Below, one piece after another: positions 1-64,000 of a stretch of 64,000 bases of DNA; position 1 is the stretch's first letter; each line of letters opens with the position of its first letter. This DNA is from Ferrimonas lipolytica. GTDB taxonomy: Bacteria; Pseudomonadota; Gammaproteobacteria; Enterobacterales; Shewanellaceae. The position numbers were made by a program, and so were the translations under genes. Where the stretch lies: positions 3,596,001-3,660,000 of the forward strand of contig NZ_CP051180.1 in assembly GCF_012295575.1 (NCBI RefSeq), read 5' to 3'. Below the pieces are notes generated by a model that did not search any database, was not told the DNA's origin, and saw only the letters and a list, made by a program, of their open reading frames with translations.

Positions 1-748
1 CGGCGCTTGGTTGCGTGGTGTTGGCGGCGGTTTTACTGGAACCGGCCACAGCGCTGTTGATCTCAGCCATCTCTTGCTCGGTTAAGTTACGCCATGCCCC
101 AGGCTTTAGTCCATCGAGGCCAACATTCATGATGCGGCTGCGCTTCAGCTTTACTACGTCGTAATCCAAATACTCACACATACGGCGGATCTGACGGTTT
201 AAGCCTTGAGTGAGGATGATTTTAAACACAAAGCGGCTCACCACTTCACATTTACATGGTTTAGTTACCGTTCCCAGAATTGGGACTCCACGGCTCATGC
301 GTTCAATAAAGCGTTCGCTGACCGGCTTATCAACGGTAACAATGTACTCTTTATCGTGGGCATTTTCGGCGCGTAGAATCTTGTTAACGATGTCGCCGTC
401 GGAGGTAAGAAAGATCAAGCCTTCAGAGGGCTTATCCAAACGACCAATAGGAAAGATGCGTTGCTTATGGCCAATGGCATCGATGATATTGCCGTATACA
501 TCGCGTTCGGTGGTACAGGTAATGCCAATCGGTTTGTTGTAAGCGATGTAAACCCGATCGGCTTTGTCACTGGCGCTGGCTTTGATGGTACGACCATCGA
601 CGGCAACCCGATCGCCCGGGCCCACTTTGGTGCCCAGCTCTGGGATCTGACCATTGATGGTAACGCGGCTTTGTTCAATCAGTTTGTCTGCTTCACGACG
701 GGAGCAGAAGCCAGATTCACTAATAAACTTATTAAGGCGTTTTTCCAT
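1..748 (-). CDS. rluF: 23S rRNA pseudouridine synthase RluF (3' end cut by window edge)
   Basis: Isomerises a uridine in 23S rRNA (U2604 in E. coli) to pseudouridine. The translation begins [20 protein letters not shown], a typical N-terminal S4 RNA-binding domain. The RsuA/RluB/E/F catalytic motif [10 protein letters not shown] follows, with the catalytic aspartate at residue 105 (E. coli RluF uses D107), then the LNRQIRRMC motif. I chose the ATG at 748 because AAGAAG lies about 8 nt upstream; an in-frame ATG at 754 is too close to it. About 249 codons are visible and the C-terminus lies beyond base 1. Assignment to RluF rather than RluB/RluE rests on overall resemblance. Confidence 0.88.
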
Positions 749-819
749 GGTCATCACTTCTTTGCATTGGGTTGTTAGGCGCTAGGCGGCGCAGTGTATA
801 CCACTGGCAGTATAAGACA

Positions 820-843
820 ACAAAGGCGCCCGTAGGCGCCTTA
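820..843 (-). terminator. Probable terminator of the DUF2959 operon
   Basis: An 8-bp GC-rich stem (AAGGCGCC / GGCGCCTT, loop CGTA) lies 20 bp past the stop of the minus-strand DUF2959 gene. On the minus strand it is followed by a short TTTG tract, so the U-tract is weak. Confidence 0.55.
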
Positions 844-863
844 ATATCGTTACCCTATTCGCA

Positions 864-1499
864 TTACTTTAGGGTTGCGATAAATTGGTCTGACTCAGCA
901 ATGGCGCTATTCATCTCTTTGATTAAGCGATTAATCTCAGTTTGAAGATTGGTAAACTCACCACCAATAGCACTTACCGCAGAGGCGTTGAGGTTATGCT
1001 TTAGGTAGAGCTGATTGTCATTAAGGCGCTTCAGTACCGGCTCCATCTTTGATTCAGCGCGACGCATCGCTTTTAGCATGTTGTCGTAGCGGCGGCGAGT
1101 ATCACGCAGCTGTTTTTCACTGTTGCGGCGTAGGTTTGCTGATTCGTACTGTTCTAGCTCATCCTGCCATTCGGCAAACATCGCTTCAGCTACACCATCG
1201 ACAGCGTCGATGCTGTCACTTACGTCATCGGCGGCAGCTTGGGCGTCATCGTACTCGCCTTTAACCTTATCGTAGACCGCTTCTAAATCGCCACCATCAA
1301 AGTCGACCAAGGTTTTCAGCTGCTCAAGGGCGGAACTGAACTCTTCTTGAGCTTCTTGCTGGTTTTCTTGGGTCGCTTCAACTCGGTCGACTAAAATTTC
1401 ACGCTTGTGGTAGCCAACCTGTTCTGCCGCAGCATAGTAAGCACTTTGGCAACCAGACAGCATCATTGCCATCGCTAACAATAGAACTCTCATGGCCAA
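864..1499 (-). CDS. DUF2959 family lipoprotein
   Basis: A 211-residue predicted lipoprotein. The short hydrophobic signal ends in the lipobox LSGC, followed by QSAYYAAAEQVG. The rest is highly charged and helical, rich in Glu, Asp, Gln and Ala, with likely coiled coils at roughly residues 45-75 and 100-150. This matches the DUF2959 family of gammaproteobacteria, whose function is unknown. An alternative start at MRVLLL (1493) would give the same mature protein. It follows the small membrane protein at 1505-1738 after 5 bp on the same strand, so the two are probably co-transcribed. Confidence 0.8.
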   Translation of the reverse strand: MAMRVLLLAMAMMLSGCQSAYYAAAEQVGYHKREILVDRVEATQENQQEAQEEFSSALEQLKTLVDFDGGDLEAVYDKVKGEYDDAQAAADDVSDSIDAVDGVAEAMFAEWQDELEQYESANLRRNSEKQLRDTRRRYDNMLKAMRRAESKMEPVLKRLNDNQLYLKHNLNASAVSAIGGEFTNLQTEINRLIKEMNSAIAESDQFIATLK

Positions 1500-1504
1500 A
1501 CTCC

Positions 1505-1738
1505 TTATGGCTTATATTTAGCTGCATCGATGATGCACCAGATGTGCAGTGGGATCACGATGATGTAGGGAATGAAAAGTAGAAATGGACCGACACCATA
1601 ACCACCGGCAACAAAGATAAAGAACAGCAACGCAGGCAGAATCCTGCCTTGGATCAGCTGTCCCAAGCCGGGAAAAAAGAAACTCGCTAATGCGGCAATA
1701 ACATTACCAGCGGAACCTTGCTCTGCCATGGTACTCAC
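1505..1738 (-). CDS. Small inner-membrane protein, two or three hydrophobic segments
   Basis: A 77-residue protein with a hydrophobic core. Segments around residues 13-30 and 35-70 are separated by the polar turn QGRILP. The FFFPGLGQLIQGR stretch resembles the start of TM2-type small membrane proteins, but I cannot assign a family with certainty. It is the first gene of a probable two-gene minus-strand operon with the DUF2959 lipoprotein. The function is unknown. Confidence 0.65.
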   Translation of the reverse strand: MSTMAEQGSAGNVIAALASFFFPGLGQLIQGRILPALLFFIFVAGGYGVGPFLLFIPYIIVIPLHIWCIIDAAKYKP

Positions 1739-1855
1739 TTCCTTAAAACTAGATAGAAACTATAGGCTGTTATGTTGCCTTATTGTTGTAAGATGCGCCA
1801 TAGCATTACTGTTATCAGTAGCATAGATTTCAACGCCTTAATATCGGAGAGAAAA

Positions 1856-2749
1856 ATGGATTTATTGGCACGATTACAACAATGGCGTTGGCGCAAGAGC
1901 TTGGGCTTTGTGGTGTATGTCGGCAAGCGTTGTCATAATCACGGATTGCAGATCACCGCCGGCCACTTAGCGTACGTAACTCTGCTGAGTATTGTGCCGA
2001 TGGTGTCGGTGGGGCTGGCGGTGTTTTCGGCGTTCCCCGGTTTTGCTGGAACCCGCGCTAAGCTCGAAGGTTTTGTCTTTAATAACTTCATTCCTGCTGC
2101 GGGCGATGTAGTGCAGCAATATATGGGACAATTTGTTGATAACGCTTCAAAGATGACTGCCGTCGGGATTCTATCGCTGGCGGTAATCGCCATTTTGCTG
2201 ATTGCCAATATCGACAAGTCGCTGAACCGAATATTTGCTATCAAAGAAGCGCGTCGCTGGGTGTTCTCGTTTTCACTTTACTGGATGATCCTCACCATGG
2301 GGCCAATCTTGATTGGTGCCAGTCTAGCGATGACCACCTATGTGCTGTCGCTGCAGATGTTTGCTGATCCTAATGTCTCCACGCTCTCGACCATGTTGTT
2401 GTCCAAGTTGCCGTTTTTACTGTCAGTGGTGGCCTTCACGTTGCTGTATCTATTGGTGCCCAATACTCAGGTACGGTTACTTCACGCTGCTGCCGGTGGT
2501 GCCATTGCCGCATTACTGTTTGAGGCTGGTAAGAAGGGCTTTGCTTGGTACGTCACGACCTTTCCCTCTTATGAAGCGATTTACGGTGCGCTGGCGGTGA
2601 TTCCAATCCTGTTTGTGTGGATCTATCTGTCATGGCTCATCGTGTTATTTGGCGCCACGGTAACCGCGGCTTGCCCAGAATATTTTACTACTCACCCTGC
2701 AGATTTCGTTGAAGATGAGGACGCCCCCTCGACAGCGGTTCATCAATGA
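1856..2749 (+). CDS. yihY: YihY family inner-membrane protein (UPF0761)
   Basis: About 297 residues, starting MDLLARLQQWRWRKSLGF. The ATG at 1856 is preceded by GGAGA about 5 nt upstream; an open frame extends upstream to 1772 without family similarity. The family core ITAGHLAYVTLLSIVPM is present around residue 37, followed by about six membrane segments and the LVPNTQVRLLHAAAGG loop. YihY/BrkB-like proteins are integral membrane proteins without a firmly established role and are not RNase BN. The acidic C-terminal tail (VEDEDAP) is cytoplasmic by analogy. The gene lies 37 bp before dtd, an arrangement common in gammaproteobacteria. Confidence 0.85.
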   Translation: MDLLARLQQWRWRKSLGFVVYVGKRCHNHGLQITAGHLAYVTLLSIVPMVSVGLAVFSAFPGFAGTRAKLEGFVFNNFIPAAGDVVQQYMGQFVDNASKMTAVGILSLAVIAILLIANIDKSLNRIFAIKEARRWVFSFSLYWMILTMGPILIGASLAMTTYVLSLQMFADPNVSTLSTMLLSKLPFLLSVVAFTLLYLLVPNTQVRLLHAAAGGAIAALLFEAGKKGFAWYVTTFPSYEAIYGALAVIPILFVWIYLSWLIVLFGATVTAACPEYFTTHPADFVEDEDAPSTAVHQ

Positions 2750-2786
2750 TTGCACCATAAGCGCTTTTTAGCGTTAGGAGAGTTCA

Positions 2787-3224
2787 ATGATTGCGTTGAT
2801 CCAGCGGGTGCGCCGCGCCAAGGTAGAAGTGGAAGATAAAATTGTTGGTCAGATCGACGGCGGCTTACTGGTGTTGTTGGGTGTTGAAAAGGGCGACGAT
2901 GACGCCAAGCTGAAGAAGCTGGCTGACAAGGTGATGAAGTACCGCATCTTCGCTGACGCTGACGATAAGATGAACCTAAATGTACGCCAAGCCGGTGGTA
3001 GTTTGCTGGTGGTAAGCCAGTTCACCTTGGCTGCAGATACCGATAAAGGCTTACGGCCGAGCTTTTCTAGCGCAGCTCACCCCGCCGAAGCCGAGCTGAT
3101 GTATGAGAAGTTTGTCGGCTATTGCCGCGACAGCGATATGCTAGTGGCAACCGGTGAATTTGGGGCCGATATGCAGGTATCGTTAGTCAATGATGGCCCG
3201 GTTACCTTCAATCTGCAGGTTTAA
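2787..3224 (+). CDS. dtd: D-aminoacyl-tRNA deacylase
   Basis: Hydrolyses D-amino acids (and glycine) mischarged onto tRNA, recycling the tRNA in the cytoplasm. The 145-residue length is exactly that of the family. It carries the SQFTLAAD motif (about residue 77) and the NDGPVTF motif (about residue 137), which form the chirality-proofreading pocket in the dimer. A GGAG ribosome-binding site precedes the ATG. It is probably co-transcribed with yihY. Downstream, a MITE now separates it from the hairpin that probably served as its terminator (3560-3597). Confidence 0.95.
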
Positions 3225-3268
3225 CGTCATAACGCGCTGCCACCACTACGATACCGCAACAAAAAATG

Positions 3269-3559
3269 GGCTGTGTCGTAGTTAGCTGTTGAAGTTTATC
3301 TTAAGCCTTCGGCTTCACCGATTTCGGTGCTTTGGGGGAGGGTGTCGCGGTGGCGACGGCACATTCTTGTATGCATTAGCGGGGAGCTTCGCTCCCTTTG
3401 GAATCCCCCTTACCTTAGGTCGCAGTCCAACGCCCTTCGCTGGACTGCTCCAATGCGGCAGAAGGTCAACGGCGGTAGTGCTTAACCCCTTGTATCGGCG
3501 CTCGTCTAGCCGTTGCTTTAACTGTATTAGAAAGAACAACACTTAATTGGTACACAGCC
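3269..3559. mobile_element. MITE copy 1, IS1595-type ends, 291 bp
   Basis: This non-coding repeat is homologous to 18041-18332 (in opposite orientation) and to the decayed copy at 62081-62326. It begins GGCTGTGTCGTAGTTAGCTG and ends in the inverse of GGCTGTGTACCAATTAAG. Both ends share GGCTGTGT plus a downstream TTA...TGTTG with the IS1595-family element at 41558-42586. The flanks AAAAAATG and AAACAATG form an 8-bp target duplication with one mismatch. The interior contains several short hairpins such as GGGAGC-GAA-GCTCCC. Short open frames inside it are not conserved between copies and are not considered genes. Confidence 0.82.
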
Positions 3560-3597
3560 AAACAATGCCACTGGCGGTTGAGCGAGTGGCATTGTTT
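3560..3597. terminator. Long hairpin between dtd and the DUF3014 gene
   Basis: Perfect 13-bp arms (AAACAATGCCACT and AGTGGCATTGTTT) enclose a 12-nt loop. It sits 24 bp past the stop of the minus-strand DUF3014 gene and originally lay shortly after dtd, so it could have served as a bidirectional terminator. The first eight bases of the left arm are the target site duplicated by MITE copy 1. Confidence 0.5.
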
Positions 3598-3620
3598 GGT
3601 TTGTTGGTTAACAACTAAGA

Positions 3621-4523
3621 CTAGTTGTTTAGTGCAACCTTAAATCGCTTCAGGAACGACTTCACCTTGCGGGTGTTGGTCGAGCCCATTCGCAACATCA
3701 CCTTTTGCGCGTCAGGCAGCGATTCGAGCGATTCATCCTCAAATTTGTAGTTTACGCTGGGGCTGGTTAACGCCAGTGGGCTGTCAGTTTCTGGTGCCGC
3801 CAAAATCTGATCGATAGCGGTAAACAAAGTGCTACGGAACTGGCCCTGTTCGTAGCCTAACTCTTGGTACGCCTCTTCCAGTAACGGCTCGATCAATAAA
3901 TAGGCGTCACTGGTCTTCTCTTCATCTAAGCGATACAAAAAGTCCGCCATCTGATCAAAGCGACGATAGCCGTCTGGATCGAGGAAGATGCGGTTGTTTA
4001 ACTCAATCACTGGGAAGGAGTCGATGAGCGGCAGCAGCGGCCCTTGACTGCGCATTACCTCACCAGAAGTTAAGTTATCAACAAACATGGTTAGCCGACG
4101 CAACAGGTTGTCTTGACGTAAGGTACCGTTGATTCGCATGCCATCAGAGATGTCGTTAAGCAGCGATGTGGCCATATCGTCGGAACTGTTGAGCGGCGGC
4201 AGTGGTTCCGGCTCTGGCTCCGGCACTACTACCTCTGGTTCCGGCTCAATAACTGGTTCTGGCTCGGCCACCGGTTCTGGCTCGAGGATTGGTTCCGGCT
4301 CCGGCTCTGGGATAGGTTCTATTACCGGTTCGACAGGTAACGGCTCGATTGGCAAAGTGGGTTCAACGATCTCCACTGGCGCAATAGGCTCCACTTCTAC
4401 AATGGGTTCGGATTGCGGGTGGCGACTAAGAAAGTACCAACCAATAGCACATACGATGACGGTAAGTGCCAAAAGTCCGACTGCGATTTTATTGATGTTG
4501 TTACTTTTTTTACTTGAATACAT
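3621..4523 (-). CDS. DUF3014 domain protein with Pro/Glu-rich periplasmic linker
   Basis: A 300-residue, single-pass membrane protein. A short cytoplasmic N-terminus ([12 protein letters not shown]) is followed by one membrane segment at about residues 13-33. A strongly repetitive Pro/Glu/Val linker spans about residues 38-110 (many EPEP and EPVI units), like the stiff periplasmic spacer of TonB. The C-terminal globular part (about 115-300) resembles DUF3014, with [14 protein letters not shown] and [12 protein letters not shown]. The function is unknown; the layout suggests a domain held away from the inner membrane in the periplasm. The gene is monocistronic or distal to recG, with an 88-bp gap. 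Confidence 0.8.
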
Positions 4524-4611
4524 ACCTGTGGCTACCGTTGCCTTGGTGAACGTCCATTGTGTCCGACTTTGATTAAGAGTCTAGGATAGATCACAGCTTA
4601 ATCGATCCGGA

Positions 4612-6699
4612 TCATGCTTGAGAGTAGATCTCTTTGCCTGCGAGCCAACGATTGATGATGGCGGGCACGCGTTCCGGGAAATGTTGCATGATATGGCCAG
4701 CCAAACGTTGGACTTGTGGAATCAGCTCTGAATCTCGGACCAGATCGGCGATTTTAAGTTCCGCTAAACCGGTTTGACGGGTACCCAATACTTCGCCTGG
4801 GCCACGAATTTCTAAGTCTCTCTGGGCGATAAGAAAGCCATCGTTACTTTGGCGTAACACCCCGAGTCGCGCTTGTGCGGTCTTCGACAATGGACCGTGA
4901 TAGAGCAAAACACAATGACTGGCGACTCGACCACGGCCAACTCGACCGCGCAGCTGGTGTAACTGAGCTAAACCTAGTCGCTCGGGGTTTTCGATGATCA
5001 TCAGGCTGGCGTTGGGCACGTCTACGCCAACCTCAATTACGGTGGTTGCTACGAGCAGGTGCAGTTCACCCGCTTTAAAGCGTTGCATCACTTCCTGCTT
5101 TTCGCTGGCTTTCATTCGCCCATGCACTAAGCCGATACTTAATTGTGGTAAGCGCTCTGCCAACTCGGTCGCGGTGTCTTCTGCTGCCTGACACTGCAGC
5201 ACCTCGGATTCATCAATCAAAGTGCAGACCCAATAGGCTTGGCGACCTTCGGTACAGGCTTGGCGAACCCGCTCGATGACGTCGTCGCGGCGGGTATCGC
5301 CAATGGCGACGGTTGTGATTGGCGTGCGTCCTGGTGGCAGCTCGTCGATAACTGAGACATCCAAATCGGCATAGGCGGTCATCGCCAAGGTGCGCGGGAT
5401 CGGCGTGGCGGTCATAATTAACTGATGTGGATAGCGGCCCTCTTTATGGCCTTTTTCACGCAGCTCCAACCGTTGATGGACACCGAAGCGGTGTTGCTCA
5501 TCGACGATGGCAAGAGCGAGATGATCAAATTCAACCTGTGCTTGGAAGATGGCATGGGTTCCTATCACCATCTTCGCTTCACCCGAAGCGATGGCACCCA
5601 ATGAGGTTTGGCGTGCTTTACCTTTCAGTTTGCCTGCTAACCAAGCGACTTCGACGCCAAGTGGTTCAAGCCAATTGCGAAAGGCGATGGCGTGTTGCTC
5701 AGCCAATAACTCGGTTGGAGCCATGAGCGCGACCTGATGGCCGTTGCTGATGGCGGTGAGCGCCGCAAGGGCTGCCACTAAGGTTTTACCTGAGCCGACA
5801 TCACCTTGGACCAAGCGCATCATCGGCTCGCTCTGAGCCAGATCTTGACGGATATCTGCTAAAACTCGGGTTTGGGCATTGGTGGGGGTGAACGGCAATT
5901 GCGCTAAAAAGCGATGCTCAAGTTGGGGGTCGACCTGCTGTGGTAGTGCATGTTGGCCGCCGCATTGTTGGCGCAGCTGTAACATGGATAGGTTTTGTGC
6001 CAGTAGCTCCTCCATGACCAATCGTTGCTGGGCTGGATGTTGCCCGTCGAGCAGCTGCTGTTGATTTGCGTCAGGATCCGGACGATGGACATAATGAAGT
6101 GCTGCGGTTAGCGACAATTGATTGGGATAGAGGCCATCAGGCAGCAGCTCTGGCAGGTTGTGATGCTTCAGTAGCAATAACGCCTCGGTGGTGAGCTTGC
6201 GTAAACCGGCTTGCTTGAGGCCTTCGGTGCTGGGGTAGATTGGCGTTAATGCATCCTCCAGCAATGGGTGGGTTCGCTCCCCAAGGATATGATACTCCGG
6301 ATGGATGATCTCAGCCCCTTTCATCCCAGCGCGGATCTCGCCAAAGGCGCGCACCCGAGTGCCAACTTTGAAGCCATCTTTCTGGGCGGCTGCAAAATTG
6401 AAGAAGCGCAGCACTACGGTACCGCTGTTTTCTACGAGGGTAACGCTCAGCATCCGTTTGCGGCCGTAACTGACGTGAGCGTCTGCCACTTCCCCTTCGA
6501 CGGTAGCATGTTGCCCTGGCAAAACCGAAGCTACAGGCCACAGTTGGGTACGGTCTTCGTAGCGCATAGGCAGATGAAACAGCAGATCCTGCACAGTGCG
6601 CACACCAATCCGTGCTAACTTTTCAGCCAGCTTATCACCCACCCCTTTAAGGCTGGTGATCGGCAATTCCGACAAGGTGTCGTGGGTGGCGATGGTCAC
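4612..6699 (-). CDS. recG: ATP-dependent DNA helicase RecG
   Basis: A branched-DNA helicase that remodels stalled replication forks and Holliday junctions. At 695 residues it matches E. coli RecG in length. The N-terminal part carries the OB-fold wedge domain (LPMRYEDRT region). The helicase part has Walker A GDVGSGKT (about residue 298), the DEQH box in VDEQHRFGVHQR, motif III TATPIPRTLA, and the C-terminal QLRGRVGRG motif VI. It lies 72 bp downstream of the acyl-CoA ligase on the same strand. It looks intact and ordinary. Confidence 0.97.
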   Translation of the reverse strand: MTIATHDTLSELPITSLKGVGDKLAEKLARIGVRTVQDLLFHLPMRYEDRTQLWPVASVLPGQHATVEGEVADAHVSYGRKRMLSVTLVENSGTVVLRFFNFAAAQKDGFKVGTRVRAFGEIRAGMKGAEIIHPEYHILGERTHPLLEDALTPIYPSTEGLKQAGLRKLTTEALLLLKHHNLPELLPDGLYPNQLSLTAALHYVHRPDPDANQQQLLDGQHPAQQRLVMEELLAQNLSMLQLRQQCGGQHALPQQVDPQLEHRFLAQLPFTPTNAQTRVLADIRQDLAQSEPMMRLVQGDVGSGKTLVAALAALTAISNGHQVALMAPTELLAEQHAIAFRNWLEPLGVEVAWLAGKLKGKARQTSLGAIASGEAKMVIGTHAIFQAQVEFDHLALAIVDEQHRFGVHQRLELREKGHKEGRYPHQLIMTATPIPRTLAMTAYADLDVSVIDELPPGRTPITTVAIGDTRRDDVIERVRQACTEGRQAYWVCTLIDESEVLQCQAAEDTATELAERLPQLSIGLVHGRMKASEKQEVMQRFKAGELHLLVATTVIEVGVDVPNASLMIIENPERLGLAQLHQLRGRVGRGRVASHCVLLYHGPLSKTAQARLGVLRQSNDGFLIAQRDLEIRGPGEVLGTRQTGLAELKIADLVRDSELIPQVQRLAGHIMQHFPERVPAIINRWLAGKEIYSQA

Positions 6700-6771
6700 T
6701 TAGCTGTTCCAAATATACTGTGTATTTATCCAGATAATAGCACCACCACCCCAACAGATCAGCCTCTTATG

Positions 6772-8421
6772 TTATTGCTGTTGCCACTGGATTTGTTCAT
6801 TACGCAACGATCCAATCTTCTCGTTGAAGCGCTGCTCCACTACATGACGCTTGATTTTTAGCGTGGGCGTCATCACATCATTCTCAACCGTCCACGGCTC
6901 TGCAATCAACAGCGCTCCGCCTAACGTAGCATGACTTTCCATCAAGACATTTATCTCGGTCATAGTGTCCGTGAGAGATTGCTCGACCTCTGTTTTGGGC
7001 AGTAACTTCGCTCCTTCGGTTAACTGAACAACTGCAGCAGGGTAGGGTTGTCCCGAACCAATAACACACACTAATTCGATATGCGGGTTCTGCGATAACT
7101 TACGTTCAATCGGCACTGGGCAGACAAACTTCCCTTTGGCGGTTTTGAAGTTATCTTTGATACGCCCAGTGATGCTGACGTAGCCATCGTCGTCGATTTG
7201 AGCCTGATCGCCGGTTTTAAAGTAGCCATCGGCATCGAATACTTCCGCCGTTGCTGCGTCATTATTGTAGTAACCGTCGATCAATGAAGGGCTTTTGAAC
7301 AGCAGTTCGTTGTTGTCGCCTAGCTTTACTTCACAGTTGAGGGGAACGCGGCCGACGGTGCCCAGTTTGTCGAATCGATATGGGGTGTTCATGGTACCCA
7401 GACCTGCGGTTTCGGTCATACCCCAAGCTTCAGCGATATCCATGCCAATACGGCGATACCACTGCAGTAACGATGGTGACACTGGCGCTGAGCCGCAACC
7501 AAGCATCCGGGCACTATCGAGCCCAAGCTGCTTGCGGATCTTCGCTGCAACCAACTTATTGATGAGAGGCAAGCTCAGCAACAAGTTGAGCTTTGAATGA
7601 CCCACCTTATCGATGATGTTTTGTCGGAATAGCGTCCACAGCCGTGGTACTGATAGGAATAGGGTTGGCGCGGCTACTTTGACGTCATCGACAAAGGTTT
7701 GCAGGTTCTCAAGGAAATAGACAGTAGCACCAGAGGCGATAGCTGAACCTTCGACGTAGGTTCGTTCGGTAATGTGTGCTAGCGGCAGGTAGCTGATTAC
7801 GCGATCATCAGGGTTAGCATTAAGCTCATTCTGAATGATATCGGCGGCGTAGGAGTATGCGCCGTAACTCAGCAGTGCACCTTTGGGATTGCCGGTGCTG
7901 CCCGAGGTGTAGATTAACGTCATGATCTGCTCAGGTTGAGCTAATTCGATCTCAATGGGCTCGGCCATTGTAAGCAGTCGTTGCCAGTCGTATTGGGTAT
8001 GCAGCGATTGATAGTTCATGCCAAAACGGAGCAAGGTGTCAGCAATGGCACCATTGATTGCTTCGGGGTTATCGAGCTTACCAATGAAAACCGCTTTGGC
8101 ACCGGAGTGGTTGAGCACATAGCGGACGGTGTCTTCGCTGGCGGTTGGGTAGATTGGCACACTGATGAAACCACCGGCTTGCAGAGCTAAATCGGTAATG
8201 AACCACTCCGCGCAGTTCTTGGATAGGATGGCTACCTTATCACCTGGCTGGAGGCCGAGATGGCGCAGTGCGCCGGCCAGAGCCGTTACTTGTTTTAAAG
8301 CTTCTGTCCAGGTGGTGTCGTGCAGTTTACGCTCACGCGGTTGGCGCAACCAGATGGTGCTTCCTTGCTGTTGCTCCCAGTGAATTAGGTGCTCTAGTGG
8401 CAGTTTCGGTTTTATGCTCAT
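6772..8421 (-). CDS. AMP-binding long-chain acyl-CoA ligase
   Basis: An adenylate-forming enzyme predicted to activate long-chain fatty acids to acyl-CoA. The phosphate-binding motif YTSGSTGNPKG lies around residue 170, with the adenylate motif EAWGMTETAG and the hinge TGDQAQIDDDGYVSITGRIKD further on. The length of about 549 residues fits the FadD15/ACSL-type branch that ends in a catalytic-lid domain. I prefer the ATG at 8421 (MSIKPKLPLEHL); starts at 8433 and 8460 are also open, and an AGGA abuts the 8433 codon. The substrate range cannot be read from the sequence. An FNR/CRP-like box lies about 170 bp upstream. Confidence 0.85.
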   Translation of the reverse strand: MSIKPKLPLEHLIHWEQQQGSTIWLRQPRERKLHDTTWTEALKQVTALAGALRHLGLQPGDKVAILSKNCAEWFITDLALQAGGFISVPIYPTASEDTVRYVLNHSGAKAVFIGKLDNPEAINGAIADTLLRFGMNYQSLHTQYDWQRLLTMAEPIEIELAQPEQIMTLIYTSGSTGNPKGALLSYGAYSYAADIIQNELNANPDDRVISYLPLAHITERTYVEGSAIASGATVYFLENLQTFVDDVKVAAPTLFLSVPRLWTLFRQNIIDKVGHSKLNLLLSLPLINKLVAAKIRKQLGLDSARMLGCGSAPVSPSLLQWYRRIGMDIAEAWGMTETAGLGTMNTPYRFDKLGTVGRVPLNCEVKLGDNNELLFKSPSLIDGYYNNDAATAEVFDADGYFKTGDQAQIDDDGYVSITGRIKDNFKTAKGKFVCPVPIERKLSQNPHIELVCVIGSGQPYPAAVVQLTEGAKLLPKTEVEQSLTDTMTEINVLMESHATLGGALLIAEPWTVENDVMTPTLKIKRHVVEQRFNEKIGSLRNEQIQWQQQ

Positions 8422-8555
8422 CGTGTTATCCATTCCTGAGGTTGCTTGTAGGCACTTCACTGTGCTCTTTAATTTGTTGTCGTGATTCGGTGCACAGAAC
8501 TTACACCAATGGACACCCTTTTTTCATTTTTGCCTGATTATTGTTTCTTTGGAAA

Positions 8556-8579
8556 CAAAAAAGCGACCTTGAGGTCGCT
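8556..8579 (-). terminator. Rho-independent terminator of trmH
   Basis: On the minus strand, GCGACCTC pairs with its complement (AAGGTCGC) and is followed by TTTTTTG. It lies 131 bp after the trmH stop. Confidence 0.75.
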
Positions 8580-8592
8580 ACATTAGAACTTA

Positions 8593-8606
8593 TTGATTTA
8601 GGTCAA
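8593..8606. promoter_or_regulatory. Possible FNR/EtrA-type binding site
   Basis: TTGAT-TTAG-GTCAA matches 9 of the 10 defined bases of the FNR consensus (TTGAT-N4-ATCAA). It lies upstream of the acyl-CoA ligase. A minus-strand TATAAT at 8645-8640 could be the -10 element, which would put the box just downstream of the transcription start, a position typical of repression. This is inference; no good -35 element is seen. Confidence 0.3.
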
Positions 8607-8709
8607 ATAATGGTTTTAAAAACAGCACAGCGTGTTCTGATTATAAAACATATCAGTAAATACAATAGTTTAAGTCAATTTCGAATCTAATTCAGCACTG
8701 AGGGTAATG

Positions 8710-9420
8710 CTATTCATCGTCCAAGTGTTGCCACGCTTCTTTGCTCATCTGCACCTGTTGCCACCAAGCATCATCCGCTTCAATCTCGCCTAATTTATTT
8801 ACTTTAGGGTACGGCATCTGTTTCTGTCGGCAGATTTGGGCAAAGATCGGGTGGCCACCTTCAAACAGGATCCGCTGACATTTTTGCTCATCGATCTTAC
8901 GGCTACCATACATACCGGCTTCGCTGCGTTGTCGTTGAGCTTCATACAAGATAAGGGCAGCGGCAACGGAAACGTTAAGGGATTGCACCATGCCAACCAT
9001 CGGCACCACCACTTCATGGTCAGCTAATGCAACGGCTTCTGCAGTGATGCCGTCACGCTCGTTGCCCATCATCAATACGGTTGGTTTGCTGTAATCGACC
9101 TGTCGGTAATCCTTGGCGGTAGCGGATAGGTTGGTTACCACCACTTGCATTCCTTGGGCGCGGAAGTTAGCAATGGCTTCCGCAGTTGATGGGTGTTTAT
9201 GGATATCCACCCATTGACCGGATCCAGAGGCTTTGTGGTTGGAAATGCGGCCAGCGTCGGCAGCCCAAATCGCATGCACATCACCAATCCCAACGGCATC
9301 GGCGGTACGGATTACCGCTGATAAGTTATGGGGTTTATGGATATTTTCAAGGCAGATAGTGAGGTCGATCTGACGGTTATCGAGCATCGCGTTAATGCGG
9401 GCTAAACGTTCTGGGCTCAT
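8710..9420 (-). CDS. trmH: tRNA (guanosine-18-2'-O)-methyltransferase
   Basis: A SpoU/SPOUT-class enzyme that methylates the 2'-OH of G18 in tRNA using S-adenosylmethionine. The 236 residues carry the three SPOUT motifs: motif 1 NLSAVIRTADAVGI (about residue 32), motif 2 VLMMGNERDG, and motif 3 VPMVGMVQSLNVSVAAAL, which forms part of the trefoil knot. The C-terminal extension beyond the knot is typical of TrmH. AGGAG lies upstream of the ATG. It follows ridA and spoT on the same strand, as spoT-trmH do in E. coli. Confidence 0.94.
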   Translation of the reverse strand: MSPERLARINAMLDNRQIDLTICLENIHKPHNLSAVIRTADAVGIGDVHAIWAADAGRISNHKASGSGQWVDIHKHPSTAEAIANFRAQGMQVVVTNLSATAKDYRQVDYSKPTVLMMGNERDGITAEAVALADHEVVVPMVGMVQSLNVSVAAALILYEAQRQRSEAGMYGSRKIDEQKCQRILFEGGHPIFAQICRQKQMPYPKVNKLGEIEADDAWWQQVQMSKEAWQHLDDE

Positions 9421-9440
9421 TGAGGCTTTCTCCTACAACA

Positions 9441-9460
9441 ACGGGGGCCTAAGCCCCCGT
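9441..9460 (-). terminator. GC-rich hairpin after ridA
   Basis: An 8-bp stem (ACGGGGGC / GCCCCCGT) with a 4-nt loop lies between ridA and trmH. The minus strand has only a weak TGTTG tract after it, so it may attenuate or protect the mRNA rather than fully terminate. Confidence 0.5.
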
Positions 9461-9484
9461 TTCTTTCAAACTGGATTAGTGGTG

Positions 9485-9868
9485 TTACAACACCATCACA
9501 CCGTCCATCTCTACCAATACGTCTTTTGGTAGCTGCTTGACGCCAATAGCAGCGCGAGCAGGGTAAGGCTGCTGGAAGTACTGTGCCATCACTTCGTTAA
9601 CCTTGGCAAAGTTAGCTAGGTCGAGCATGTAGATTTGCAGTTTTACCACATCTTGCAAAGAGCCACCGGCGGCTTCGCAAACTGCTTTTAGGTTTTCAAA
9701 CACTTGTACTACTTGGCTATCAAAGTCTTCGCCGCACTTTTCCATGGTCTTAGGATCCAGCGGGATCTGACCGGATAAATAAACGGTGTTATCAACTCGA
9801 ACTGCTTGAGAGTACGTACCGATGGCCGCTGGGGCGTTCTCGGTGGCGATGATCACTTTTTCTGCCAT
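9485..9868 (-). CDS. ridA: RidA family enamine/imine deaminase
   Basis: Hydrolyses reactive enamine/imine intermediates (2-iminobutanoate, 2-iminopropanoate) released by PLP enzymes such as threonine dehydratase. The 127-residue product starts [23 protein letters not shown] precedes the ATG at 9868; an upstream ATG at 9910 lies in spoT's 3' end and has no family similarity. The motifs [18 protein letters not shown] and YPARAAIGV are present; the last contains the substrate-binding arginine. It is packed 10 bp after spoT, so the two are co-transcribed. Confidence 0.93.
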
Positions 9869-9878
9869 GTGGCTTCCT

Positions 9879-11990
9879 TTAGTTTCGGCTGCGAGCGGCT
9901 TTAATGACATCTGGCATCACCCGGATCTTACGCAACACATTCGCCAAATGAACCCGGCTGGTTACGGTAAGGGTCATGGTGATCAGATAGGTTCGGCCAT
10001 CTCGATCTTCAGTATTAAGGTGTTGGATGTTCGCTTTCGCGCTGGCAACGACCGAGGTTAGCTTAGCAAGCACGCCTTGGTGGTTTACAATCTCAACCCG
10101 CAATTCCGTAAGGTATTCGGTATCTGCCCCGTCCGTCCACTGCACCGGTAGGAATTTCTCCGGTTCACTTTCCAAGTTTTTGGCTATATTACGGCAGGTG
10201 TCAATATGGACCACCAAGCCTTTGCCTGGGCTGACGTGGGCAACAACGTCATCGCCCTCGATAGGTCGACAACATTTGGCAAAGGTAACCAGCATGCCAT
10301 CAGCGCCTTTGATCGGTAGCTTATCTTTGCTGCTGGTTGGCAGCTCAAACTCATCGCGCAGACGTTGTGCTACGACCAAGCTCATGATGTCGCCAAGACC
10401 AATCGCAGAAAGTAAATCGTCGAGTGTATTGAAGTTCGACTCTTCAATCAGTTGATTGAGCCGCTCCTGATCGATCTCCTCTAAACGCACGTCACCAAGA
10501 GCATGGTTGAGCAGACGTCGACCCAAGGTAACCGATTCGGTTTGAGCTACGTTCTTTAGCACTTGACGGATCTTGGCACGAGCCTTACCGGTAACGGCAA
10601 AATTGAGCCAAGCGGCATTCGGGCGAGCACCCGGTGCGGTAATAATTTCGACGGTTTGGCCTGAGATCAACGGCTTCGATAATGGGTAGGCTTGGCGGTT
10701 AACTCGTGCACCGACACATTCGTTGCCAACATCGGTATGAACCGCGTAAGCAAAATCGACCGCCGTGGCCCCGGTTGGTAGTTCTAGAATTCGGCCTTTA
10801 GGGCTAAATACGTAGATCTCGTCCGGGAACATGTCGTTCTTTACACTCTCGATAAACTCAAATGAATTACCGGCACTTTGTTGCAACTCCAGCAGCGTCT
10901 GCATCCATTTTCTGGCGCGGATCTGGGTGGTGGTTGCAGTAACGGCATTGGAATCATCATCGTCTTTGTAGAGCCAGTGCGCAGCGACACCGCGATCTGC
11001 CATCTGATCCATATCTTCAGTACGGATCTGGATCTCAACCGGTAACTGGTGGGGACCAAATAGTGAGGTATGCAGACTTTGGTAGCCATTGGCTTTGGGA
11101 ATAGCAATGTAATCTTTGAAGCGGCCTGGACGTGGTTTATATAGGGTGTGCATGGCGCCTAAGACACGATAACAGGTATCGATGTTCTTCACCGTAATAC
11201 GGAAAGCGTAGATATCCATGACCTGTTGGAACTGGATCTCCTTGTTCACCATCTTGTTGTAGATGGAGAATAAGTTTTTTTCTCGCCCTTGCACGGTCGC
11301 AGGGATGTTGGCGTCTTCGAGGCGGCCTTGAATGGCGGTCTCGATGCTATGCATCAACTCTTTGCGATTACCACGGGCAGCGGCAACCACGCTCTTAAGA
11401 ACGCGATAACGCATTGGATAAAGCGCACGGAAACCGAGATCTTCCAGTTCGTTTTTAACGTTGTGGATACCAAGGCGGTTAGCCAGTGGTACATAGATTT
11501 CGAGGGTTTCGCGGGCGATTCGGCGCATTTTGTCTGGGCGGAGAGAGCCCAAGGTGCGCATGTTGTGGGTGCGGTCGGCGAGTTTGATCAAGATAACCCG
11601 AATGTCCTGCACCATGGCCATAACCATTTTGCGGAAGTTTTCGGCTTGAGCTTCTTCGCGATCGCGGAATTTGAGTTTGTCGAGTTTGGATACGCCTTCC
11701 ACTAACTCAGCAACATCTTCACCGAACAGCTCGGCCAGATCTTCCTTGGTAGTCGGTGTATCTTCGATGACATCGTGTAGCAGCGCCGCCATCAACGTTT
11801 CGTGGTCTAAACGCATTTCACCCAGTATACGGGCAACCGCAACTGGGTGAGTGATGTAGGGATCGCCACTGGAGCGCATCTGCCCATCGTGGGCATCCCG
11901 AGCAGTGATGTAAGCTTGGGTAAGCTGCTCCACCTGCTCCGGATTAAGATAACTGGCAGCCAGTTCCTTTAAGCTTTCAAACAGGTACAA
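9879..11990 (-). CDS. spoT: Bifunctional (p)ppGpp synthetase/hydrolase SpoT
   Basis: Makes and degrades the stringent-response alarmone (p)ppGpp. The domain order is an HD hydrolase ([10 protein letters not shown], about residue 70), RelA/SpoT synthetase (about 240-350), TGS (about 390-450), helical/Zn-finger region and a C-terminal ACT domain. The start is a TTG at 11990 (then [14 protein letters not shown]), with GGGAGG 6 nt upstream. It aligns with the E. coli N-terminus and gives 703 residues versus 702. The upstream ATG at 12029 overlaps rpoZ and is unlikely. The gene sits in the conserved gmk-rpoZ-spoT operon. Confidence 0.96.
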
Positions 11991-12006
11991 CGGCGACCTC
12001 CCAAAA

Positions 12007-12285
12007 TTACAGGGTGCGACCCTCTGCAATTGCAGCTACAGCAGCCAATTCGGCGGCTTCTTTTTCGCGCTCAGCTTGACGTTCTTGGTCATCCAGAGTG
12101 CTAGAGGTGATCAAGCCTTGCTCGATTTCACGCAGCGCCACGACGGTGGACTTGTCGTTTTCCTCGTCAACCAGCGCTTCTTTGCCTTGTACAGACAGTT
12201 GGCGGGCGCGACGAGCAGCGACCAGGATCAGGTCAAAACGGTTGCCGATTTGTTCTACGGCGTCTTCTACAGTAACCCGTGCCAT
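12007..12285 (-). CDS. rpoZ: DNA-directed RNA polymerase omega subunit
   Basis: A 92-residue omega subunit that helps beta-prime fold and contributes to a ppGpp-binding site on RNA polymerase. The N-terminus [29 protein letters not shown] is diagnostic, and [15 protein letters not shown] follows. GGAG precedes the ATG. It lies 16 bp upstream of the spoT start and 64 bp after gmk, the classical arrangement linking omega to stringent control. Confidence 0.96.
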
Positions 12286-12349
12286 TACGAGGAACTCCTG
12301 TGTCTAAAAAACGATTTAAAAAATGACGCAAAAGTGTACATGAAAAGCG

Positions 12350-12973
12350 TTATTGCGACAATAACCCTGCAAGCATAACACTGTGCGCTTCTGCCTGCCT
12401 AGACAAGCGGTTACGTTGAGTTTTAACGATGGCCTGCAACTGGGCGAGCGAATCATCAAAATTATCATTTACGATGAGGTAGTCAAACTCATCGTAATGG
12501 GACATTTCAGCAACGGCTTCCGCCATCCGATCGGCAATCACTTCGGCACTGTCTTGGCCGCGACTGTTGAGTCGGCGTTCAAGCTCTTGTCGTGACGGCG
12601 GCAAGATAAACACTCCAAGGGCATCAGGGATCTGCGCTTTGACTTGGCGAGCGCCCTGCCAATCGATATCGAGAAATACGTCGATACCGTTTTGTAAGGT
12701 CTGCTCGATGGTAACTTTAGAAGTACCATAGAAATTGCCAAACACTTCAGCGTATTCGAAGAAGTGCCCTTGGTTAATCTGATCTTTAAACTGCTCTACC
12801 GTAATAAAGTGGTAGTGCACGCCATCCTCTTCACCGGGACGCGGTAAACGGGTGGTGTGTGATACCGAAACCTGCATGTCGGCCGGTTCATCTTGCAGTA
12901 GTGCACTGATTAAAGAGGATTTTCCTGCACCACTTGGGGCAGCGAGAATAAACAGATTGCCACGACGAGCCAT
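12350..12973 (-). CDS. gmk: Guanylate kinase
   Basis: Phosphorylates GMP to GDP with ATP. The 207-residue protein has the P-loop APSGAGKSS at residues 12-20, the GMP-binding segment [11 protein letters not shown], and the YGTSK stretch of the lid. It is the first gene of the gmk-rpoZ-spoT-ridA(-trmH) minus-strand cluster; its promoter must lie in the 421-bp region upstream, though no convincing hexamers were found. Confidence 0.96.
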
Positions 12974-13344
12974 GGTGAATGCGATCCTGACGTTATTGGC
13001 TCAACTACAAGCCGTACTAAGTCCCATTCCAAGCGCAAAAGGCGTGGAATAAAATAAAGCGGGCAACTCTACCACGCAGCAGCGATTTGACCAACTTTTG
13101 CAAAAAATTCGTGCCAACACAATTGTTCATTATAGGTCGCTGGTTCGCCCCTATGTTGGCTTTGGTGGAGCGAATGCCGTTCGTGAGCTGGCGAGCTAAA
13201 AAATCGATAACTGTGATTGATATTGTCTTATTGGCATTGAGCTCAAACAGAGGTATTCTCAAATTGTCGAAACAAGATTAGGTAACACGTCAGCAGCGGG
13301 CTCGTAAGAGCAACTTAATCGAGTCTAGACTCATCATCCTCCGT
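12974..13344. other. Intergenic region, no gene seen
   Basis: Non-coding space between gmk and the rmuC terminator. Short open frames here on both strands show no recognisable similarity. A 12-bp perfect palindrome (GAGTCTAGACTC) lies near 13320. The gmk promoter is expected here but cannot be placed confidently. Confidence 0.5.
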
Positions 13345-13345
13345 A

Positions 13346-13378
13346 AAAAAATATCAGCCAATTGGCTGATATTTTTTT
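13346..13378. terminator. Bidirectional terminator after rmuC
   Basis: The perfect palindrome ATATCAGCCA/ATTGGCTGATAT is flanked by A-runs on one side and T-runs on the other. It works as a rho-independent terminator on either strand and lies 17 bp past the rmuC stop. Confidence 0.85.
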
Positions 13379-13394
13379 GTCTGTTTTTTATGAC

Positions 13395-15122
13395 TTAAGC
13401 TGATGGTGCTGGCACCAGCCGTGGCGGTGTTTCGCCGTTATCCAGCTCTAAGTGGGCTTTCTCTACTAGCTCAGCCGGTAGCTCCTTCTGCACTGAAACC
13501 CCAAGATCTTTGAATTCCGACGCCTGTTTAATCAGGTTGCCGCGACCGTGGTACAGTTGCCCTAATGCTTTGTCGTAGCTGCTTTTAGCGTTATCCATCT
13601 GCTTGCCTACCGCCTCCATTGAGGTCAAAAATAGCCGCAGCTTGTCGTAAAACTTTTCTGCTCGGTTAGCCAACTCGGCGGTGTGTTTATTTTGATCTTC
13701 AAAGCGCCATAACTGGCGGACGATGTTAAGGCTGGTTAGCAGGGTGGTTGGAGTAGCCACTAAGATATTTTGTTCTAACGCGCGTTGGAACAGGGTTTCA
13801 TCGGCCTTCAATGCTTCAACGTAGGCAGACTCGATTGGGATAAACATAATGACCACTTCCGGCGAGTTTAGCCCGGGTAGCTTGTCGTAGTTCTTGCTGG
13901 CGAGTTCGTTGATGCGCTCTTGCACCGCTATGGTGTGCTGCTTTATGGCGCCGGCGCGTTCCAGTTCATCGTTGGCGTTAACAAAGCGGGTATAGGCATT
14001 GAGCGAGGTTTTAGCATCGATAACTAAGTGCTTACCGTGGGGCAGATACACCACAGCGTCGGGGCGCAAGCGGCCATCTTCGGTATTGAAACTTTGCTCA
14101 CGCTGATAATCGCTACCAAGACGGAGACCGGCATTATCCAATACGTTTTCGAGCATCAGTTCGCCCCAGTTGCCCTGTATCTTTTTCTGTCCTTGCAGGG
14201 CATTGGTGAGGCGATCTGCCTGTTCATTGATGGCTTGATTGAGGCTTTGCAGGTTCTCTAGCTCGGTACGCAATTTTGTCCGTTGCTCGGTTTCTTGGGT
14301 ATGGATTGTTTCCACCTTCTCTTTGAAGCCTTTTAGCTCGGCGTGAATAGGTGAAAGTATGTTGGCCATGCTCTCCTTGTTCATCAGGCTAAACGCTTGG
14401 CCCTTTTTATCGAGGACTTCATTGGCCAATTGCTCGAACTGTTTGCTGAGCTCGGCTTTGCTTTGCTCAAGCAATTTCATTTGCTCAGCGAAGTGCAGCT
14501 GCTTTTCTTGCAGCGAGGTTTTGATCTCTTGATTTTCGGTGGTTAATGCCAGTTGCTCAATCTGTGCCTGCTCCAACTTGATTCGGGCTTGGGTTAACTC
14601 TGCTTTTAACTCTTGCTCGCGCTGTTGAGCACTGTTTGCTTGGGTGCGGAAACTGGTTTGTTTCTCTTCAAGCGCGGTTTGTGCCTGCTGTAGCTGAGTC
14701 TTTAACTCAACATTGGCTTCGCTACTGGCGGTGTTGCTGCGCTGCAGCTGTTCCGCCTGTTGATGGCTGCTCAACAAATTGTTTTTAGCATGGTTAAGTT
14801 CAGCGTCGGCGGTGGCAAATAGGGTTTTTAATCGAACCAACTCAGTGCGCAGATCCTCATATTTTTGCTCTATGCCATTTAACCGAGCATGCTCCTTTTG
14901 CAGCATAAAATACTGTTGGCTGAGCTTATTTTCATGCGTCTGTTGCTGCTGCAACTCTTGTTGATGTTGGGTCAGTTGTTGCTGTAATGACGATAATGAA
15001 CGTCGCCCCAAACCATAGCCCACAGCCGCAACGACCAAGCCGATGCCGGAGAGTAAAAGTTTGATTTCAACCGGGATGGTCAGTAGTGCAGAAATATCCA
15101 TTTGCGCAGGGTTCTCGATCAT
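13395..15122 (-). CDS. rmuC: DNA recombination protein RmuC
   Basis: Limits DNA rearrangements at inverted repeats. The protein of about 575 residues has an N-terminal membrane anchor (ALLTIPVEIKLLLSGIGLVVAAVGYGLG). A long Gln/Glu/Leu-rich coiled coil spans about residues 35-290. The C-terminal RmuC nuclease-like domain (about 300-510) contains GNWGELMLENVLDNAGL and HLVIDAKTSLNAY. The start may be the ATG at 15122 or MDISALL at 15101. It is monocistronic, with a strong terminator downstream. Confidence 0.93.
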   Translation of the reverse strand: MIENPAQMDISALLTIPVEIKLLLSGIGLVVAAVGYGLGRRSLSSLQQQLTQHQQELQQQQTHENKLSQQYFMLQKEHARLNGIEQKYEDLRTELVRLKTLFATADAELNHAKNNLLSSHQQAEQLQRSNTASSEANVELKTQLQQAQTALEEKQTSFRTQANSAQQREQELKAELTQARIKLEQAQIEQLALTTENQEIKTSLQEKQLHFAEQMKLLEQSKAELSKQFEQLANEVLDKKGQAFSLMNKESMANILSPIHAELKGFKEKVETIHTQETEQRTKLRTELENLQSLNQAINEQADRLTNALQGQKKIQGNWGELMLENVLDNAGLRLGSDYQREQSFNTEDGRLRPDAVVYLPHGKHLVIDAKTSLNAYTRFVNANDELERAGAIKQHTIAVQERINELASKNYDKLPGLNSPEVVIMFIPIESAYVEALKADETLFQRALEQNILVATPTTLLTSLNIVRQLWRFEDQNKHTAELANRAEKFYDKLRLFLTSMEAVGKQMDNAKSSYDKALGQLYHGRGNLIKQASEFKDLGVSVQKELPAELVEKAHLELDNGETPPRLVPAPSA

Positions 15123-15395
15123 AGGGGGTGAGCAGGTTATAGCTGAACCATAACGAATATAGACTGGGGTTCCAATTGTGATGATTCGTAAAAGCGTATT
15201 TGGTTCAGACTGTTACTTCTTTTATGTCGGCCAAGTAACATTTATCTATATGCAATCACAATTCGATTGGGGGCATCTCGATAACTTTTAGGCGCTGGCA
15301 AAATCTTCCACCTTGATCAACCTGCGAAGCGAATCAACATGCGACACTGCTGAGCTACCCCCTAGATTGATTATGTCTTTTGTTAAGGAAAACTT

Positions 15396-16331
15396 ATGCC
15401 TCGCCCGATTATTGTTGATTGCGACCCAGGCCATGATGACGCAATTGCGTTAATTCTTGCCATGGCAAGCCCAGAGCTAAAGCCGCTGGCGGTTACCACC
15501 AGTGCTGGTAATCAAACCCCAGATAAGACGCTCAATAATGCACTGCGCATACTAACGTTGCTTGGACGCAGTGATGTTGCCGTTGCTGGTGGGGCGATTA
15601 AGCCGTTGGCGCGAGAGCTTATAATTGCAGATAACGTACATGGCGAGACCGGGTTAGACGGCCCAGCATTGCCACAACCGAGCTTTGCGCCGCAACCGCT
15701 AACTGCGGTTGAGTTGATGGCAGCGAAGATCCGCCAATCTGCACAGCCGGTTACGCTTGTGCCAACTGGGCCGCTCACCAACATCGCGCTATTGTTGGCT
15801 AGCCACCCTGAATTGCACCAAAACATTGAGCGAATTGTGTTGATGGGAGGAGCGGCGACGTTGGGTAATTGGACCCCAGCAGCGGAGTTTAATATCTACG
15901 TTGATCCTGAAGCGGCCGAGGTGGTGTTTAAGGCCGGTATTCCAATCACCATGTGTGGTTTAGAGGTGACTCATCAAGCGCAGATCATGGATGAAGATAT
16001 TGACCGGATCCGTGCTATCAATAATCCGGTAGCCCAAGTAACCGCGGAGCTGTTGGACTTCTTTATGATCTACCACCGAGATCCGAAATGGGGCTTTACC
16101 GGTGCGCCGCTGCATGACCCTTGCACCATTGCTTGGCTGTTAGCCCCAGAGCTGTTTGAAACCGTTGATTGCTGGGTTGGCATTGAAACCAAAGGTGAAC
16201 ATACCCAAGGGATGACGGTAGTGGATCGCTATCAATTAACCGGTAAACCAGCCAACGCCACGGTGGCGTTAGGGCTAGACCGACAAGGCTTTGTTGATCT
16301 GTTGGTTGAGCGCCTGCGCTTCTACGGTTGA
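15396..16331 (+). CDS. rihA: Pyrimidine-specific ribonucleoside hydrolase RihA
   Basis: Cleaves the N-glycosidic bond of cytidine/uridine to ribose and base for salvage. The 311 residues equal E. coli RihA and align throughout. The N-terminal calcium-binding motif DCDPGHDDA is at residues 9-17, with [18 protein letters not shown] and the family histidine in [20 protein letters not shown] precedes the ATG. It stands alone, with no transporter next to it. A shared terminator separates it from the convergent ars operon. Confidence 0.93.
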
Positions 16332-16350
16332 GGTAGTAGAGATAACAAGC

Positions 16351-16378
16351 AAAAAGCCGCTCGAGTGAGCGGCTTTAT
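16351..16378. terminator. Bidirectional terminator between rihA and acr3
   Basis: The stem AAAGCCGCTC / GAGCGGCTTT encloses a 4-nt loop, with A-tract and T-tract flanks. It lies between the two convergent genes, 20 bp from the rihA stop and 16 bp from the acr3 stop. Confidence 0.85.
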
Positions 16379-16393
16379 AGTGTATTGCGTGGC

Positions 16394-17443
16394 TTATACG
16401 ATGGCGTAACGTCGCTTCATCCGCAGTGCTACATTAACCAATGCAATCAGGACTGGCACTTCAATCAGTGGGCCAATTACACCGGCAAAGGCTTGATCGG
16501 AGTTGATGCCAAACACGGCGATAGATACGGCGATTGCTAGCTCAAAGTTGTTACCGGTAGCGGTGTAGGCGATGGAAGCGTTCTTATCGTAGGGAATGCC
16601 CATCTTCTTACCCACCATAAAGCTGGCGAAGAACATCAGTACAAAGTAGATAGCCAGTGGAATGGCTATCTGGAAGACGTCCATTGGCAGCTCAACAATC
16701 ATCTCGCCTTTAAGGCTGAACATCAGCACGATGGTTGCCAGCAGGGCAATCAGGGTAATAGGTGAAATACGGGGAATAAACTCGCTGTTGTACCACTGTT
16801 CGCCTTTCAGCTTGACCAATATTTCGCGGCTAGCAAAACCCAATAGAAACGGAATACCTAAATAGATGGCAACACTTTGGGCAATCTCGGCCATGGAGAT
16901 ATCAACCACCATGCCCTCGTAGCCAAAGATTGGTGGCAGCACGGTAATAAATAGCCAAGCCATAAAGCTGTAGGTGACAATTTGAAACACACTGTTGATG
17001 GCAACCAATGCCGCCCCATATTCCTTGTTACCACCGCCGATGTCGTTCCATACTAATACCATGGCGATGCACCGAGCCAAGCCGATGAGAATGATGCCAA
17101 CCATGTAACCAGGCTGATCGCCAAGAAAGATCATCGCCAATACAAACATCAAGATAGGGCCAACAACCCAGTTCATTAACAGTGACAGCGTCAGCGCTTG
17201 CTTATCTTTGGTGACTTCACCCAGTAGGTGGTAGTTCACCTTAGCCAGTGGCGGGTACATCATTAAAATTAAACCGATAGCCAATGGAATGTTGGTGCTA
17301 CCAACTGACATCGATTCGTTCCACTGTTCGACCTGTGGAAATGCTACGCCGATGGCAACGCCAACGGCCATTGCCACGAAGATCCAGACGGTGAGATAGC
17401 GATCGAGAAAGCCAAGCTTGGGCTGTGTTGCTTCAAAGTTCAT
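16394..17443 (-). CDS. arsB: ACR3-type arsenite efflux permease
   Basis: Exports As(III) from the cytoplasm using the proton-motive force. The 349 residues have ten predicted membrane segments. The ACR3 signature [11 protein letters not shown] includes the conserved functional cysteine at about residue 116, and the following [16 protein letters not shown] is also family-typical. This is the ACR3 family, not the unrelated ArsB permease of plasmid R773; databases often use the same symbol. It is the second gene after arsR (80 bp). No arsC reductase is nearby, so arsenate reduction must be encoded elsewhere. Confidence 0.92.
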
Positions 17444-17522
17444 AATTATAATCTTCGTTTATCGTCGAAAGGCGATTGTTTTGGCGTTAGTTGTACCGTG
17501 TGATAGCACTAACGGCTAGGAC

Positions 17523-17867
17523 TTAGTCAACAATTGCGCTGAAAAGGTTGGAAAATTCTTCTAATTTGTTGCGATTTACTCGGTAGCACATCCGTGGCGG
17601 GATCGGCTCGGCGCTAATCAGCTCCGCTTGTTTCAAGATGCGCAGATGCTCTGACACGGTTGACTGTGCCAAACCGAGTTGGGAGACCAAATCGCTGTTA
17701 AGGCAACCATTAAGATTGTCCAGAGTGAGCAAAATCTTGATGATTCTGACTCGAGCTGGGTGCGACAGTGCCTTAGCTAAAGCGGCAAACTTCTGCTCGT
17801 TGGCCAACTGCTGCGCTGACGCTGAAAAGGCTGTGACATTTACTGTTGTACAAGAAGTTGTCATCAC
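17523..17867 (-). CDS. arsR: ArsR/SmtB family metalloregulator
   Basis: A 114-residue winged-helix repressor. The recognition helix is in LVSQLGLAQSTVSEHLRILKQAGLI-like sequence (about residues 62-85). Cysteines lie at the N-terminus (MMTTSC), in NLNGCLNSDL and in PPRMCYRV. They differ from the classical ELCVCDL site of R773 ArsR, so the As(III) site is probably of an atypical arrangement; this is inference. It precedes the arsenite permease and presumably represses the operon through the palindrome at 17883-17915. Confidence 0.88.
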   Translation of the reverse strand: MMTTSCTTVNVTAFSASAQQLANEQKFAALAKALSHPARVRIIKILLTLDNLNGCLNSDLVSQLGLAQSTVSEHLRILKQAELISAEPIPPRMCYRVNRNKLEEFSNLFSAIVD

Positions 17868-17882
17868 ACTGCACTATAGTTA

Positions 17883-17915
17883 ATCGTCGAATTACGATTA
17901 TGATAATTCGACGAT
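17883..17915. promoter_or_regulatory. Palindromic operator upstream of arsR
   Basis: Perfect 12-bp arms (ATCGTCGAATTA and TAATTCGACGAT) are separated by 9 bp and lie 16 bp upstream of the arsR start. A related half, ATCGTCGAAA, lies in the arsR-arsB gap near 17460. This is the expected place for autoregulation by the ArsR protein. Confidence 0.7.
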
Positions 17916-18040
17916 GGCTATACACGCAAGCTTTTATTGTTACTGAGCTAGGTAGCCACGTTCGATGTGGTTGGCTGATTGTTACTTAACGGCGGGAAGG
18001 TGCTGCCACCATTACTGTCATCAAGGTTATTAAATAAATG

Positions 18041-18332
18041 GGCTGTGTACCAATTAAGTGTTGCTCTTTCCAAGGCTGTTAAAGCGCTAGCTTGGCGAGT
18101 CGCGATACAAGGATAAAGCACTACCGCTATTGATCTTCTGCCGCATTGGAGCAGTTCAGCGAAGCGTTTTGGACTGCGACCTAAGGCAAAGGGGGATTCC
18201 AAAGGGGGCGAAGCTCCCCGCTAATGCATACAAGAATGTGCCGTCGCCACCGCGACATAGTCCCCTAAAAGCACCGAAATCGGTGAAGCCGAAGGCTTAA
18301 GATAAACTTCAACAGCTAACTACGACACAGCC
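18041..18332. mobile_element. MITE copy 2, IS1595-type ends, 292 bp, intact
   Basis: The best-preserved copy of the repeat. It starts GGCTGTGTACCAATTAAG and ends in the complement of GGCTGTGTCGTAGTTAGC. It is bounded by a perfect 8-bp target duplication (AATAAATG at 18033-18040 and 18333-18340). It carries no transposase. It lies between the ars operator and the 3' end of the LuxR-like gene, next to an imperfect hairpin at 18340-18361 (GGGGCTAC / GTAACCCC). Confidence 0.87.
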
Positions 18333-18493
18333 AATAAATGGGGCTACGATGTCGTAACCCCACTGGTAACACTGGCGATTAGAGCGTTAGCAATTATTCG
18401 ATATTCTGAATTTGCTGGTCAAATCTAGCCGTCGCAACTCAATAAATGTTCGCGATCTCGCCCTAAGCTTTGCCCCAGCAGGGTTGAGTATTT

Positions 18494-19225
18494 TTATATA
18501 ATTAGCATTTGGTGGGAAAGGTGAATTAACTGTGATGTATTCTTAGCACCTAGAGTTAGCTTTGCCTTTTCCACGTGATAATCAATCCCTCGTGAAGTCA
18601 TAAAGTGGGTTTCGGATAACTGCTTGCGGGAAAGACCATTGGCAATATCGCGGATAATACCTACCGTGGCAGGTTTTAGTAATTGATAGTCTTCCAAAGG
18701 GCTTGCCAATAGTCGCTGTGATGCGATGTTGATGGCTAAGATCTGAAGATCTTTTTCTATTGAATTAATGTGGCTGAGTATTGAGGCTTCATCTTGACAA
18801 AAACCAAGTTCGAAAAATAGGTTGCAACCGGCTTTAACGTGGGGAAAGCCGGGAAGTTCGAAGGATAAGGTGATCTGCTTTTCATACTCTCGATATGGCT
18901 GCGCATATCCATGGAATGACGTTGCTTCTGGACTCCACACATAACGCTCGCGCTCTACCGACCTCATTAAATCATGGTCTAACTTGGTTAATTCAGAACG
19001 AACTCGGTGCATAAACCGCTCTAGCTCAGGGCTGGTGTAAAGCAGTGATTTTCGGTTTTTGATCCCTTTCAACCATCCTTTACCTAGCCAGAATTCCGGC
19101 TCAGAGAAGTCGAGTAAAAAAGCAGCATCACAAGCTCCAGCTCTTTGAATTATGGTATTTAATTGGTCTTGATAAGTAGCCAAAAGAGGGCTGGTCGCAT
19201 TCATGCTCATGTGTGTCTCATCCAT
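18494..19225 (-). CDS. LuxR-like transcriptional regulator (divergent HTH)
   Basis: A 243-residue protein. The last 65 residues resemble a LuxR/GerE helix-turn-helix: ATVGIIRDIANGLSRKQLSE, then SRGIDYHVEKAKLTLGAKNTSQLI, equivalent to the usual TVKFHLxNIxxKLGAxNRxQA. The N-terminal part (about 1-170) has the size and helix-strand feel of an autoinducer-binding domain, but I do not recognise the conserved ligand residues. A ligand is therefore not claimed. It is divergent from the tetraheme lipoprotein gene at 19504 across a 278-bp gap, which makes that gene a candidate target. Starts at 19225 or at the nearby MSMNATS are possible. Confidence 0.62.
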   Translation of the reverse strand: MDETHMSMNATSPLLATYQDQLNTIIQRAGACDAAFLLDFSEPEFWLGKGWLKGIKNRKSLLYTSPELERFMHRVRSELTKLDHDLMRSVERERYVWSPEATSFHGYAQPYREYEKQITLSFELPGFPHVKAGCNLFFELGFCQDEASILSHINSIEKDLQILAINIASQRLLASPLEDYQLLKPATVGIIRDIANGLSRKQLSETHFMTSRGIDYHVEKAKLTLGAKNTSQLIHLSHQMLII

Positions 19226-19503
19226 GTGCCATCGCTGTATTGAGGCTTGGTAACTCGATGTTCATTGGTGAATGGTAGCAATTCTCGAGCTTTCAACTGG
19301 GGCGCAGTTCATAAAAATCAATATGGTTCGTAAAGTCATAGTACTTGTTGGTTTTCTAATGTACGTAGTGGCAAGTAACGCCGCTTTGAAGCAGCGCTAA
19401 GTCTTGAATTATATCGGCAGTCTGTGTGAATTTTCACCGTAACTCGGCGTAGGTTTCGCCATACCTTCGTTATTGCACTTATTTTTGTGTAATTTGTGAG
19501 GTA

Positions 19504-21558
19504 ATGATGAAGCTAAAATATCTACCGCTATTGATCGGCGCGGTATTAATCACCGGCTGTGGTAGTGATAATTCTAATGAAGATGTTACTCAACCGGTTA
19601 TCACGCCACCAGCGGAGCAACTGCCACAAACGGGCTCCGAAGTATTCGATAATGTGTGGGGGCCGGATGTGCAGTTCGAGCTCAACACCCCGATTTACGT
19701 CTATCTAGAAACCAATACTCGTGAAGACATGCTGCAGCAGTTCCAAGGCGGCACGCCACCTAATGCAATTCAGCTTGATCCCGCTCATATTCGCGAATTA
19801 CTGCCAACCTTGTGGACGGCGGAAGAATTTGAGCAACGGGTGTTTAATGACAACCAGATCAACTTTGCTGATGTGCTGTTGTACATGGGGGCCACACGGG
19901 ATGATTTTCATGTGGACTATCAGTGGGGAGAAGACATCGCCACCTACCGTTATTGGGTGTCTTATGACAAGAACGGTGACGGCGATTTTGATGACGAAGG
20001 CGATTACAAAGCCGACCCAGATTGGTATGCCAGTTACATGATTAACTTCGGTGAGTTTCGCCGAGAGGTGATGTATGACTCTCGCGGTGAAGCGCTGTAT
20101 ATGCGTTTGGACCTAGCGCATATTCAACCCGATTCCGGGGTGTTGTTGCGACCTAATAGTGCGGCGATGACCAAACGTCGAGAAGCTATCCATAAAGAGG
20201 AAGCGACGCGTCGCCATGAGGCTGAGGCGCAATACGGGGCTAACACCGTGGTTTTCCCAAGGGTTGAGGTAACCCCCATAGGTCAGGAGATGATGGTGTT
20301 TGAGGACGTCGTTGCCACTCCGCATAACTTGCGTCCGGACATCTATAAAAAGGATAAGGTAATCACTCTCGCCGATGTGCTGCTAAGCATGGATGCTCAA
20401 GGACTGATCGATATTGGTTACACCTTCTGGGGGCGTTTGGCGACGGACGTTGATGTACAGCATTTCTATTTGAACGAGGTCAATGGGCAAAAAGCCTACG
20501 GCTCGGTTGGGTATACGTTTAATACTCGAACCAGTTGGTCTGCCAATGACTTTAACGCTAAGTACATTACTGCAATGGTCACGCTTGGTGCTGGCACCAA
20601 GCCCTCATACTGCGACTGGACCGGGCAGGATGACCCTTACGGCCAAAAGGATGCGAACGGGAATCCGTTACAAGTGCCTGATGGCAAATTGGATTTGGAC
20701 AACCCTGAGTGTAACCCTGAGCTAACCGGGGTTGATATCGATATCTCCGACTGGTTTGTGGACAAAGAATCTCACATCTTTACCGATGTATGGGTGGTGA
20801 ACTACCCCGGTGATTCGTTTGAGGTGTTCAACACAGATATGTACGGCTTGTATGCCGAAAATGACTCCAAACGAGTGGGCGGAGACGAGAAGTTCCCTAT
20901 CCATGACATCAATGAGGCTAAGAAGCCTCTTACCGAGACTCATTTTGGCTGGGGAATTGCCGACTGTGGTAATTGTCACTCGTTGCAAGGCATCCACTCT
21001 GATGGCGATATGGGAACCCTAGGTGTTAATCCAACCCCAATCTACATCCGAGATGACGTCACCAGCTACACCGTTGATGACAACTCTCAGTTAGTGGTCG
21101 CGCCTTATCAGTGTGCGCAGTGTCATGGTAGTAATGGTGCACCTGAAGGTCATGGAGAAATCGCTCGCTGTTTCTGGTGTCACTCTGAAGACGTGGTGCC
21201 GCCAAACCATGGTCCAATTTCGGTGCACACCACCTATGGTGAGATTGCATCCGAAGCGCAGCCTGGAGGCAACGACCCGATGTTGTTCATTGGTGCCGCC
21301 GAGTCGATTGATGTGCCGACCACGGATGCCGATGCGGTTGCCGAGTTGGAAAGGGAGCTTCAGGCAAAGTATTTCTATCTTCCGTATGCTGAGAACATTC
21401 GCTTCGATATGTTGGCTCCGCACGAAGGCGTGTCTTGGCAAGGGAACTGGGGTTTCTACCCTGATGAGATGAAGGTGCGCACTAACAGCGATTGGTTTAC
21501 CGATGCGCAGTATCCGGATCCGTACTCCTGTATGACCTGTCACCCGAACAAAGACTAA
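19504..21558 (+). CDS. Tetraheme c-type cytochrome lipoprotein (paralogue A)
   Basis: A 684-residue predicted lipoprotein: signal MMKLKYLPLLIGAVLITGC with lipidation at C19. Four CXXCH heme-binding motifs lie near the C-terminus: CGNCH (488), CAQCH (537), CFWCH (556) and CMTCH (676). The long N-terminal region (about 40-480) is Asp-rich and has a calcium-loop-like DKNGDGDFDDEGD. I do not recognise a named family for it. It shares the FGWGIADC and CHGSNGAP blocks with the convergent gene at 21930-23819, so the two are paralogues. A role in envelope or outer-membrane electron transfer is likely; the substrate is unknown. It ends with a strong terminator. Confidence 0.83.
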   Translation: MMKLKYLPLLIGAVLITGCGSDNSNEDVTQPVITPPAEQLPQTGSEVFDNVWGPDVQFELNTPIYVYLETNTREDMLQQFQGGTPPNAIQLDPAHIRELLPTLWTAEEFEQRVFNDNQINFADVLLYMGATRDDFHVDYQWGEDIATYRYWVSYDKNGDGDFDDEGDYKADPDWYASYMINFGEFRREVMYDSRGEALYMRLDLAHIQPDSGVLLRPNSAAMTKRREAIHKEEATRRHEAEAQYGANTVVFPRVEVTPIGQEMMVFEDVVATPHNLRPDIYKKDKVITLADVLLSMDAQGLIDIGYTFWGRLATDVDVQHFYLNEVNGQKAYGSVGYTFNTRTSWSANDFNAKYITAMVTLGAGTKPSYCDWTGQDDPYGQKDANGNPLQVPDGKLDLDNPECNPELTGVDIDISDWFVDKESHIFTDVWVVNYPGDSFEVFNTDMYGLYAENDSKRVGGDEKFPIHDINEAKKPLTETHFGWGIADCGNCHSLQGIHSDGDMGTLGVNPTPIYIRDDVTSYTVDDNSQLVVAPYQCAQCHGSNGAPEGHGEIARCFWCHSEDVVPPNHGPISVHTTYGEIASEAQPGGNDPMLFIGAAESIDVPTTDADAVAELERELQAKYFYLPYAENIRFDMLAPHEGVSWQGNWGFYPDEMKVRTNSDWFTDAQYPDPYSCMTCHPNKD

Positions 21559-21584
21559 CTAACCGTTTTATATTTCTTAATCTA

Positions 21585-21616
21585 AGGCCTGCTGCGGCAA
21601 CGTAGCAGGCCTTTTT
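21585..21616 (+). terminator. Rho-independent terminator of tetraheme gene A
   Basis: The stem AGGCCTGCT / AGCAGGCCT with a loop of about 10 nt is followed by TTTTTGTG. It starts 27 bp past the stop codon. Confidence 0.85.
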
Positions 21617-21617
21617 G

Positions 21618-21871
21618 TGTCCGTATTTTGTGCTTGTTAACTGCGACATCGGAAGCTCAGAGTTCGCTGATGTTCGAAGGCACCACGGACAGCCAGCTAC
21701 GTATACCGCTAGGTGGTGCTATCTAGCTATCCATTCGTTGAAGAGGGGGCAAGAGCGAAACGGTGGTGATCTAATCCATCGTGAGCAGGTAAAAGCCCGT
21801 GGGAGCAAAAGCGGTGGTGGAATGAGACGTTGGCTCGTAGAGAGGCTAGGGAAGCACTCGATTTGCGGGTA
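21618..21871. other. Intergenic region between convergent cytochrome genes
   Basis: About 250 bp between two terminators. No gene, repeat or recognisable RNA was found here. A 100-codon open frame crosses it but has no ribosome-binding site or similarity that I can see. Confidence 0.4.
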
Positions 21872-21907
21872 CAAAAAAACGGCCATCCGAGTTCACGGGT
21901 GGCCGTT
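21872..21907 (-). terminator. Rho-independent terminator of tetraheme gene B
   Basis: On the minus strand, ACGGCCACCCGTG pairs with CGGATGGCCGT and is followed by a TTTTTTTG tract. It lies 22 bp past the stop of the minus-strand gene. Confidence 0.85.
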
Positions 21908-21929
21908 AATTAGTTAGAGCCTTGCGAGA

Positions 21930-23819
21930 TTAATAGCCTTGGTGATGGCTATCGGAAGTCGGCACCATTACCTCATTGGGGTGGCAGGTTAGGCAAGAGT
22001 ATGGGTCAGGGAAGTCCGCACTCTGGGACCAGTCTGAGTTCACTGGGAACATGCGGTCGCTACTGTATTCAATGACATTATCGGCTTTATCGGTGGGCTT
22101 CATCATCATTGTGGCGGCGTTGGCGCATGGCGTGGATTGGCTCGAATTCTGCCAGCACTCTACCTCCTCGGCTGAAACCCTAAGGCTTGCGGCACCATGC
22201 TGTTTGGGCGCGTATTCCTTAGTGTGACACCAATGGCAACGCGACATTTCACCATGGCCTTGTGGTGCTCCATTGCTGCCGTGACAGGAGGCGCAGTAGT
22301 AGGGGCGAGTGGTGTCGCTCAACGCCGGTGAGTCGCCGGTGACGTGAGTATTTTCTTGGCTGTGGCATACAGCGCAGTCGGCGATCCCCCAACCAAAGTG
22401 ACTGTCGTCCATCGGTTTTACGGCTTGGCTGATGTCATACCAAGGTAGTTGGCCATCGTCCCAGAAGAACTCCGGAGTATGCCAAAGCGTATTTTGATAA
22501 TCCCACTTAAAACTGATGACTTCTGGTGGATTATCAATCACCCAATTGTCCGGCATGATGTGGACGAAGTTGCCGCCAAAGCTCTGGGCAAAGTCTTCCT
22601 TACACGCGCGAGCCTTCTTTTCGTCAAGCTTGCCTAGCCAGGGGCAGAAACTGCCCTCAGGCGCAGCCGTGATGTCGGCAATGCTCATGTAGTTCATGGA
22701 AGCGTTGAAGTCGCCGCTCTTGAAGCCCGCTATTTGGTCTGCGGTGGCTTCGCCATTTGGGCTGCCATCAACAAACATCAACCAGCCCCAATAGCCGTGA
22801 GCCACTTGGTTGTTGACCCGCGACAACGCATAGGAGTAGATCGGAGCATCGTTGGTGGTAACAGGCCACCAGGTTAGGCCGACGTCCATATCCATATCTT
22901 CTGCCAGAGTCATCAAGGCATCGGCGATGGTGGTAACGCCATCTTGATAGGTGTCGGGACGCAGGTTGTAGTTATTGACCTCAACGTTAGTGGCAATAGT
23001 GACGTAGCCGCGACCATCAAGGAAGTCGACCTCAATCCTTGGTACGATAACCTTACCGCCTGCAGCCTCACGGCGTTCTACTTCTGCCCGCTGCACATAT
23101 TGGCGGCGCTCGGTCATGTATTTACTGTAGGGACGTAAACGGAAGTTCTGGTCCACCTGTACCGGCATGGTATCGGCGCGATTGTAATAGGCTTCCATTG
23201 GGGCGTCGTTGACGTCACGCAGGAACTCGCCGTTGGAGTAGTGGTTGGCTGGCCACCAATCGGGGCTTTGGAAGTTTTCACTGCCATCATCGACGGAGAA
23301 TTTGCCATCTCGGTTGTAGTCGTAAGAGACAGTGAATTCATAGGTGTCCAATTGCGGGTTAAATTCACCTAGGGTCACCTCAAGATCTTCGCGCGTTTTA
23401 CCGAGATAAAGCGCCATGTCTAGTAGTGAAAATTGACCATCAGCCATAATATCTGGGCGAATGCTCTTGCCAAGCACTCGAGCCAAATCCGCGGTTTCTA
23501 CCTGGTATTTTTGATAATCGAATTCGGTCTCTTTGTTTTTGCCATCATCGGTACAAAACGTCGGGTAGTCACTGTCGCAAGGGACCCATTTACCAATCTT
23601 GACGGTAATGGAGCCCCCGAGTTGCTGATCTGGAGCTACTGCGATATTGATGCTGTTGTAGTCGTTGAGGTTTTCCTCCGTGGGATCGGGAGTCGGAGTG
23701 GGATCTTCGATCACCGGTTCGGGAGTTGGCTGCGGGAGCGCAGTGTTGTCGGAATCATTGCCACAGCCTGCGAGCATTGCGGCAGTGACTATAAGCGCCA
23801 AATGGCATTTTTTCATCAT
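21930..23819 (-). CDS. Tetraheme c-type cytochrome lipoprotein (paralogue B)
   Basis: About 629 residues. The start at 23819 is chosen because GGAGG lies 5 nt upstream; an ATG at 23831 lacks such a site. The signal peptide ends LAGC with lipidation at C19, followed by a Pro/Glu/Thr linker. Four heme motifs: CAVCH (482), CASCH (509), CHWCH (528) and CLTCH (609). As in paralogue A, the second and third motifs are 19 residues apart around CHGSNGAP, and a calcium-loop-like DYNRDGKFSVDDG lies in the N-terminal half. Extra Cys pairs occur near residues 60-70 and 375-390. Function and partner are unknown; extracellular or periplasmic electron transfer is the simplest reading. Confidence 0.83.
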   Translation of the reverse strand: MMKKCHLALIVTAAMLAGCGNDSDNTALPQPTPEPVIEDPTPTPDPTEENLNDYNSINIAVAPDQQLGGSITVKIGKWVPCDSDYPTFCTDDGKNKETEFDYQKYQVETADLARVLGKSIRPDIMADGQFSLLDMALYLGKTREDLEVTLGEFNPQLDTYEFTVSYDYNRDGKFSVDDGSENFQSPDWWPANHYSNGEFLRDVNDAPMEAYYNRADTMPVQVDQNFRLRPYSKYMTERRQYVQRAEVERREAAGGKVIVPRIEVDFLDGRGYVTIATNVEVNNYNLRPDTYQDGVTTIADALMTLAEDMDMDVGLTWWPVTTNDAPIYSYALSRVNNQVAHGYWGWLMFVDGSPNGEATADQIAGFKSGDFNASMNYMSIADITAAPEGSFCPWLGKLDEKKARACKEDFAQSFGGNFVHIMPDNWVIDNPPEVISFKWDYQNTLWHTPEFFWDDGQLPWYDISQAVKPMDDSHFGWGIADCAVCHSQENTHVTGDSPALSDTTRPYYCASCHGSNGAPQGHGEMSRCHWCHTKEYAPKQHGAASLRVSAEEVECWQNSSQSTPCANAATMMMKPTDKADNVIEYSSDRMFPVNSDWSQSADFPDPYSCLTCHPNEVMVPTSDSHHQGY

Positions 23820-23952
23820 CTTTTCCTCCAAGTGGGGATGATTTGTTGCTTTGGTTTGTCGCCTATATTGATGAGGTTTTACAAAGTTAAGCGGTGAAAA
23901 AACACGGTAAAGCGCAATTTTTCAAGCAGGTGAGAACGAGATCATCGCTTGA

Positions 23953-24210
23953 GTTAACTTCGGCTTTATCCAGGTGGCGCAATCACTCGCCGAGGTCGGC
24001 GGTGACGACGCGAGTTGCCAGCGTGTCGCCAACTCTAATACCGGCCGTCATCTGTTTGAGTTGGTGCCGGCCCCACTGCAATTCACTTTCTTTCAGTGCC
24101 TGTGTCAACAGGCCGCTGACAACTGTTTTTCCTATGCCCACCAAGAGGTCGCCATCGAGGTTCAGCTATTGGACTTCGACGGTGAATGCCTTGCGGTGGC
24201 CAAAGCCTAG
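23953..24210 (+). pseudogene. Remnant of cbiD (C-terminal part)
   Basis: An open segment translating as VNFGFIQVAQSLAEVGGDD, ending IEVQLLDFDGECLAVAKA. It resembles the C-terminal region of cobalt-precorrin-5B C1-methyltransferase CbiD, which typically ends in a VEVxLFDxxG strand. A TGA in frame immediately upstream and the absence of the large N-terminal part show it is not functional. It is followed directly by cbiC-like and cbiE-like fragments, which supports the assignment. Similarity to CbiD is judged by eye and is the weakest of the three calls. Confidence 0.45.
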
Positions 24211-24227
24211 AGTCTGTTATGGATATC

Positions 24228-24645
24228 ATGAAGCTAATCACTTAGCAGGGACGCCAGATTGAGGGCGACTTCTTTGCACAAATTGATCGCGAGATCGTCA
24301 GCCAGCACGGTGGTAACAACTTTACTCCGGCGCAGTGAAACGTGGTGCGTTGGGCCAGCCATTCCAGCGGCGACTTTGAATTTGCCAAGCTGTTTCGTTT
24401 CAGCGACCACGCTACCGAACGCGTTATTGAGGCGCTAAAGAACGGTGCCAACATCGTCACCAACGTCAATATGATGTGACCGGCTTAAGTTAGCGTCGTA
24501 TGCGGCCGTTTGGCGTAACCCCACGCTGCTTAATCAGCGAGCCTAGCGTTATTGACACGGCCAAAGCGAGCGGCCGTACCCGTGCCATCGAAGCTGCCCA
24601 CCAAGCCGCTGAGCGAGGGTTGCTGGAGGGCGCGCTAACGCACAA
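24228..24645 (+). pseudogene. Remnant of cbiC (precorrin-8X methylmutase)
   Basis: Translating from about 24246 gives GRQIEGDFFAQIDREIVSQH, then a block with SSGDFEFAKLFRFSDHATER and NGANIVTNVNMM. This is the recognisable CbiC/CobH core. A TGA at 24336-24338 replaces the conserved tryptophan of FTPAQW. Further stops and a frameshift follow NVNMM near 24478, after which another frame resumes with PFGVTPRCLISEP and ASGRTRAIEAAHQAAER, the CbiC C-terminal region. The last codons (IGNAPTAL region) are lost where the cbiE fragment begins. It is clearly a pseudogene. Confidence 0.72.
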
Positions 24646-24655
24646 CGGCCTCCAA

Positions 24656-24921
24656 TCAACCCTCTATGTGGTCGGCATGGGTGACGATGGTTGCCTAAGT
24701 CTGACCAGCCACGCGGTGAATGCCGTCAACTGCAGATGCCACTCAAGCCTTGGCTGACGCAGCTGCTAAAGGATACCAAGGGCCAGAACATCACCATCCT
24801 CGCCAGTGGTGACCCTCTGTTTTATGGCATCTGCCAGAGTCACAGCGGGGTATCCGCCCCCTTCCAATGCAAGGGCGCGTTGCTTCCCGTTGAGGCTACA
24901 GCGAAACTCTCAACTCGCTGA
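24656..24921 (+). pseudogene. Remnant of cbiE (precorrin-6Y methylase)
   Basis: The N-terminal fragment TLYVVGMGDDGCLSLTSHAV matches the first strand and glycine loop of CbiE/CobL methylases. After a frameshift and apparent loss of about 30 codons, PLKPWLTQLLKDTKGQ and NITILASGDPLFYGI follow; GDPLFYGI is the signature SAM-binding loop. The rest of the gene is absent or unrecognisable after 24840. Confidence 0.72.
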
Positions 24922-25135
24922 GTTTGATGTCTGTACCCGTAAGTACAGGCAGTTGCCTACTCGCTTCCTTCCGCACTCGCTAGATCGTAAGAAAGCCTTT
25001 ATCTGCTTGTCGTTCATAAGTCATGCCTAGACGGGTGACTAGATTGGCGCAACTCTCTTTGTGCTGTGCCTAGATATGGTTCTAGTCACTGTTTATTGCC
25101 TGGCTGTAGCAATAACTCCCGAACACTTACAAACA
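24922..25135. other. Non-coding stretch after the cob remnants
   Basis: About 210 bp with no recognisable coding similarity, repeat or RNA. It is probably further eroded sequence from the same cobalamin cluster. Confidence 0.35.
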
Positions 25136-25163
25136 GAAAAGCCATCAAAATTGATGGCTTTCA
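25136..25163 (-). terminator. Rho-independent terminator of yicC
   Basis: On the minus strand, AAAGCCATCAA pairs with TTGATGGCTTT and is followed by TTCTGTTT. It lies 35 bp past the yicC stop. Confidence 0.8.
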
Positions 25164-25197
25164 GTTACTTGTTGTAACATTGTGGCGCTGGCGAACA

Positions 25198-26058
25198 TCA
25201 CTCGATGTTCTGGATCTGCTCACGCATTTGCTCAATCAACACTTTAAGCTCTACTGCTGCGGTGGTGATATCAGCACTGATGGATTTAGAGGCTAGAGTG
25301 TTCGCTTCGCGGTTAAACTCTTGCATCATAAAGTCCAAGCGACGGCCACAGGCGCCGCCTTTTTTCAGTACTTTCTTGGTTTCTGCTACGTGAGCATCTA
25401 AACGGTCTAGTTCTTCAGCTACATCAAGCTTTTGCGCCAACAAAATCATCTCTTGTTCGATGCGAGCAGGATCAAGGGTTTCCTTTACTTCTGCTAACTT
25501 GTCGGTGAGTCGTTGACGTTGCCACGCCATCACTTCTGGCATGCGCTCGCGAACGTAAGCCGCTTGCTCGGTAATGGCTGTTAAGCGCTGTTGGATCATC
25601 GCTTCAAGCGCATCGCCTTCAGAGCCACGAGCCGCAAGGAAGTCGTCAACTACTGCGTCAAACTTAACCAGTAGCTGTTTGCTCACCTCGCCCATGTCTT
25701 GGCTGCCGCCTTCAAGTACACCAGGCCACTTCATCAGATCAACCAGTTGGATCTGGCCGATGCCAGCCATGGTATGTAGCTGGTGAGCTTTGTCGATGAG
25801 CTGCTCAACCAAAGCTTCGTTCATTTGCAGTGTGTCGGTCTTTTGAGCCAACTCAAAACGCAGGTTTACTTCCACTTTACCGCGCGCTAAACGCTTACGC
25901 AGACGTTCACGCAATACCGGCTCTAGGCTGCGCAGCTGCTCTGGCAGACGTAGGTAGGTTTCTAGGTAGCGTTGGTTTACGGAACGGATTTCCCATGAGG
26001 CGGTGCCCCAATCGGCTTGTAGTTCGCCGCGACCATAGGCGGTCATTGAGTGGATCAT
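25198..26058 (-). CDS. yicC: YicC/YloC family endoribonuclease
   Basis: The 286-residue product starts MIHSMTAYGRGE, the conserved N-terminus of the family; the longer frame to 26124 is unlikely. YicC-type proteins are endoribonucleases that influence small-RNA turnover. Conserved blocks include VNQRYLETYLRLPEQLR, DPARIEQEMILLAQKLDVAEELDRL and the C-terminal GRRLDFMMQEFNREANTL. It is divergent from rph across about 200 bp, an arrangement widespread in gammaproteobacteria. Confidence 0.92.
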   Translation of the reverse strand: MIHSMTAYGRGELQADWGTASWEIRSVNQRYLETYLRLPEQLRSLEPVLRERLRKRLARGKVEVNLRFELAQKTDTLQMNEALVEQLIDKAHQLHTMAGIGQIQLVDLMKWPGVLEGGSQDMGEVSKQLLVKFDAVVDDFLAARGSEGDALEAMIQQRLTAITEQAAYVRERMPEVMAWQRQRLTDKLAEVKETLDPARIEQEMILLAQKLDVAEELDRLDAHVAETKKVLKKGGACGRRLDFMMQEFNREANTLASKSISADITTAAVELKVLIEQMREQIQNIE

Positions 26059-26216
26059 AGTTGTGCGCTCTAACTCGTTAAGTTGGGGCAAGTATATCGG
26101 GCTGTGGCGATGGGGGGTAGTCACACCGCAGTCGCTGGTTCTCGTTTTGGAGATGGTTCTGTTTCAATCAATTGGGATTTAACGGTATTGCTGAGCAATC
26201 GGATGCTATTTATCGT

Positions 26217-26222
26217 TATAAT
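26217..26222 (+). promoter_or_regulatory. Probable -10 element of rph
   Basis: A perfect TATAAT lies 33 bp upstream of the rph start codon. No good -35 hexamer is present at 16-18 bp; TTGCTG at 26188 is too far. Confidence 0.45.
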
Positions 26223-26254
26223 GCCTGCCAATTTCCGCAATCAGGTTAAATATT

Positions 26255-26974
26255 ATGCGCTCTAACGGCAGAACGGCGGCTCAAGCACGCCCGGTTACCA
26301 TTACCCGAAACTTTACTGCACACGCTGAAGGCTCGGTCCTGATTGAATTTGGCAACACTAAGGTTATCTGTACCGCCAGTGTTGAAGATGGCGTACCACG
26401 CTTTCTGCGCGGCCAAGGCCAAGGCTGGATTACCGCTGAGTACGGCATGTTGCCTCGTGCTACCCACACCCGTAATGGCCGTGAAGCAGCCCGTGGTAAG
26501 CAATCTGGTCGCACCCAAGAGATCCAACGTTTGATTGGTCGTAGCTTACGTACCGCGGTTGATCTAAAGGCCCTTGGTGAATTCACTATTACCATCGATT
26601 GTGATGTGATTCAGGCCGATGGTGGCACTCGCACCGCGTCAATCACCGGCGCTTGTGTGGCACTGATGGATGCAATCGATTCGTTGAAAGCCAAAGGTAA
26701 GTTGAAGGTATCACCATTGAAGCAGCAGATTGCTGCGGTGTCGGTGGGTATTGTTGATGGTAAGCCAGTGTGTGATTTGGATTACAACGAAGACTCAAAC
26801 GCTGAAACTGACATGAACGTGGTGATGGCAGAAGATGGTCGCTTCATTGAGGTGCAGGGCACCGCCGAGGGCGAACCGTTCAGCTTTGATGAGATGAACG
26901 CGATGATGGCCCTTGCTAAAGAAGGCATTGAGCAGCTAATTGCCGCGCAGAAAGCGGCGTACAACGACAATTAA
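26255..26974 (+). CDS. rph: Ribonuclease PH
   Basis: A phosphorolytic 3'-5' exoribonuclease that trims tRNA 3' ends. The 239 residues match the family. Conserved features are [32 protein letters not shown], the arginine-rich [22 protein letters not shown] involved in phosphate and RNA binding, and [21 protein letters not shown]. The reading frame is intact, unlike E. coli K-12 MG1655, where rph is frameshifted. It is followed by an attenuator-like hairpin and pyrE. Confidence 0.96.
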
Positions 26975-26984
26975 TTTGAATTAT

Positions 26985-27011
26985 GAAGCGGCCAATTGGC
27001 CGCTTCTTTTT
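26985..27011 (+). terminator. rph-pyrE intercistronic terminator / attenuator
   Basis: The perfect stem GAAGCGGCCAA / TTGGCCGCTTC is followed by TTTTTG. It starts 10 bp past the rph stop and 33 bp before the pyrE start. In E. coli an attenuator in this position couples pyrE expression to UTP-dependent transcription-translation coupling at the end of rph. The same logic is plausible here by inference. Confidence 0.75.
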
Positions 27012-27043
27012 GATTACCATAACAATAACTAGCAGGAGCGAAA

Positions 27044-27688
27044 GTGAAAGCCTACCAACAACAATTTATCGAGTTCGCACTGGAACGTAATGTACTGCGC
27101 TTTGGTGAGTTCACGCTGAAATCTGGCCGTACCAGCCCTTACTTTTTTAATGCTGGCTTGTTTAACCGCGGTAGTGACTTGGCCAAGTTGGGTCGTTTTT
27201 ACGCTGAAGCATTAGTGGATGCCAACATCGATTTCGATCTGTTGTTTGGTCCTGCCTACAAGGGCATTCCCATTGCAACTACTACGGCAGTAGCACTGGC
27301 GGATCAACACGATATGGATCTGCCGTACTGCTTTAACCGCAAGGAAAAAAAGGATCACGGCGAAGGCGGCAACTTGGTTGGTTCAGAGCTAACCGGCAAG
27401 GTGATGCTGGTTGATGATGTGATCACTGCCGGTACTGCTATCCGTGAGTCGATGGAGATAATCCAAGCCAATGGCGCTGAGCTGGCGGGTGTATTGATTG
27501 CACTAGACCGTCAAGAAAAAGGCCAAGGAGAGCTGTCTGCCATCCAAGAAGTTGAGCGTGATTTTGGCTGTGCGGTTATCTCTATTATTACTCTGAAAGA
27601 GCTGATCAACTATTTGGCAACTCAACCGGGACGTGAGCAGGAATTGGCGTCGGTACAGGCGTATCGAGATCAGTATGGCATCGCGTAA
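27044..27688 (+). CDS. pyrE: Orotate phosphoribosyltransferase
   Basis: Converts orotate and PRPP to OMP in pyrimidine synthesis. The 214 residues carry the PRPP-binding motif [13 protein letters not shown] (about residue 121), together with [14 protein letters not shown] and [11 protein letters not shown]. The start is a GTG at 27044 with AGGAG 6 nt upstream. It lies downstream of rph and its attenuator-like hairpin. Confidence 0.96.
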
Positions 27689-27711
27689 ACGGTTAACTAA
27701 CTGATAAAACT

Positions 27712-27738
27712 AAGGCGCTCAATTGAGCGCCTTTTTTA
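27712..27738. terminator. Terminator between pyrE and slmA
   Basis: The perfect stem AAGGCGCTCAA / TTGAGCGCCTT is followed by TTTTT on the plus strand. It serves pyrE and possibly the convergent slmA. Confidence 0.85.
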
Positions 27739-27760
27739 TCTCTACGGGGCATTCAAGCGA

Positions 27761-28354
27761 TTAGCTTTGCAGCAATTGCTTGCGGATAAAGGCCCACTGT
27801 TCAGAGAAGTTAGCGGTTGGCAGGTCGTTGAAGTCACTGCGAACAAACTGAGCAATGCGACCTTCAGCCCATGCGAGTAGGAGGTTAGCTAGCATGCCTT
27901 CTTCAAGGTAGAAGCCTTGGCCTTCACGCAGACTTTTCTCGCGCAGGGTTTGTTTCAGCTGAGTCTCAATCTTGTTGAACAGGTGATGAATACGATCCCG
28001 TAGACGCTCCTGTTCGTTAACCAGAGCATCGCCAGTCATGATGCGGGTGATGCCGGGGTTGCGTTCCGAGAAGGTTAGCAGCAGTTGTAGGATCAGCTGA
28101 ATACGCACCATGGTGTCACGCTCATCCACCAAAATCAGGTTAATACGAGACAGCAACGAGTCTTCGATAAACTCAATTAAGCCTTCAAACATACGTGCTT
28201 TTGAAGGGAAGTGGCGATATAGCGCCGCTTCTGAAACGCCAACTTCTTTGGCTAACGCAGCAGTAGTAATGCGCTTGCCTGGCGAGGTTTCTAGCATTTT
28301 AGCTAGGCACTCGAGAATGTGGTCGCGACGGCTTTTTTTGTTATTAGTGGCCAT
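27761..28354 (-). CDS. slmA: Nucleoid occlusion factor SlmA
   Basis: A TetR-fold DNA-binding protein that blocks FtsZ ring assembly over the nucleoid. The 197 residues begin with the basic stretch [19 protein letters not shown]. The helix-turn-helix [31 protein letters not shown] is characteristic of SlmA. The position after dut and coaBC is the conserved slmA locus. It is the last gene of the coaBC-dut-slmA operon, 14 bp after dut. Confidence 0.95.
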
Positions 28355-28368
28355 TTTTTATCTCGTTA

Positions 28369-28827
28369 TTATTTGGTGCCAGAGTGGCCGAAGCCACCTT
28401 CGCCGCGGTCAGACGCGTCAAACTCCGCAACGATATTAAACTGTGCTTGAACCACAGGAACGAACATCAGCTGGGCGATGCGCTCGCCCGGTTCCATGGT
28501 GAAGGCTTCGTTACCGCGGTTCCAACAAGAGACAAATAGCTGCCCTTGGTAGTCAGAATCAATAAGGCCAACGAGGTTGCCCAACACAATGCCTTTTTTA
28601 TGGCCAAGGCCAGAGCGTGGCAAGATGGTTGCGGCTAAGCCAGTATCACCAATATGGATGGCCATGCCGGTTGGTACCAACTCAGTTTGGCCCGGTTGTA
28701 GGGTTAACGAGCTATCCAACATGGCGCGTAGATCCATACCAGCAGAGCCAGGAGTCGCGTAATCTGGCAGTGGCCATTCTGTTCCTAAACGAGGGTCAAG
28801 GATCTTCAGTTCAATTGGCGTTTTCAT
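28369..28827 (-). CDS. dut: Deoxyuridine 5'-triphosphate nucleotidohydrolase
   Basis: Hydrolyses dUTP to dUMP and pyrophosphate, keeping uracil out of DNA and feeding thymidylate synthesis. The 152 residues contain the five trimeric dUTPase motifs: [35 protein letters not shown] and the C-terminal P-loop-like GEGGFGHSG. Its start overlaps the 3' end of coaBC by 17 bp, indicating translational coupling. Confidence 0.97.
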
Positions 28828-30019
28828 CGGCAGGCAGTCGTTCCGCTATGGTGGAGAGTAGTAGTTGGGCTTGCTCAGTTTTGCTGCTGTAGCCCAAGTC
28901 GCGTTCGCCATCGTGCCAGTACAGGGTTAGCGCATTGCTGTCGGCATTAAAACCTTGCCCTGATTTTGAAACATCGTTAGCGGCAATAAGATCGAGCTTT
29001 TTTCGGCTCAGTTTATCGCGAGCGTATTGTTCCACATTGTTAGTTTCTGCTGCAAATCCAACGGTATATGGGCGGCTTTGATGTGCTGCAACCGTAGCCA
29101 ATATGTCAGGGTTGCGAATAAGTTCAACGGTCATGTTGTCGTTGGATTTTTTTATCTTGCCTGCTGCAACAGTGGCGGCTCGGTAGTCAGCCACGGCGGC
29201 ACAACCAATAAACACATCATTGTTGACCACTTCTGCCATAACCGCGTTGAGCATCTGTTCAGCTGATTCAACGTTAATCCGGGTAACCCCAGTTGGCGTT
29301 GGTAACGAAACTGGGCCGGCCACCACGGTTACTTCGGCACCCATTTTTGCTGCTTGGGCCGCAATAGCGAAGCCCATTTTGCCGGAGCTGTGATTCGAGA
29401 TGTAACGAACCGGGTCTAATGCTTCGCGGGTTGGACCTGCGGTGAGTAACACTTTCTTGCCTGCTAATCTTTGCGGTTGCTGTGACTGGGCCCAATGAGA
29501 GGCGATCTCTTCTGGCTCAGGCATGCGTCCAGGACCTACGTCGCCACAGGCTTGGTCGCCACTGGCAGGGCCGTAGAGTTCGACACCTCGCTGAGCCAAC
29601 AGCGCTAAATTAGCTTGGGTGGCAGGGTGTTGATACATCACCTTGTTCATTGCTGGGCAAAGCATTACCGGTGCTTCTGTGGCTAATACGCAGGTGGTCA
29701 GCAGATCGTCTGCCATGCCTTGTGCTAGGCGAGCAATCAAGTTGGCGCTAGCTGGAGCGATGATGATCTGATCGGCCCAGCGAGCTAAATCGATGTGGCC
29801 CATTGCCGACTCCGTGGCTGGGTCTAAAACATCAGCTACTACGGGGTAACCAGAAACGGCCTGTAGTGACATTTCGGTGACAAACGCCTTTGCACCTTGA
29901 GTTAGCACGACGCGTACGTCTGCGCCTTGCTCTCGCAGTCTACGGACCAAATTAGGGGCTTTGTAGGCGGCAATGCCACCGCTGATCCCAAGTAGGATTC
30001 TTGTCTTTACTTGACTCAT
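28811..30019 (-). CDS. coaBC: Bifunctional phosphopantothenoylcysteine decarboxylase / phosphopantothenate-cysteine ligase
   Basis: Catalyses two steps of coenzyme A synthesis. The 402-residue protein has an N-terminal flavoprotein (CoaC) domain with [18 protein letters not shown], the [18 protein letters not shown] segment and the [12 protein letters not shown] motif. The C-terminal CoaB ligase domain begins near residue 190 with [28 protein letters not shown]. It is divergent from radC, as in E. coli. Confidence 0.97.
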
Positions 30020-30100
30020 GTTTATGCCGTTTTTCGTTTAGTGGTTGATACGATACCACAGCGCCGTTTGCAGTCGGCAATATGGAAATAAGGATTGGTT

Positions 30101-30775
30101 ATGCCGATATCTCAATGGCCACAACAAGAGCGCCCGCGAGAACGATTACTGCAACAGGGTGCCACCGCATTAAGTGACGCTGAACTTTTGGCCATTTTTC
30201 TTCGCACCGGCGTTGCCGGTTGCAGTGCGGTCCAATTAGCACGCAACTTATTGCAACAATTTGGTGGCCTAGCTCAATTACTTTCAGCTTCTGAACAGGA
30301 ATTTTGCTCATATCGTGGCCTTGGGCAAGCTAAATACGTACAATTGCAGGCCACATTGGAGTTGGCTCGGAGATATCTGGCCTGTGAGGTGGCTCGTAGC
30401 TCGGTTTTGAGCTCGCCCCAAACGGTTCGTGATTACCTTCAGATTCAACTGCAAGGTCTTGAACAAGAAAGGTTTTTACTTTTGTTGTTGGACAGTCAGC
30501 ATCGAGTGATCGAGTTGAATACCCTGTCTATCGGGACAATAAATGCAGCCACGGTTCATCCACGTGAAGTGGTGAAAACCACTTTGGCTGCAAATGCGGC
30601 TGCAGTTATTTTGGCTCATAACCACCCTTCTGGGGTATGTGAACCGAGTAATGCAGACCGTCAGATCACTGGTCGTATCCAACAAGCGCTCGCGCTAATT
30701 GATGTGCCGGTTTTAGATCATTTGGTAGTGGGCAGTGGACAAAGCTGCTCATTTGCCGAACGAGGTTGGTTATAG
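30101..30775 (+). CDS. radC: RadC family JAMM/MPN protein
   Basis: About 224 residues starting [20 protein letters not shown] 30101 is preceded by AAGGA; the open frame begins at a TTG two codons earlier. The N-terminal helix-hairpin-helix region (about 20-80) is followed by the JAMM metalloprotease-like motif [15 protein letters not shown] around residue 170. RadC's in vivo role is unsettled; the historical DNA-repair assignment is doubtful. It sits in the conserved coaBC/radC/rpmBG locus. Confidence 0.93.
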
Positions 30776-30804
30776 TCCTGAAGCATCTTTTTGCTTCGGG
30801 CGGC

Positions 30805-30833
30805 TTGATCTTTGCCTATCAATCTTGTATAAA
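30805..30833 (+). promoter_or_regulatory. sigma-70 promoter of rpmB-rpmG
   Basis: TTGATC (-35) and TATAAA (-10) are separated by exactly 17 bp. The -10 element lies about 75 bp upstream of the rpmB start. It overlaps nothing coding, starting 30 bp after the radC stop. Confidence 0.7.
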
Positions 30834-30909
30834 ATGCGCCCTTCGTGTGTCCTCGGGCGACGGCCATACGAGGCACAATGATGCTCGAGCTAAAGAATTG
30901 GAGACTGAA

Positions 30910-31146
30910 ATGTCTAAAGTATGTCAAGTTACCGGCAAACGTCCGGTAACCGGGAACAACGTTTCCCACGCAAAGAACCACACCAAGCGTCGTTTCCTGC
31001 CTAACCTGCACACCCATCGTTTTTGGGTTGAAGGCGAAAAGCGTTTCGTTAAGCTGCGCCTGTCTGCTAAAGGCATGCGTATCATCGACAAGAAGGGTAT
31101 TGAAGTAGTTCTGCAAGAACTGCGTGCCCGTGGCGAAAAGGTTTAA
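30910..31146 (+). CDS. rpmB: 50S ribosomal protein L28
   Basis: A 78-residue ribosomal protein starting [21 protein letters not shown], with [15 protein letters not shown] and [21 protein letters not shown] typical of gammaproteobacterial L28. The ATG at 30910 has GGAG upstream; the open frame extends further upstream but without similarity. It is 11 bp ahead of rpmG. Confidence 0.98.
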
Positions 31147-31157
31147 GGAGTTAAACG

Positions 31158-31328
31158 ATGGCTAAGAAAGGTGTTCGTGAGAAAATCCGTCTAGTATCTT
31201 CTGCTGGTACTGGTCACTTCTACACAACTGACAAAAACAAGCGTGAAATGCCTGAAAAATTTGAGATCAAGAAATTTGATCCAGTTGTTCGTCAGCACGT
31301 TTTGTACAAAGAAGCTAAAATCAAGTAA
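31158..31328 (+). CDS. rpmG: 50S ribosomal protein L33
   Basis: A 56-residue protein starting [20 protein letters not shown] and ending [16 protein letters not shown] lies about 7 nt upstream. It has no cysteines, so it is the zinc-free (C-minus) type of L33. It is co-transcribed with rpmB and followed by a strong terminator. Confidence 0.97.
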
Positions 31329-31345
31329 TTGGTTTTGGACTCTTA

Positions 31346-31376
31346 AAAAACCGGCCTTTGGGCCGGTTTTTTTTGA
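31346..31376 (+). terminator. Rho-independent terminator of rpmB-rpmG
   Basis: The stem AAAACCGGCC / GGCCGGTTTT with a TTTG loop is followed by a run of T. It lies 17 bp after the rpmG stop. Confidence 0.92.
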
Positions 31377-31470
31377 CTTTTTTTTAGTAAAAAGATGATG
31401 ATTGCCATTAGCTTCGGGGCAATACAAGTGCTTTCGCTTGGCACTACATGAGCTATTTTATAGGTCTGCA

Positions 31471-33429
31471 GTGAACACCAAACTTTTTCGTTACGACATC
31501 AATGGGCTTCGAGCTTGGGCAGTTATCTCTGTCGTACTCTTTCATTTCGGCGTGCCACTGGTCGATGGTGGCCTTGTTGGGGTGGATGTCTTCTTTGTGA
31601 TTTCCGGTTTTCTAATGACTGGGATCATTGCGACGGCTCTTGAGCGAAAGCAGTTTTCTTTATTAAAATTCTATAAGGCGCGAGCGAAGCGGATTATCCC
31701 TGCCTTGTTTGGGCTTTGCATTACTTTGCTTGTTGTTGGCTCGATATGGCTGCCAGAAATCGATTACGATCAACTTAAAGCGCATGCCTTGAGTGCAATG
31801 GGGTTTTGGTCGAATTTCCAATTTTGGCAAGAAGCAGGCTATTTTGATTCAGCTTCGCAGGGGAAATGGCTGCTGCATACGTGGTCGTTGTCTGTCGAAT
31901 GGCAATTCTATCTACTGCTGCCGTTACTGCTAATGCTAGCCCATCGGCTGTGGGGCAATGCAGGCATCAAAAACCTATTGATTGTTGGTTTCTTCGGTTC
32001 TTTGGTGCTGTCTTCGTTAGCAGTTAAACCTTGGGTAGAGGCAGGTTATTACCTGTTGCCAACAAGAGCATGGGAGATGTTAGCTGGCGGCTTGGTGTGG
32101 TGGTTTAGCGTTAAGATGCAATTAGTTCCACGTCATCCAAAGCTGATGGAGTCTGCTGGTTTCGCATGTATTGTGGTTAGTATCTTCCTGTTCGATGATG
32201 CGGATTTGTGGCCGTCGTACAATGCGTTGCTGCCCATTATCGGCACGATGTTGGTGATGTCTGCGCAACGTCAGAACTCTCCTTTTTCTGCCAATCCTGT
32301 GGTGCAGTGGCTAGGCTCTCGATCCTATTCAATATACCTGTGGCATTGGCCGGTTTGTGTTGCCTTGTTTTATGCTGATGCACTGCAAGAGCCATTGTTT
32401 ATTGTGGCTGGACTTACTCTCTCTGCGTTGCTTGGGCATCTATCGTATCGTTTGATTGAAAATGGCGTCCGTTTAGGTTCGAATAAGACTACTTTTATGC
32501 TAAGAGCCGCGACGTTCTCCGCTGTATTAGCAGTGTTTTTGTGGGGCTACTATCAACAAGCTAGCTCCAACCTGACAGAACAGATTGAGCTGATTGCTAA
32601 AGAGCGGGTGAATATCAATCCGCGACGCCGTGAATGTCATGCGCCGTTGGGGCTCGAGCATCCGTTGTGCCAGTATGGTGGTGATAATATTCAAGCTATT
32701 GTCGTCGGTGATAGTCATGCCAGTGCGTTAACCACAGCGGTCGAACACGCATTGCCAACAACAGGCATGGGCATATTGGGGCGCACCTTCTCTATGTGTC
32801 CAACCTTGTTCGATGTGAAAGTTGCTAAAAGCAGAACAGAACTCGCCTGCGGTGAGTTTAACCAATGGTTGTTTGGGCAAACCGCTGCAATCGATTCGGA
32901 TGTTCCGTTTGTGGTTATTAATCGAGGGTCGTACTACGCCTTTGGTGACCAACAGATAGGCCATGATTACTATCAAAGACCGGTCGTATATTTTAGTGAA
33001 AAGTACGAGACGCCTACAGAGGCATTTCTGACTGAGTTTGAAGGTAAGTTAGTCGATAGCCTTTGTCGCATGGCTGATGAACGGCCAGTTTATACCGTCA
33101 GACCAATCCCAGAGATGCCATCTCACGTACCGGATACCATGAGTCGTGCTTTGACACTTGAAATGATGTTTGGCACTAAGCCTGAAGCCATCTCAATAGC
33201 GCTGGAAGATTATCATCAGCGGCATGCATTCATATGGTCAGCGCAAGACAAAGCAGCGCAGCAATGTGATGTCACCATCTTGGATCCTTTACCCTATCTG
33301 TGTGCTGATGGACATTGTGCAGCCAGCCAGAATGGGTTTCCGATCTATCAGGACGATGATCATCTGAGTGAGTCCGGTAACAAGATATTAGTGCCAATGT
33401 TCCAAAAGGTTTTCGCTAGCAAGCGGTAG
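31471..33429 (+). CDS. OafA-like acyltransferase with C-terminal SGNH domain
   Basis: About 652 residues; predicted to O-acetylate a surface polysaccharide such as LPS. The N-terminal acyltransferase-3 domain (about 1-340, some ten membrane segments) starts FRYDINGLRAWAVISVVLFH, with the conserved Arg and His of this family, and has FVISGFLMTGII. The C-terminal SGNH hydrolase-like domain has block I VVGDSHASAL and a block V Asp-x-x-His in DDDHLSESGNK. The start is taken as the GTG at 31471 (AGG 6 nt upstream) because the family N-terminus begins there; the frame is open to 31402. It lies close to the LPS locus, though separated by mutM and coaD. Confidence 0.87.
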   Translation: MNTKLFRYDINGLRAWAVISVVLFHFGVPLVDGGLVGVDVFFVISGFLMTGIIATALERKQFSLLKFYKARAKRIIPALFGLCITLLVVGSIWLPEIDYDQLKAHALSAMGFWSNFQFWQEAGYFDSASQGKWLLHTWSLSVEWQFYLLLPLLLMLAHRLWGNAGIKNLLIVGFFGSLVLSSLAVKPWVEAGYYLLPTRAWEMLAGGLVWWFSVKMQLVPRHPKLMESAGFACIVVSIFLFDDADLWPSYNALLPIIGTMLVMSAQRQNSPFSANPVVQWLGSRSYSIYLWHWPVCVALFYADALQEPLFIVAGLTLSALLGHLSYRLIENGVRLGSNKTTFMLRAATFSAVLAVFLWGYYQQASSNLTEQIELIAKERVNINPRRRECHAPLGLEHPLCQYGGDNIQAIVVGDSHASALTTAVEHALPTTGMGILGRTFSMCPTLFDVKVAKSRTELACGEFNQWLFGQTAAIDSDVPFVVINRGSYYAFGDQQIGHDYYQRPVVYFSEKYETPTEAFLTEFEGKLVDSLCRMADERPVYTVRPIPEMPSHVPDTMSRALTLEMMFGTKPEAISIALEDYHQRHAFIWSAQDKAAQQCDVTILDPLPYLCADGHCAASQNGFPIYQDDDHLSESGNKILVPMFQKVFASKR

Positions 33430-33488
33430 TCGTAGCAAAGTATTTGGGAATTATATATGGTTTCGAAATAACCTAGACGGGATCGCGA

Positions 33489-33923
33489 ATGAGTATAAAG
33501 CGTAAAAAGTACAACAACATGCTTATTTTGCTGATCGTTGGCTTAGGCTTTCTGTTACTAGCGACAGGGAAGCTCACTCAAAACAACAATAGCTTCCCTT
33601 TGCTGCCACAAGAGGCGACGTTGCAATCGTTGGTGTTTGCCAAGCTTGTTATCGAACGGGATAACAACCAGTGGCAAAGTAACCCAGAAGCGCCAACCGA
33701 GCACATTCAACAGCTAGTAATGGCATGGCGCAATGCACAGATGGTGCCGATTGCCCCACCATCGCCGTTGCCACCGAAGCCAATTATTGTTGATGTCTAC
33801 CTTGATGATGGGTCTTACCCACAGACTGCCTTGCTCTATCCTCATATCGCGGCGATCAAGATCCACGGCCAAGATCAGTGGTGGCGCTTAGTGAATCAAG
33901 AGATGGAAACCTTGCTGCCTTAA
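33489..33923 (+). CDS. Hypothetical membrane-anchored protein upstream of mutM
   Basis: 144 residues: a basic N-terminus ([10 protein letters not shown]), one membrane segment at about residues 11-29, then a soluble part of about 110 residues with a Pro-rich stretch ([12 protein letters not shown]). I do not recognise a family. It ends 11 bp before the mutM start, with the mutM Shine-Dalgarno overlapping its stop codon, so the two are probably co-transcribed and partly translationally coupled. Confidence 0.65.
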
Positions 33924-33934
33924 GGAGTACGACA

Positions 33935-34747
33935 GTGCCAGAGTTACCGGAAGTTGAAGTTACTAGACAGGGGATCAGCCCTCACCTTATTGGAGCTGTA
34001 GTTGATAAGGTCATAGTGCGTAACCCCAAGTTACGTTGGCCAATTGACCCAACCATCAGCCACCTAGAAGGACAAACCATTCGCTCGGTTACGCGCAGAG
34101 CTAAGTATTTACTGCTCGATACCGAAGCGGGCACACTTATCCTGCATCTTGGTATGTCCGGCAGCTTGCGGGTGCTCAACCCAGCGCCAACAGCAGAAAA
34201 ACATGACCATCTCGATATTGTGCTTAGCAGTGGAGCGGTGTTACGGCTAAATGATCCACGGCGTTTTGGCGCGGCCATATGGTGGGCGTTACCGATTGAG
34301 GCGCAGCCGCTACTTAAGCAGTTAGGGCCAGAGCCATTAACTGATGATTTTAATGTCGAGCACTTAGTGCAAGCGCTTAAAGGTAAAACGCGGGCAATCA
34401 AACTGGCGTTGATGGACAACAAAATTGTTGTTGGTGTGGGCAATATCTACGCCAATGAGGCGTTGTTTGCTGCCGGCATTAATCCAAAACGAGCGTGTGG
34501 CAGCGTCAGCAAAGCGCGACTGACTAAGCTCGTCGAAGAGGTAAAACTGGTTTTGGCGAAGGCGATAGAGCAGGGTGGTACCACCCTTAAAGACTTTACC
34601 AATGCCGACGGTAAGCCGGGCTACTTTGTGCAACAACTGCATGTGTATGGGCGCGGAGGCTTACCGTGTGATAGCTGTGGTAGTTCGCTGCAAGAGATAA
34701 AATTGGGGCAACGCGCTACCGTATTCTGTGGTAAATGCCAGCGGTAG
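33935..34747 (+). CDS. mutM: Formamidopyrimidine-DNA glycosylase
   Basis: A bifunctional glycosylase/AP lyase that removes 8-oxoguanine. The start is a GTG at 33935 with TAAGGAG 8 nt upstream; this gives [12 protein letters not shown] after Met removal, with the catalytic Pro2 and Glu3. The 270 residues include the KYLLLD lysine region and a C-terminal zinc finger of the C-x2-C-x16-C-x2-C type (CDSC...CGKC). The stop abuts the stop of the convergent coaD with no intergenic base. Confidence 0.96.
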
Positions 34748-35254
<507 letters not shown>

Positions 35255-35414
35255 TTATCTAGTGTATCCAAAATATTACTTGAACGTATTGGCGGCAATG
35301 CTTGGAGTGAAAAAAAGCAACGAGGTATACTGGCGGGATTAGGCGTATTCACGCTCTGTTGTCATTACTCTGCTAAAAGGGGTGATGACTCTGTAACGAT
35401 TTGGACGACTTATC

Positions 35415-36365
35415 ATGATTATCGTAACTGGCGGCGCTGGCTTTATCGGCAGCAACTTGGTGAAAGCACTCAACGCTCAAGGGCGTACCGACATCCTAGT
35501 AGTGGACGATCTCGAAGATGGCACTAAGTTTGTGAACTTAGCGGATCTTGATATCGCTGATTACCTTGATAAAGACGATTTCTTGGCAATGGTAAAAGCG
35601 GATCATGACTTTGGTCCAATCGATGCGGTATTCCACCAAGGTGCGTGTTCTGCCACCACCGAATGGAACGGTAAGTACATGATGGAAGTTAACTATCAGT
35701 ACTCCAAAACCTTGCTACATTATTGCTTAGACCGCGCTATTCCGTTTATGTACGCGTCGTCAGCGTCGGTATACGGCATGGGCCCAGTGTTTAAGGAAGA
35801 CCGGGCAAATGAGAAGCCGCTGAACGTATATGGCTACTCTAAATTCCAGTTTGATCAATACGTGCGTCGCATTCTACCAACGGCGAAAAGCCAGGTAGTG
35901 GGCTTTCGCTACTTCAACGTATACGGCCCACGGGAGCAGCATAAAGGCTCGATGGCCAGCGTTGCATACCACCTCAATACCCAACTGCATAAAGGCGAAA
36001 ATCCGAAGTTATTTGGTGCCTATGAAGGCTATGAGCCTGGCGGCCAAACCCGTGACTTTATTTACGTTGGTGACGTGTGCGCAGTAAACCTATGGGCATG
36101 GCAGGATAAAGCCGCTTCTGGGGTATACAACTTAGGTACTGGTGCAGCTGAACCTTTCCGCCACGTGGCCGAAGCAGTAATCGATTTCCACGGTAAAGGT
36201 GAGATCGAATACATTGAGTTCCCTGAGCACCTTAAAGGTCGCTACCAGAGCTTTACCGAAGCGAGCATGGATAACCTGCGAGCGGCGGGGTACGACCAGC
36301 CATTCAAAACCGTTGCTGAAGGTGTGTCTGAGTACATGCAGTGGCTTAATCGGGCTGACGCGTAA
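35415..36365 (+). CDS. rfaD: ADP-L-glycero-D-manno-heptose-6-epimerase
   Basis: The last step in making ADP-heptose for the LPS inner core. The 316 residues form an extended short-chain dehydrogenase: Rossmann motif GGAGFIGSN at residues 6-14, the catalytic YGYSK (YxxxK) and SSASVYG serine segment, and [10 protein letters not shown]. It is also called hldD or waaD. The waaF ATG follows its stop codon with no spacer, so the two are co-translated. Confidence 0.97.
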
Positions 36366-37379
36366 ATGAAATATCTGGTAGTCGGGCCAGCTTGGATTGG
36401 CGACATGGTGATGGCGCACAGCCTGTTGCGCCGCATTAAACAAGATGATCCTGCAGCCATTATCGATGTGCTTGCGCCAACATTCTCTTTGCCAGTGGTA
36501 CGCCGTATGGCTGAAGTGAATGAGGTGATCGATCTGCCTTTTAAGCATGGTGATTTTGACCTTAAAGGCCGTCGCCAGCTAGGACAGCAGTTAAAGCGCA
36601 ACGGTTATGATAAAGCGTTGATTCTGCCTCGAGCGCTTAAAGCCGCGGTAGCGCCCTTCTTCGCCGGGATCCCTACCCGAGTTGGCTTTTCTGGGGAGCT
36701 GCGCAGTTGGATGCTAACCGATGCGCGTAAGCGTAAACCGCGAGAGATCGACGGCAAGATTGTTGATATGACGGTAAAGCGATTTATCTCCTTGGGGTTG
36801 AGCCGCAGCGACGCTGAACAACCATTCGAGATCCTTAACCCAGAACTACAGCTTAATGAAGCTAATCGCGATCAGGCTTTGGCTAAGCTTGGCTTAACGC
36901 TAGATAAGCCAGTAGTCTGTATTTGCCCTGGTGCGGAGTACGGGCCCGCTAAGCAATGGCCGATGACATCCCATCAAGCCTTAGCGGAGCAATTGGTTGA
37001 GCAAGGCTATCAAGTGTGGGTTATTGGCTCTCCGAAGGAGGCCACGGCGGGCGATGAGATCGCCGTAAGTGGTCACGCTGATATCCACAACCTTTGCGGT
37101 AAAACCGCTCTGGTGGATACTGTCGATCTGTTTGGTGCTGCTACAGCGGTTGTAAGCCATGACTCGGGCTTAATGCACGTTGCCGCCGCGACCGGCGCCA
37201 AAACCATTGGCATCTATGGGTCCTCCAGCCCCGAATTTACTCCGCCGCTGTCTGACAATTCTGTGGTTGTCTCTCAGCCAATCGACTGTGCCCCCTGTTT
37301 TAAGCGTGAATGCCCGTTTGGTCACTACCGTTGTTTAACCGAAATCTCGGTGACACAGGTGCTGCAGTCAATAGATTAG
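36366..37379 (+). CDS. waaF: ADP-heptose:LPS heptosyltransferase II
   Basis: A GT9-family transferase adding the second heptose to the inner core. The 337 residues begin MKYLVVGPAWIGDMVMA, which is diagnostic. The ADP-heptose-binding region has ICPGAEYGPAKQWP, and SHDSGLMHVAAA occurs in the C-terminal Rossmann domain. It is immediately downstream of rfaD. Confidence 0.95.
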   Translation: MKYLVVGPAWIGDMVMAHSLLRRIKQDDPAAIIDVLAPTFSLPVVRRMAEVNEVIDLPFKHGDFDLKGRRQLGQQLKRNGYDKALILPRALKAAVAPFFAGIPTRVGFSGELRSWMLTDARKRKPREIDGKIVDMTVKRFISLGLSRSDAEQPFEILNPELQLNEANRDQALAKLGLTLDKPVVCICPGAEYGPAKQWPMTSHQALAEQLVEQGYQVWVIGSPKEATAGDEIAVSGHADIHNLCGKTALVDTVDLFGAATAVVSHDSGLMHVAAATGAKTIGIYGSSSPEFTPPLSDNSVVVSQPIDCAPCFKRECPFGHYRCLTEISVTQVLQSID

Positions 37380-37396
37380 TCTGTTTAATGTAGCGC

Positions 37397-38212
37397 TCAG
37401 AGGCCTGAGCGCTCGACTAAAGCGGTTAATACCTTGCCAGTAATTTTTCCCAGTAATGCTAGGCGGAATGTTTCCACTGCGCAGACATCGATTTCAGGAA
37501 GTGCCAATTCCGTATATCGGCTTTGCTCTGCGGGATCGTACCTTAATCCATAGCCTAATCGTCCTAGCATTGCTGCGTGCAACGCTACGTTTGGTGATTC
37601 AGTATGAAGCAACTTTTCATTGTCGATGAGCAGACGCTGCTGGCCTTGAAACAAGATATTTTGATGATGGAAATCTAAGTGGTAAAGGCGCAGTTCATGC
37701 AACTGCCGCGCTAAATTGATCGCTTCAATCATCCATGGCTCTTTCTCTGCCATCAGCTCAATGTCGTCAATATGATCCTTCAAGCGCAAAACGTCAGGCA
37801 GGTATTCGGTAATTGTCGCTTGTGCTGTAATCAAACCAAGATGCCGTTGCTCGGCAAAGCCAGTTGGAGCAGGAATCGCGACACCTACCTCTTGCAGGTA
37901 AAGGTTGTTCAACCACTCTGTCCGTAGTATCCCGCCCTCTTTACGAGTTAAGCGCTCGTTGGCGTGTACATTGGCTTTGATTAAACGACGTGGGTCTCGA
38001 TAACGCTGCCATTTTATTACGGAATTACCAAGCCGGATAACGCGTTTATGCGGTTCACGTTTTAGCTCTTCATCGGCACTTAAACTGGGCTGCTTGAGTT
38101 GTTCGAATATCGCTTTTTGTTGGTCTGCAATTGAGGGGGCGAGCCATAACGTCCAATTGTTATCATTGGACTCGTGCAAATTTTGGACACTGTACTTAAA
38201 GGGATAATGCAT
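37397..38212 (-). CDS. WaaP/InaA-type lipopolysaccharide kinase
   Basis: 271 residues with a eukaryotic-like kinase fold of the Kdo/WaaP/InaA group. The catalytic loop HLDFHHQNILF (about residue 180) supplies the catalytic Asp and Asn, and LLIDNEKLL holds the metal-binding Asp. It probably phosphorylates a core sugar. It is the last gene of a three-gene minus-strand operon with the two GT4 genes at 38231 and 39319. It is paralogous to 45579-46361 (shared LRTEWxNNLxLQ and YHLDFH blocks) but of normal base composition. Confidence 0.8.
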   Translation of the reverse strand: MHYPFKYSVQNLHESNDNNWTLWLAPSIADQQKAIFEQLKQPSLSADEELKREPHKRVIRLGNSVIKWQRYRDPRRLIKANVHANERLTRKEGGILRTEWLNNLYLQEVGVAIPAPTGFAEQRHLGLITAQATITEYLPDVLRLKDHIDDIELMAEKEPWMIEAINLARQLHELRLYHLDFHHQNILFQGQQRLLIDNEKLLHTESPNVALHAAMLGRLGYGLRYDPAEQSRYTELALPEIDVCAVETFRLALLGKITGKVLTALVERSGL

Positions 38213-38230
38213 CTACATTGCTTACTGCAG

Positions 38231-39322
38231 TTAAACCATCAACTCATGGTAAAACGCTAAGTAACGCTCTACGGTTAAGTCATGGTTAAAATGGGTGGCT
38301 ATGCGCTGGCGTGAGTTACGGCCAAATTGTTTGCACATCTCTCGGTCGTTATAGAGCTTTTCAATAGCCTCGGCCAACGCTTTAGCGTCACTTGGTGGCA
38401 CAACGAAGCCAGTTTTGCCATCGGCGACGATCTCGGCGTTACCACCGGTATCCGATACAACCGCAGGGATCTCCATCGATTGTGATTCTACGATAGAACG
38501 AGAGAAGCCTTCTCGTTTGGTAGTTGGCAGAGTGGTGGCATCACACATTGAGGTAAGCTCTATGATGTCTTTGCGGAAGCCCAATGTGTGTAGCTTCGCG
38601 CCTAAATGAGTAGCATCGCACAATTGGCGGATATCATCGCCATCGGTGCCGTGCCCCATCAATAAGATGTGAATGTTGGCGTCTTTTGGCAGATAATTGG
38701 CCGCTTCGATCAGCACATGGATCCCTTTTCGAGGCCGAACGTTAGCAGAGAAACCTAGAACAAAGGCGTCTTCTGGGATCCCCATTTTGGCGCGGTCTTT
38801 CGGTTGACGTTGATACCAATCAACGTTATGACCTTTGTAAATAGTGGTGATTTTAGGGTTGTTTTGATTCCATACGCGCACACGCAGATCATCTTCGATC
38901 GCTTGGGCTACACAGGTAATAGCATCTAAGCGTGGGCTTAACATAGTGAGGTAACTGCTTGGGTCGTGACGGAAAATATTACCCGTTTGACCGCGGTAGG
39001 CGACAGTTTTCACCTTGATGCCAATTGCGGCCATTAACATTGCAGAGATGGTTTTGCCTTGGAATGCGTGAACCACATCGTACTTGCCGCGTTTTAACTC
39101 TGCCCGGATCTGCTTAATGGCATCCCAGCTTAATTTGCTTTCAGGGGTTTGATAATCGACAACTGCGATCCCATGTTTTGTGATTCGCTCTAAATAGGTG
39201 TCATCCGCATGGCCCATGAAGGTAACATCGACGCCCGCTTTTTTTAGGTCGATAAGAATTTCACCTTCTGGGCGATAACCGTTTAGGTTACCGACGTAGC
39301 GACTAATCCAAAGTAGTTTCAT
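38231..39322 (-). CDS. GT4 glycosyltransferase (core oligosaccharide)
   Basis: A 363-residue GT-B fold enzyme. The C-terminal donor-binding domain contains LGFSANVRPRKGIHVLIEA and the acidic segment TKREGFSRSIVESQSMEIPAVVSDTGG (E-x7-E type). The N-terminus contains SYRGQTGN-like acceptor-side sequence (VAYRGQTGNIFRHDPSSYL). It is paralogous to 42575-43672 over its whole length. It overlaps the upstream GT4 gene by 4 bp (ATGA), so the two are translationally coupled. The sugar specificity is unknown. Confidence 0.82.
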   Translation of the reverse strand: MKLLWISRYVGNLNGYRPEGEILIDLKKAGVDVTFMGHADDTYLERITKHGIAVVDYQTPESKLSWDAIKQIRAELKRGKYDVVHAFQGKTISAMLMAAIGIKVKTVAYRGQTGNIFRHDPSSYLTMLSPRLDAITCVAQAIEDDLRVRVWNQNNPKITTIYKGHNVDWYQRQPKDRAKMGIPEDAFVLGFSANVRPRKGIHVLIEAANYLPKDANIHILLMGHGTDGDDIRQLCDATHLGAKLHTLGFRKDIIELTSMCDATTLPTTKREGFSRSIVESQSMEIPAVVSDTGGNAEIVADGKTGFVVPPSDAKALAEAIEKLYNDREMCKQFGRNSRQRIATHFNHDLTVERYLAFYHELMV

Positions 39323-40461
39323 TGTGCGGCCTTCTGCTTTTTGGCTGCGGCGATGCGTAACAGCTGATCGATGTTTTTCTGCATCACCACATGAATAGAG
39401 TTATTTGCTGCTGCAGCAATTGCCTGCTGCCGGAATTGGACTTGTTTGGCTTTGCCGCTGTGTTGCTGCATCGCCGTAACCAGTTCAGCTTGAATGGTGT
39501 CTTCATTGTTGCTAACTATGGTAGTAAGAGCCTTAGGCATCACTTCAGCGGCGCCAGCACTATCGGTAATAATTACCGGAAGGCCACAAGCCAAGGCTTC
39601 AATCGCGCTATAACCAAAGGCGTCAAAACGGGTTGGCATAACGTAACAATCCGCGGCGTTGTAGCAGACTTCGACGTCTTTGCGGCCACCTAAAAATGTT
39701 ACCTGTTGGTCGATATTTAGCGTTTCTGCCAACCGCTGATAACTGGCTTGGCTACTTTCAAAGCCAACCACAATCAATCTGGCATTCGAGTCTGTTTTGG
39801 CTATCTCAGCAAATGCAGGCAGTAATCTATCTAACCCTTTGCGTTGATAGCCCGAGCCGAGAAAGAGAAATACATTGTTTGATTCGCTAAAACCACATTG
39901 TTGGCGCAAAGCTAACCCAGCATCAGATCGTATACTGTCACTAAATCGACTGATATCTACCGCATTGTGAATGGTTACCATTTTATCGGTAGGGATCTGA
40001 TATTCGTTGGCCAATGAGTGACGAGTTTGTTCAGAGTTGGCCAGTACCAGTTGGTAGTTCGATGGGGTGAAGCTGCGCTTTTCAATTAGGCGTGCGATGA
40101 TATCTTTGGGCCACCACCGTGACTTCCCTTGCCCCTGCCCAATCTGTTCGCGATATAAGCCACCGCCAACACGGATAATATCCTGCGACCATGTTCGCCC
40201 TAACCCCAATACTACATCGTAACTGTGTTGTCCTATATGACGTTCAACGTCTTTGGCAAATCGCCATAAGCGATGGCCTCGGCCTAGAGCCCAGTTGTTA
40301 AATGCAACAAATTTAATGTTAGGATGGCTAGCGTTAGCATGAGTTCGGCATAGTATCGACACATGATGGCCTTCAACGGCAAGTTGATGAGCTATTTGGT
40401 TTAAAAACTGCTCGGTACCGCCAGTATCGGCATGTCGAATATGGGAAATAGCAATTTTCAT
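39319..40461 (-). CDS. GT4 glycosyltransferase, WaaG-like
   Basis: 380 residues, starting MKIAISHIRHADTGGTEQFL. The arrangement with an early GGTEQ, LGRTWSQDIIRVGGGLYR and FLGSGYQRKGLDRLLPAFAEI is like WaaG (glucosyltransferase I). The donor motif is PTRFDAFGYSAIEALACGLPVIITDSAGAAEV. It is the first gene of the minus-strand operon 39319-38231-37397. WaaG identity is a reasonable guess, not proven. Confidence 0.78.
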   Translation of the reverse strand: MKIAISHIRHADTGGTEQFLNQIAHQLAVEGHHVSILCRTHANASHPNIKFVAFNNWALGRGHRLWRFAKDVERHIGQHSYDVVLGLGRTWSQDIIRVGGGLYREQIGQGQGKSRWWPKDIIARLIEKRSFTPSNYQLVLANSEQTRHSLANEYQIPTDKMVTIHNAVDISRFSDSIRSDAGLALRQQCGFSESNNVFLFLGSGYQRKGLDRLLPAFAEIAKTDSNARLIVVGFESSQASYQRLAETLNIDQQVTFLGGRKDVEVCYNAADCYVMPTRFDAFGYSAIEALACGLPVIITDSAGAAEVMPKALTTIVSNNEDTIQAELVTAMQQHSGKAKQVQFRQQAIAAAANNSIHVVMQKNIDQLLRIAAAKKQKAAQ

Positions 40462-40699
40462 CTAATTTTCATAACCATGGAGTTAGACTGGGTTGCGGGT
40501 GACACGGGATAGTGCCGCTGGTTTGAATGATAGGCTAGTTCCGACGAGTTCCGTTGCAAGGGGACATCAATCACGAACTGCAAGCCGCAAGTTTACTGAT
40601 TTAACTAGCTTAAACCAAGCTAGGCAGCACTACTCTGCACTTATAAGATCGAGAATGTTAGCCAACACCATGAACAATAATAAACTGGAGAACAGAGCA

Positions 40700-41530
40700 A
40701 TGGTGGGGCGCCCCAAATTAGCCTGTGTGATGATAACTAAGAATGCGGGTGTTCGTTTCTCCCAATGTCTAGCAAGTGTCGACTGGGTCGATGAACTGGT
40801 TATTTTAGACAGTGGAAGTACCGATAACACTATTGAACTGGCACGCAAGGCGGGTGCCAAGGTTTATCAGAGTCAAGATTGGCCCGGTTTTGGCCCACAA
40901 AGACAGCAGGCACAAACCTTCGTTAGTGCTGATTGGATTTTGTGGGTGGATACCGACGAGATCGTTACCGCTGAACTGCGCCAATCCATTGAGGCAGCAT
41001 TAGTCGATGATGATCCTCAATTGGCATATCGAATTAATCGTTTAACGGACTTCTTTGGCAAGTTTATTCGCCACAGCGGCTGGTATCCTGATGCGGTAGT
41101 ACGCTTGCATGCGCGTGATAGTTATCAATATAACAATGCCATGGTGCATGAAAAAATAGAGGTAGCAGAACATCACGTTAAAACTTTAGACGGCGATATG
41201 TTGCACTACACGTCGGATAACTATTACGAATACATGAGAAAATCACTGCGTTATGCCAATGACTGGGCTGAAGAGATGCATGCTCGAGGGAGGCGTACAT
41301 CAATCATGAGGCTCGTTTGCAGCAGTATCTGGATGTTTATTCGCAAATATATCTTTCAGCTGGGTTTCGCCGATGGCAAGCACGGCTTTATGTTAGCAGT
41401 GCAATCAAGCCATTACGTATTTAACAAATATTTCGGTCTGTGGGTTAAGCAGCAACAAGCCTCGAAATCAGTTAAATCAGGCCTTGTTGTGGCAGAAGTT
41501 AGCCATAATACGCAACAAAATACGGCTTAA
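40700..41530 (+). CDS. GT2 glycosyltransferase, WaaE/KdtX-like
   Basis: 276 residues from ATG 40700 (GGAG 9 nt upstream; the open frame extends back to 40493 without similarity). The GT-A fold motifs are present: LACVMITKNAG at the N-terminus, VILDSGSTDNT, the DxD-like WVDTDE (about residue 85), and MVHEKIEV with the GDMLHYT segment. It resembles WaaE/KdtX beta-1,4-glucosyltransferases, which decorate the inner core heptose. It is isolated on the plus strand between minus-strand genes and ends 27 bp before the IS1595-type element. Confidence 0.8.
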   Translation: MVGRPKLACVMITKNAGVRFSQCLASVDWVDELVILDSGSTDNTIELARKAGAKVYQSQDWPGFGPQRQQAQTFVSADWILWVDTDEIVTAELRQSIEAALVDDDPQLAYRINRLTDFFGKFIRHSGWYPDAVVRLHARDSYQYNNAMVHEKIEVAEHHVKTLDGDMLHYTSDNYYEYMRKSLRYANDWAEEMHARGRRTSIMRLVCSSIWMFIRKYIFQLGFADGKHGFMLAVQSSHYVFNKYFGLWVKQQQASKSVKSGLVVAEVSHNTQQNTA

Positions 41531-41557
41531 TCTGCTAGTTGTTATTGCCTATTAAAA

Positions 41558-42586
41558 GGCTGTGTCTTAATTAGCTGTTGCATCCCATCCAACAACTTCT
41601 TTAAGGCACTGCCTTTGGTCCAATTGGTACCGATACCGTTCTAACATTCGTTGCCACCTCAAGTAGTTATGCAGGTATTTGGTCGCGACGCCCTGAAATC
41701 GAGCTATTCAACTTTTCAAGCGACTGTCGTAAGCGTTCACATTTTGGATGTGGAACGGACCGCGGCTCCGTGACCCAGACGCTTTGATGGTTTCATGCCT
41801 TATCCCTGTTTTATTTGCATATGACGAATAGACAGATGCTCTGTCTGTACATAGGCAAGCATCTCTTGCTAACACCGTGCCTAGTGCTGCTCCCACGTGT
41901 CTAGTATCGAGTTTTTTTCAACATAAAATCAGCAGTTTGGCCTGCTCTATCTCGGACAATAAGTACGGAGACTTGGTCCGCACTGCCTCCACCTTTAGTT
42001 TTACTCACTCCGCCACGGACTCGAGCGGCTCTAGTGAGCGCCCTTTGACCTTTGTTCGATTTCAAAAAGAAGGTTTCGTCAGCTTCGACGATGCTGCTTT
42101 CTTGACGAGGCTGTTTATGGGCGATGAACTTGAGAAATTTATGGCGCCAGAGAAAAGCAGTGCTTTTATTCACTTAGCACTCTTTAGCTGAACGCCGAAT
42201 GGGAAATCCATCAATCAAACACTGCGCGTATGCCAACCAATGCTCTTTCTTCCTTAAGTGAGCTAGTGGTGTTCCTGTTAGTGGGTTGAAGGCTTTACCC
42301 CAGTCTTTCTTTGCAACGGTGTCGAGGTAAGCCATGGCTTGAACCCCCATGGGCGCAATTCGGCTGAGCGGCAGTGAGGACAAGTTTCTGGATAATTTTC
42401 TATGAGAAATTTACTGGCAGAAGAGCCGTCAAAGTGCAGACGATTGAGGAGTTGTTCACGCTGACTGGGCGACAACTCCTCAACGTGATGCTGCAGTTCT
42501 GCAAAATCATGCCGTTTCATGTCTGAGCCCTCCGAAGCCGGAGACACTCTAAGTATAGACTTTCAACAGTTAACTCAAACACAGCC
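41558..42586 (-). mobile_element. IS1595-family insertion sequence, 1029 bp, defective
   Basis: The terminal inverted repeats begin GGCTGTGT at both ends, followed by matching TTAATTAGCTGTTG and GAGTTAACTGTTGAA stretches. The flanks TATTAAAA and TATTAAAG are an 8-bp target duplication with one mismatch; 8 bp is usual for this family. The single gene (minus strand) is a broken ISXO2-like transposase. The element sits in the LPS locus, and its right end supplies the final codons of the glycosyltransferase gene at 42575. Confidence 0.9.
41567..42520 (-). pseudogene. IS1595-family transposase, two frameshifts and two stops
   Basis: The N-terminus MKRHDFAELQHHVEELSPSQ and the zinc-ribbon start CPHCRS are intact. 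A frameshift near 42350, in a C-run, moves to the frame reading KDWGKAFNPLTGTPLAHLRK and FPIRRSAKEC. An in-frame TAA at 42174-42176 interrupts before VNKSTAFLWRHKFL. The DDE domain VEADETFFLKSNKG follows. A second frameshift near 41900 leads to VLARDACLC and FHIQNVNAYDSRLKS. An in-frame TGA near 41725 then precedes the last part (YLHNYLRWQRMLERYRYQL). The natural stop TAA lies inside the left inverted repeat. It cannot make an active enzyme. Confidence 0.9.
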
Positions 42587-43672
42587 TATTAAAGTGGCGA
42601 AATAGCACTTAGTTTGTTTAGCAGATAGACGGGTATGAAACGAGTGTTCGATATGCAGCTTGGCGCGTTTGCCCATTGTGATCGTACGTTCCGGTTGTTG
42701 CCACAAAGTCGTCATCGCCGCTGCCAAAGCTGCTGCATCACTTGGTGGAACCACCAAGCCAGTTTCGCCGTGAATAATTAATTCGGCACTGCCCCCTGTA
42801 TCCGAAACAATCGGTGCTACTTCATATACCATCGCTTCAATAACGGTTTTTGGCAGCCCTTCACGTTTGGTTGAAGGTAATACAGATGCATTACATGCGG
42901 CGATAAGTGCTGGTGCGTCAGTTCGGAAGCCGGCCAAATGAATTCGTTCTGCCATTGGGCTCGCTGCAATTTGCTGTTGCACTTCGTCGCTATCCATACC
43001 GCCGCCGACCAGCAATATGTGGATGTTGCTGTCAGCCGGTAACGCTTTGCTGGCTGCCAGTAATACTGGCAGGCCTTTACGTGGTCTGGCGTTGGCAACG
43101 CAACCAAACACAAAGGCGTCGCTAGGAATACCGAACTGGCTGAGATCGGCTGGGGTATCTTGATACCACGCTAAGTCATGACCTTTATAAACGGTAGCCA
43201 CGCGCTCATCAGCAAGATAGGCATGCTGACGTAGATCATCACGTACCGCATTGGCGACACATAAGATCCCGTCCAAGCGTGGGTGCAGGTGAGTTAAATA
43301 ACAGGTTGGGTCCCAACGGCTAATGTTGCCGGTTTGGCCACGGTAACTGACCATCTTTGGGGAGAGGCCAATCGCTGCGAATAACGCATTAGTGATCGCC
43401 CGATTGTTAAACATATACACCGCATCGTAAGCGCCGCTTTTGAGTTCAGCTCGGATCCGCTTGATGGCACTCCATTGAAACTTCTTCTTTGGGTGATAGT
43501 CGATGATGTTGATGCCGTGCTCTTTAAAGCGCGGTACATAATCGGCGTCTCCTTGAGTCATCAAGGTAATATCAACCCCAAGTTTAGCCATGCCGATGAA
43601 GATTTCAGCCTCAGGGCGAACACTGTTCCAAGTGTCTTTGTAGGAGCTGATAATGAGTAATTTGAATGACAT
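42575..43672 (-). CDS. GT4 glycosyltransferase, 3' end altered by IS insertion
   Basis: 365 residues, paralogous to 38231-39322: shared IKRIRAELKxGxYD, SYRGQTGNI, RPRKGLPVLL and STKREGLPKTVIEAM with the donor-binding glutamates. The last residues read CYFATLIGCV; GCV and the stop codon come from the right end of the IS1595-type element. Removing the element and one target copy restores ...ATLIGNNN then a stop, so the insertion changed only the last three residues and should leave the enzyme active. The sugar specificity is unknown. Confidence 0.82.
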   Translation of the reverse strand: MSFKLLIISSYKDTWNSVRPEAEIFIGMAKLGVDITLMTQGDADYVPRFKEHGINIIDYHPKKKFQWSAIKRIRAELKSGAYDAVYMFNNRAITNALFAAIGLSPKMVSYRGQTGNISRWDPTCYLTHLHPRLDGILCVANAVRDDLRQHAYLADERVATVYKGHDLAWYQDTPADLSQFGIPSDAFVFGCVANARPRKGLPVLLAASKALPADSNIHILLVGGGMDSDEVQQQIAASPMAERIHLAGFRTDAPALIAACNASVLPSTKREGLPKTVIEAMVYEVAPIVSDTGGSAELIIHGETGLVVPPSDAAALAAAMTTLWQQPERTITMGKRAKLHIEHSFHTRLSAKQTKCYFATLIGCV

Positions 43673-43865
43673 ACGGCCTCAAAGTGGGTTGGTTACGGTT
43701 TGGCCTAGAGTATAACCTGCCTGGCATCAAACAAGCGTGAGGCTGGATCGATACGCTGCGAATTACGCCAGGTAATTATTTTTTATCAGGATAAAAAGTT
43801 TAGTCACAGCTAAAGCAGCAGAGTAAACTTGATGTTCGCTTATTCGGAATGAAATACAGATAGCT

Positions 43866-44897
43866 ATGCACATTTGCCACGTCAATTTAGCGAAGGGGTT
43901 CAGTGGTGGTGAACGCCAAACCTTGAATCTCATTAAATCCCTTAGCCTGCGTAAGCTTAAGCAGACCATGGTGTTGCGAGCGGACTCTCCGTTGAATCAG
44001 CATCTTGTTGGTTTCGATGTGGAGATTATCCATGTCAACCACCACCTATTGGGACATTGGCTGGGCAGCACCTTACCTCGAGATGCACTACTGCATGCCC
44101 ATGATGGTAAAGCGGTTTATTGGTGTGCGCTACAGAATGCGCTTTATGGCAATCGTTATATTATTACGCGCCGAGTTGATAATCCGTTAAAAAATAAACG
44201 ATTAACTCGTCGCGGTTACGCTAAAGCGACCAAGGTAGTGTGCCTAAGTAACGCTATCGCAACTCAAGTTGCCAAGCTATCGGCAGAAATTCCAACGCAG
44301 ATTATTCCCAGCAGTTACTCCAAGTTTGCTGCAGATCCAATCAAAGTTGCCGCTATCAAACAACAGTTTGCAGGTAAAACCATTATTGGCCAAGTAGGCA
44401 AGCTGATTCACCACAAGGGGTATCAGCTTACTATAGAGGTCGCTCGTAACCTTGAGCTGAGTCACCAACAACTGCAGTTTTTATTGTTTGGCAGTGGTGC
44501 TGATGAGCAAGCGTTACAACAACAAGCCAGCGGCTTGTCGAACGTGACGTTTATGGGGCATCAGGATGAGATTGGTCACTATTTAGCTGCGATGGAAGTG
44601 ATGCTATTTCCATCGTTGAATGAGGGTTTAGGCTCTACGATATTAGAAGCATGGCAACATCAAACCCCAGTGATTGGCAGTGATGCCGGCGGTATTCCTG
44701 ATATGATTGAGCATCAGAAGACGGGGATATTGGTTGCTGCTGGGGATGTTATTGCCCTACAACAAGGGTTGTTGCAGTTACTGCAATCGCCGCAATTGAG
44801 CAAAGATATTGTTCAACGGGCGACACAAAAATTGACACAGTTTACGCCAGAAAGTGTAGAACAGCGTTATTATCAACTTTATCAAACGCTATCATAG
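43866..44897 (+). CDS. GT4 glycosyltransferase
   Basis: A 343-residue GT-B enzyme. The N-terminal acceptor domain starts MHICHVNLAKGFSGGERQTL. The C-terminal domain has IIGQVGKLIHHKGYQLTIEVA, FGSGADEQAL and the donor-binding FPSLNEGLGSTILEAWQHQTPVIGSDAGG. It is 75 bp ahead of gmhA on the same strand, so probably an operon. It most likely adds a sugar to the LPS core; the specificity is unknown. Confidence 0.82.
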   Translation: MHICHVNLAKGFSGGERQTLNLIKSLSLRKLKQTMVLRADSPLNQHLVGFDVEIIHVNHHLLGHWLGSTLPRDALLHAHDGKAVYWCALQNALYGNRYIITRRVDNPLKNKRLTRRGYAKATKVVCLSNAIATQVAKLSAEIPTQIIPSSYSKFAADPIKVAAIKQQFAGKTIIGQVGKLIHHKGYQLTIEVARNLELSHQQLQFLLFGSGADEQALQQQASGLSNVTFMGHQDEIGHYLAAMEVMLFPSLNEGLGSTILEAWQHQTPVIGSDAGGIPDMIEHQKTGILVAAGDVIALQQGLLQLLQSPQLSKDIVQRATQKLTQFTPESVEQRYYQLYQTLS

Positions 44898-44972
44898 CAA
44901 CAAATTTTTAGTGACCGAGCCTTACGCTCGAGGTCAATAGATTGCGGCAATCCCGCACACAGGATGTCTTAA

Positions 44973-45545
44973 ATGAAACAAATAATCCGCCAAGAGCTCA
45001 GCGAAGCTGCTGACGTACTTAATCGATTTCTGGCTGACGATAACCAACTAGCTCAGATTGAAGCAGCGGCAGAAACTATTGCTGCTTCGTTGAAGGCGAA
45101 AGGTAAAGTACTATCCTGTGGTAATGGTGGCTCCCATTGCGATGCGATGCATTTTGCTGAAGAACTGACCGGTCGCTACCGTGATAATCGCCCAGCCTAC
45201 GGTGCTATCGCCATCTCTGATCCTAGCCACCTATCTTGCGTTAGTAATGACTTTGGCTACGACCACGTATTTTCTCGTTACATCGAGGGGGTCGGCCGTG
45301 ATGGCGATGTGATGTTTGGGATCAGTACCAGCGGCAATTCACAAAACATCTTAAATGCCATTGATGCAGCTAAAGCCCAAGGCATGAAAACTGTAGTGTT
45401 AACAGGTAAAGACGGCGGTAAGATGGCCGATATTGCTGATGTTGAAATCCGAGTTCCTCACTTTGGCTACGCCGACCGCATTCAAGAAATCCACATCAAG
45501 GTAATTCATATTTTAATTATGTTAATTGAAAAGAAAATGATGTGA
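44973..45545 (+). CDS. gmhA: Sedoheptulose-7-phosphate isomerase
   Basis: The first step of ADP-heptose synthesis (also lpcA). The 190-residue SIS-domain protein has [22 protein letters not shown] (about residue 46), [10 protein letters not shown], and the phosphosugar-binding [11 protein letters not shown]. The C-terminal helix includes [14 protein letters not shown] with the metal/catalytic His and Glu. It is followed by a terminator shared with the convergent kinase gene. Confidence 0.96.
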
Positions 45546-45551
45546 AAGTTA

Positions 45552-45589
45552 AAAAATATTAAAGGTAGTTAACTACCTTTAATATTTAT
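45552..45589. terminator. AT-rich bidirectional terminator between gmhA and the LPS kinase
   Basis: A perfect 32-bp palindrome (AATATTAAAGGTAGTT and its complement) is flanked by A-rich and T-rich sequence. It overlaps the last codon and stop (45579) of the minus-strand kinase gene. Confidence 0.8.
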
Positions 45590-46361
45590 TTTTTATTTTT
45601 TTTCTTGATTTTTTACATGACGAAGAAACAAATATGCTCTTATATTTTTCGTCTATATTAATTGTTGATTTGCAAATTTGCCAGAAATATTCAGAGCGGA
45701 CTTTATCTTTTTTGTCGGTAATAACCATCCCGAGCATAAGAGCAAGTATCTCTGTATTCGGTTTAGATGACTGGTAAATACTTTCATTATCGATTAAATT
45801 AATTCCAAATTTATTTGTTATTATATTTCCGGGGTGAAAATCCAAATGGTAAATACCTAGTGAGTGCATTTTTTTAGATAGAGTTGCTAGTTGCTGAAGA
45901 AAATTGTCATTATATATGCTTTGGTTATAATTTTTTATATTAGCTATGGTTTTTATCTCTTCAGCAATATAAGCTTGTTCAGTTATTATTCCAGCAGTTT
46001 TTTTCTCTACAAAAGCTATAGGTTTTGCAATTGGTATACCTTTAGATTGTAAATGTAGATTGTTAGCCCATTCTGTCCTCAACATACCTTCGTTCTTTAC
46101 TGTTAATTTTTTGTTTTTATTAAGATTTGCCCTAATAAGATATTTTAATTTTATATATTTTTGATGCTTTATAATTAAATTTATATTACTTTGATGTCGA
46201 AAAATGGTTTTTAAATTATCATTTTTAATGATCATGTCAGGCTCGACCATATGTTGTCCTGATAAATTTAATAATAAACTAGGTATGGAGTCGGCTATAG
46301 ACACGTCATACCATACGTGCCAGCTATCTTTTTTAAAAAATTTAAGGTTGTTATTCTTCAT
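45579..46361 (-). CDS. AT-rich WaaP/InaA-type LPS kinase, probably acquired
   Basis: 260 residues, homologous to the kinase at 37397-38212: LRTEWANNLHLQ, the catalytic loop YHLDFHPGNIIT and the metal-binding INLIDNES. Codon usage and base composition are extremely AT-rich compared with every neighbour; runs of A/T and Lys, Asn and Ile codons dominate, and the protein ends in a basic KKSRKKIKNKY tail. This points to recent horizontal acquisition. It overlaps the 3' end of the upstream GT9 gene by 11 bp and is probably co-translated with it. The exact sugar phosphorylated is unknown. Confidence 0.78.
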   Translation of the reverse strand: MKNNNLKFFKKDSWHVWYDVSIADSIPSLLLNLSGQHMVEPDMIIKNDNLKTIFRHQSNINLIIKHQKYIKLKYLIRANLNKNKKLTVKNEGMLRTEWANNLHLQSKGIPIAKPIAFVEKKTAGIITEQAYIAEEIKTIANIKNYNQSIYNDNFLQQLATLSKKMHSLGIYHLDFHPGNIITNKFGINLIDNESIYQSSKPNTEILALMLGMVITDKKDKVRSEYFWQICKSTINIDEKYKSIFVSSSCKKSRKKIKNKY

Positions 46362-47403
46362 TTTTATATTTTACCATCTTTTCTAGAATATATTTAACAT
46401 CAGAAACCTTTAATGAATCCATTAAGTTATTTCCTTTAGCTCTGGCACCAAATGTGATTTGTTTTAGTGGTTTATTTTGCTGTTTTTCAATGTGCTGTTG
46501 GTAACAACTAATGATGAATTGTTGAGATAGATAAGGCCCAGTGCGTAGTGGATTTGAATGGGCGTAAAGGCCGATTACTGGTGTACCTTGGGTGGTTGCC
46601 ATATGCGCCGGACCGGTATCTGGTGCCAATACCATCGAAGCAGACTTTAACAGCGCTAATAACTGCTTTAGCGTGGTCTGCCCCACCATATTGTTGATGT
46701 TAACGTTACTGTGATTGCAGATCTGCTTAGCTAGTTGTTGTTCGCTCTTGGTCGGGCCACCACAAAGTAATACTTGCAGGCCTTGTGAGCTGGCAAAATC
46801 AGCGATGGCGGCATAGCGCTCCGGCAACCAGTTACGTTCAGCTTTGCTGGCGGCAGGGCAGATGATTAACGTCGGCGTCTCAGTAGTAATTTGCTGCTCG
46901 GCAAACACCAAATCCTCTGCGGAAAGTGGCATATTCCAGCTTGGAGTCGTAGGTTCCACATCCAATTCGCGGGCAAAGTTCATAAAGCCATCGAGTACGT
47001 GTGGCTGAAGCTGGGGCTGGATCTGATGATTGGTAAACAGCCACTGCCCTTCTTTAGCGCGCGCTTTATCGAAGCCAACCTTCACATTGGCCTTAATGCC
47101 GAGCGTCGCAATAGATGCTCGCAGTGCCACCTGCATGTGCAACAACACGTCATATCGCTTTCCTTTCAATTGTTGCCAAAGCACCTTATAACCTTTCCAG
47201 CCAAGTCGTTTATCAAACACAACCAGTTCAACGCCATCTAGACCTGCCAATAACTGGGCCTCGACCTTGCCGATAATCCAGGTGATTTGGGCTTGAGGAT
47301 GTCGGCGTTGTATTGCCTGTACCATCGCCACCGCGTGACAAACATCGCCAATGGCAGAGAGGCGCATAATACAGATGGAGCTGGGATTGGCTGGAATCGA
47401 CAT
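46351..47403 (-). CDS. GT9 heptosyltransferase family protein
   Basis: About 350 residues from MSIPANPSSICIMRLSAIGD. The frame is open to 47433, but 47403 fits the family better. The N-terminal IMRLSAIGDVCHAVAMVQAI is the heptosyltransferase I/III signature; ICPAASKAERNWLPERYAAI and LAPDTGPAHMATTQGTPVIGLY form the ADP-heptose site. The last 40 or so codons (LKQITFGARAK to the end) become AT-rich like the following kinase, suggesting a recombination junction inside the gene. It could be WaaC-like or WaaQ-like; I cannot decide. Confidence 0.82.
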   Translation of the reverse strand: MSIPANPSSICIMRLSAIGDVCHAVAMVQAIQRRHPQAQITWIIGKVEAQLLAGLDGVELVVFDKRLGWKGYKVLWQQLKGKRYDVLLHMQVALRASIATLGIKANVKVGFDKARAKEGQWLFTNHQIQPQLQPHVLDGFMNFARELDVEPTTPSWNMPLSAEDLVFAEQQITTETPTLIICPAASKAERNWLPERYAAIADFASSQGLQVLLCGGPTKSEQQLAKQICNHSNVNINNMVGQTTLKQLLALLKSASMVLAPDTGPAHMATTQGTPVIGLYAHSNPLRTGPYLSQQFIISCYQQHIEKQQNKPLKQITFGARAKGNNLMDSLKVSDVKYILEKMVKYKNEE

Positions 47404-47539
47404 GCTGAGGTTTCTTATAACGTGATGGCGCAAGTGTAATTAAATTTGTGCAACACACCAAGTGTATTGCGTTCGCGCTAGGCTAACGCCACAATGACGA
47501 CAATTTCCCGCACTTTAGCCCCGCGTTACAGGATCACCA

Positions 47540-48253
47540 ATGCACATTTCCGAGCACTCAGATGCCACCCTAATTTTGGCTGATGGTAGCCCTGCAAAAC
47601 TTGAATGGTTTGACCGAGATTGGCTTAAGCGCAATGGTAAGATCGTCGGCAGTTCGGATGCTAGTGGTCGTAAACCGGCCAACTTCCTCGCCATTGATGG
47701 TGGCCAGTACGTGTTGAGGCATTACTACCGTGGTGGTTTGCCGGGTAAAGTTATTGAAGATGTGTACCTGTGGTCGGGCTTAGAAACGACTCGTGCCTAT
47801 AAAGAACTGATGCTACTGGAACAGATGGTGGCATTGGAGTTGCCAGTGTGTAAACCGATTGCTGCTAAGCTCGATCGCCAAGGTTTTAGCTACCGTGCTG
47901 ACTTGATCACTGAGCGCTTGATGGGTTGCAACGATCTGGTTGGGGCATTGAAAACTGCACCTCTGACCTCAGAGCGTTGGCAAGAGCTCGGCAGGGTTAT
48001 CGCACGCTTCCATAACAAAGGCGTATTCCATGCGGATCTTAATGCTCGCAATATCCTTCTTAATGAGCAGCAGTTCTACTTGATCGATTTCGATCAAGGC
48101 AAGCTACGGATCCCAGACGAAAAGTGGCAACAGGCTAACCTAGCTCGGTTGCAACGCTCCCTGCAAAAGGAAGCGTTGCGAGTTAAAGGGATCCACTGGC
48201 AAGAGAGTGATTGGCAACATTTGCTTAAAGGTTACCAAGCTGAGCTTGTGTGA
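47540..48253 (+). CDS. kdkA: 3-deoxy-D-manno-octulosonic acid kinase
   Basis: Phosphorylates Kdo of the LPS inner core at position 4 using ATP. The 237 residues include VLRHYYRGGLPGKVIEDVYLW (glycine-rich, Lys/Arg segment), the catalytic loop FHADLNARNILL (about residue 167) and LIDFDQGKLR with the metal-binding Asp. It is adjacent to waaA, the usual genomic partner, although here on the opposite strand. Confidence 0.93.
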   Translation: MHISEHSDATLILADGSPAKLEWFDRDWLKRNGKIVGSSDASGRKPANFLAIDGGQYVLRHYYRGGLPGKVIEDVYLWSGLETTRAYKELMLLEQMVALELPVCKPIAAKLDRQGFSYRADLITERLMGCNDLVGALKTAPLTSERWQELGRVIARFHNKGVFHADLNARNILLNEQQFYLIDFDQGKLRIPDEKWQQANLARLQRSLQKEALRVKGIHWQESDWQHLLKGYQAELV

Positions 48254-48301
48254 TGATTTTCGCCATAATCGTCACCACAGCAATCCATAATTTCTAATGG
48301 G

Positions 48302-49558
48302 TTAGATAGCGGCTTGAATCACTTCAAGCTGTCTATCGGTTGCGCCGCTATTTTGCGCTACAAACTCCAGTGCTAGTGCAGCGATCCCTTCCCGAGCGGT
48401 TTTACATTGAATCAAGTCGTCGACTTGCAGCTGCAGTGCCTCCACGGTATCGACGGTGCTCATCACCCCTTGTGCCTTTAGTGCGTCACCAATCTGTTGA
48501 AAGTTATAATAGTGCGGTCCCATTAAGACTGGCTTACCAAAGGCCGCAGGCTCTAAAGGGTTGTGGCCACCACGTTCGATCATGCTACCGCCGACAAAGG
48601 CAATATCACTTGCACCGTAGAGGGTTTTTAGCTCTCCCATGGTGTCGCCAATCAGCACCTGAGTACTGTTATCTACCACCAAGGTTTCACTGCGACGTTG
48701 GATCTTGAACTCTGCTTTTTGTGCCAGTGCTGCAGCGTGGTCGAACTGTTCAGGGTGACGGGGCACGATGATAAGTAACAGATCGGGGTATTGAGATAAT
48801 AGCTGTTGATGAGCTGCAAGCGCTTGTTCAAACTCGCCCGGATGAGTTGATGCTGCAATCCACTTGGGACGATTGCCAAGCTGTTCAGCTGCATCCAATC
48901 CCTGCTGCCGAGCAGTGGCATCAATATGAATATCAAATTTGAGACTACCGCATTCGGTGATCTTATTCGCCGCTAGTCCTAAGTCGACGAAGCGGTTGCC
49001 GTCATCGGCGTGTTGTACTGCTACCGCCGTTAGCTGTTGCAACATCGGCGTCACCACTTTGGTGAGTTTTTGATAGCTTGCCGCAGAGCGCTCGGATAAG
49101 CGGGCATTGGCAACAATCACTGGCACATTGGCGCGTGAGCAGTGATGCACCAGATTTGGCCACAGCTCGGTTTCCATTAAGATCACTGCTTTCGGTTTTA
49201 GTTTCGCCACAAAACGACGCGTTGCCCAGCTGAAGTCGAGTGGCAGATAACAATGATAAACGCTGGTACCAAGGTGCTGTTTTACTTGAGCAGAGCCTGT
49301 AGGAGTAGTGGTGGTTACCAGTAGCGGTGAGGTAGGGTATTGTTGCTGTAAACGTTGAATCAACGGTAACGCTGCGAGGGTTTCGCCCATAGACGCACAG
49401 TGGATAATAATTGGCTGGTCTAGCTTAGGAAGGCCAAAGCTGAAACGCTCACCAATGCGACCCCGATAATCGATGCTTTTTGTCGCACGATAGCCCAAAT
49501 AGAGCAGGATCAGAGGGGTGAGTAGTAGAAGTAGTAAGCTGTAGCTGATTCGGTTCAT
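48302..49558 (-). CDS. waaA: Kdo transferase WaaA
   Basis: Transfers Kdo from CMP-Kdo to lipid A precursor (also kdtA). The 418-residue protein has an N-terminal membrane anchor and IDYRGRIGERFSFG. The catalytic base region is IIHCASMGETLAALPL, followed by METELWPNLVHHC and NARLSERSAASYQKL. The C-terminal donor domain has WIAASTHPGEFEQAL and GGSMIERGGHNPLEPAAFGKPVLMGP. It lies 54 bp after the epimerase gene on the same strand. Confidence 0.96.
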   Translation of the reverse strand: MNRISYSLLLLLLTPLILLYLGYRATKSIDYRGRIGERFSFGLPKLDQPIIIHCASMGETLAALPLIQRLQQQYPTSPLLVTTTTPTGSAQVKQHLGTSVYHCYLPLDFSWATRRFVAKLKPKAVILMETELWPNLVHHCSRANVPVIVANARLSERSAASYQKLTKVVTPMLQQLTAVAVQHADDGNRFVDLGLAANKITECGSLKFDIHIDATARQQGLDAAEQLGNRPKWIAASTHPGEFEQALAAHQQLLSQYPDLLLIIVPRHPEQFDHAAALAQKAEFKIQRRSETLVVDNSTQVLIGDTMGELKTLYGASDIAFVGGSMIERGGHNPLEPAAFGKPVLMGPHYYNFQQIGDALKAQGVMSTVDTVEALQLQVDDLIQCKTAREGIAALALEFVAQNSGATDRQLEVIQAAI

Positions 49559-49612
49559 GTGCGGGCAATAAAATAGTTAATTACCCGCATCATAGTAGAG
49601 CTTGGCCAGCAG

Positions 49613-50602
49613 TTAAAACGCTTTGTACCAATCTGCAAATTGCTGTAGCCCGTCATCAAGGCTGGTGCTTGGTTTAAAGCCAACAGCTTGTTGTAGCTGT
49701 TCGGTGTCGGCGTAGGTGGTGTATACGTCACCAGGTTGCATTGGCATCATGTTGAGCTTGGCCTTGACCCCCAATGCTTTCTCTAGTGATTGAATGAAGT
49801 CGAGCAACTTCACTGGCTGATGATTACCAATGTTATACAGCGCGTATGGAGTACCTGCTTCGCTATCGTAAGCGGCATTACCGGTAGTGGCTGTAGGCAC
49901 GTTATCTAATGTGCGTAGTACCCCTTCGACGATGTCGTCGATATAGGTAAAGTCGCGGCTAAGATCACCGTAGTTATAGACGTCAATCTGCTCTCCAGCC
50001 AAGATCTTCTTAGCAAACTTAAACACTGCCATATCAGGCCGGCCCCATGGGCCATAGACGGTGAAGAAGCGCAGGCCGGTGACTGGCATCTGGAACAGGT
50101 GGCTGTATGAGTGCGCCATAAGCTCATTGGCTTTTTTGGTGGCGGCATACAGGCTGATTGGATGGTCAACACGGTCGCTTTCCGCAAATGGCACCTTTTT
50201 GTTCATGCCATAGACCGATGATGAGCTGGCGTAGACCAAATGCTCAACCTTGTTATGACGACACCCTTCAAGGATGGTCATCATGCCGGTCAGATTCGAG
50301 TCGTGATAAGCCATCGGGTTGTCGATGGAGTAACGCACCCCAGCTTGCGCGGCTAGGTGAACAACACGTTGAAATTGGTGTTGCGCAAACAACTCGGCCA
50401 TACCGGTTTTGTCGGCTAGATCCAACTGCACAAATTCAAAGTTAGGTTGGGAGTTAATCCGAGCTAAGCGCGCTTCTTTGAGGCTTACTTCGTAGTAGTC
50501 ATTGAGGTTATCTAATCCAACAACCTGGTGGCCTTGTTGTAGTAGGCGTTCAGCAACAAAGTTGCCAATAAAGCCGGCAGCGCCGGTAACAAGGATTTTC
50601 AT
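49613..50602 (-). CDS. NAD-dependent epimerase, UDP-glucuronate 4-epimerase type
   Basis: 329-residue extended SDR. The NAD-binding motif GAAGFIGNFVAERLL is at residues 7-21; the catalytic serine segment is YASSSSVYG and the YxxxK is YAATKK, with LRFFTVYGPWGRPDMA downstream. The DNLNDYY stretch after the second strand and PWGRPDMA are typical of UDP-glucuronate/galacturonate 4-epimerases. It would provide a UDP-uronic acid (for example UDP-GalA) for core assembly. It sits next to waaA. Confidence 0.87.
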   Translation of the reverse strand: MKILVTGAAGFIGNFVAERLLQQGHQVVGLDNLNDYYEVSLKEARLARINSQPNFEFVQLDLADKTGMAELFAQHQFQRVVHLAAQAGVRYSIDNPMAYHDSNLTGMMTILEGCRHNKVEHLVYASSSSVYGMNKKVPFAESDRVDHPISLYAATKKANELMAHSYSHLFQMPVTGLRFFTVYGPWGRPDMAVFKFAKKILAGEQIDVYNYGDLSRDFTYIDDIVEGVLRTLDNVPTATTGNAAYDSEAGTPYALYNIGNHQPVKLLDFIQSLEKALGVKAKLNMMPMQPGDVYTTYADTEQLQQAVGFKPSTSLDDGLQQFADWYKAF

Positions 50603-50978
50603 AATGATCTGTCCAAGTGCTGTAACCCATCGTGCAACTTAAACGCTGCAAGACCTAAAAGAGTAATTGTATCCCAATGACTCCGCCATACCGAATCGAT
50701 GCGATGACAAAGTGAGTGATAAACCATAAATATTGGCACTGATTTGGCGTTATGGGGTTTATTGCTGTAAATGGCCTAAGGTTTGAAGGGTTATGTCGAA
50801 AATTTGTGAGTTGTTAATAGCCAAGCCGCATACAATCTCGCCCGTTAATGACAGTAAAACCTCGACAACTGGAAACTGTGGCTAGGGCGGTGCTAACCTA
50901 GTCGCTTGAACTTAGCCAACAACTTCGCCTTTTGCGCGTGGTAAGCGTTTGATTCGCTTGCGACAAGGATGACCATCG
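50603..50978. other. Divergent intergenic region, 376 bp
   Basis: Between the epimerase (minus) and the TetR regulator (plus). It must hold two promoters; a TACAAT at 50831 could be a -10 for the TetR gene, but the -35 is poor. No gene, repeat or structured RNA was recognised. Confidence 0.4.
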
Positions 50979-51629
50979 ATGAAAACCAAAGATCGCATAA
51001 TTGCTGCTGCCTGCGAGCTGTTTAACGAACATGGCGAGCGTGCGATAACCACTAACCACATCGCTTCCCATTTAGGAATAAGCCCAGGTAATTTGTATTA
51101 TTACTTCCGTAATAAAGAGCAGATTATCCGTGCCATCTTTGATCAATATGAAGAGTATTTGTCGGCAGCTTACGGGCCTGATAATCAAACCGAAGGGTTG
51201 ATGCAGGATTACCTTGATAAGATGTTTCAAGGGATGTGGCGTTTCCGCTTTGTTTACGCCAGTTTATCGGACATTCTCGCCCGGGATCCGGAGCTGCACA
51301 AGCGCTACCTTAAGTCGCACCATCAGGTAATGAACACCGCTATCGAGAATCTACAGCAGATGATTGATCATGGTGCGATGAAGATTGATCCCGCTATGCT
51401 TACTCCTTTTGCGGAAGGCATTAAGATGGTGGTGACCTTTTGGATCAGTCACCTGTATACCCAGAACCTAGATAAGCCGATCACTGAATCGATGGTGTAC
51501 CAGGGGGTGGTGCAGATCTTAGCTATGTTCCACGGTTATATTACGCCGCAATTCAAACCTGAATTTGACCGCATCGTTGCCCACTACTCTGATTTAGCAT
51601 CTGATATTAGCCAGCCTCAAGCTGAATAA
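50979..51629 (+). CDS. TetR/AcrR family transcriptional regulator
   Basis: 216 residues. The N-terminal TetR helix-turn-helix reads KDRIIAAACELFNEHGERAITTNHIASHLGISPGNLYYYFRNKEQII (residues 4-50). The C-terminal ligand/dimer domain is unfamiliar but contains TetR-like helices and aromatic residues. It lies upstream of kbl-tdh on the same strand (137-bp gap), so control of threonine catabolism is possible but unproven. AAGGAT precedes the ATG. Confidence 0.85.
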   Translation: MKTKDRIIAAACELFNEHGERAITTNHIASHLGISPGNLYYYFRNKEQIIRAIFDQYEEYLSAAYGPDNQTEGLMQDYLDKMFQGMWRFRFVYASLSDILARDPELHKRYLKSHHQVMNTAIENLQQMIDHGAMKIDPAMLTPFAEGIKMVVTFWISHLYTQNLDKPITESMVYQGVVQILAMFHGYITPQFKPEFDRIVAHYSDLASDISQPQAE

Positions 51630-51766
51630 TTAACCTGCTTTACCTCACAAAGTAAGCAAAGTGATACAGCCAAAGCCGCGGCAGCTATCACTTTGCTGCT
51701 GCATTGGGGCAATGGCAACGCTATGATGATTCCCATTCTCGTCCCCTAGACGTTACAAGGAACATC

Positions 51767-52963
51767 ATGTCGACCTCAGCTTTTTATCAACAGATACAAC
51801 AACAACTAAAAGACGTTAAAGCCGATGGCCTGTACAAGCAGGAACGTATCATTACTACTGCGCAGCAGCCTTCTATTGAAGTCACGTCTGGTGAGCAGGT
51901 AGTTAACTTTTGCGCCAACAACTACCTTGGGCTAGCCAACCACCCAGAACTGATCGCTGCCGCCCACAGTGGCCTGGATAGCCACGGCTTTGGTATGGCG
52001 TCAGTTCGGTTTATTTGTGGTACTCAAGATAACCACAAAACCTTAGAAGCTAAGTTGTCACAGTTCCTAGGTACGGAAGACACCATCCTCTACTCCTCTT
52101 GTTTTGATGCCAACGCAGGCCTATTTGAAACTCTGCTTAGTGCCGAAGATGCCATTATTTCCGACGCCTTAAATCACGCTTCTATTATTGATGGCGTGCG
52201 CCTGTGTAAGGCTAAGCGCTTCCGTTACGCCAATAATGATATGGCCGAACTTGAACACTGCCTGCAACAAGCCAAGGAAGCTGGTGCGCGTAACATCATG
52301 ATTGCCACCGACGGCGTATTCTCGATGGATGGAGTTATCGCCAACCTAGCTGCTATCTGCGACTTAGCCGATAAATACGGCGCCTTGGTGATGGTTGATG
52401 ACTCTCACGCCGTTGGTTTTGTTGGTCAAGGTGGTCGGGGTACTCATGAGTATTGCCAAGTGATGGATCGCGTTGACATCATCACCGGTACCTTGGGTAA
52501 GGCTCTAGGTGGCGCATCTGGTGGCTTTACTGCGGGTAAGAAAGAGGTGATTGATTGGTTGCGTCAGCGTTCGCGTCCATACCTATTCTCCAACTCATTG
52601 GCACCGGCGATTGTGAGCGCTTCTATTCGTGTTATCGATATGATGGCCGACGGTGATGCCCTACGTTCCAAATTATGGGACAACGCTAATCAGTTCCGCA
52701 GCAAAATGAGCGCTGCTGGGTTTGAACTTGCCGGTGCCGATCATGCCATTATTCCGGTGATGATTGGTGATGCTGCCTTGGCATCTGAATTCGCAAATCG
52801 CCTGCTGGCGGAAGGGATCTACGTTATCGGCTTCTCTTTCCCGGTGGTGCCAAAAGGTGCAGCTCGCATCCGCACGCAGATGTCCGCCGCCCACAGCAGT
52901 GAACAAATTGATTACGCCATCGAAGCCTTTATTCGCATCGGTCGTGAGCTTGGCATTATTTAA
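51767..52963 (+). CDS. kbl: Glycine C-acetyltransferase (2-amino-3-ketobutyrate CoA ligase)
   Basis: A PLP enzyme that cleaves 2-amino-3-ketobutyrate with CoA to glycine and acetyl-CoA, the second step of threonine degradation. ATG 51767 with AAGGA upstream gives 398 residues, the E. coli length. Features: [16 protein letters not shown], the [10 protein letters not shown] aspartate/histidine segment, and the PLP-lysine in [14 protein letters not shown]. It is 8 bp ahead of tdh. Confidence 0.96.
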
Positions 52964-52971
52964 GGATTCCC

Positions 52972-53997
52972 ATGAAAGCACTTTCCAAACTTCACCCAGA
53001 AAAGGGGATCTGGCAGGTTGATGTACCTATGCCAGAGATGGGGCATAACGATCTACTGATTAAGATCCGCAAAACGGCGATCTGTGGCACCGATATGCAC
53101 ATCTACCATTGGGATGAGTGGTCGCAAAAGACCATTCCTGTGCCGATGGTCGTGGGGCACGAATACGTTGGTGAAGTGGTGGCAGTGGGCCAAGAGGTAC
53201 GTGGCTTTGCTGTCGGCGACCGAGTTTCTGGTGAAGGCCATATTACTTGTGGCCATTGCCGTAACTGCCGTGCCGGTCGGACTCATCTATGTCGCAATAC
53301 TGTTGGGGTTGGTGTTAACCGTCAAGGCAGCTTTGCCGAATACTTGGTTCTCCCTGCCTTTAATGCCTTTAAGATCCCAGCGGATATCTCCGATGAGATG
53401 GCGGCTATCTTCGACCCATTTGGTAATGCGGTGCATACGGCGCTGTCATTTGATTTGGTCGGTGAGGATGTGTTGATCACCGGCGCTGGCCCGATTGGCA
53501 TTATGGCCGCAGCGGTCTGTAAGCACGTTGGTGCCCGTCATGTGGTGATCACCGATGTGAACCAGTACCGGCTTGACCTAGCTAAGAAGATGGGCGCCAC
53601 TCGGGTGGTTAACGTGATGAACGAGTCATTGAATGAGGTGATGACCGATCTGGGAATGACCGAAGGCTTCGACGTTGGCCTCGAGATGTCTGGTGTACCT
53701 TCGGCATTTAACTCAATGCTATCGACCATGAACCATGGCGGTAAGATTGCCATGCTGGGTATTCCACCTGGTGATATGGGGGTTGATTGGAATCAGGTGA
53801 TCTTTAAAGGCCTGGTGATCAAAGGGATCTATGGTCGTGAGATGTTTGAAACCTGGTACAAGATGGCGAGCTTGTTGCAGTCTGGTTTAGACATCAGCCC
53901 AATCATTACTCATCAATTCCCAGTTGATGAGTTTCAGCAAGGTTTTGATGCGATGGCATCTGGGCTGTCGGGCAAGGTTATCCTTAACTGGGATTAA
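52972..53997 (+). CDS. tdh: L-threonine 3-dehydrogenase
   Basis: A zinc- and NAD-dependent medium-chain dehydrogenase oxidising threonine to 2-amino-3-ketobutyrate. The 341 residues match E. coli Tdh. The catalytic zinc site is [15 protein letters not shown] and [12 protein letters not shown], the structural zinc site [15 protein letters not shown], and the NAD-binding motif [11 protein letters not shown]. It is co-transcribed with kbl and followed by a terminator. Confidence 0.97.
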
Positions 53998-54014
53998 GCC
54001 CTAATCGTTATTCT

Positions 54015-54041
54015 AAAGCGCCTTAATCGGCGCTTTTTTTG
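54015..54041 (+). terminator. Rho-independent terminator of kbl-tdh
   Basis: The stem AAAGCGCC / GGCGCTTT encloses a 6-nt loop and is followed by TTTTTG. It lies 18 bp after the tdh stop. Confidence 0.88.
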
Positions 54042-54094
54042 TGCTTGTTCGCCGGGAAACCGTACAATGCTGATACTCGTTAAAGGATAACTGT

Positions 54095-54412
54095 ATGAGC
54101 CAATATCAATGTATCTCGCTGGCGCAATTTGCCCAGCTGCAACAACAGTCTTTAGTTCAGGTTGTCGACATCCGTCAACCAGATGTGTTTGCCGCAGGCA
54201 ATATTCCGGGCTCATTGAACCTGCACCAGGGCAACGTTGATCGCTTCCTGCTTGAAGGCGAGTATGACGAGCCGGTTGTGGTGGTCTGCTATCACGGTAT
54301 TAGCAGTCAGAATGCCGCCCAGTATTTGGTTGAGCAAGGCTTTGAGCAGGTTTATAGCCTGAACGGTGGCTTTGAAGATTGGGCGAAACAGCAAGCCTCT
54401 GCCAGCGCATGA
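54095..54412 (+). CDS. glpE: Thiosulfate sulfurtransferase GlpE
   Basis: A single-domain rhodanese that moves sulfane sulfur from thiosulfate to cyanide or thioredoxin. 105 residues, with the active-site loop CYHGISS and catalytic Cys65, the same position as in E. coli GlpE. Its stop overlaps the glpG start by 4 bp (ATGA), indicating translational coupling. Confidence 0.94.
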   Translation: MSQYQCISLAQFAQLQQQSLVQVVDIRQPDVFAAGNIPGSLNLHQGNVDRFLLEGEYDEPVVVVCYHGISSQNAAQYLVEQGFEQVYSLNGGFEDWAKQQASASA

Positions 54413-55236
54413 AGATTGTCGGGACATTTGCAAACCCGCGCCTTGCTCAGGCCTTGATTGATTACTGTCGTGGCCAGGGGTTACCACTGCAGTTGCAAGC
54501 GGACGAAAACGGTTATGCGGTTGTTACTGATGAACAGCACTTTGAGGCGGCGTTGCTTGAGTTTGAGCGATTCGTAGAGAACCCAGAACACGATCGCTAC
54601 CTTGAGGCCTCTTGGCACAGTGGTGATCAAGCGGTTGGTTTTAACTACGGTCGCAGCGATTTCATTCAATCCATTAAAGCCAATGCTGGGCCTTTAACCT
54701 TGCTGATATTGGCGCTTTGCGTTGCGATTTGGATTGGTTGGAATATTGGTTTTGCGCAGTCAATTTTCGCTCTAACTCATTTCCCAGAAACCTTGTCTGG
54801 ATTGGATAACGGTCAGTGGTGGCGGTTGTTTACGCCAAGCTTGATCCACTTTAGCGCTGCACATGTGGTATTCAATTTACTGTGGTGGTGGCAGCTCGGT
54901 GGCAAAGTAGAACGTCATCACGGCGTTAGTACCTTGCTGACTTTGCTATTGGTTGCCGGGACGCTACCAAATATCGCGCAATACCTGTTGGCGGGGCCTA
55001 ACTTTGGCGGCTTATCTGGGGTGGTTTACGCCTTAGTTGGCTATTGCTGGATTATTGGCTGGCGCGATCCCAGTTCGCCACTAGCGTTGCCTAAGCCCTA
55101 TGTAGTGATGTTGTTAGTGTGGTTGGTTATGGGCTTTAGCGGCTTTATGAATATGGCCAACGGCGCCCACCTCGGTGGATTGATTGTTGGCATAGTGCAG
55201 GGGCTATGGTGGCTGCAAACTCGCCCTAAAGATTAG
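54409..55236 (+). CDS. glpG: Rhomboid intramembrane serine protease GlpG
   Basis: Cleaves membrane proteins within the bilayer. The 275 residues start MKIVGTFANPRLAQAL, the cytoplasmic domain, followed by six membrane segments. The catalytic Ser203 is in GGLSGVVYAL and His254 in GAHLGGL, matching E. coli Ser201 and His254. The start at 54409 overlaps glpE; a frame open to 54379 is not used. Confidence 0.95.
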   Translation: MKIVGTFANPRLAQALIDYCRGQGLPLQLQADENGYAVVTDEQHFEAALLEFERFVENPEHDRYLEASWHSGDQAVGFNYGRSDFIQSIKANAGPLTLLILALCVAIWIGWNIGFAQSIFALTHFPETLSGLDNGQWWRLFTPSLIHFSAAHVVFNLLWWWQLGGKVERHHGVSTLLTLLLVAGTLPNIAQYLLAGPNFGGLSGVVYALVGYCWIIGWRDPSSPLALPKPYVVMLLVWLVMGFSGFMNMANGAHLGGLIVGIVQGLWWLQTRPKD

Positions 55237-55256
55237 GGCGGTTACTTGGCTCAACC

Positions 55257-55664
55257 TTAGCTATAAAGGTATTTGGTAAACAGCAGATTGGAGATCAGAT
55301 CCTTACCGGTTTCTTCTTCTAGTAGGGTGGTTATTTTGTCGTAGCATTGACGGCGGATCTCCTCGCGTCCGGCTAAGGATTTTATCTTTTCTGCCGGTTG
55401 TTCACCCAGTATTTCGATGATGGTGGAACGGATTAACGGTGCATGGTGCTCTACCAACGCCATCGTCGACGCATCTTTTAGCATCAACTCAACGGTTACG
55501 CGGATGTAGCCTAGTTGACGGCCGGTAGTGATGTAATTGGTAATGATCTCAGGTTCTAGGCCGTAGTAACCGTAATTATCTTGGATTGGAGATGTTTCTT
55601 CTGCTTGGGTAGAAAAAGCAACAATAAACAGCAGTAACGGCCACAGACGGGATTTCATTTTCAC
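55257..55664 (-). CDS. FliL-like exported protein
   Basis: 135 residues with a cleavable-type signal (RLWPLLLFIVAFSTQA). The mature part contains YIRVTVELMLKDAS and HAPLIRSTIIEILGEQPAEKI, the pattern of FliL periplasmic domains. True FliL has an N-terminal anchor and lies in flagellar operons; this is a stand-alone FliL-like gene of the type often found beside ubiC/glpG. The function is unknown. Confidence 0.75.
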   Translation of the reverse strand: MKMKSRLWPLLLFIVAFSTQAEETSPIQDNYGYYGLEPEIITNYITTGRQLGYIRVTVELMLKDASTMALVEHHAPLIRSTIIEILGEQPAEKIKSLAGREEIRRQCYDKITTLLEEETGKDLISNLLFTKYLYS

Positions 55665-55784
55665 ACCAAAAAATAGTTTATTTTCATTGTCATACTATCT
55701 GAAAAACAGTGCTGCTGACGACTACTCTTTTAGCCGCTTTGGGGCTTTGTTACTATTGGCACAATATGCTCGCTTAGGATGGTT

Positions 55785-56306
55785 ATGTTTGCCGTTGAAC
55801 TCGCTCAACAACCGATGTCGCCATCGCACATGGACCATTGGTTAACTGATAAATCGTCGCTGACATTACGCTTAAAGGCGTTGTGTCGTCGTTTTGAGGT
55901 GACGCTGCTAGGCGAGTGGCAACAACCGGCCCAACAAGATGGGGTGGGTTGGTGTTGCGGTGACCCATTGTGGCTGCGTGAAGTCCTACTGTGTTTGGAT
56001 GGGGTTCCGTGGGTGTATGCCTTAACGGAGATCCCATTGAGCACACTTAATCACACTGAAGTCGACTTTACCGCGTTAGGAAACCGACCCCTCGGTGAGG
56101 TGCTTTTTAGTCACCAACAGATGCGAGCTGGACAGTTAACCGTGAATCACTACGATGCCCATAGCCGTCCAGCACAACTTGCTGCAGAGCTTGGGCAAGC
56201 GCCTAATAGCCCTCTGTGGGGCCGCAGTCGTGACTTTGCTTTGGCTGGTAAGCCTTTGCGTGTAAACGAAGTTTTCCTTCCTGTTGCCGAACAACGGTTA
56301 CGTTAG
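55785..56306 (+). CDS. ubiC: Chorismate lyase
   Basis: Converts chorismate to 4-hydroxybenzoate and pyruvate, the first committed step of ubiquinone synthesis. About 173 residues. The active-site arginine region is WLREVLLCLDG, and the C-terminal block is LWGRSRDFALAGKPLRVNEVFLP. The start at 55785 is preferred because AGG lies 6 nt upstream; ATG 55779 abuts it. ubiA does not follow here, unlike many relatives. Confidence 0.9.
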   Translation: MFAVELAQQPMSPSHMDHWLTDKSSLTLRLKALCRRFEVTLLGEWQQPAQQDGVGWCCGDPLWLREVLLCLDGVPWVYALTEIPLSTLNHTEVDFTALGNRPLGEVLFSHQQMRAGQLTVNHYDAHSRPAQLAAELGQAPNSPLWGRSRDFALAGKPLRVNEVFLPVAEQRLR

Positions 56307-56389
56307 TCGGATCACAGCGGTTTGGTCATGTACTAGACAAAGACAGAAGTTGTCGCCACACTTAAATCACACACTTTAATTATTAGGCA

Positions 56390-56722
56390 ATGATGCGCAC
56401 AGTCAGTTTAATTATGCTGATCATTACTCTGCTCTGTCAGGGTGCTGTTGCGCGCGTACATATTATTGCTGAGCTTCCAGCCACTGCGGCAATGGCTGAG
56501 ATGGATTGCCATTCGATGGCTGCAACCCCAGAACCTTGCCACGACAGTTCGCAATATTGTTCTGGTGATTGTGGTCAATGTGATGTTATCAGCTTAGCTC
56601 AAATCGCTATTATGCCGCTGCTGCCCGATCTACCTCAATTTGAAGCGATCCCCGCTCGCCATTCTGATTTTTCTTTTACTTCGGTTTACCTGTTTCCTGA
56701 CTCCCCCCCTCCGTCGGTTTAG
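56390..56722 (+). CDS. Small Cys/His-rich exported protein heading the copper operon
   Basis: 110 residues with a signal peptide (SLIMLIITLLCQGAVA). The mature protein carries MDCHSMAA, EPCHDSSQYCSGDC and GQCDVI, six cysteines that could bind soft metals. I do not recognise a family, but small Cys-rich exported proteins often precede Cus-type efflux genes. It lies 84 bp before the heavy-metal-binding protein gene on the same strand, so probably the first gene of the operon. Confidence 0.65.
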   Translation: MMRTVSLIMLIITLLCQGAVARVHIIAELPATAAMAEMDCHSMAATPEPCHDSSQYCSGDCGQCDVISLAQIAIMPLLPDLPQFEAIPARHSDFSFTSVYLFPDSPPPSV

Positions 56723-56806
56723 TGCAGTAACACCCCCAAAGTAATTATCAGCAGTCACTTGTGACTGAGCTTTTGGCGGCCTCGCGTCGCAATAACGGAG
56801 AGATCC

Positions 56807-57298
56807 ATGAATAAGTTGTACTCCTTGGCCTTAGCGGCCGTTTTAATGATGTCCTTTGGTACTCAAGCCAGTGAGCATCAGCACCATAATAGTTCCCATG
56901 CTCAGCACGCTGAACATGCGGCTACTGCAGCATCTTATGCTTGTCCTATGCACCCTGAAGTGACCGGTCACGCCGGGGACGACTGTAACAAGTGCGGCAT
57001 GAAGTTAGAGGCTACTAAGGCCGACGGCCAGCGCTGTCCCCATGGTGAAAGCTGCAACAACTGCCCAAACCAAGGCAAGATGAAACATCAGCATATGGGG
57101 GTGGATACTCACGCCTGTCCGATGAACCCAAAGATCACCGGTAAGGCCGGCGATACCTGTCCAAAGTGTGGTATGAACCTAGAGCCAATTGCTGCGACAC
57201 ACGCTTGCCCGATGCATTCGAAAGTCACTGGCAATGCGGATGACGAGTGCCCTAAATGCGGCATGAAGTTAGAGCAAAAACACGCACACCAGCACTAA
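56807..57298 (+). CDS. Exported protein with three heavy-metal-binding repeats
   Basis: 163 residues with a signal peptide (about 1-22) followed by a His-rich stretch (EHQHHNSSHAQHAEH). Three copies of the heavy-metal-binding domain lie at about residues 44-68, 102-126 and 132-156, each of the form ACPMxPxxTGxAGDxCxKCGMxLE. An extra Cys cluster, CPHGESCNNC, separates the first two. It ends in another His tract. It probably binds Cu/Ag in the periplasm and passes it to the CusB N-terminal repeats, by analogy with CusF; inference. GGAG precedes the ATG. Confidence 0.82.
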   Translation: MNKLYSLALAAVLMMSFGTQASEHQHHNSSHAQHAEHAATAASYACPMHPEVTGHAGDDCNKCGMKLEATKADGQRCPHGESCNNCPNQGKMKHQHMGVDTHACPMNPKITGKAGDTCPKCGMNLEPIAATHACPMHSKVTGNADDECPKCGMKLEQKHAHQH

Positions 57299-57335
57299 CA
57301 CCGGAATCGAAAACGACTTCGGGGGGAGTCACACT

Positions 57336-58937
57336 ATGAATATAACTATTTTGCTCAAGAGCATACTCATCGTAGTGCTAGCCATAGGGACGATGATGCC
57401 TGTTGCCGTGGTAGCAACAACAGCAGCAACAACAGCGACTAGCGCCAACGAGCCAGCGGCGCCGTACCGGTGCCCGATGCATCCAGAGCAGACCGGTGAG
57501 CTCAATGACCGTTGCCCCATCTGTAATATGTTTATCAATGAGCCTAACCCAGCTGCTGCAGCGATAAAGCAAGCTACAACCGCGGACCAACTTCTTGGCA
57601 AAGAGCCAGCGGCGCCGTACCGTTGCCCGATGCATCCAGAACAGACCGGTGAGCTCAATGACCGTTGCCCCATCTGTAACATGTTTATTAATGAGCCGAA
57701 CCCAGCGCTTGATGTCCATGCAGGTCATAACCATCAGCCAACAACGGCATCAACTTTGGCGACCCTCCCGCATTCACTAACAGACAAAAGCTCGGCTGCT
57801 ACGGCCGCCTCGGTAACTCAATATATTTGCCCGATGCATCCGCATGTTGTTGGTGAGGCTGGTGATACTTGCCCTATATGCGGCATGGACCTCGAGGCGG
57901 TGCAGGTTGGTGGTACGGCAGGCGATGAGATAAAGGTGAATGTTTCTGGCCAGATGCAACAGGCATTAGGGATGCGTACAGAAGTGATTGAGTATGGGAC
58001 ATTGTGGCGCTACCTGAAAACCTTGGGCACAGTTGAATACAATCAAGACGCGATCTCGCATATCCATACTCGCGTTACCGGCTGGGTCGAACAGGTGGAG
58101 GTACACAACGTCGGCCAACGAGTGAAGAAAGGCGACCTGCTCTATCAGCTCTATTCTCCAGAGTTGGTAACTGCTCAAGACGATTACCTGCAAGCGCTTG
58201 ATTATTTAAGTAAACGCAGTGGTGAACAAGGGCAAGAGTTGCTGCGAAAGGCGCGATTGCGGCTGCAACTATTGGGATTAGATGAGCAGCTTGTCAGGCG
58301 GCTAGAACGAACCAAATCAAGCCTCTATCGGGTCCCTTTTTATGCCCCGGCCGATGGCGTTGTTAGCCAATTAAATTTGCGCGATGGCATGTACATTCAG
58401 CCGGGAGACACTCAGATTGAACTGGTAGACCTAGCAACGGTGTGGGTGATAGCAGATGTCTTCGAGAACGAGCAGTCGTGGTTGGAGGCTGGCCGTTATG
58501 CGGATGTTTCTGCCGCCTCACAAGGGGTATTTTCTCGAGAAGGAATAATCGATTACATCTATCCCGAGCTTGATCCGGTGACTCGGGCAATGCAGGTGCG
58601 GGTCAAACTGGATAATGCTGACGAAGTGCTCCGCCCTGGCTCGTTGGTTGAAGTGGAACTGTATGGTGGCGCGCGTCGGGACCTACTTATCGTACCAACC
58701 GAAGCGTTGATCCTCACCGGTCGAGATAATCGAGTTGTGGTGCAGCGGGACGATCAAAGTTTTACATCGGTAACGGTCAAACTGGGCATGATTAGCCAAG
58801 GCAAGGCTGAGGTGTTGGCTGGGTTGCAAGCTGGTGACAAGGTGGTGGTTTCGGGTCAGTTCCTGTTGGACTCGGAAGCCAGTATTCAGGGCAGTTTACG
58901 TCGTCTAAGCGGCGCCAATACTGGCCACAACCACTAG
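57336..58937 (+). CDS. cusB: CusB-type efflux RND periplasmic adaptor with three N-terminal metal-binding repeats
   Basis: The membrane-fusion component of a Cu(I)/Ag(I) pump. The 533-residue protein has a signal/anchor at 6-28. Heavy-metal-binding repeats follow at about 44-67, 95-118 and 163-187; the first two are nearly identical and end CPICNMFINEP, the third is canonical (CPICGMDLE). The adaptor core has GTVEYNQDAISHIHTRVTGW, the lipoyl half-motif VQRVKKGDLLYQLYSPEL-like sequence and a C-terminal GQFLLDSEASIQG typical of CusB. It is 10 bp ahead of cusA. Confidence 0.92.
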   Translation: MNITILLKSILIVVLAIGTMMPVAVVATTAATTATSANEPAAPYRCPMHPEQTGELNDRCPICNMFINEPNPAAAAIKQATTADQLLGKEPAAPYRCPMHPEQTGELNDRCPICNMFINEPNPALDVHAGHNHQPTTASTLATLPHSLTDKSSAATAASVTQYICPMHPHVVGEAGDTCPICGMDLEAVQVGGTAGDEIKVNVSGQMQQALGMRTEVIEYGTLWRYLKTLGTVEYNQDAISHIHTRVTGWVEQVEVHNVGQRVKKGDLLYQLYSPELVTAQDDYLQALDYLSKRSGEQGQELLRKARLRLQLLGLDEQLVRRLERTKSSLYRVPFYAPADGVVSQLNLRDGMYIQPGDTQIELVDLATVWVIADVFENEQSWLEAGRYADVSAASQGVFSREGIIDYIYPELDPVTRAMQVRVKLDNADEVLRPGSLVEVELYGGARRDLLIVPTEALILTGRDNRVVVQRDDQSFTSVTVKLGMISQGKAEVLAGLQAGDKVVVSGQFLLDSEASIQGSLRRLSGANTGHNH

Positions 58938-58947
58938 GAGGTAACGG

Positions 58948-61900
58948 ATGTTAGCTGCCATTATTCGCGCCTCGTTACGCCAACGGATGTTGGTGTTGGC
59001 GCTTACTGCTTTGATTGGGCTACTCGGTTGGCAGGCAATGCGAACCACGCCGCTGGATGCGTTACCAGATCTGTCGGATGTACAGGTTATTGTTAAAACC
59101 GCTTATCCAGGCCAAGCGCCACAACTGGTTGAGGATCAGATCACCTACCCGCTATCCAGCGCCATGCTTGCTGTGCCCGGAGCCAAAACTGTGCGCGGCT
59201 TTTCGATGTTTGGCGATTCATTTGTGTATGTGATCTTTGAAGACGGTACCGATATCTATTGGGCTCGTTCACGGGTATTGGAGTACCTGTCGCAGACCCA
59301 ATCGCAATTGCCCACTGGAGTTACGCCGGCACTTGGGCCAGACGCTTCGGGAGTGGGCTGGGTTTTTCAATACGCTTTGGTTGATACCAATGGTTCGCAC
59401 GATCTGGCACAGCTGCGATCGTTGCAAGACTGGTTCTTGAAGTTGGAGCTGCAAAGTGTCGCTGGGGTGTCGGAGGTAGCGACTGTTGGCGGCACAGAGC
59501 TGGCCTATCAGATTGTGGTGGACCCGCATAAATTAGCGCTCTACCAATTGGATCTGTTGGCGGTAAAGAATGCGCTTGCCAGTGCCAATGCCGCCGTTGG
59601 AGGCTCAGTGATAGAGATGGCCGAGGCGGAGTACATGATCACTTCTACCGGCTATCGGCAAACGTTGGCCGATTTCGCCGAGATCCCACTGGGGATCGTC
59701 TCCGCCTCAGGTACTCCGGTATTGATGAAAGATATCGCTACCTTACGTACCGGCCCTGCAGCACGGCGCGGGATAGCAGAGCTCGACGGCGAAGGTGAAG
59801 TGGTCGGCGGTATTGTGGTGATGCGCTTCGGTGAGAATGCGTTGACTACCATCGATAACATTAAGACCAAGCTGGCAGAGATTGAGTCGGGCTTACCGAC
59901 GGGGGTCGAGCTGCGGATCACCTATGATCGGTCGCAGTTGATCCTCCGCTCCGTCGATAACCTTAAAACCAAGGTGATCGAAGAGATGGCAGTAGTAGCG
60001 CTGGTGTGCTTACTGTTTTTATTACACGCCCGCTCAACTTTAGTTGCGGTTATCTCACTGCCGTTGGCTATTTTAATCAGCTTTATTGCGATGCGGTTGA
60101 TCGGCGTTAATGCCAACATCATGAGTTTAGGGGGAATTGCTATCGCCATTGGTGCGGTCGTTGATGCGGCCATCGTTATGGTTGAGAACGCCCATAAACA
60201 CCTTGAACATTATCGCGATCAACATGGCCACGCCCCCCAGGGGAAAGCCCATTGGAAGCTGATTGAAACGGCGGCAATTGAGGTTGGGCCAGCGCTCTTC
60301 TTCAGCTTGTTGATCATTACCTTGAGCTTTATGCCGGTGTTTGCATTAGAGGCGCAGGAGGGCAGGCTGTTCCATCCGTTGGCGTTTACCAAAACCTTTG
60401 CCATGGCAGCGTCTGCTTTACTCGCGATAACGCTTATTCCGGTGCTGATGGGTTACTTCATTCGGGGCAAGATTCCCGCTGAGCGTAATAATCCCCTGAG
60501 TCGATTGCTCATTGGTCTGTATCAACCGAGTCTCAAACTGGTATTGCGCTTCCCTAAGATCACCGTTGCTGCGGCATTACTGACGATGGTGTCGGCTTAT
60601 TACCCCATCGCTAATCTTGGTTCAGAGTTTATGCCGGAGCTGGAAGAGGGGGATCTGCTTTATATGCCAACCACTTTACCGGGATTAAGTGCTGGCAAGG
60701 CGGCGGAGCTGCTGCAACAAACCGACAGATTGATTAAGACCGTACCAGAGGTTGCGCGGGTGTTTGGTAAGGTTGGCCGTGCCGATACGGCAACCGATCC
60801 AGCGCCATTAACCATGCTGGAAACCACCATCATGTTGACCCCAACAAGCGAGTGGGGTGAAGGCCGAACCATCGACGACGTGATTGCGGATCTGCAGCGC
60901 ACTGTGAAGGTGCCGGGGATAACCAACGCATGGGTTCAACCGATAAAAACGCGCATCGATATGCTCTCTACTGGGGTACGCACTCCGGTTGGGATTAAGA
61001 TCTCCGGTGCCAATGTGCAGGAGCTTGAGCGTATTGGAGCTGAAGTTGAATCGATAGTCAGTCGTATTGAAGGTACTCGTTCGGCGTTCGCGCAAAGAAC
61101 CGGAGGCGGCCGTTATATAGATATCAACCCTGATCTTACCGCTGCGGCGCGATATGGCATGACCTTAGCTCAAGTGCAGGATGTCGTGCAGTTGGCGATT
61201 GGTGGCATGACAGTAGGGGAATCAGTGCAGGGGCAGGAGCGCTACCCTATCAATATTCGTTATCCTCGGGAGCTGCGGGATGATCTGCACAAATTGAATC
61301 AATTACCGGTGCTCACCTCGTCCGGTAAGTATGTACCGTTGCAGAATCTGGCTGAGATAGCGTTACGTGATGGTGCGCCGATGCTGACCAGTGAGAATGG
61401 CCGGCTGATCTCGTGGGTCTTTGTTGATATTGATGGTGTTTCGATCGGTGAATACATTACCACTGCACGCGCAGCGTTGGATCAACAACTGAGCTTGCCG
61501 CCGCGCTACAGCATTAGCTTTGCTGGTCAGTATGAATATATGCAGCGGGTACAAGCAAAGTTGGAGCTGGTTATCCCAGTGATGCTGGCGGTGATTTTGT
61601 TGCTGCTGATGCTGACCTTCAACTCATTGACGCAGGCGTTGGTTATTATGCTGAGTCTACCGTTTGCGTTGGTGGGCAGCGCTTGGCTGCTTTGGCAGAT
61701 GGGGATAAACCTTTCTGTTGCCGTTGCTGTAGGCATGATCGCGCTGGCGGGGGTTGCTGCCGAGTTTGGGGTAGTAATGCAGGTATATCTTAATAATGCC
61801 ATTAATAGGCGCACACAGCTCGGGCAGCTCAATAATCGTAACGATCTACGGGAGGCCCTGCTCGATGGTGCGGTGCAACGGATCCGCCCCAAAGCGATGA

Positions 61901-62082
61901 CGGTGGCGACCATCTTCTTTGGCTTGCTGCCGATCCTTTGGGGCGCAGGTACGGGCAATGAGGTGATGCAAAAGATCGCGGCGCCGATGGTGGGAGGCAT
62001 GATAACTGCACCACTATTATCGTTGTTCGTGATCCCTGCAGTCTACCTATTGCTGTATGGCAAGGGGCTGGCCAATAAGTAA
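58948..62082 (+). CDS. cusA: CusA-type Cu(I)/Ag(I) efflux RND transporter
   Basis: The inner-membrane proton-driven pump subunit. 1044 residues and twelve membrane segments. The copper-relay methionines are in YMPTTLPG (Met573), PLTMLET (Met623) and IDMLSTG (Met672), the same positions as E. coli CusA, which argues for Cu/Ag rather than Zn/Co specificity. The proton-relay Asp406 lies in GAVVDAAIVMVEN. The stop codon is at the left edge of decayed MITE copy 3. No cusC outer-membrane channel gene follows within the window. Confidence 0.95.
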   Translation: MLAAIIRASLRQRMLVLALTALIGLLGWQAMRTTPLDALPDLSDVQVIVKTAYPGQAPQLVEDQITYPLSSAMLAVPGAKTVRGFSMFGDSFVYVIFEDGTDIYWARSRVLEYLSQTQSQLPTGVTPALGPDASGVGWVFQYALVDTNGSHDLAQLRSLQDWFLKLELQSVAGVSEVATVGGTELAYQIVVDPHKLALYQLDLLAVKNALASANAAVGGSVIEMAEAEYMITSTGYRQTLADFAEIPLGIVSASGTPVLMKDIATLRTGPAARRGIAELDGEGEVVGGIVVMRFGENALTTIDNIKTKLAEIESGLPTGVELRITYDRSQLILRSVDNLKTKVIEEMAVVALVCLLFLLHARSTLVAVISLPLAILISFIAMRLIGVNANIMSLGGIAIAIGAVVDAAIVMVENAHKHLEHYRDQHGHAPQGKAHWKLIETAAIEVGPALFFSLLIITLSFMPVFALEAQEGRLFHPLAFTKTFAMAASALLAITLIPVLMGYFIRGKIPAERNNPLSRLLIGLYQPSLKLVLRFPKITVAAALLTMVSAYYPIANLGSEFMPELEEGDLLYMPTTLPGLSAGKAAELLQQTDRLIKTVPEVARVFGKVGRADTATDPAPLTMLETTIMLTPTSEWGEGRTIDDVIADLQRTVKVPGITNAWVQPIKTRIDMLSTGVRTPVGIKISGANVQELERIGAEVESIVSRIEGTRSAFAQRTGGGRYIDINPDLTAAARYGMTLAQVQDVVQLAIGGMTVGESVQGQERYPINIRYPRELRDDLHKLNQLPVLTSSGKYVPLQNLAEIALRDGAPMLTSENGRLISWVFVDIDGVSIGEYITTARAALDQQLSLPPRYSISFAGQYEYMQRVQAKLELVIPVMLAVILLLLMLTFNSLTQALVIMLSLPFALVGSAWLLWQMGINLSVAVAVGMIALAGVAAEFGVVMQVYLNNAINRRTQLGQLNNRNDLREALLDGAVQRIRPKAMTVATIFFGLLPILWGAGTGNEVMQKIAAPMVGGMITAPLLSLFVIPAVYLLLYGKGLANK

Positions 62083-62326
62083 GGCTGTTAACGCACTGGC
62101 TAGGCGAGTCGCGATACAAAGGGTAAAGCACTACCGCGATTGATCTTCTGCCGCATTGGAGCAGTTCAGCGAAGCGTTTTGGACTGCGACCTAAGGCAAG
62201 GGGGGCTCCAAATGGGGGCGGAGCTCCCCCCTAATGCATACAAGAATGTGCCGTCGCCATCGCGACATAACCCCTTAAGAGTACTGTAATCGATAGAGCC
62301 GAAGGCTTGATGTAAACCTCAACAGT
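62081..62326. mobile_element. Decayed MITE copy 3
   Basis: Homologous to positions about 18073-18320 of copy 2 in the same orientation (for example GCGAGTCGCGATACAA, TTCTGCCGCATTGGAGCAGT, TAATGCATACAAGAATGTGC). It lacks the left inverted repeat, and its right end is degenerate beyond CAACAG. No target duplication remains. Its left edge coincides with the cusA stop codon. Confidence 0.8.
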
Positions 62327-62446
62327 CATAAGTAACCACTTACATCTCAGGTTGTTGTCGCAGTGCTAGGTTGTATGCCGACCTCAGTGCGCTACAGTGA
62401 GTGAAGCTATTGAAGTAAAACATCGTTTTAAAAAGAGGCGTTGAAA

Positions 62447-63136
62447 ATGATTGAACTGTTCTATTGGCCAACACCGAATGGCCATAAGATCCCCCTGTTT
62501 TTAGAGGAAGCGGGGTTGGAGTATAAGATCACGCCAGTCAATATTGGTGCCGGTGCGCAATTTGAGCCGGAGTTTTTGGCTATCTCGCCAAACAATCGCA
62601 TGCCAGCGATCATTGATCATGCGCCTAATGATGGTGCTGGACCACTGTCGGTGTTTGAGTCTGGCGCGATACTCGAATACTTGGCGGATAAGGTTGGCCA
62701 GTTTCTACCGCAACAACCACGTTTACGCAGCAATACCTTGCAGTGGTTACATTGGCAGATAGGTGGGTTAGGGCCAATGGCAGGGCAAAACCATCACTTT
62801 AATCACTATGCTCCTGAGCCGATCGCCTACGCTCAACAGCGCTACATCAATGAAACCACTCGATTATACGGTGTATTAGAACGGCAGTTAGAGCACAAAG
62901 ATTATATTTGCGGTGAGTTGTCGATTGCCGATTTTGCCTGCCATCCTTGGGTTCGCTCGTGGCAAAAGCAGAGTCAGCAACTGGAGGACTTTCCTAATCT
63001 AGCAGCGTGGTTTCACCGCTTGGAAGGGCGGCCAGCAATACAACGAGCTTATTCACTGGCGACGGCTTTTGATGGCACCACTGCGCTTACTGAGTTGTCA
63101 CCAGAAGATAAGAAGCGTCTGTTTAATTTAGATTAG
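62447..63136 (+). CDS. Glutathione S-transferase, YfcG/YghU type
   Basis: 229 residues. The N-terminal thioredoxin-like domain begins MIELFYWPTPNGHKIPLFLEE, with the NNRMPAI cis-proline segment and FESGAILEYLADK glutathione-binding motif. The helical C-terminal domain carries YICGELSIADFACHPW. The TPNGHK segment and length resemble the Nu-class YfcG/YghU enzymes (disulfide-bond reductase activity). ATG 62447 with GAGG upstream. Confidence 0.87.
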   Translation: MIELFYWPTPNGHKIPLFLEEAGLEYKITPVNIGAGAQFEPEFLAISPNNRMPAIIDHAPNDGAGPLSVFESGAILEYLADKVGQFLPQQPRLRSNTLQWLHWQIGGLGPMAGQNHHFNHYAPEPIAYAQQRYINETTRLYGVLERQLEHKDYICGELSIADFACHPWVRSWQKQSQQLEDFPNLAAWFHRLEGRPAIQRAYSLATAFDGTTALTELSPEDKKRLFNLD

Positions 63137-63149
63137 GGATTAAGACGAC

Positions 63150-63180
63150 AAAACGGCAGCGAAGGGGCTGCCGTTTTTAT
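63150..63180. terminator. Terminator between the GST gene and the repeat lipoprotein
   Basis: The stem AAACGGCAGC / GCTGCCGTTT encloses a short loop and is followed by TTTT on the plus strand. It lies between convergent genes. Confidence 0.85.
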
Positions 63181-63203
63181 AGCTGCAGTGGGGAAGTGCC
63201 GAG

Positions 63204-63716
63204 TTAATCGTTGTTGAGCAGTTCAGAAGCTTTCTGTTTGCCGTCGTCATAAGCGTCTTCAGCTACCTCAGAGGCGTCACCCATGGCATCAGAGGCAGAG
63301 TCTTTGACGCTGTCGTATGCGTCACTGGTCGCATCTTTTGCATCCTCCATGGCATCAGAGGCGGAGTCTTTGGCGCTGTTATAAGCGTCGCTAGTTGCAT
63401 CTTTAGCGTCAGACATTGCATCAGAGGCGGATTCTTTAACGCTGTCATAAGCATCGCTGGTTGCGTCTTTCGCGTCAGACATTGCATCAGAGGCGGAGTC
63501 TTTAGCGCTGTTATAAACTTCACCAGTTGCTTCTTTGGCGTCTTGCATCGCGGTAGTGGCATCGTCTTTCGCTTCAGCCATGGCATCCTTGGCGCTTTCC
63601 ATCACATCTTTGGTTGCTGCCTTAGCATCCTGACCTGCTTGTTGAAGATCCTCTTTCTGTTCGGAACATGCACCAAGTGCGAATAAACACAAAGTCATTA
63701 GGATTATTCGTTTCAT
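63204..63716 (-). CDS. Lipoprotein built of 22-residue Ala/Asp/Ser repeats
   Basis: 170 residues. The signal ends in the lipobox LGAC (lipidation at Cys17). The mature part is almost entirely Ala, Asp, Ser, Lys and Met. About five tandem units of 22 residues run from residue 55, of the form ASDAMxDAKDATSDAYxSxK, alternating YDSVK and YNSAK so that the higher-order period is 44. 22 is twice 11, and the composition resembles LEA-like or apolipoprotein-like amphipathic helices. It probably forms a long helix in the periplasm or along the outer membrane. The function is unknown; a stress or desiccation role is only an analogy. Confidence 0.8.
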   Translation of the reverse strand: MKRIILMTLCLFALGACSEQKEDLQQAGQDAKAATKDVMESAKDAMAEAKDDATTAMQDAKEATGEVYNSAKDSASDAMSDAKDATSDAYDSVKESASDAMSDAKDATSDAYNSAKDSASDAMEDAKDATSDAYDSVKDSASDAMGDASEVAEDAYDDGKQKASELLNND

Positions 63717-63825
63717 TTTGTAAAAGCCTCCTAGTTTAATGAAGCAGTTAGTGTAACTTTATCTAAAGAACTGCATGAGCTGTTGCAACGTATCACCTGT
63801 GGGTAAATGTGTTGAAAACTTTTTT

Positions 63826-63868
63826 TTGTTCGAATTATAGGAAATTAAGTTGCTGTTAATTCGAACAA
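63826..63868. promoter_or_regulatory. 12-bp inverted repeat upstream of the last gene
   Basis: The perfect arms TTGTTCGAATTA and TAATTCGAACAA are separated by 19 bp, in the divergent region between the repeat lipoprotein and the gene starting at 63949. The spacing would suit a dimeric operator or a stem-loop. No regulator is evident nearby. Confidence 0.4.
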
Positions 63869-63948
63869 CAATGGAATGATAGTTGCTGAAATATTGAACG
63901 CCAATTTTAGATTCTGCAGTAGTACATAAATGAGAAAAGGATAAACTC

Positions 63949-64000
63949 ATGTTCGGATTAGATGTAATTGCCCTTGTATTAGTAGCTTTTGCGGTGATTC
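63949..64000 (+). CDS. Start of a membrane-protein gene (cut by window edge)
   Basis: ATG at 63949 with AAGGA about 8 nt upstream. The 17 visible codons encode MFGLDVIALVLVAFAVI, a hydrophobic N-terminus consistent with a membrane anchor. Nothing more can be said. Confidence 0.45.
   Translation, partial: MFGLDVIALVLVAFAVI

Follow-up and report, generated by a model that had tools for sequence, protein, structure and literature searches.

Duplicated tetraheme lipoproteins with predicted tandem beta-grasp domains and paired LuxR-type regulators in Ferrimonas lipolytica

Results

A convergent pair of large tetraheme lipoproteins

We analyzed a stretch of 64,000 nucleotides from Ferrimonas lipolytica (hereafter, the window), in which two convergent lipoprotein genes are flanked by a regulator gene on one side and by remnants of cobalamin biosynthesis genes on the other. 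Gene 1 (19504..21558, + strand) encodes 684 residues, while gene 2 (21930..23819, - strand; ORF 21930-23831) encodes 629 residues when counted from the ATG at 23819. As a preliminary description of this DNA had proposed, both products are large tetraheme lipoproteins: each has a lipobox (LITGC in gene 1, MLAGC in gene 2) and exactly four CXXCH motifs, all within a C-terminal module, at residues 488, 537, 556 and 676 of gene 1 and residues 482, 509, 528 and 609 of gene 2. The module of gene 1 (residues 476-684; 20929..21555, +) contains the motifs CGNCH (20965..20979, +), CAQCH (21112..21126, +), CFWCH (21169..21183, +) and CMTCH (21529..21543, +); that of gene 2 occupies 21930..22424 (-). The blocks FGWGIADC and CHGSNGAP are common to both proteins, also as described. 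The lipobox cysteine of gene 1 (residue 19; 19558..19560, +) is unchanged in 37 of 37 aligned family members. Lipoproteins are sorted to the outer membrane according to the residue at position +2, and since this residue is Gly in gene 1, with no Asp, the product is probably destined for the outer membrane.

Asp-rich loops are present in both proteins (DKNGDGDFDDEGD; DYNRDGKFSVDDG), the former lying at approximately 19969..20007 (+) of gene 1 as placed from sequence. These loops had been likened to calcium loops. The segments themselves are real, but the calcium reading has little Pfam support, as Dockerin_1 touches 5 of 22 members, four of them at another, N-terminal insertion. A true dockerin was considered for the loop and dropped. 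Each gene was also said to have its own terminator, and intrinsic terminators were located at 21584..21613 (+) for gene 1 and at 21872..21912 (-) for gene 2, the latter folding at -18.4 kcal/mol (z -5.0) and having been missed by the terminator scanner. Since the scanner's count for the region (6) was no higher than that for shuffled sequences (mean 6.1), the two assignments rest on their own stems and T-runs.

The pair belongs to a much-duplicated family

The two genes are indeed paralogues, and the 4.13 Mb Ferrimonas-type genome to which the window belongs (G000) has 13 full-length paralogues in all, these two included, as well as one fragment. All 49 full-length members examined, including both window genes, have four CXXCH motifs, and at least four were found in each of the 50 distinct HMM matches at the loci examined. 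The heme motifs are invariant, and the relatives examined have kept them; the variable parts are the insert in the second N-terminal domain and the stretch separating hemes 3 and 4. No model in Pfam or NCBIfam spans the whole protein, and no PDB sequence matches it over its whole length, so that no characterized family emerged as a whole-protein match. Specifically, a phmmer search of PDB sequences with gene 1 found nothing at E up to 1, and a PDB search with the family profile (A2) returned three rows only, at E 0.33-2.2. Viral contigs gave no match to the family. When 369 gammaproteobacterial genomes sampled evenly over the class were searched with the heme module, the sole match was the own genome (E up to 1e-12); since at most nine candidates per genome were scored in this search, and at most eight in the survey of 152 genomes described below, copy numbers from both are lower bounds.

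The N-terminal half is predicted to contain two beta-grasp domains

The architecture of the pair had been called unfamiliar. For the region preceding the hemes, modeling predicts two tandem beta-grasp domains of the DUF4430/transcobalamin beta-domain type. The first, D1 (residues 58-222; 19675..20169, +), is a predicted beta-grasp domain that contains the Asp-rich loop, and the second, D2 (residues 245-450; 20236..20853, +), is predicted to resemble the transcobalamin beta-domain and carries its variable insert at about residues 346-436. Foldseek alone found nothing at E up to 0.001, its best result (0.11) being transcobalamin complexes; the fold proposed for D2 therefore rests on a second look with VIA-align. 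By this method the D2 model matched haptocorrin (4kki) at 2.1 A over 100 residues with Z 11.0, intrinsic factor and transcobalamin with Z about 10, and the bacterial protein 3u7z with Z 9.2, giving a range of 9.2-11.0 for solved transcobalamin-beta-domain/DUF4430-type members as compared to 5.5 for the next row. Alignment of D1 with the D2 core by hhalign gave a probability of 94.6 over 38 columns. In two near-identical relatives, D1 is touched by DUF4430 (PF14478; E 0.021 and 0.077), a domain that PMC4350170 places in the C-terminus of transcobalamins. These matches, found in 2 of 22 members, reach at best 15.7 bits against a gathering score of 23.8, and a DUF4430 search across four whole genomes gave none above the cut-off. 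In the gene 1 model, 341 of 684 residues fall under pLDDT 50, mostly in the heme half. The earlier suggestion of a large region of ligand-binding type agrees with the predicted beta-grasp domains. Nothing was found in favor of the mineral-binding version of that suggestion, the predicted fold being of a small-molecule type instead.

Most family members are paired with a LuxR-type regulator

The LuxR-like regulator reported to be divergent from gene 1 is present at 18494..19225 (-) and is predicted to be a one-component regulator with a LuxR/LasR fold. Its score with GerE (PF00196) is 16.9 bits against a gathering score of 23.5; among six relatives, two lie above the cut-off (L064, 24.2 bits; L067, 48.8 bits) and four below. 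The regulator model, with a mean pLDDT of 68.8, matched the LasR ligand domain 6d6n with Z 9.9 (3.5 A over 130 residues) and a GerE-type HTH with Z about 12 at about 1 A.

Genome-wide in G000, 12 of 12 regulator matches adjoin a family cytochrome. Across seven genomes, 55 of 76 regulator matches have a cytochrome match within 2.5 kb, and a regulator is near 57 of the 63 cytochrome rows used; the other 18 of the 81 rows for these genomes were omitted, 16 being additional fragments of proteins already counted and two being weak N-terminal rows. Distances between cytochromes and between their partner regulators are correlated (Mantel r 0.65, 0/2000 permutations; own genome, r 0.58, 1/5000 permutations), and the correlation nearly vanishes for distant pairs (r 0.08 at cytochrome distance > 0.55). 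In the DNA examined, 5 of 49 cytochrome genes are without a regulator within 1.2 kb, gene 2 among them; a search upstream of gene 2 for a regulator remnant gave chance-level matches only. A crude search for a shared operator upstream of 44 genes revealed no convincing motif.

The remaining 21 regulator matches lie away from cytochromes, and 20 loci were examined for them. Homologues of the reductive-dehalogenase genes RdhA and/or RdhC are found at 11 of the 20, OmcA/MtrC-type genes at four, and octaheme plus MtrC-type genes at two. We favor a respiratory role, be it as terminal reductase or as electron conduit, because of the company that the regulator family keeps (RdhA, OmcA/MtrC).

Association with cobalamin genes

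Decayed remnants of cobalamin biosynthesis genes lie beside gene 2 (23965..24840, +), namely cbiD (23965-24201), cbiC (24219-24476) and cbiE (24706-24840). Of 152 genomes surveyed in the taxonomic family, 19 contain the cytochrome, 14 contain cbiD, which stands here for de novo B12 synthesis, and 13 contain both. The Fisher value for this co-occurrence is 1.7e-13 over all 152 genomes, 0.0047 in Ferrimonas alone, 3.8e-8 in other genera and 2.2e-5 in RdhA-negative genomes alone; these values ignore phylogeny, and shared ancestry confounds the co-occurrence. Family members, drawn from two subfamilies, adjoin btuB-like or cob genes in four genomes, G000 (L033), G456 (L104), G468 (L105) and G510 (L108), of which the loci L104-L108 form a biased sample, having been chosen for a nearby cbiD. 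Between G000 and G456, the cob-linked orthologue shows 90.5% identity, as compared to 45-70% for its neighbors. When cob gene names were checked against NCBIfam, CobQ, CobB/CbiA, CobS and CobU scored above their cut-offs and BtuC, BtuD and BtuF below theirs, while the BtuB-like proteins found their best match in a B12-receptor model (399-428 bits, below the cut-off of 599.7). Rfam gave nothing at gathering score in the window. In eight genomes cbiD shares a contig with a cytochrome, and its proximity to the nearest one gave per-genome values of 0.004 to 0.22; in the other five genomes with both genes, no contig carries the two together. Since this calculation assumes random positions and the independence of shared islands, its figures were not used as evidence.

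Discussion

The account that we regard as probable is that these are lineage-specific lipoproteins in which a tandem beta-grasp pair is joined to a compact tetraheme module, encoded mostly beside a LuxR/LasR-fold regulator and serving a small-ligand redox role in anaerobic respiration. The lipoprotein would sit in the outer membrane. The variable N-terminal domain of the regulator would sense a small molecule and switch on the partner gene, mostly with one regulator per cytochrome. The beta-grasp pair would bind a cofactor or other small ligand; the four hemes, which we presume to be bis-histidine ligated, would pass electrons to or from it as part of anaerobic respiration.

For the ligand, the leading candidate is a corrinoid, at least in the cob-linked branch. 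If a cobamide is what the beta-grasp pair binds, the protein might capture and reduce B12 at the cell surface together with BtuB, in the manner of Bacteroides BtuG, or it might be a heme-wired cobamide reductase. The predicted fold of D2, the co-occurrence with cbiD, the btuB-like or cob neighbors in four genomes, the higher identity of the cob-linked orthologue than of its neighbors, and the decayed cbiD-C-E genes all point in this direction. However, the own genome has cob neighbors only at the L033 locus, apart from the window remnant, and no cobalamin riboswitch scored at the Rfam gathering level either in its other loci or in L041-L057 and L080-L090; where a riboswitch is found, it faces btuB or cob genes and not the cytochrome. 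Moreover, cbiD is missing from 6 of the 19 cytochrome carriers, the sampling bias and phylogeny weaken the neighbor and Fisher evidence, and cobalamin binding needs more than a fold as proof. We hold cobamide binding as a tentative alternative, with the balance somewhat against it. More speculatively, these proteins might form a new class of corrinoid cytochromes, surface lipoproteins whose tandem transcobalamin-like domains would keep a cobamide next to a tetraheme wire. Such a protein would either capture B12 and reduce it on behalf of BtuB or use a heme-fed corrinoid to carry out extracellular reductions, dehalogenation for instance, and the genome would have 13 copies, mostly with their own LuxR-type receptor.

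It is unlikely that the proteins are ordinary extracellular electron conduits or mineral reductases whose beta-grasp domains are merely structural or mineral-contacting. They are heme-bearing lipoproteins, MtrB-type porins occur in all 14 Ferrimonas genomes, and the regulator family also adjoins OmcA/MtrC-type genes, but MtrB is equally present in seven Ferrimonas genomes without the cytochrome family, and a small-molecule-type fold with paired LuxR-type receptors would suit soluble ligands better. A non-respiratory role in sensing, adhesion or heme storage, with which the variable D2 insert and heme 3-4 segment would be compatible, is very improbable given the invariant heme motifs and the respiratory modules at 17 of the 20 other regulator-family loci.

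The small-ligand redox role remains our preferred reading. The family consists of much-duplicated multiheme lipoproteins that lie beyond any whole-length Pfam or NCBIfam model, and its domain fusion and regulator pairing offer a handle on how Ferrimonas and Shewanella diversify anaerobic respiration. The corrinoid link, if true, would place B12 chemistry and multiheme electron transfer within a single polypeptide, and a literature search, with most subscription journals outside its reach, recognized no paper on a protein of that kind.

Comparison with known systems

The family resembles OmcA/MtrC (TIGR03507; PF22111/22112/22113) in comprising lipoproteins with CXXCH hemes, and the window's regulator family adjoins OmcA/MtrC-type genes at L062, L067, L068 and L071. 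However, there are ten hemes in OmcA/MtrC and four here. The distinction from MtrC/OmcA drawn earlier is upheld by TIGR03507, which scores 10.9 bits on gene 1 against a cut-off of 209.3 and has no match to gene 2 at E up to 1; the MtrC/OmcA N-terminal models are absent from the matches of the window proteins. A compact heme module, with the pattern HxG(W/F), PYxCAxCHGxNGA, CxxCH, HG, PxxCxxCH, is shared with Cytochrome_C7 (PF14522) and with small stand-alone tetraheme lipoproteins (L058-L060). PF14522 scores 17.2 and 16.4 bits on the window proteins against a gathering score of 24.8, and among the 22 A2 members L057 alone lies above the cut-off (25.4 bits). The stand-alone proteins have ORFs of 103-183 aa and are without the beta-grasp half. 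The window proteins are far larger than small tetraheme cytochromes, from which their layout had already been distinguished.

In its predicted fold the regulator shares the ligand domain and GerE-type HTH of the LuxR/LasR/TraR/SdiA receptors but has a divergent ligand domain; 18 aligned relatives are only 16-23% identical to it. With the B12-binding surface lipoproteins of Bacteroides (BtuG), the likeness is one of gene linkage: a btuB-linked lipoprotein gene, which here applies to the cob-linked branch only, in four genomes. The family differs from BtuG in its four hemes and transcobalamin-like domains. Finally, D2 has the predicted fold of the beta-domain of transcobalamin, intrinsic factor and haptocorrin (Z 9-11). 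Unlike those proteins, the family has no apparent alpha6-alpha6 barrel, and it combines a tandem duplication and a long insert with fused hemes.

Two convergent tetraheme lipoprotein genes and their family

The window carries two convergent tetraheme lipoprotein genes, gene 1 (684 aa; 19504-21558, plus strand) and gene 2 (629 aa; 21930-23819, minus strand), whose products each have a lipobox and four CXXCH motifs, in agreement with the preliminary description. The blocks FGWGIADC and CHGSNGAP, which it had reported as common to both proteins, are present in each, and a separate terminator was found for either gene. The regulator that it placed divergently from gene 1 was likewise confirmed (18494-19225, minus strand) and has a predicted fold of the LuxR/LasR type. 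Searches of Pfam and NCBIfam gave sub-threshold matches only for both lipoproteins.

The genome of origin (G000; 4.13 Mb, single contig) encodes 13 full-length members of this cytochrome family and one 178-aa fragment. The fragment is a truncated member consisting of the tetraheme module only (locus L040, 9169-9705; genome 4045168-4045704). At E values up to 1e-25, the cytochrome was found in 19 of 152 genomes of the taxonomic family. Seven of these are among the 14 Ferrimonas genomes; the other 12, out of 138 non-Ferrimonas genomes, belong to a single genus (g2, taken as Shewanella). At a laxer E of 0.001 further genomes matched, by weak rows only, nearly all at the N-terminal end. The loci examined held 50 distinct HMM matches (E up to 1e-20), comprising the fragment, which has four CXXCH motifs, and 49 proteins longer than 400 aa, every one of which has exactly four; the spacing between hemes 2 and 3 is 19 residues in 48/49. 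Among the non-motif histidines of the C-terminal heme module, three are invariant (480, 550 and 569, gene 1 numbering), while a fourth is present but varies in position, a pattern that suggests bis-histidine hemes. The module also stands alone in other bacteria, among the matches listed, as small lipoprotein-like ORFs of 103-183 aa (L058-L060), possibly relatives of the fusion's ancestor. L030 encodes an eight-heme lipoprotein (3868-5727) that partly resembles the octaheme protein of L070 and is separated by about 2.7 kb from a tetraheme member of the family.

Most cytochromes are paired with LuxR-fold regulators

When the window regulator was used as a genome-wide query, all 12 matches in G000 lay near a cytochrome gene. 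The regulator was found in 7/14 Ferrimonas genomes, the same seven that carry the cytochrome; in these, 55/76 regulator matches fell within 2.5 kb of a cytochrome match and 57/63 cytochrome rows were near a regulator. The latter set comprises 63 of 81 rows; it omits 2 weak N-terminal rows as well as 16 extra fragments of proteins already entered, and may still count a few proteins twice. In the DNA of the loci examined, 42 distinct regulators lie within 1.2 kb of 44/49 cytochromes. The regulator is placed downstream on the same strand in 24 pairs, upstream on the same strand in 13, divergently in 6 and downstream on the opposite strand in 1; gene 2 has none within 1.2 kb in its locus. Pairing is well supported by computation. 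The ligand domain of the regulators is far less conserved than the HTH (mean majority share 0.29 versus 0.55). The distances among cytochromes and among their partner regulators are correlated (r 0.65, and 0.58 within G000), but the correlation nearly disappears for distant pairs (r 0.08); this shows paired inheritance and is not evidence of regulation.

Regulators elsewhere mostly adjoin respiratory genes

The 21 regulator matches away from cytochromes were covered by 20 loci; one of the matches, in L085, lies 5.1 kb from a cytochrome. Homologues of the reductive dehalogenase RdhA and/or RdhC occur in 11/20 of these loci (RdhC only in L076, at a contig end), an OmcA/MtrC-type gene in 4/20, and octaheme plus MtrC-type genes in 2/20. 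Among the genes sought, L075 has only a response regulator and an ApbE-like gene, and L069 and L079 have none. Of the proteins scanned, three RdhA proteins and one decaheme protein exceed NCBIfam cut-offs, and a second decaheme protein exceeds its Pfam cut-off. Because regulators elsewhere mostly adjoin such genes, we infer that the cytochromes probably have a respiratory redox role. RdhA and RdhC-like genes stand beside LuxR-fold regulators at L064, L065, L074, L077, L085 and other loci of Ferrimonas-type genomes, and at L071 (6282-7689) a tandem pair of regulator-family genes adjoins an OmcA/MtrC-type decaheme gene.

Association with corrinoid genes

At L033 in G000, a cytochrome and its regulator adjoin a cobalamin riboswitch, btuB-like, btuD-/btuC-like and btuF-like genes and cobU, with cobQ, cbiA and cobS homologues farther along. 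Three regions of other genomes, selected for nearby cbiD, are comparable: in G456 (L104) the cytochrome is flanked by cobS on one side and by a regulator, riboswitch and btuB-like gene on the other; in G468 a riboswitch and btuB-like gene have as neighbours two cytochromes from a different subfamily, the second some 4 kb away; and in G510 the cytochrome adjoins cbiA, with a riboswitch and btuB-like gene beyond. CobQ, CobB/CbiA, CobS and CobU score above NCBIfam cut-offs where scanned, while Btu names reflect best or near-best matches below cut-off, plus the riboswitch. The orthologous L033 and L104 cytochromes have 90.5% protein identity and about 80% DNA identity, each matching its host genome in GC (0.52 and 0.44), whereas their neighbours are less alike (regulators 56%, BtuB 51%, CobQ 70%, CobS 45%); strong constraint on the cytochrome would be the simplest reading.

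In the window, decayed remnants of the cobalamin-biosynthesis genes cbiD, cbiC and cbiE (23965-24840, plus strand) fill part of the interval between gene 2 and a yicC-family gene (25198-26124), starting some 150 bases upstream of the former; an intact cbiD lies elsewhere in G000, at 1073067. Repeated similar clusters of a DmsE-type decaheme cytochrome, an MtrB-like porin, a DMSO-reductase-family A subunit and a DmsB-type Fe-S protein lie between an rdhA gene (1039081) and the intact cbi genes (L109/L110; genome 1040000-1079800), so that respiratory and corrinoid functions are densely packed in this region.

Of the 152 genomes, 14 have cbiD and 12 have RdhA over cut-off; the cytochrome is present in 13 and 11 of these, respectively. 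By tests that ignore phylogeny, the cytochrome-cbiD association persists among the 140 RdhA-negative genomes (both, 4; cytochrome only, 4; cbiD only, 1; neither, 131). Counting against a corrinoid reading, no cobalamin riboswitch reached the gathering score in the other G000 loci and 28 further loci. Corrinoid binding by the family is a live, testable hypothesis, which we hold tentatively and consider somewhat improbable.

Predicted architecture and resemblance to cobalamin carriers

Gene 1 was modelled with AlphaFold2 from 22 sequences (mean pLDDT 57.6); pLDDT was at least 70 in 243/684 residues, chiefly 60-345, and poor in the heme half. The N-terminal half is predicted to contain tandem beta-grasp domains, D1 (58-222) and D2 (about 245-447), the latter with a variable insert at about 346-436. 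This architecture has good computational support. By hhalign, D1 matched the D2 core with a probability of 94.6 over 38 columns, and DUF4430 gave weak, sub-threshold matches to D1 in the near-identical relatives L053 and L054 (E 0.021 and 0.077). Outside the heme module, C19, W174, D291 and W309 are invariant in 37/37 aligned members and R277 and D279 are kept in 36/37. With Foldseek alone, transcobalamin entries ranked top for the gene 1 model at E values that were not significant. With VIA-align, the predicted D2 resembles haptocorrin 4kki at Z 11.0, with 100 residues aligned at 2.1 A. Intrinsic factor (3kq4) and transcobalamin reach Z scores of 10.3 and about 10, and 3u7z, a bacterial protein, reaches 9.2, after which the next row falls to Z 5.5.
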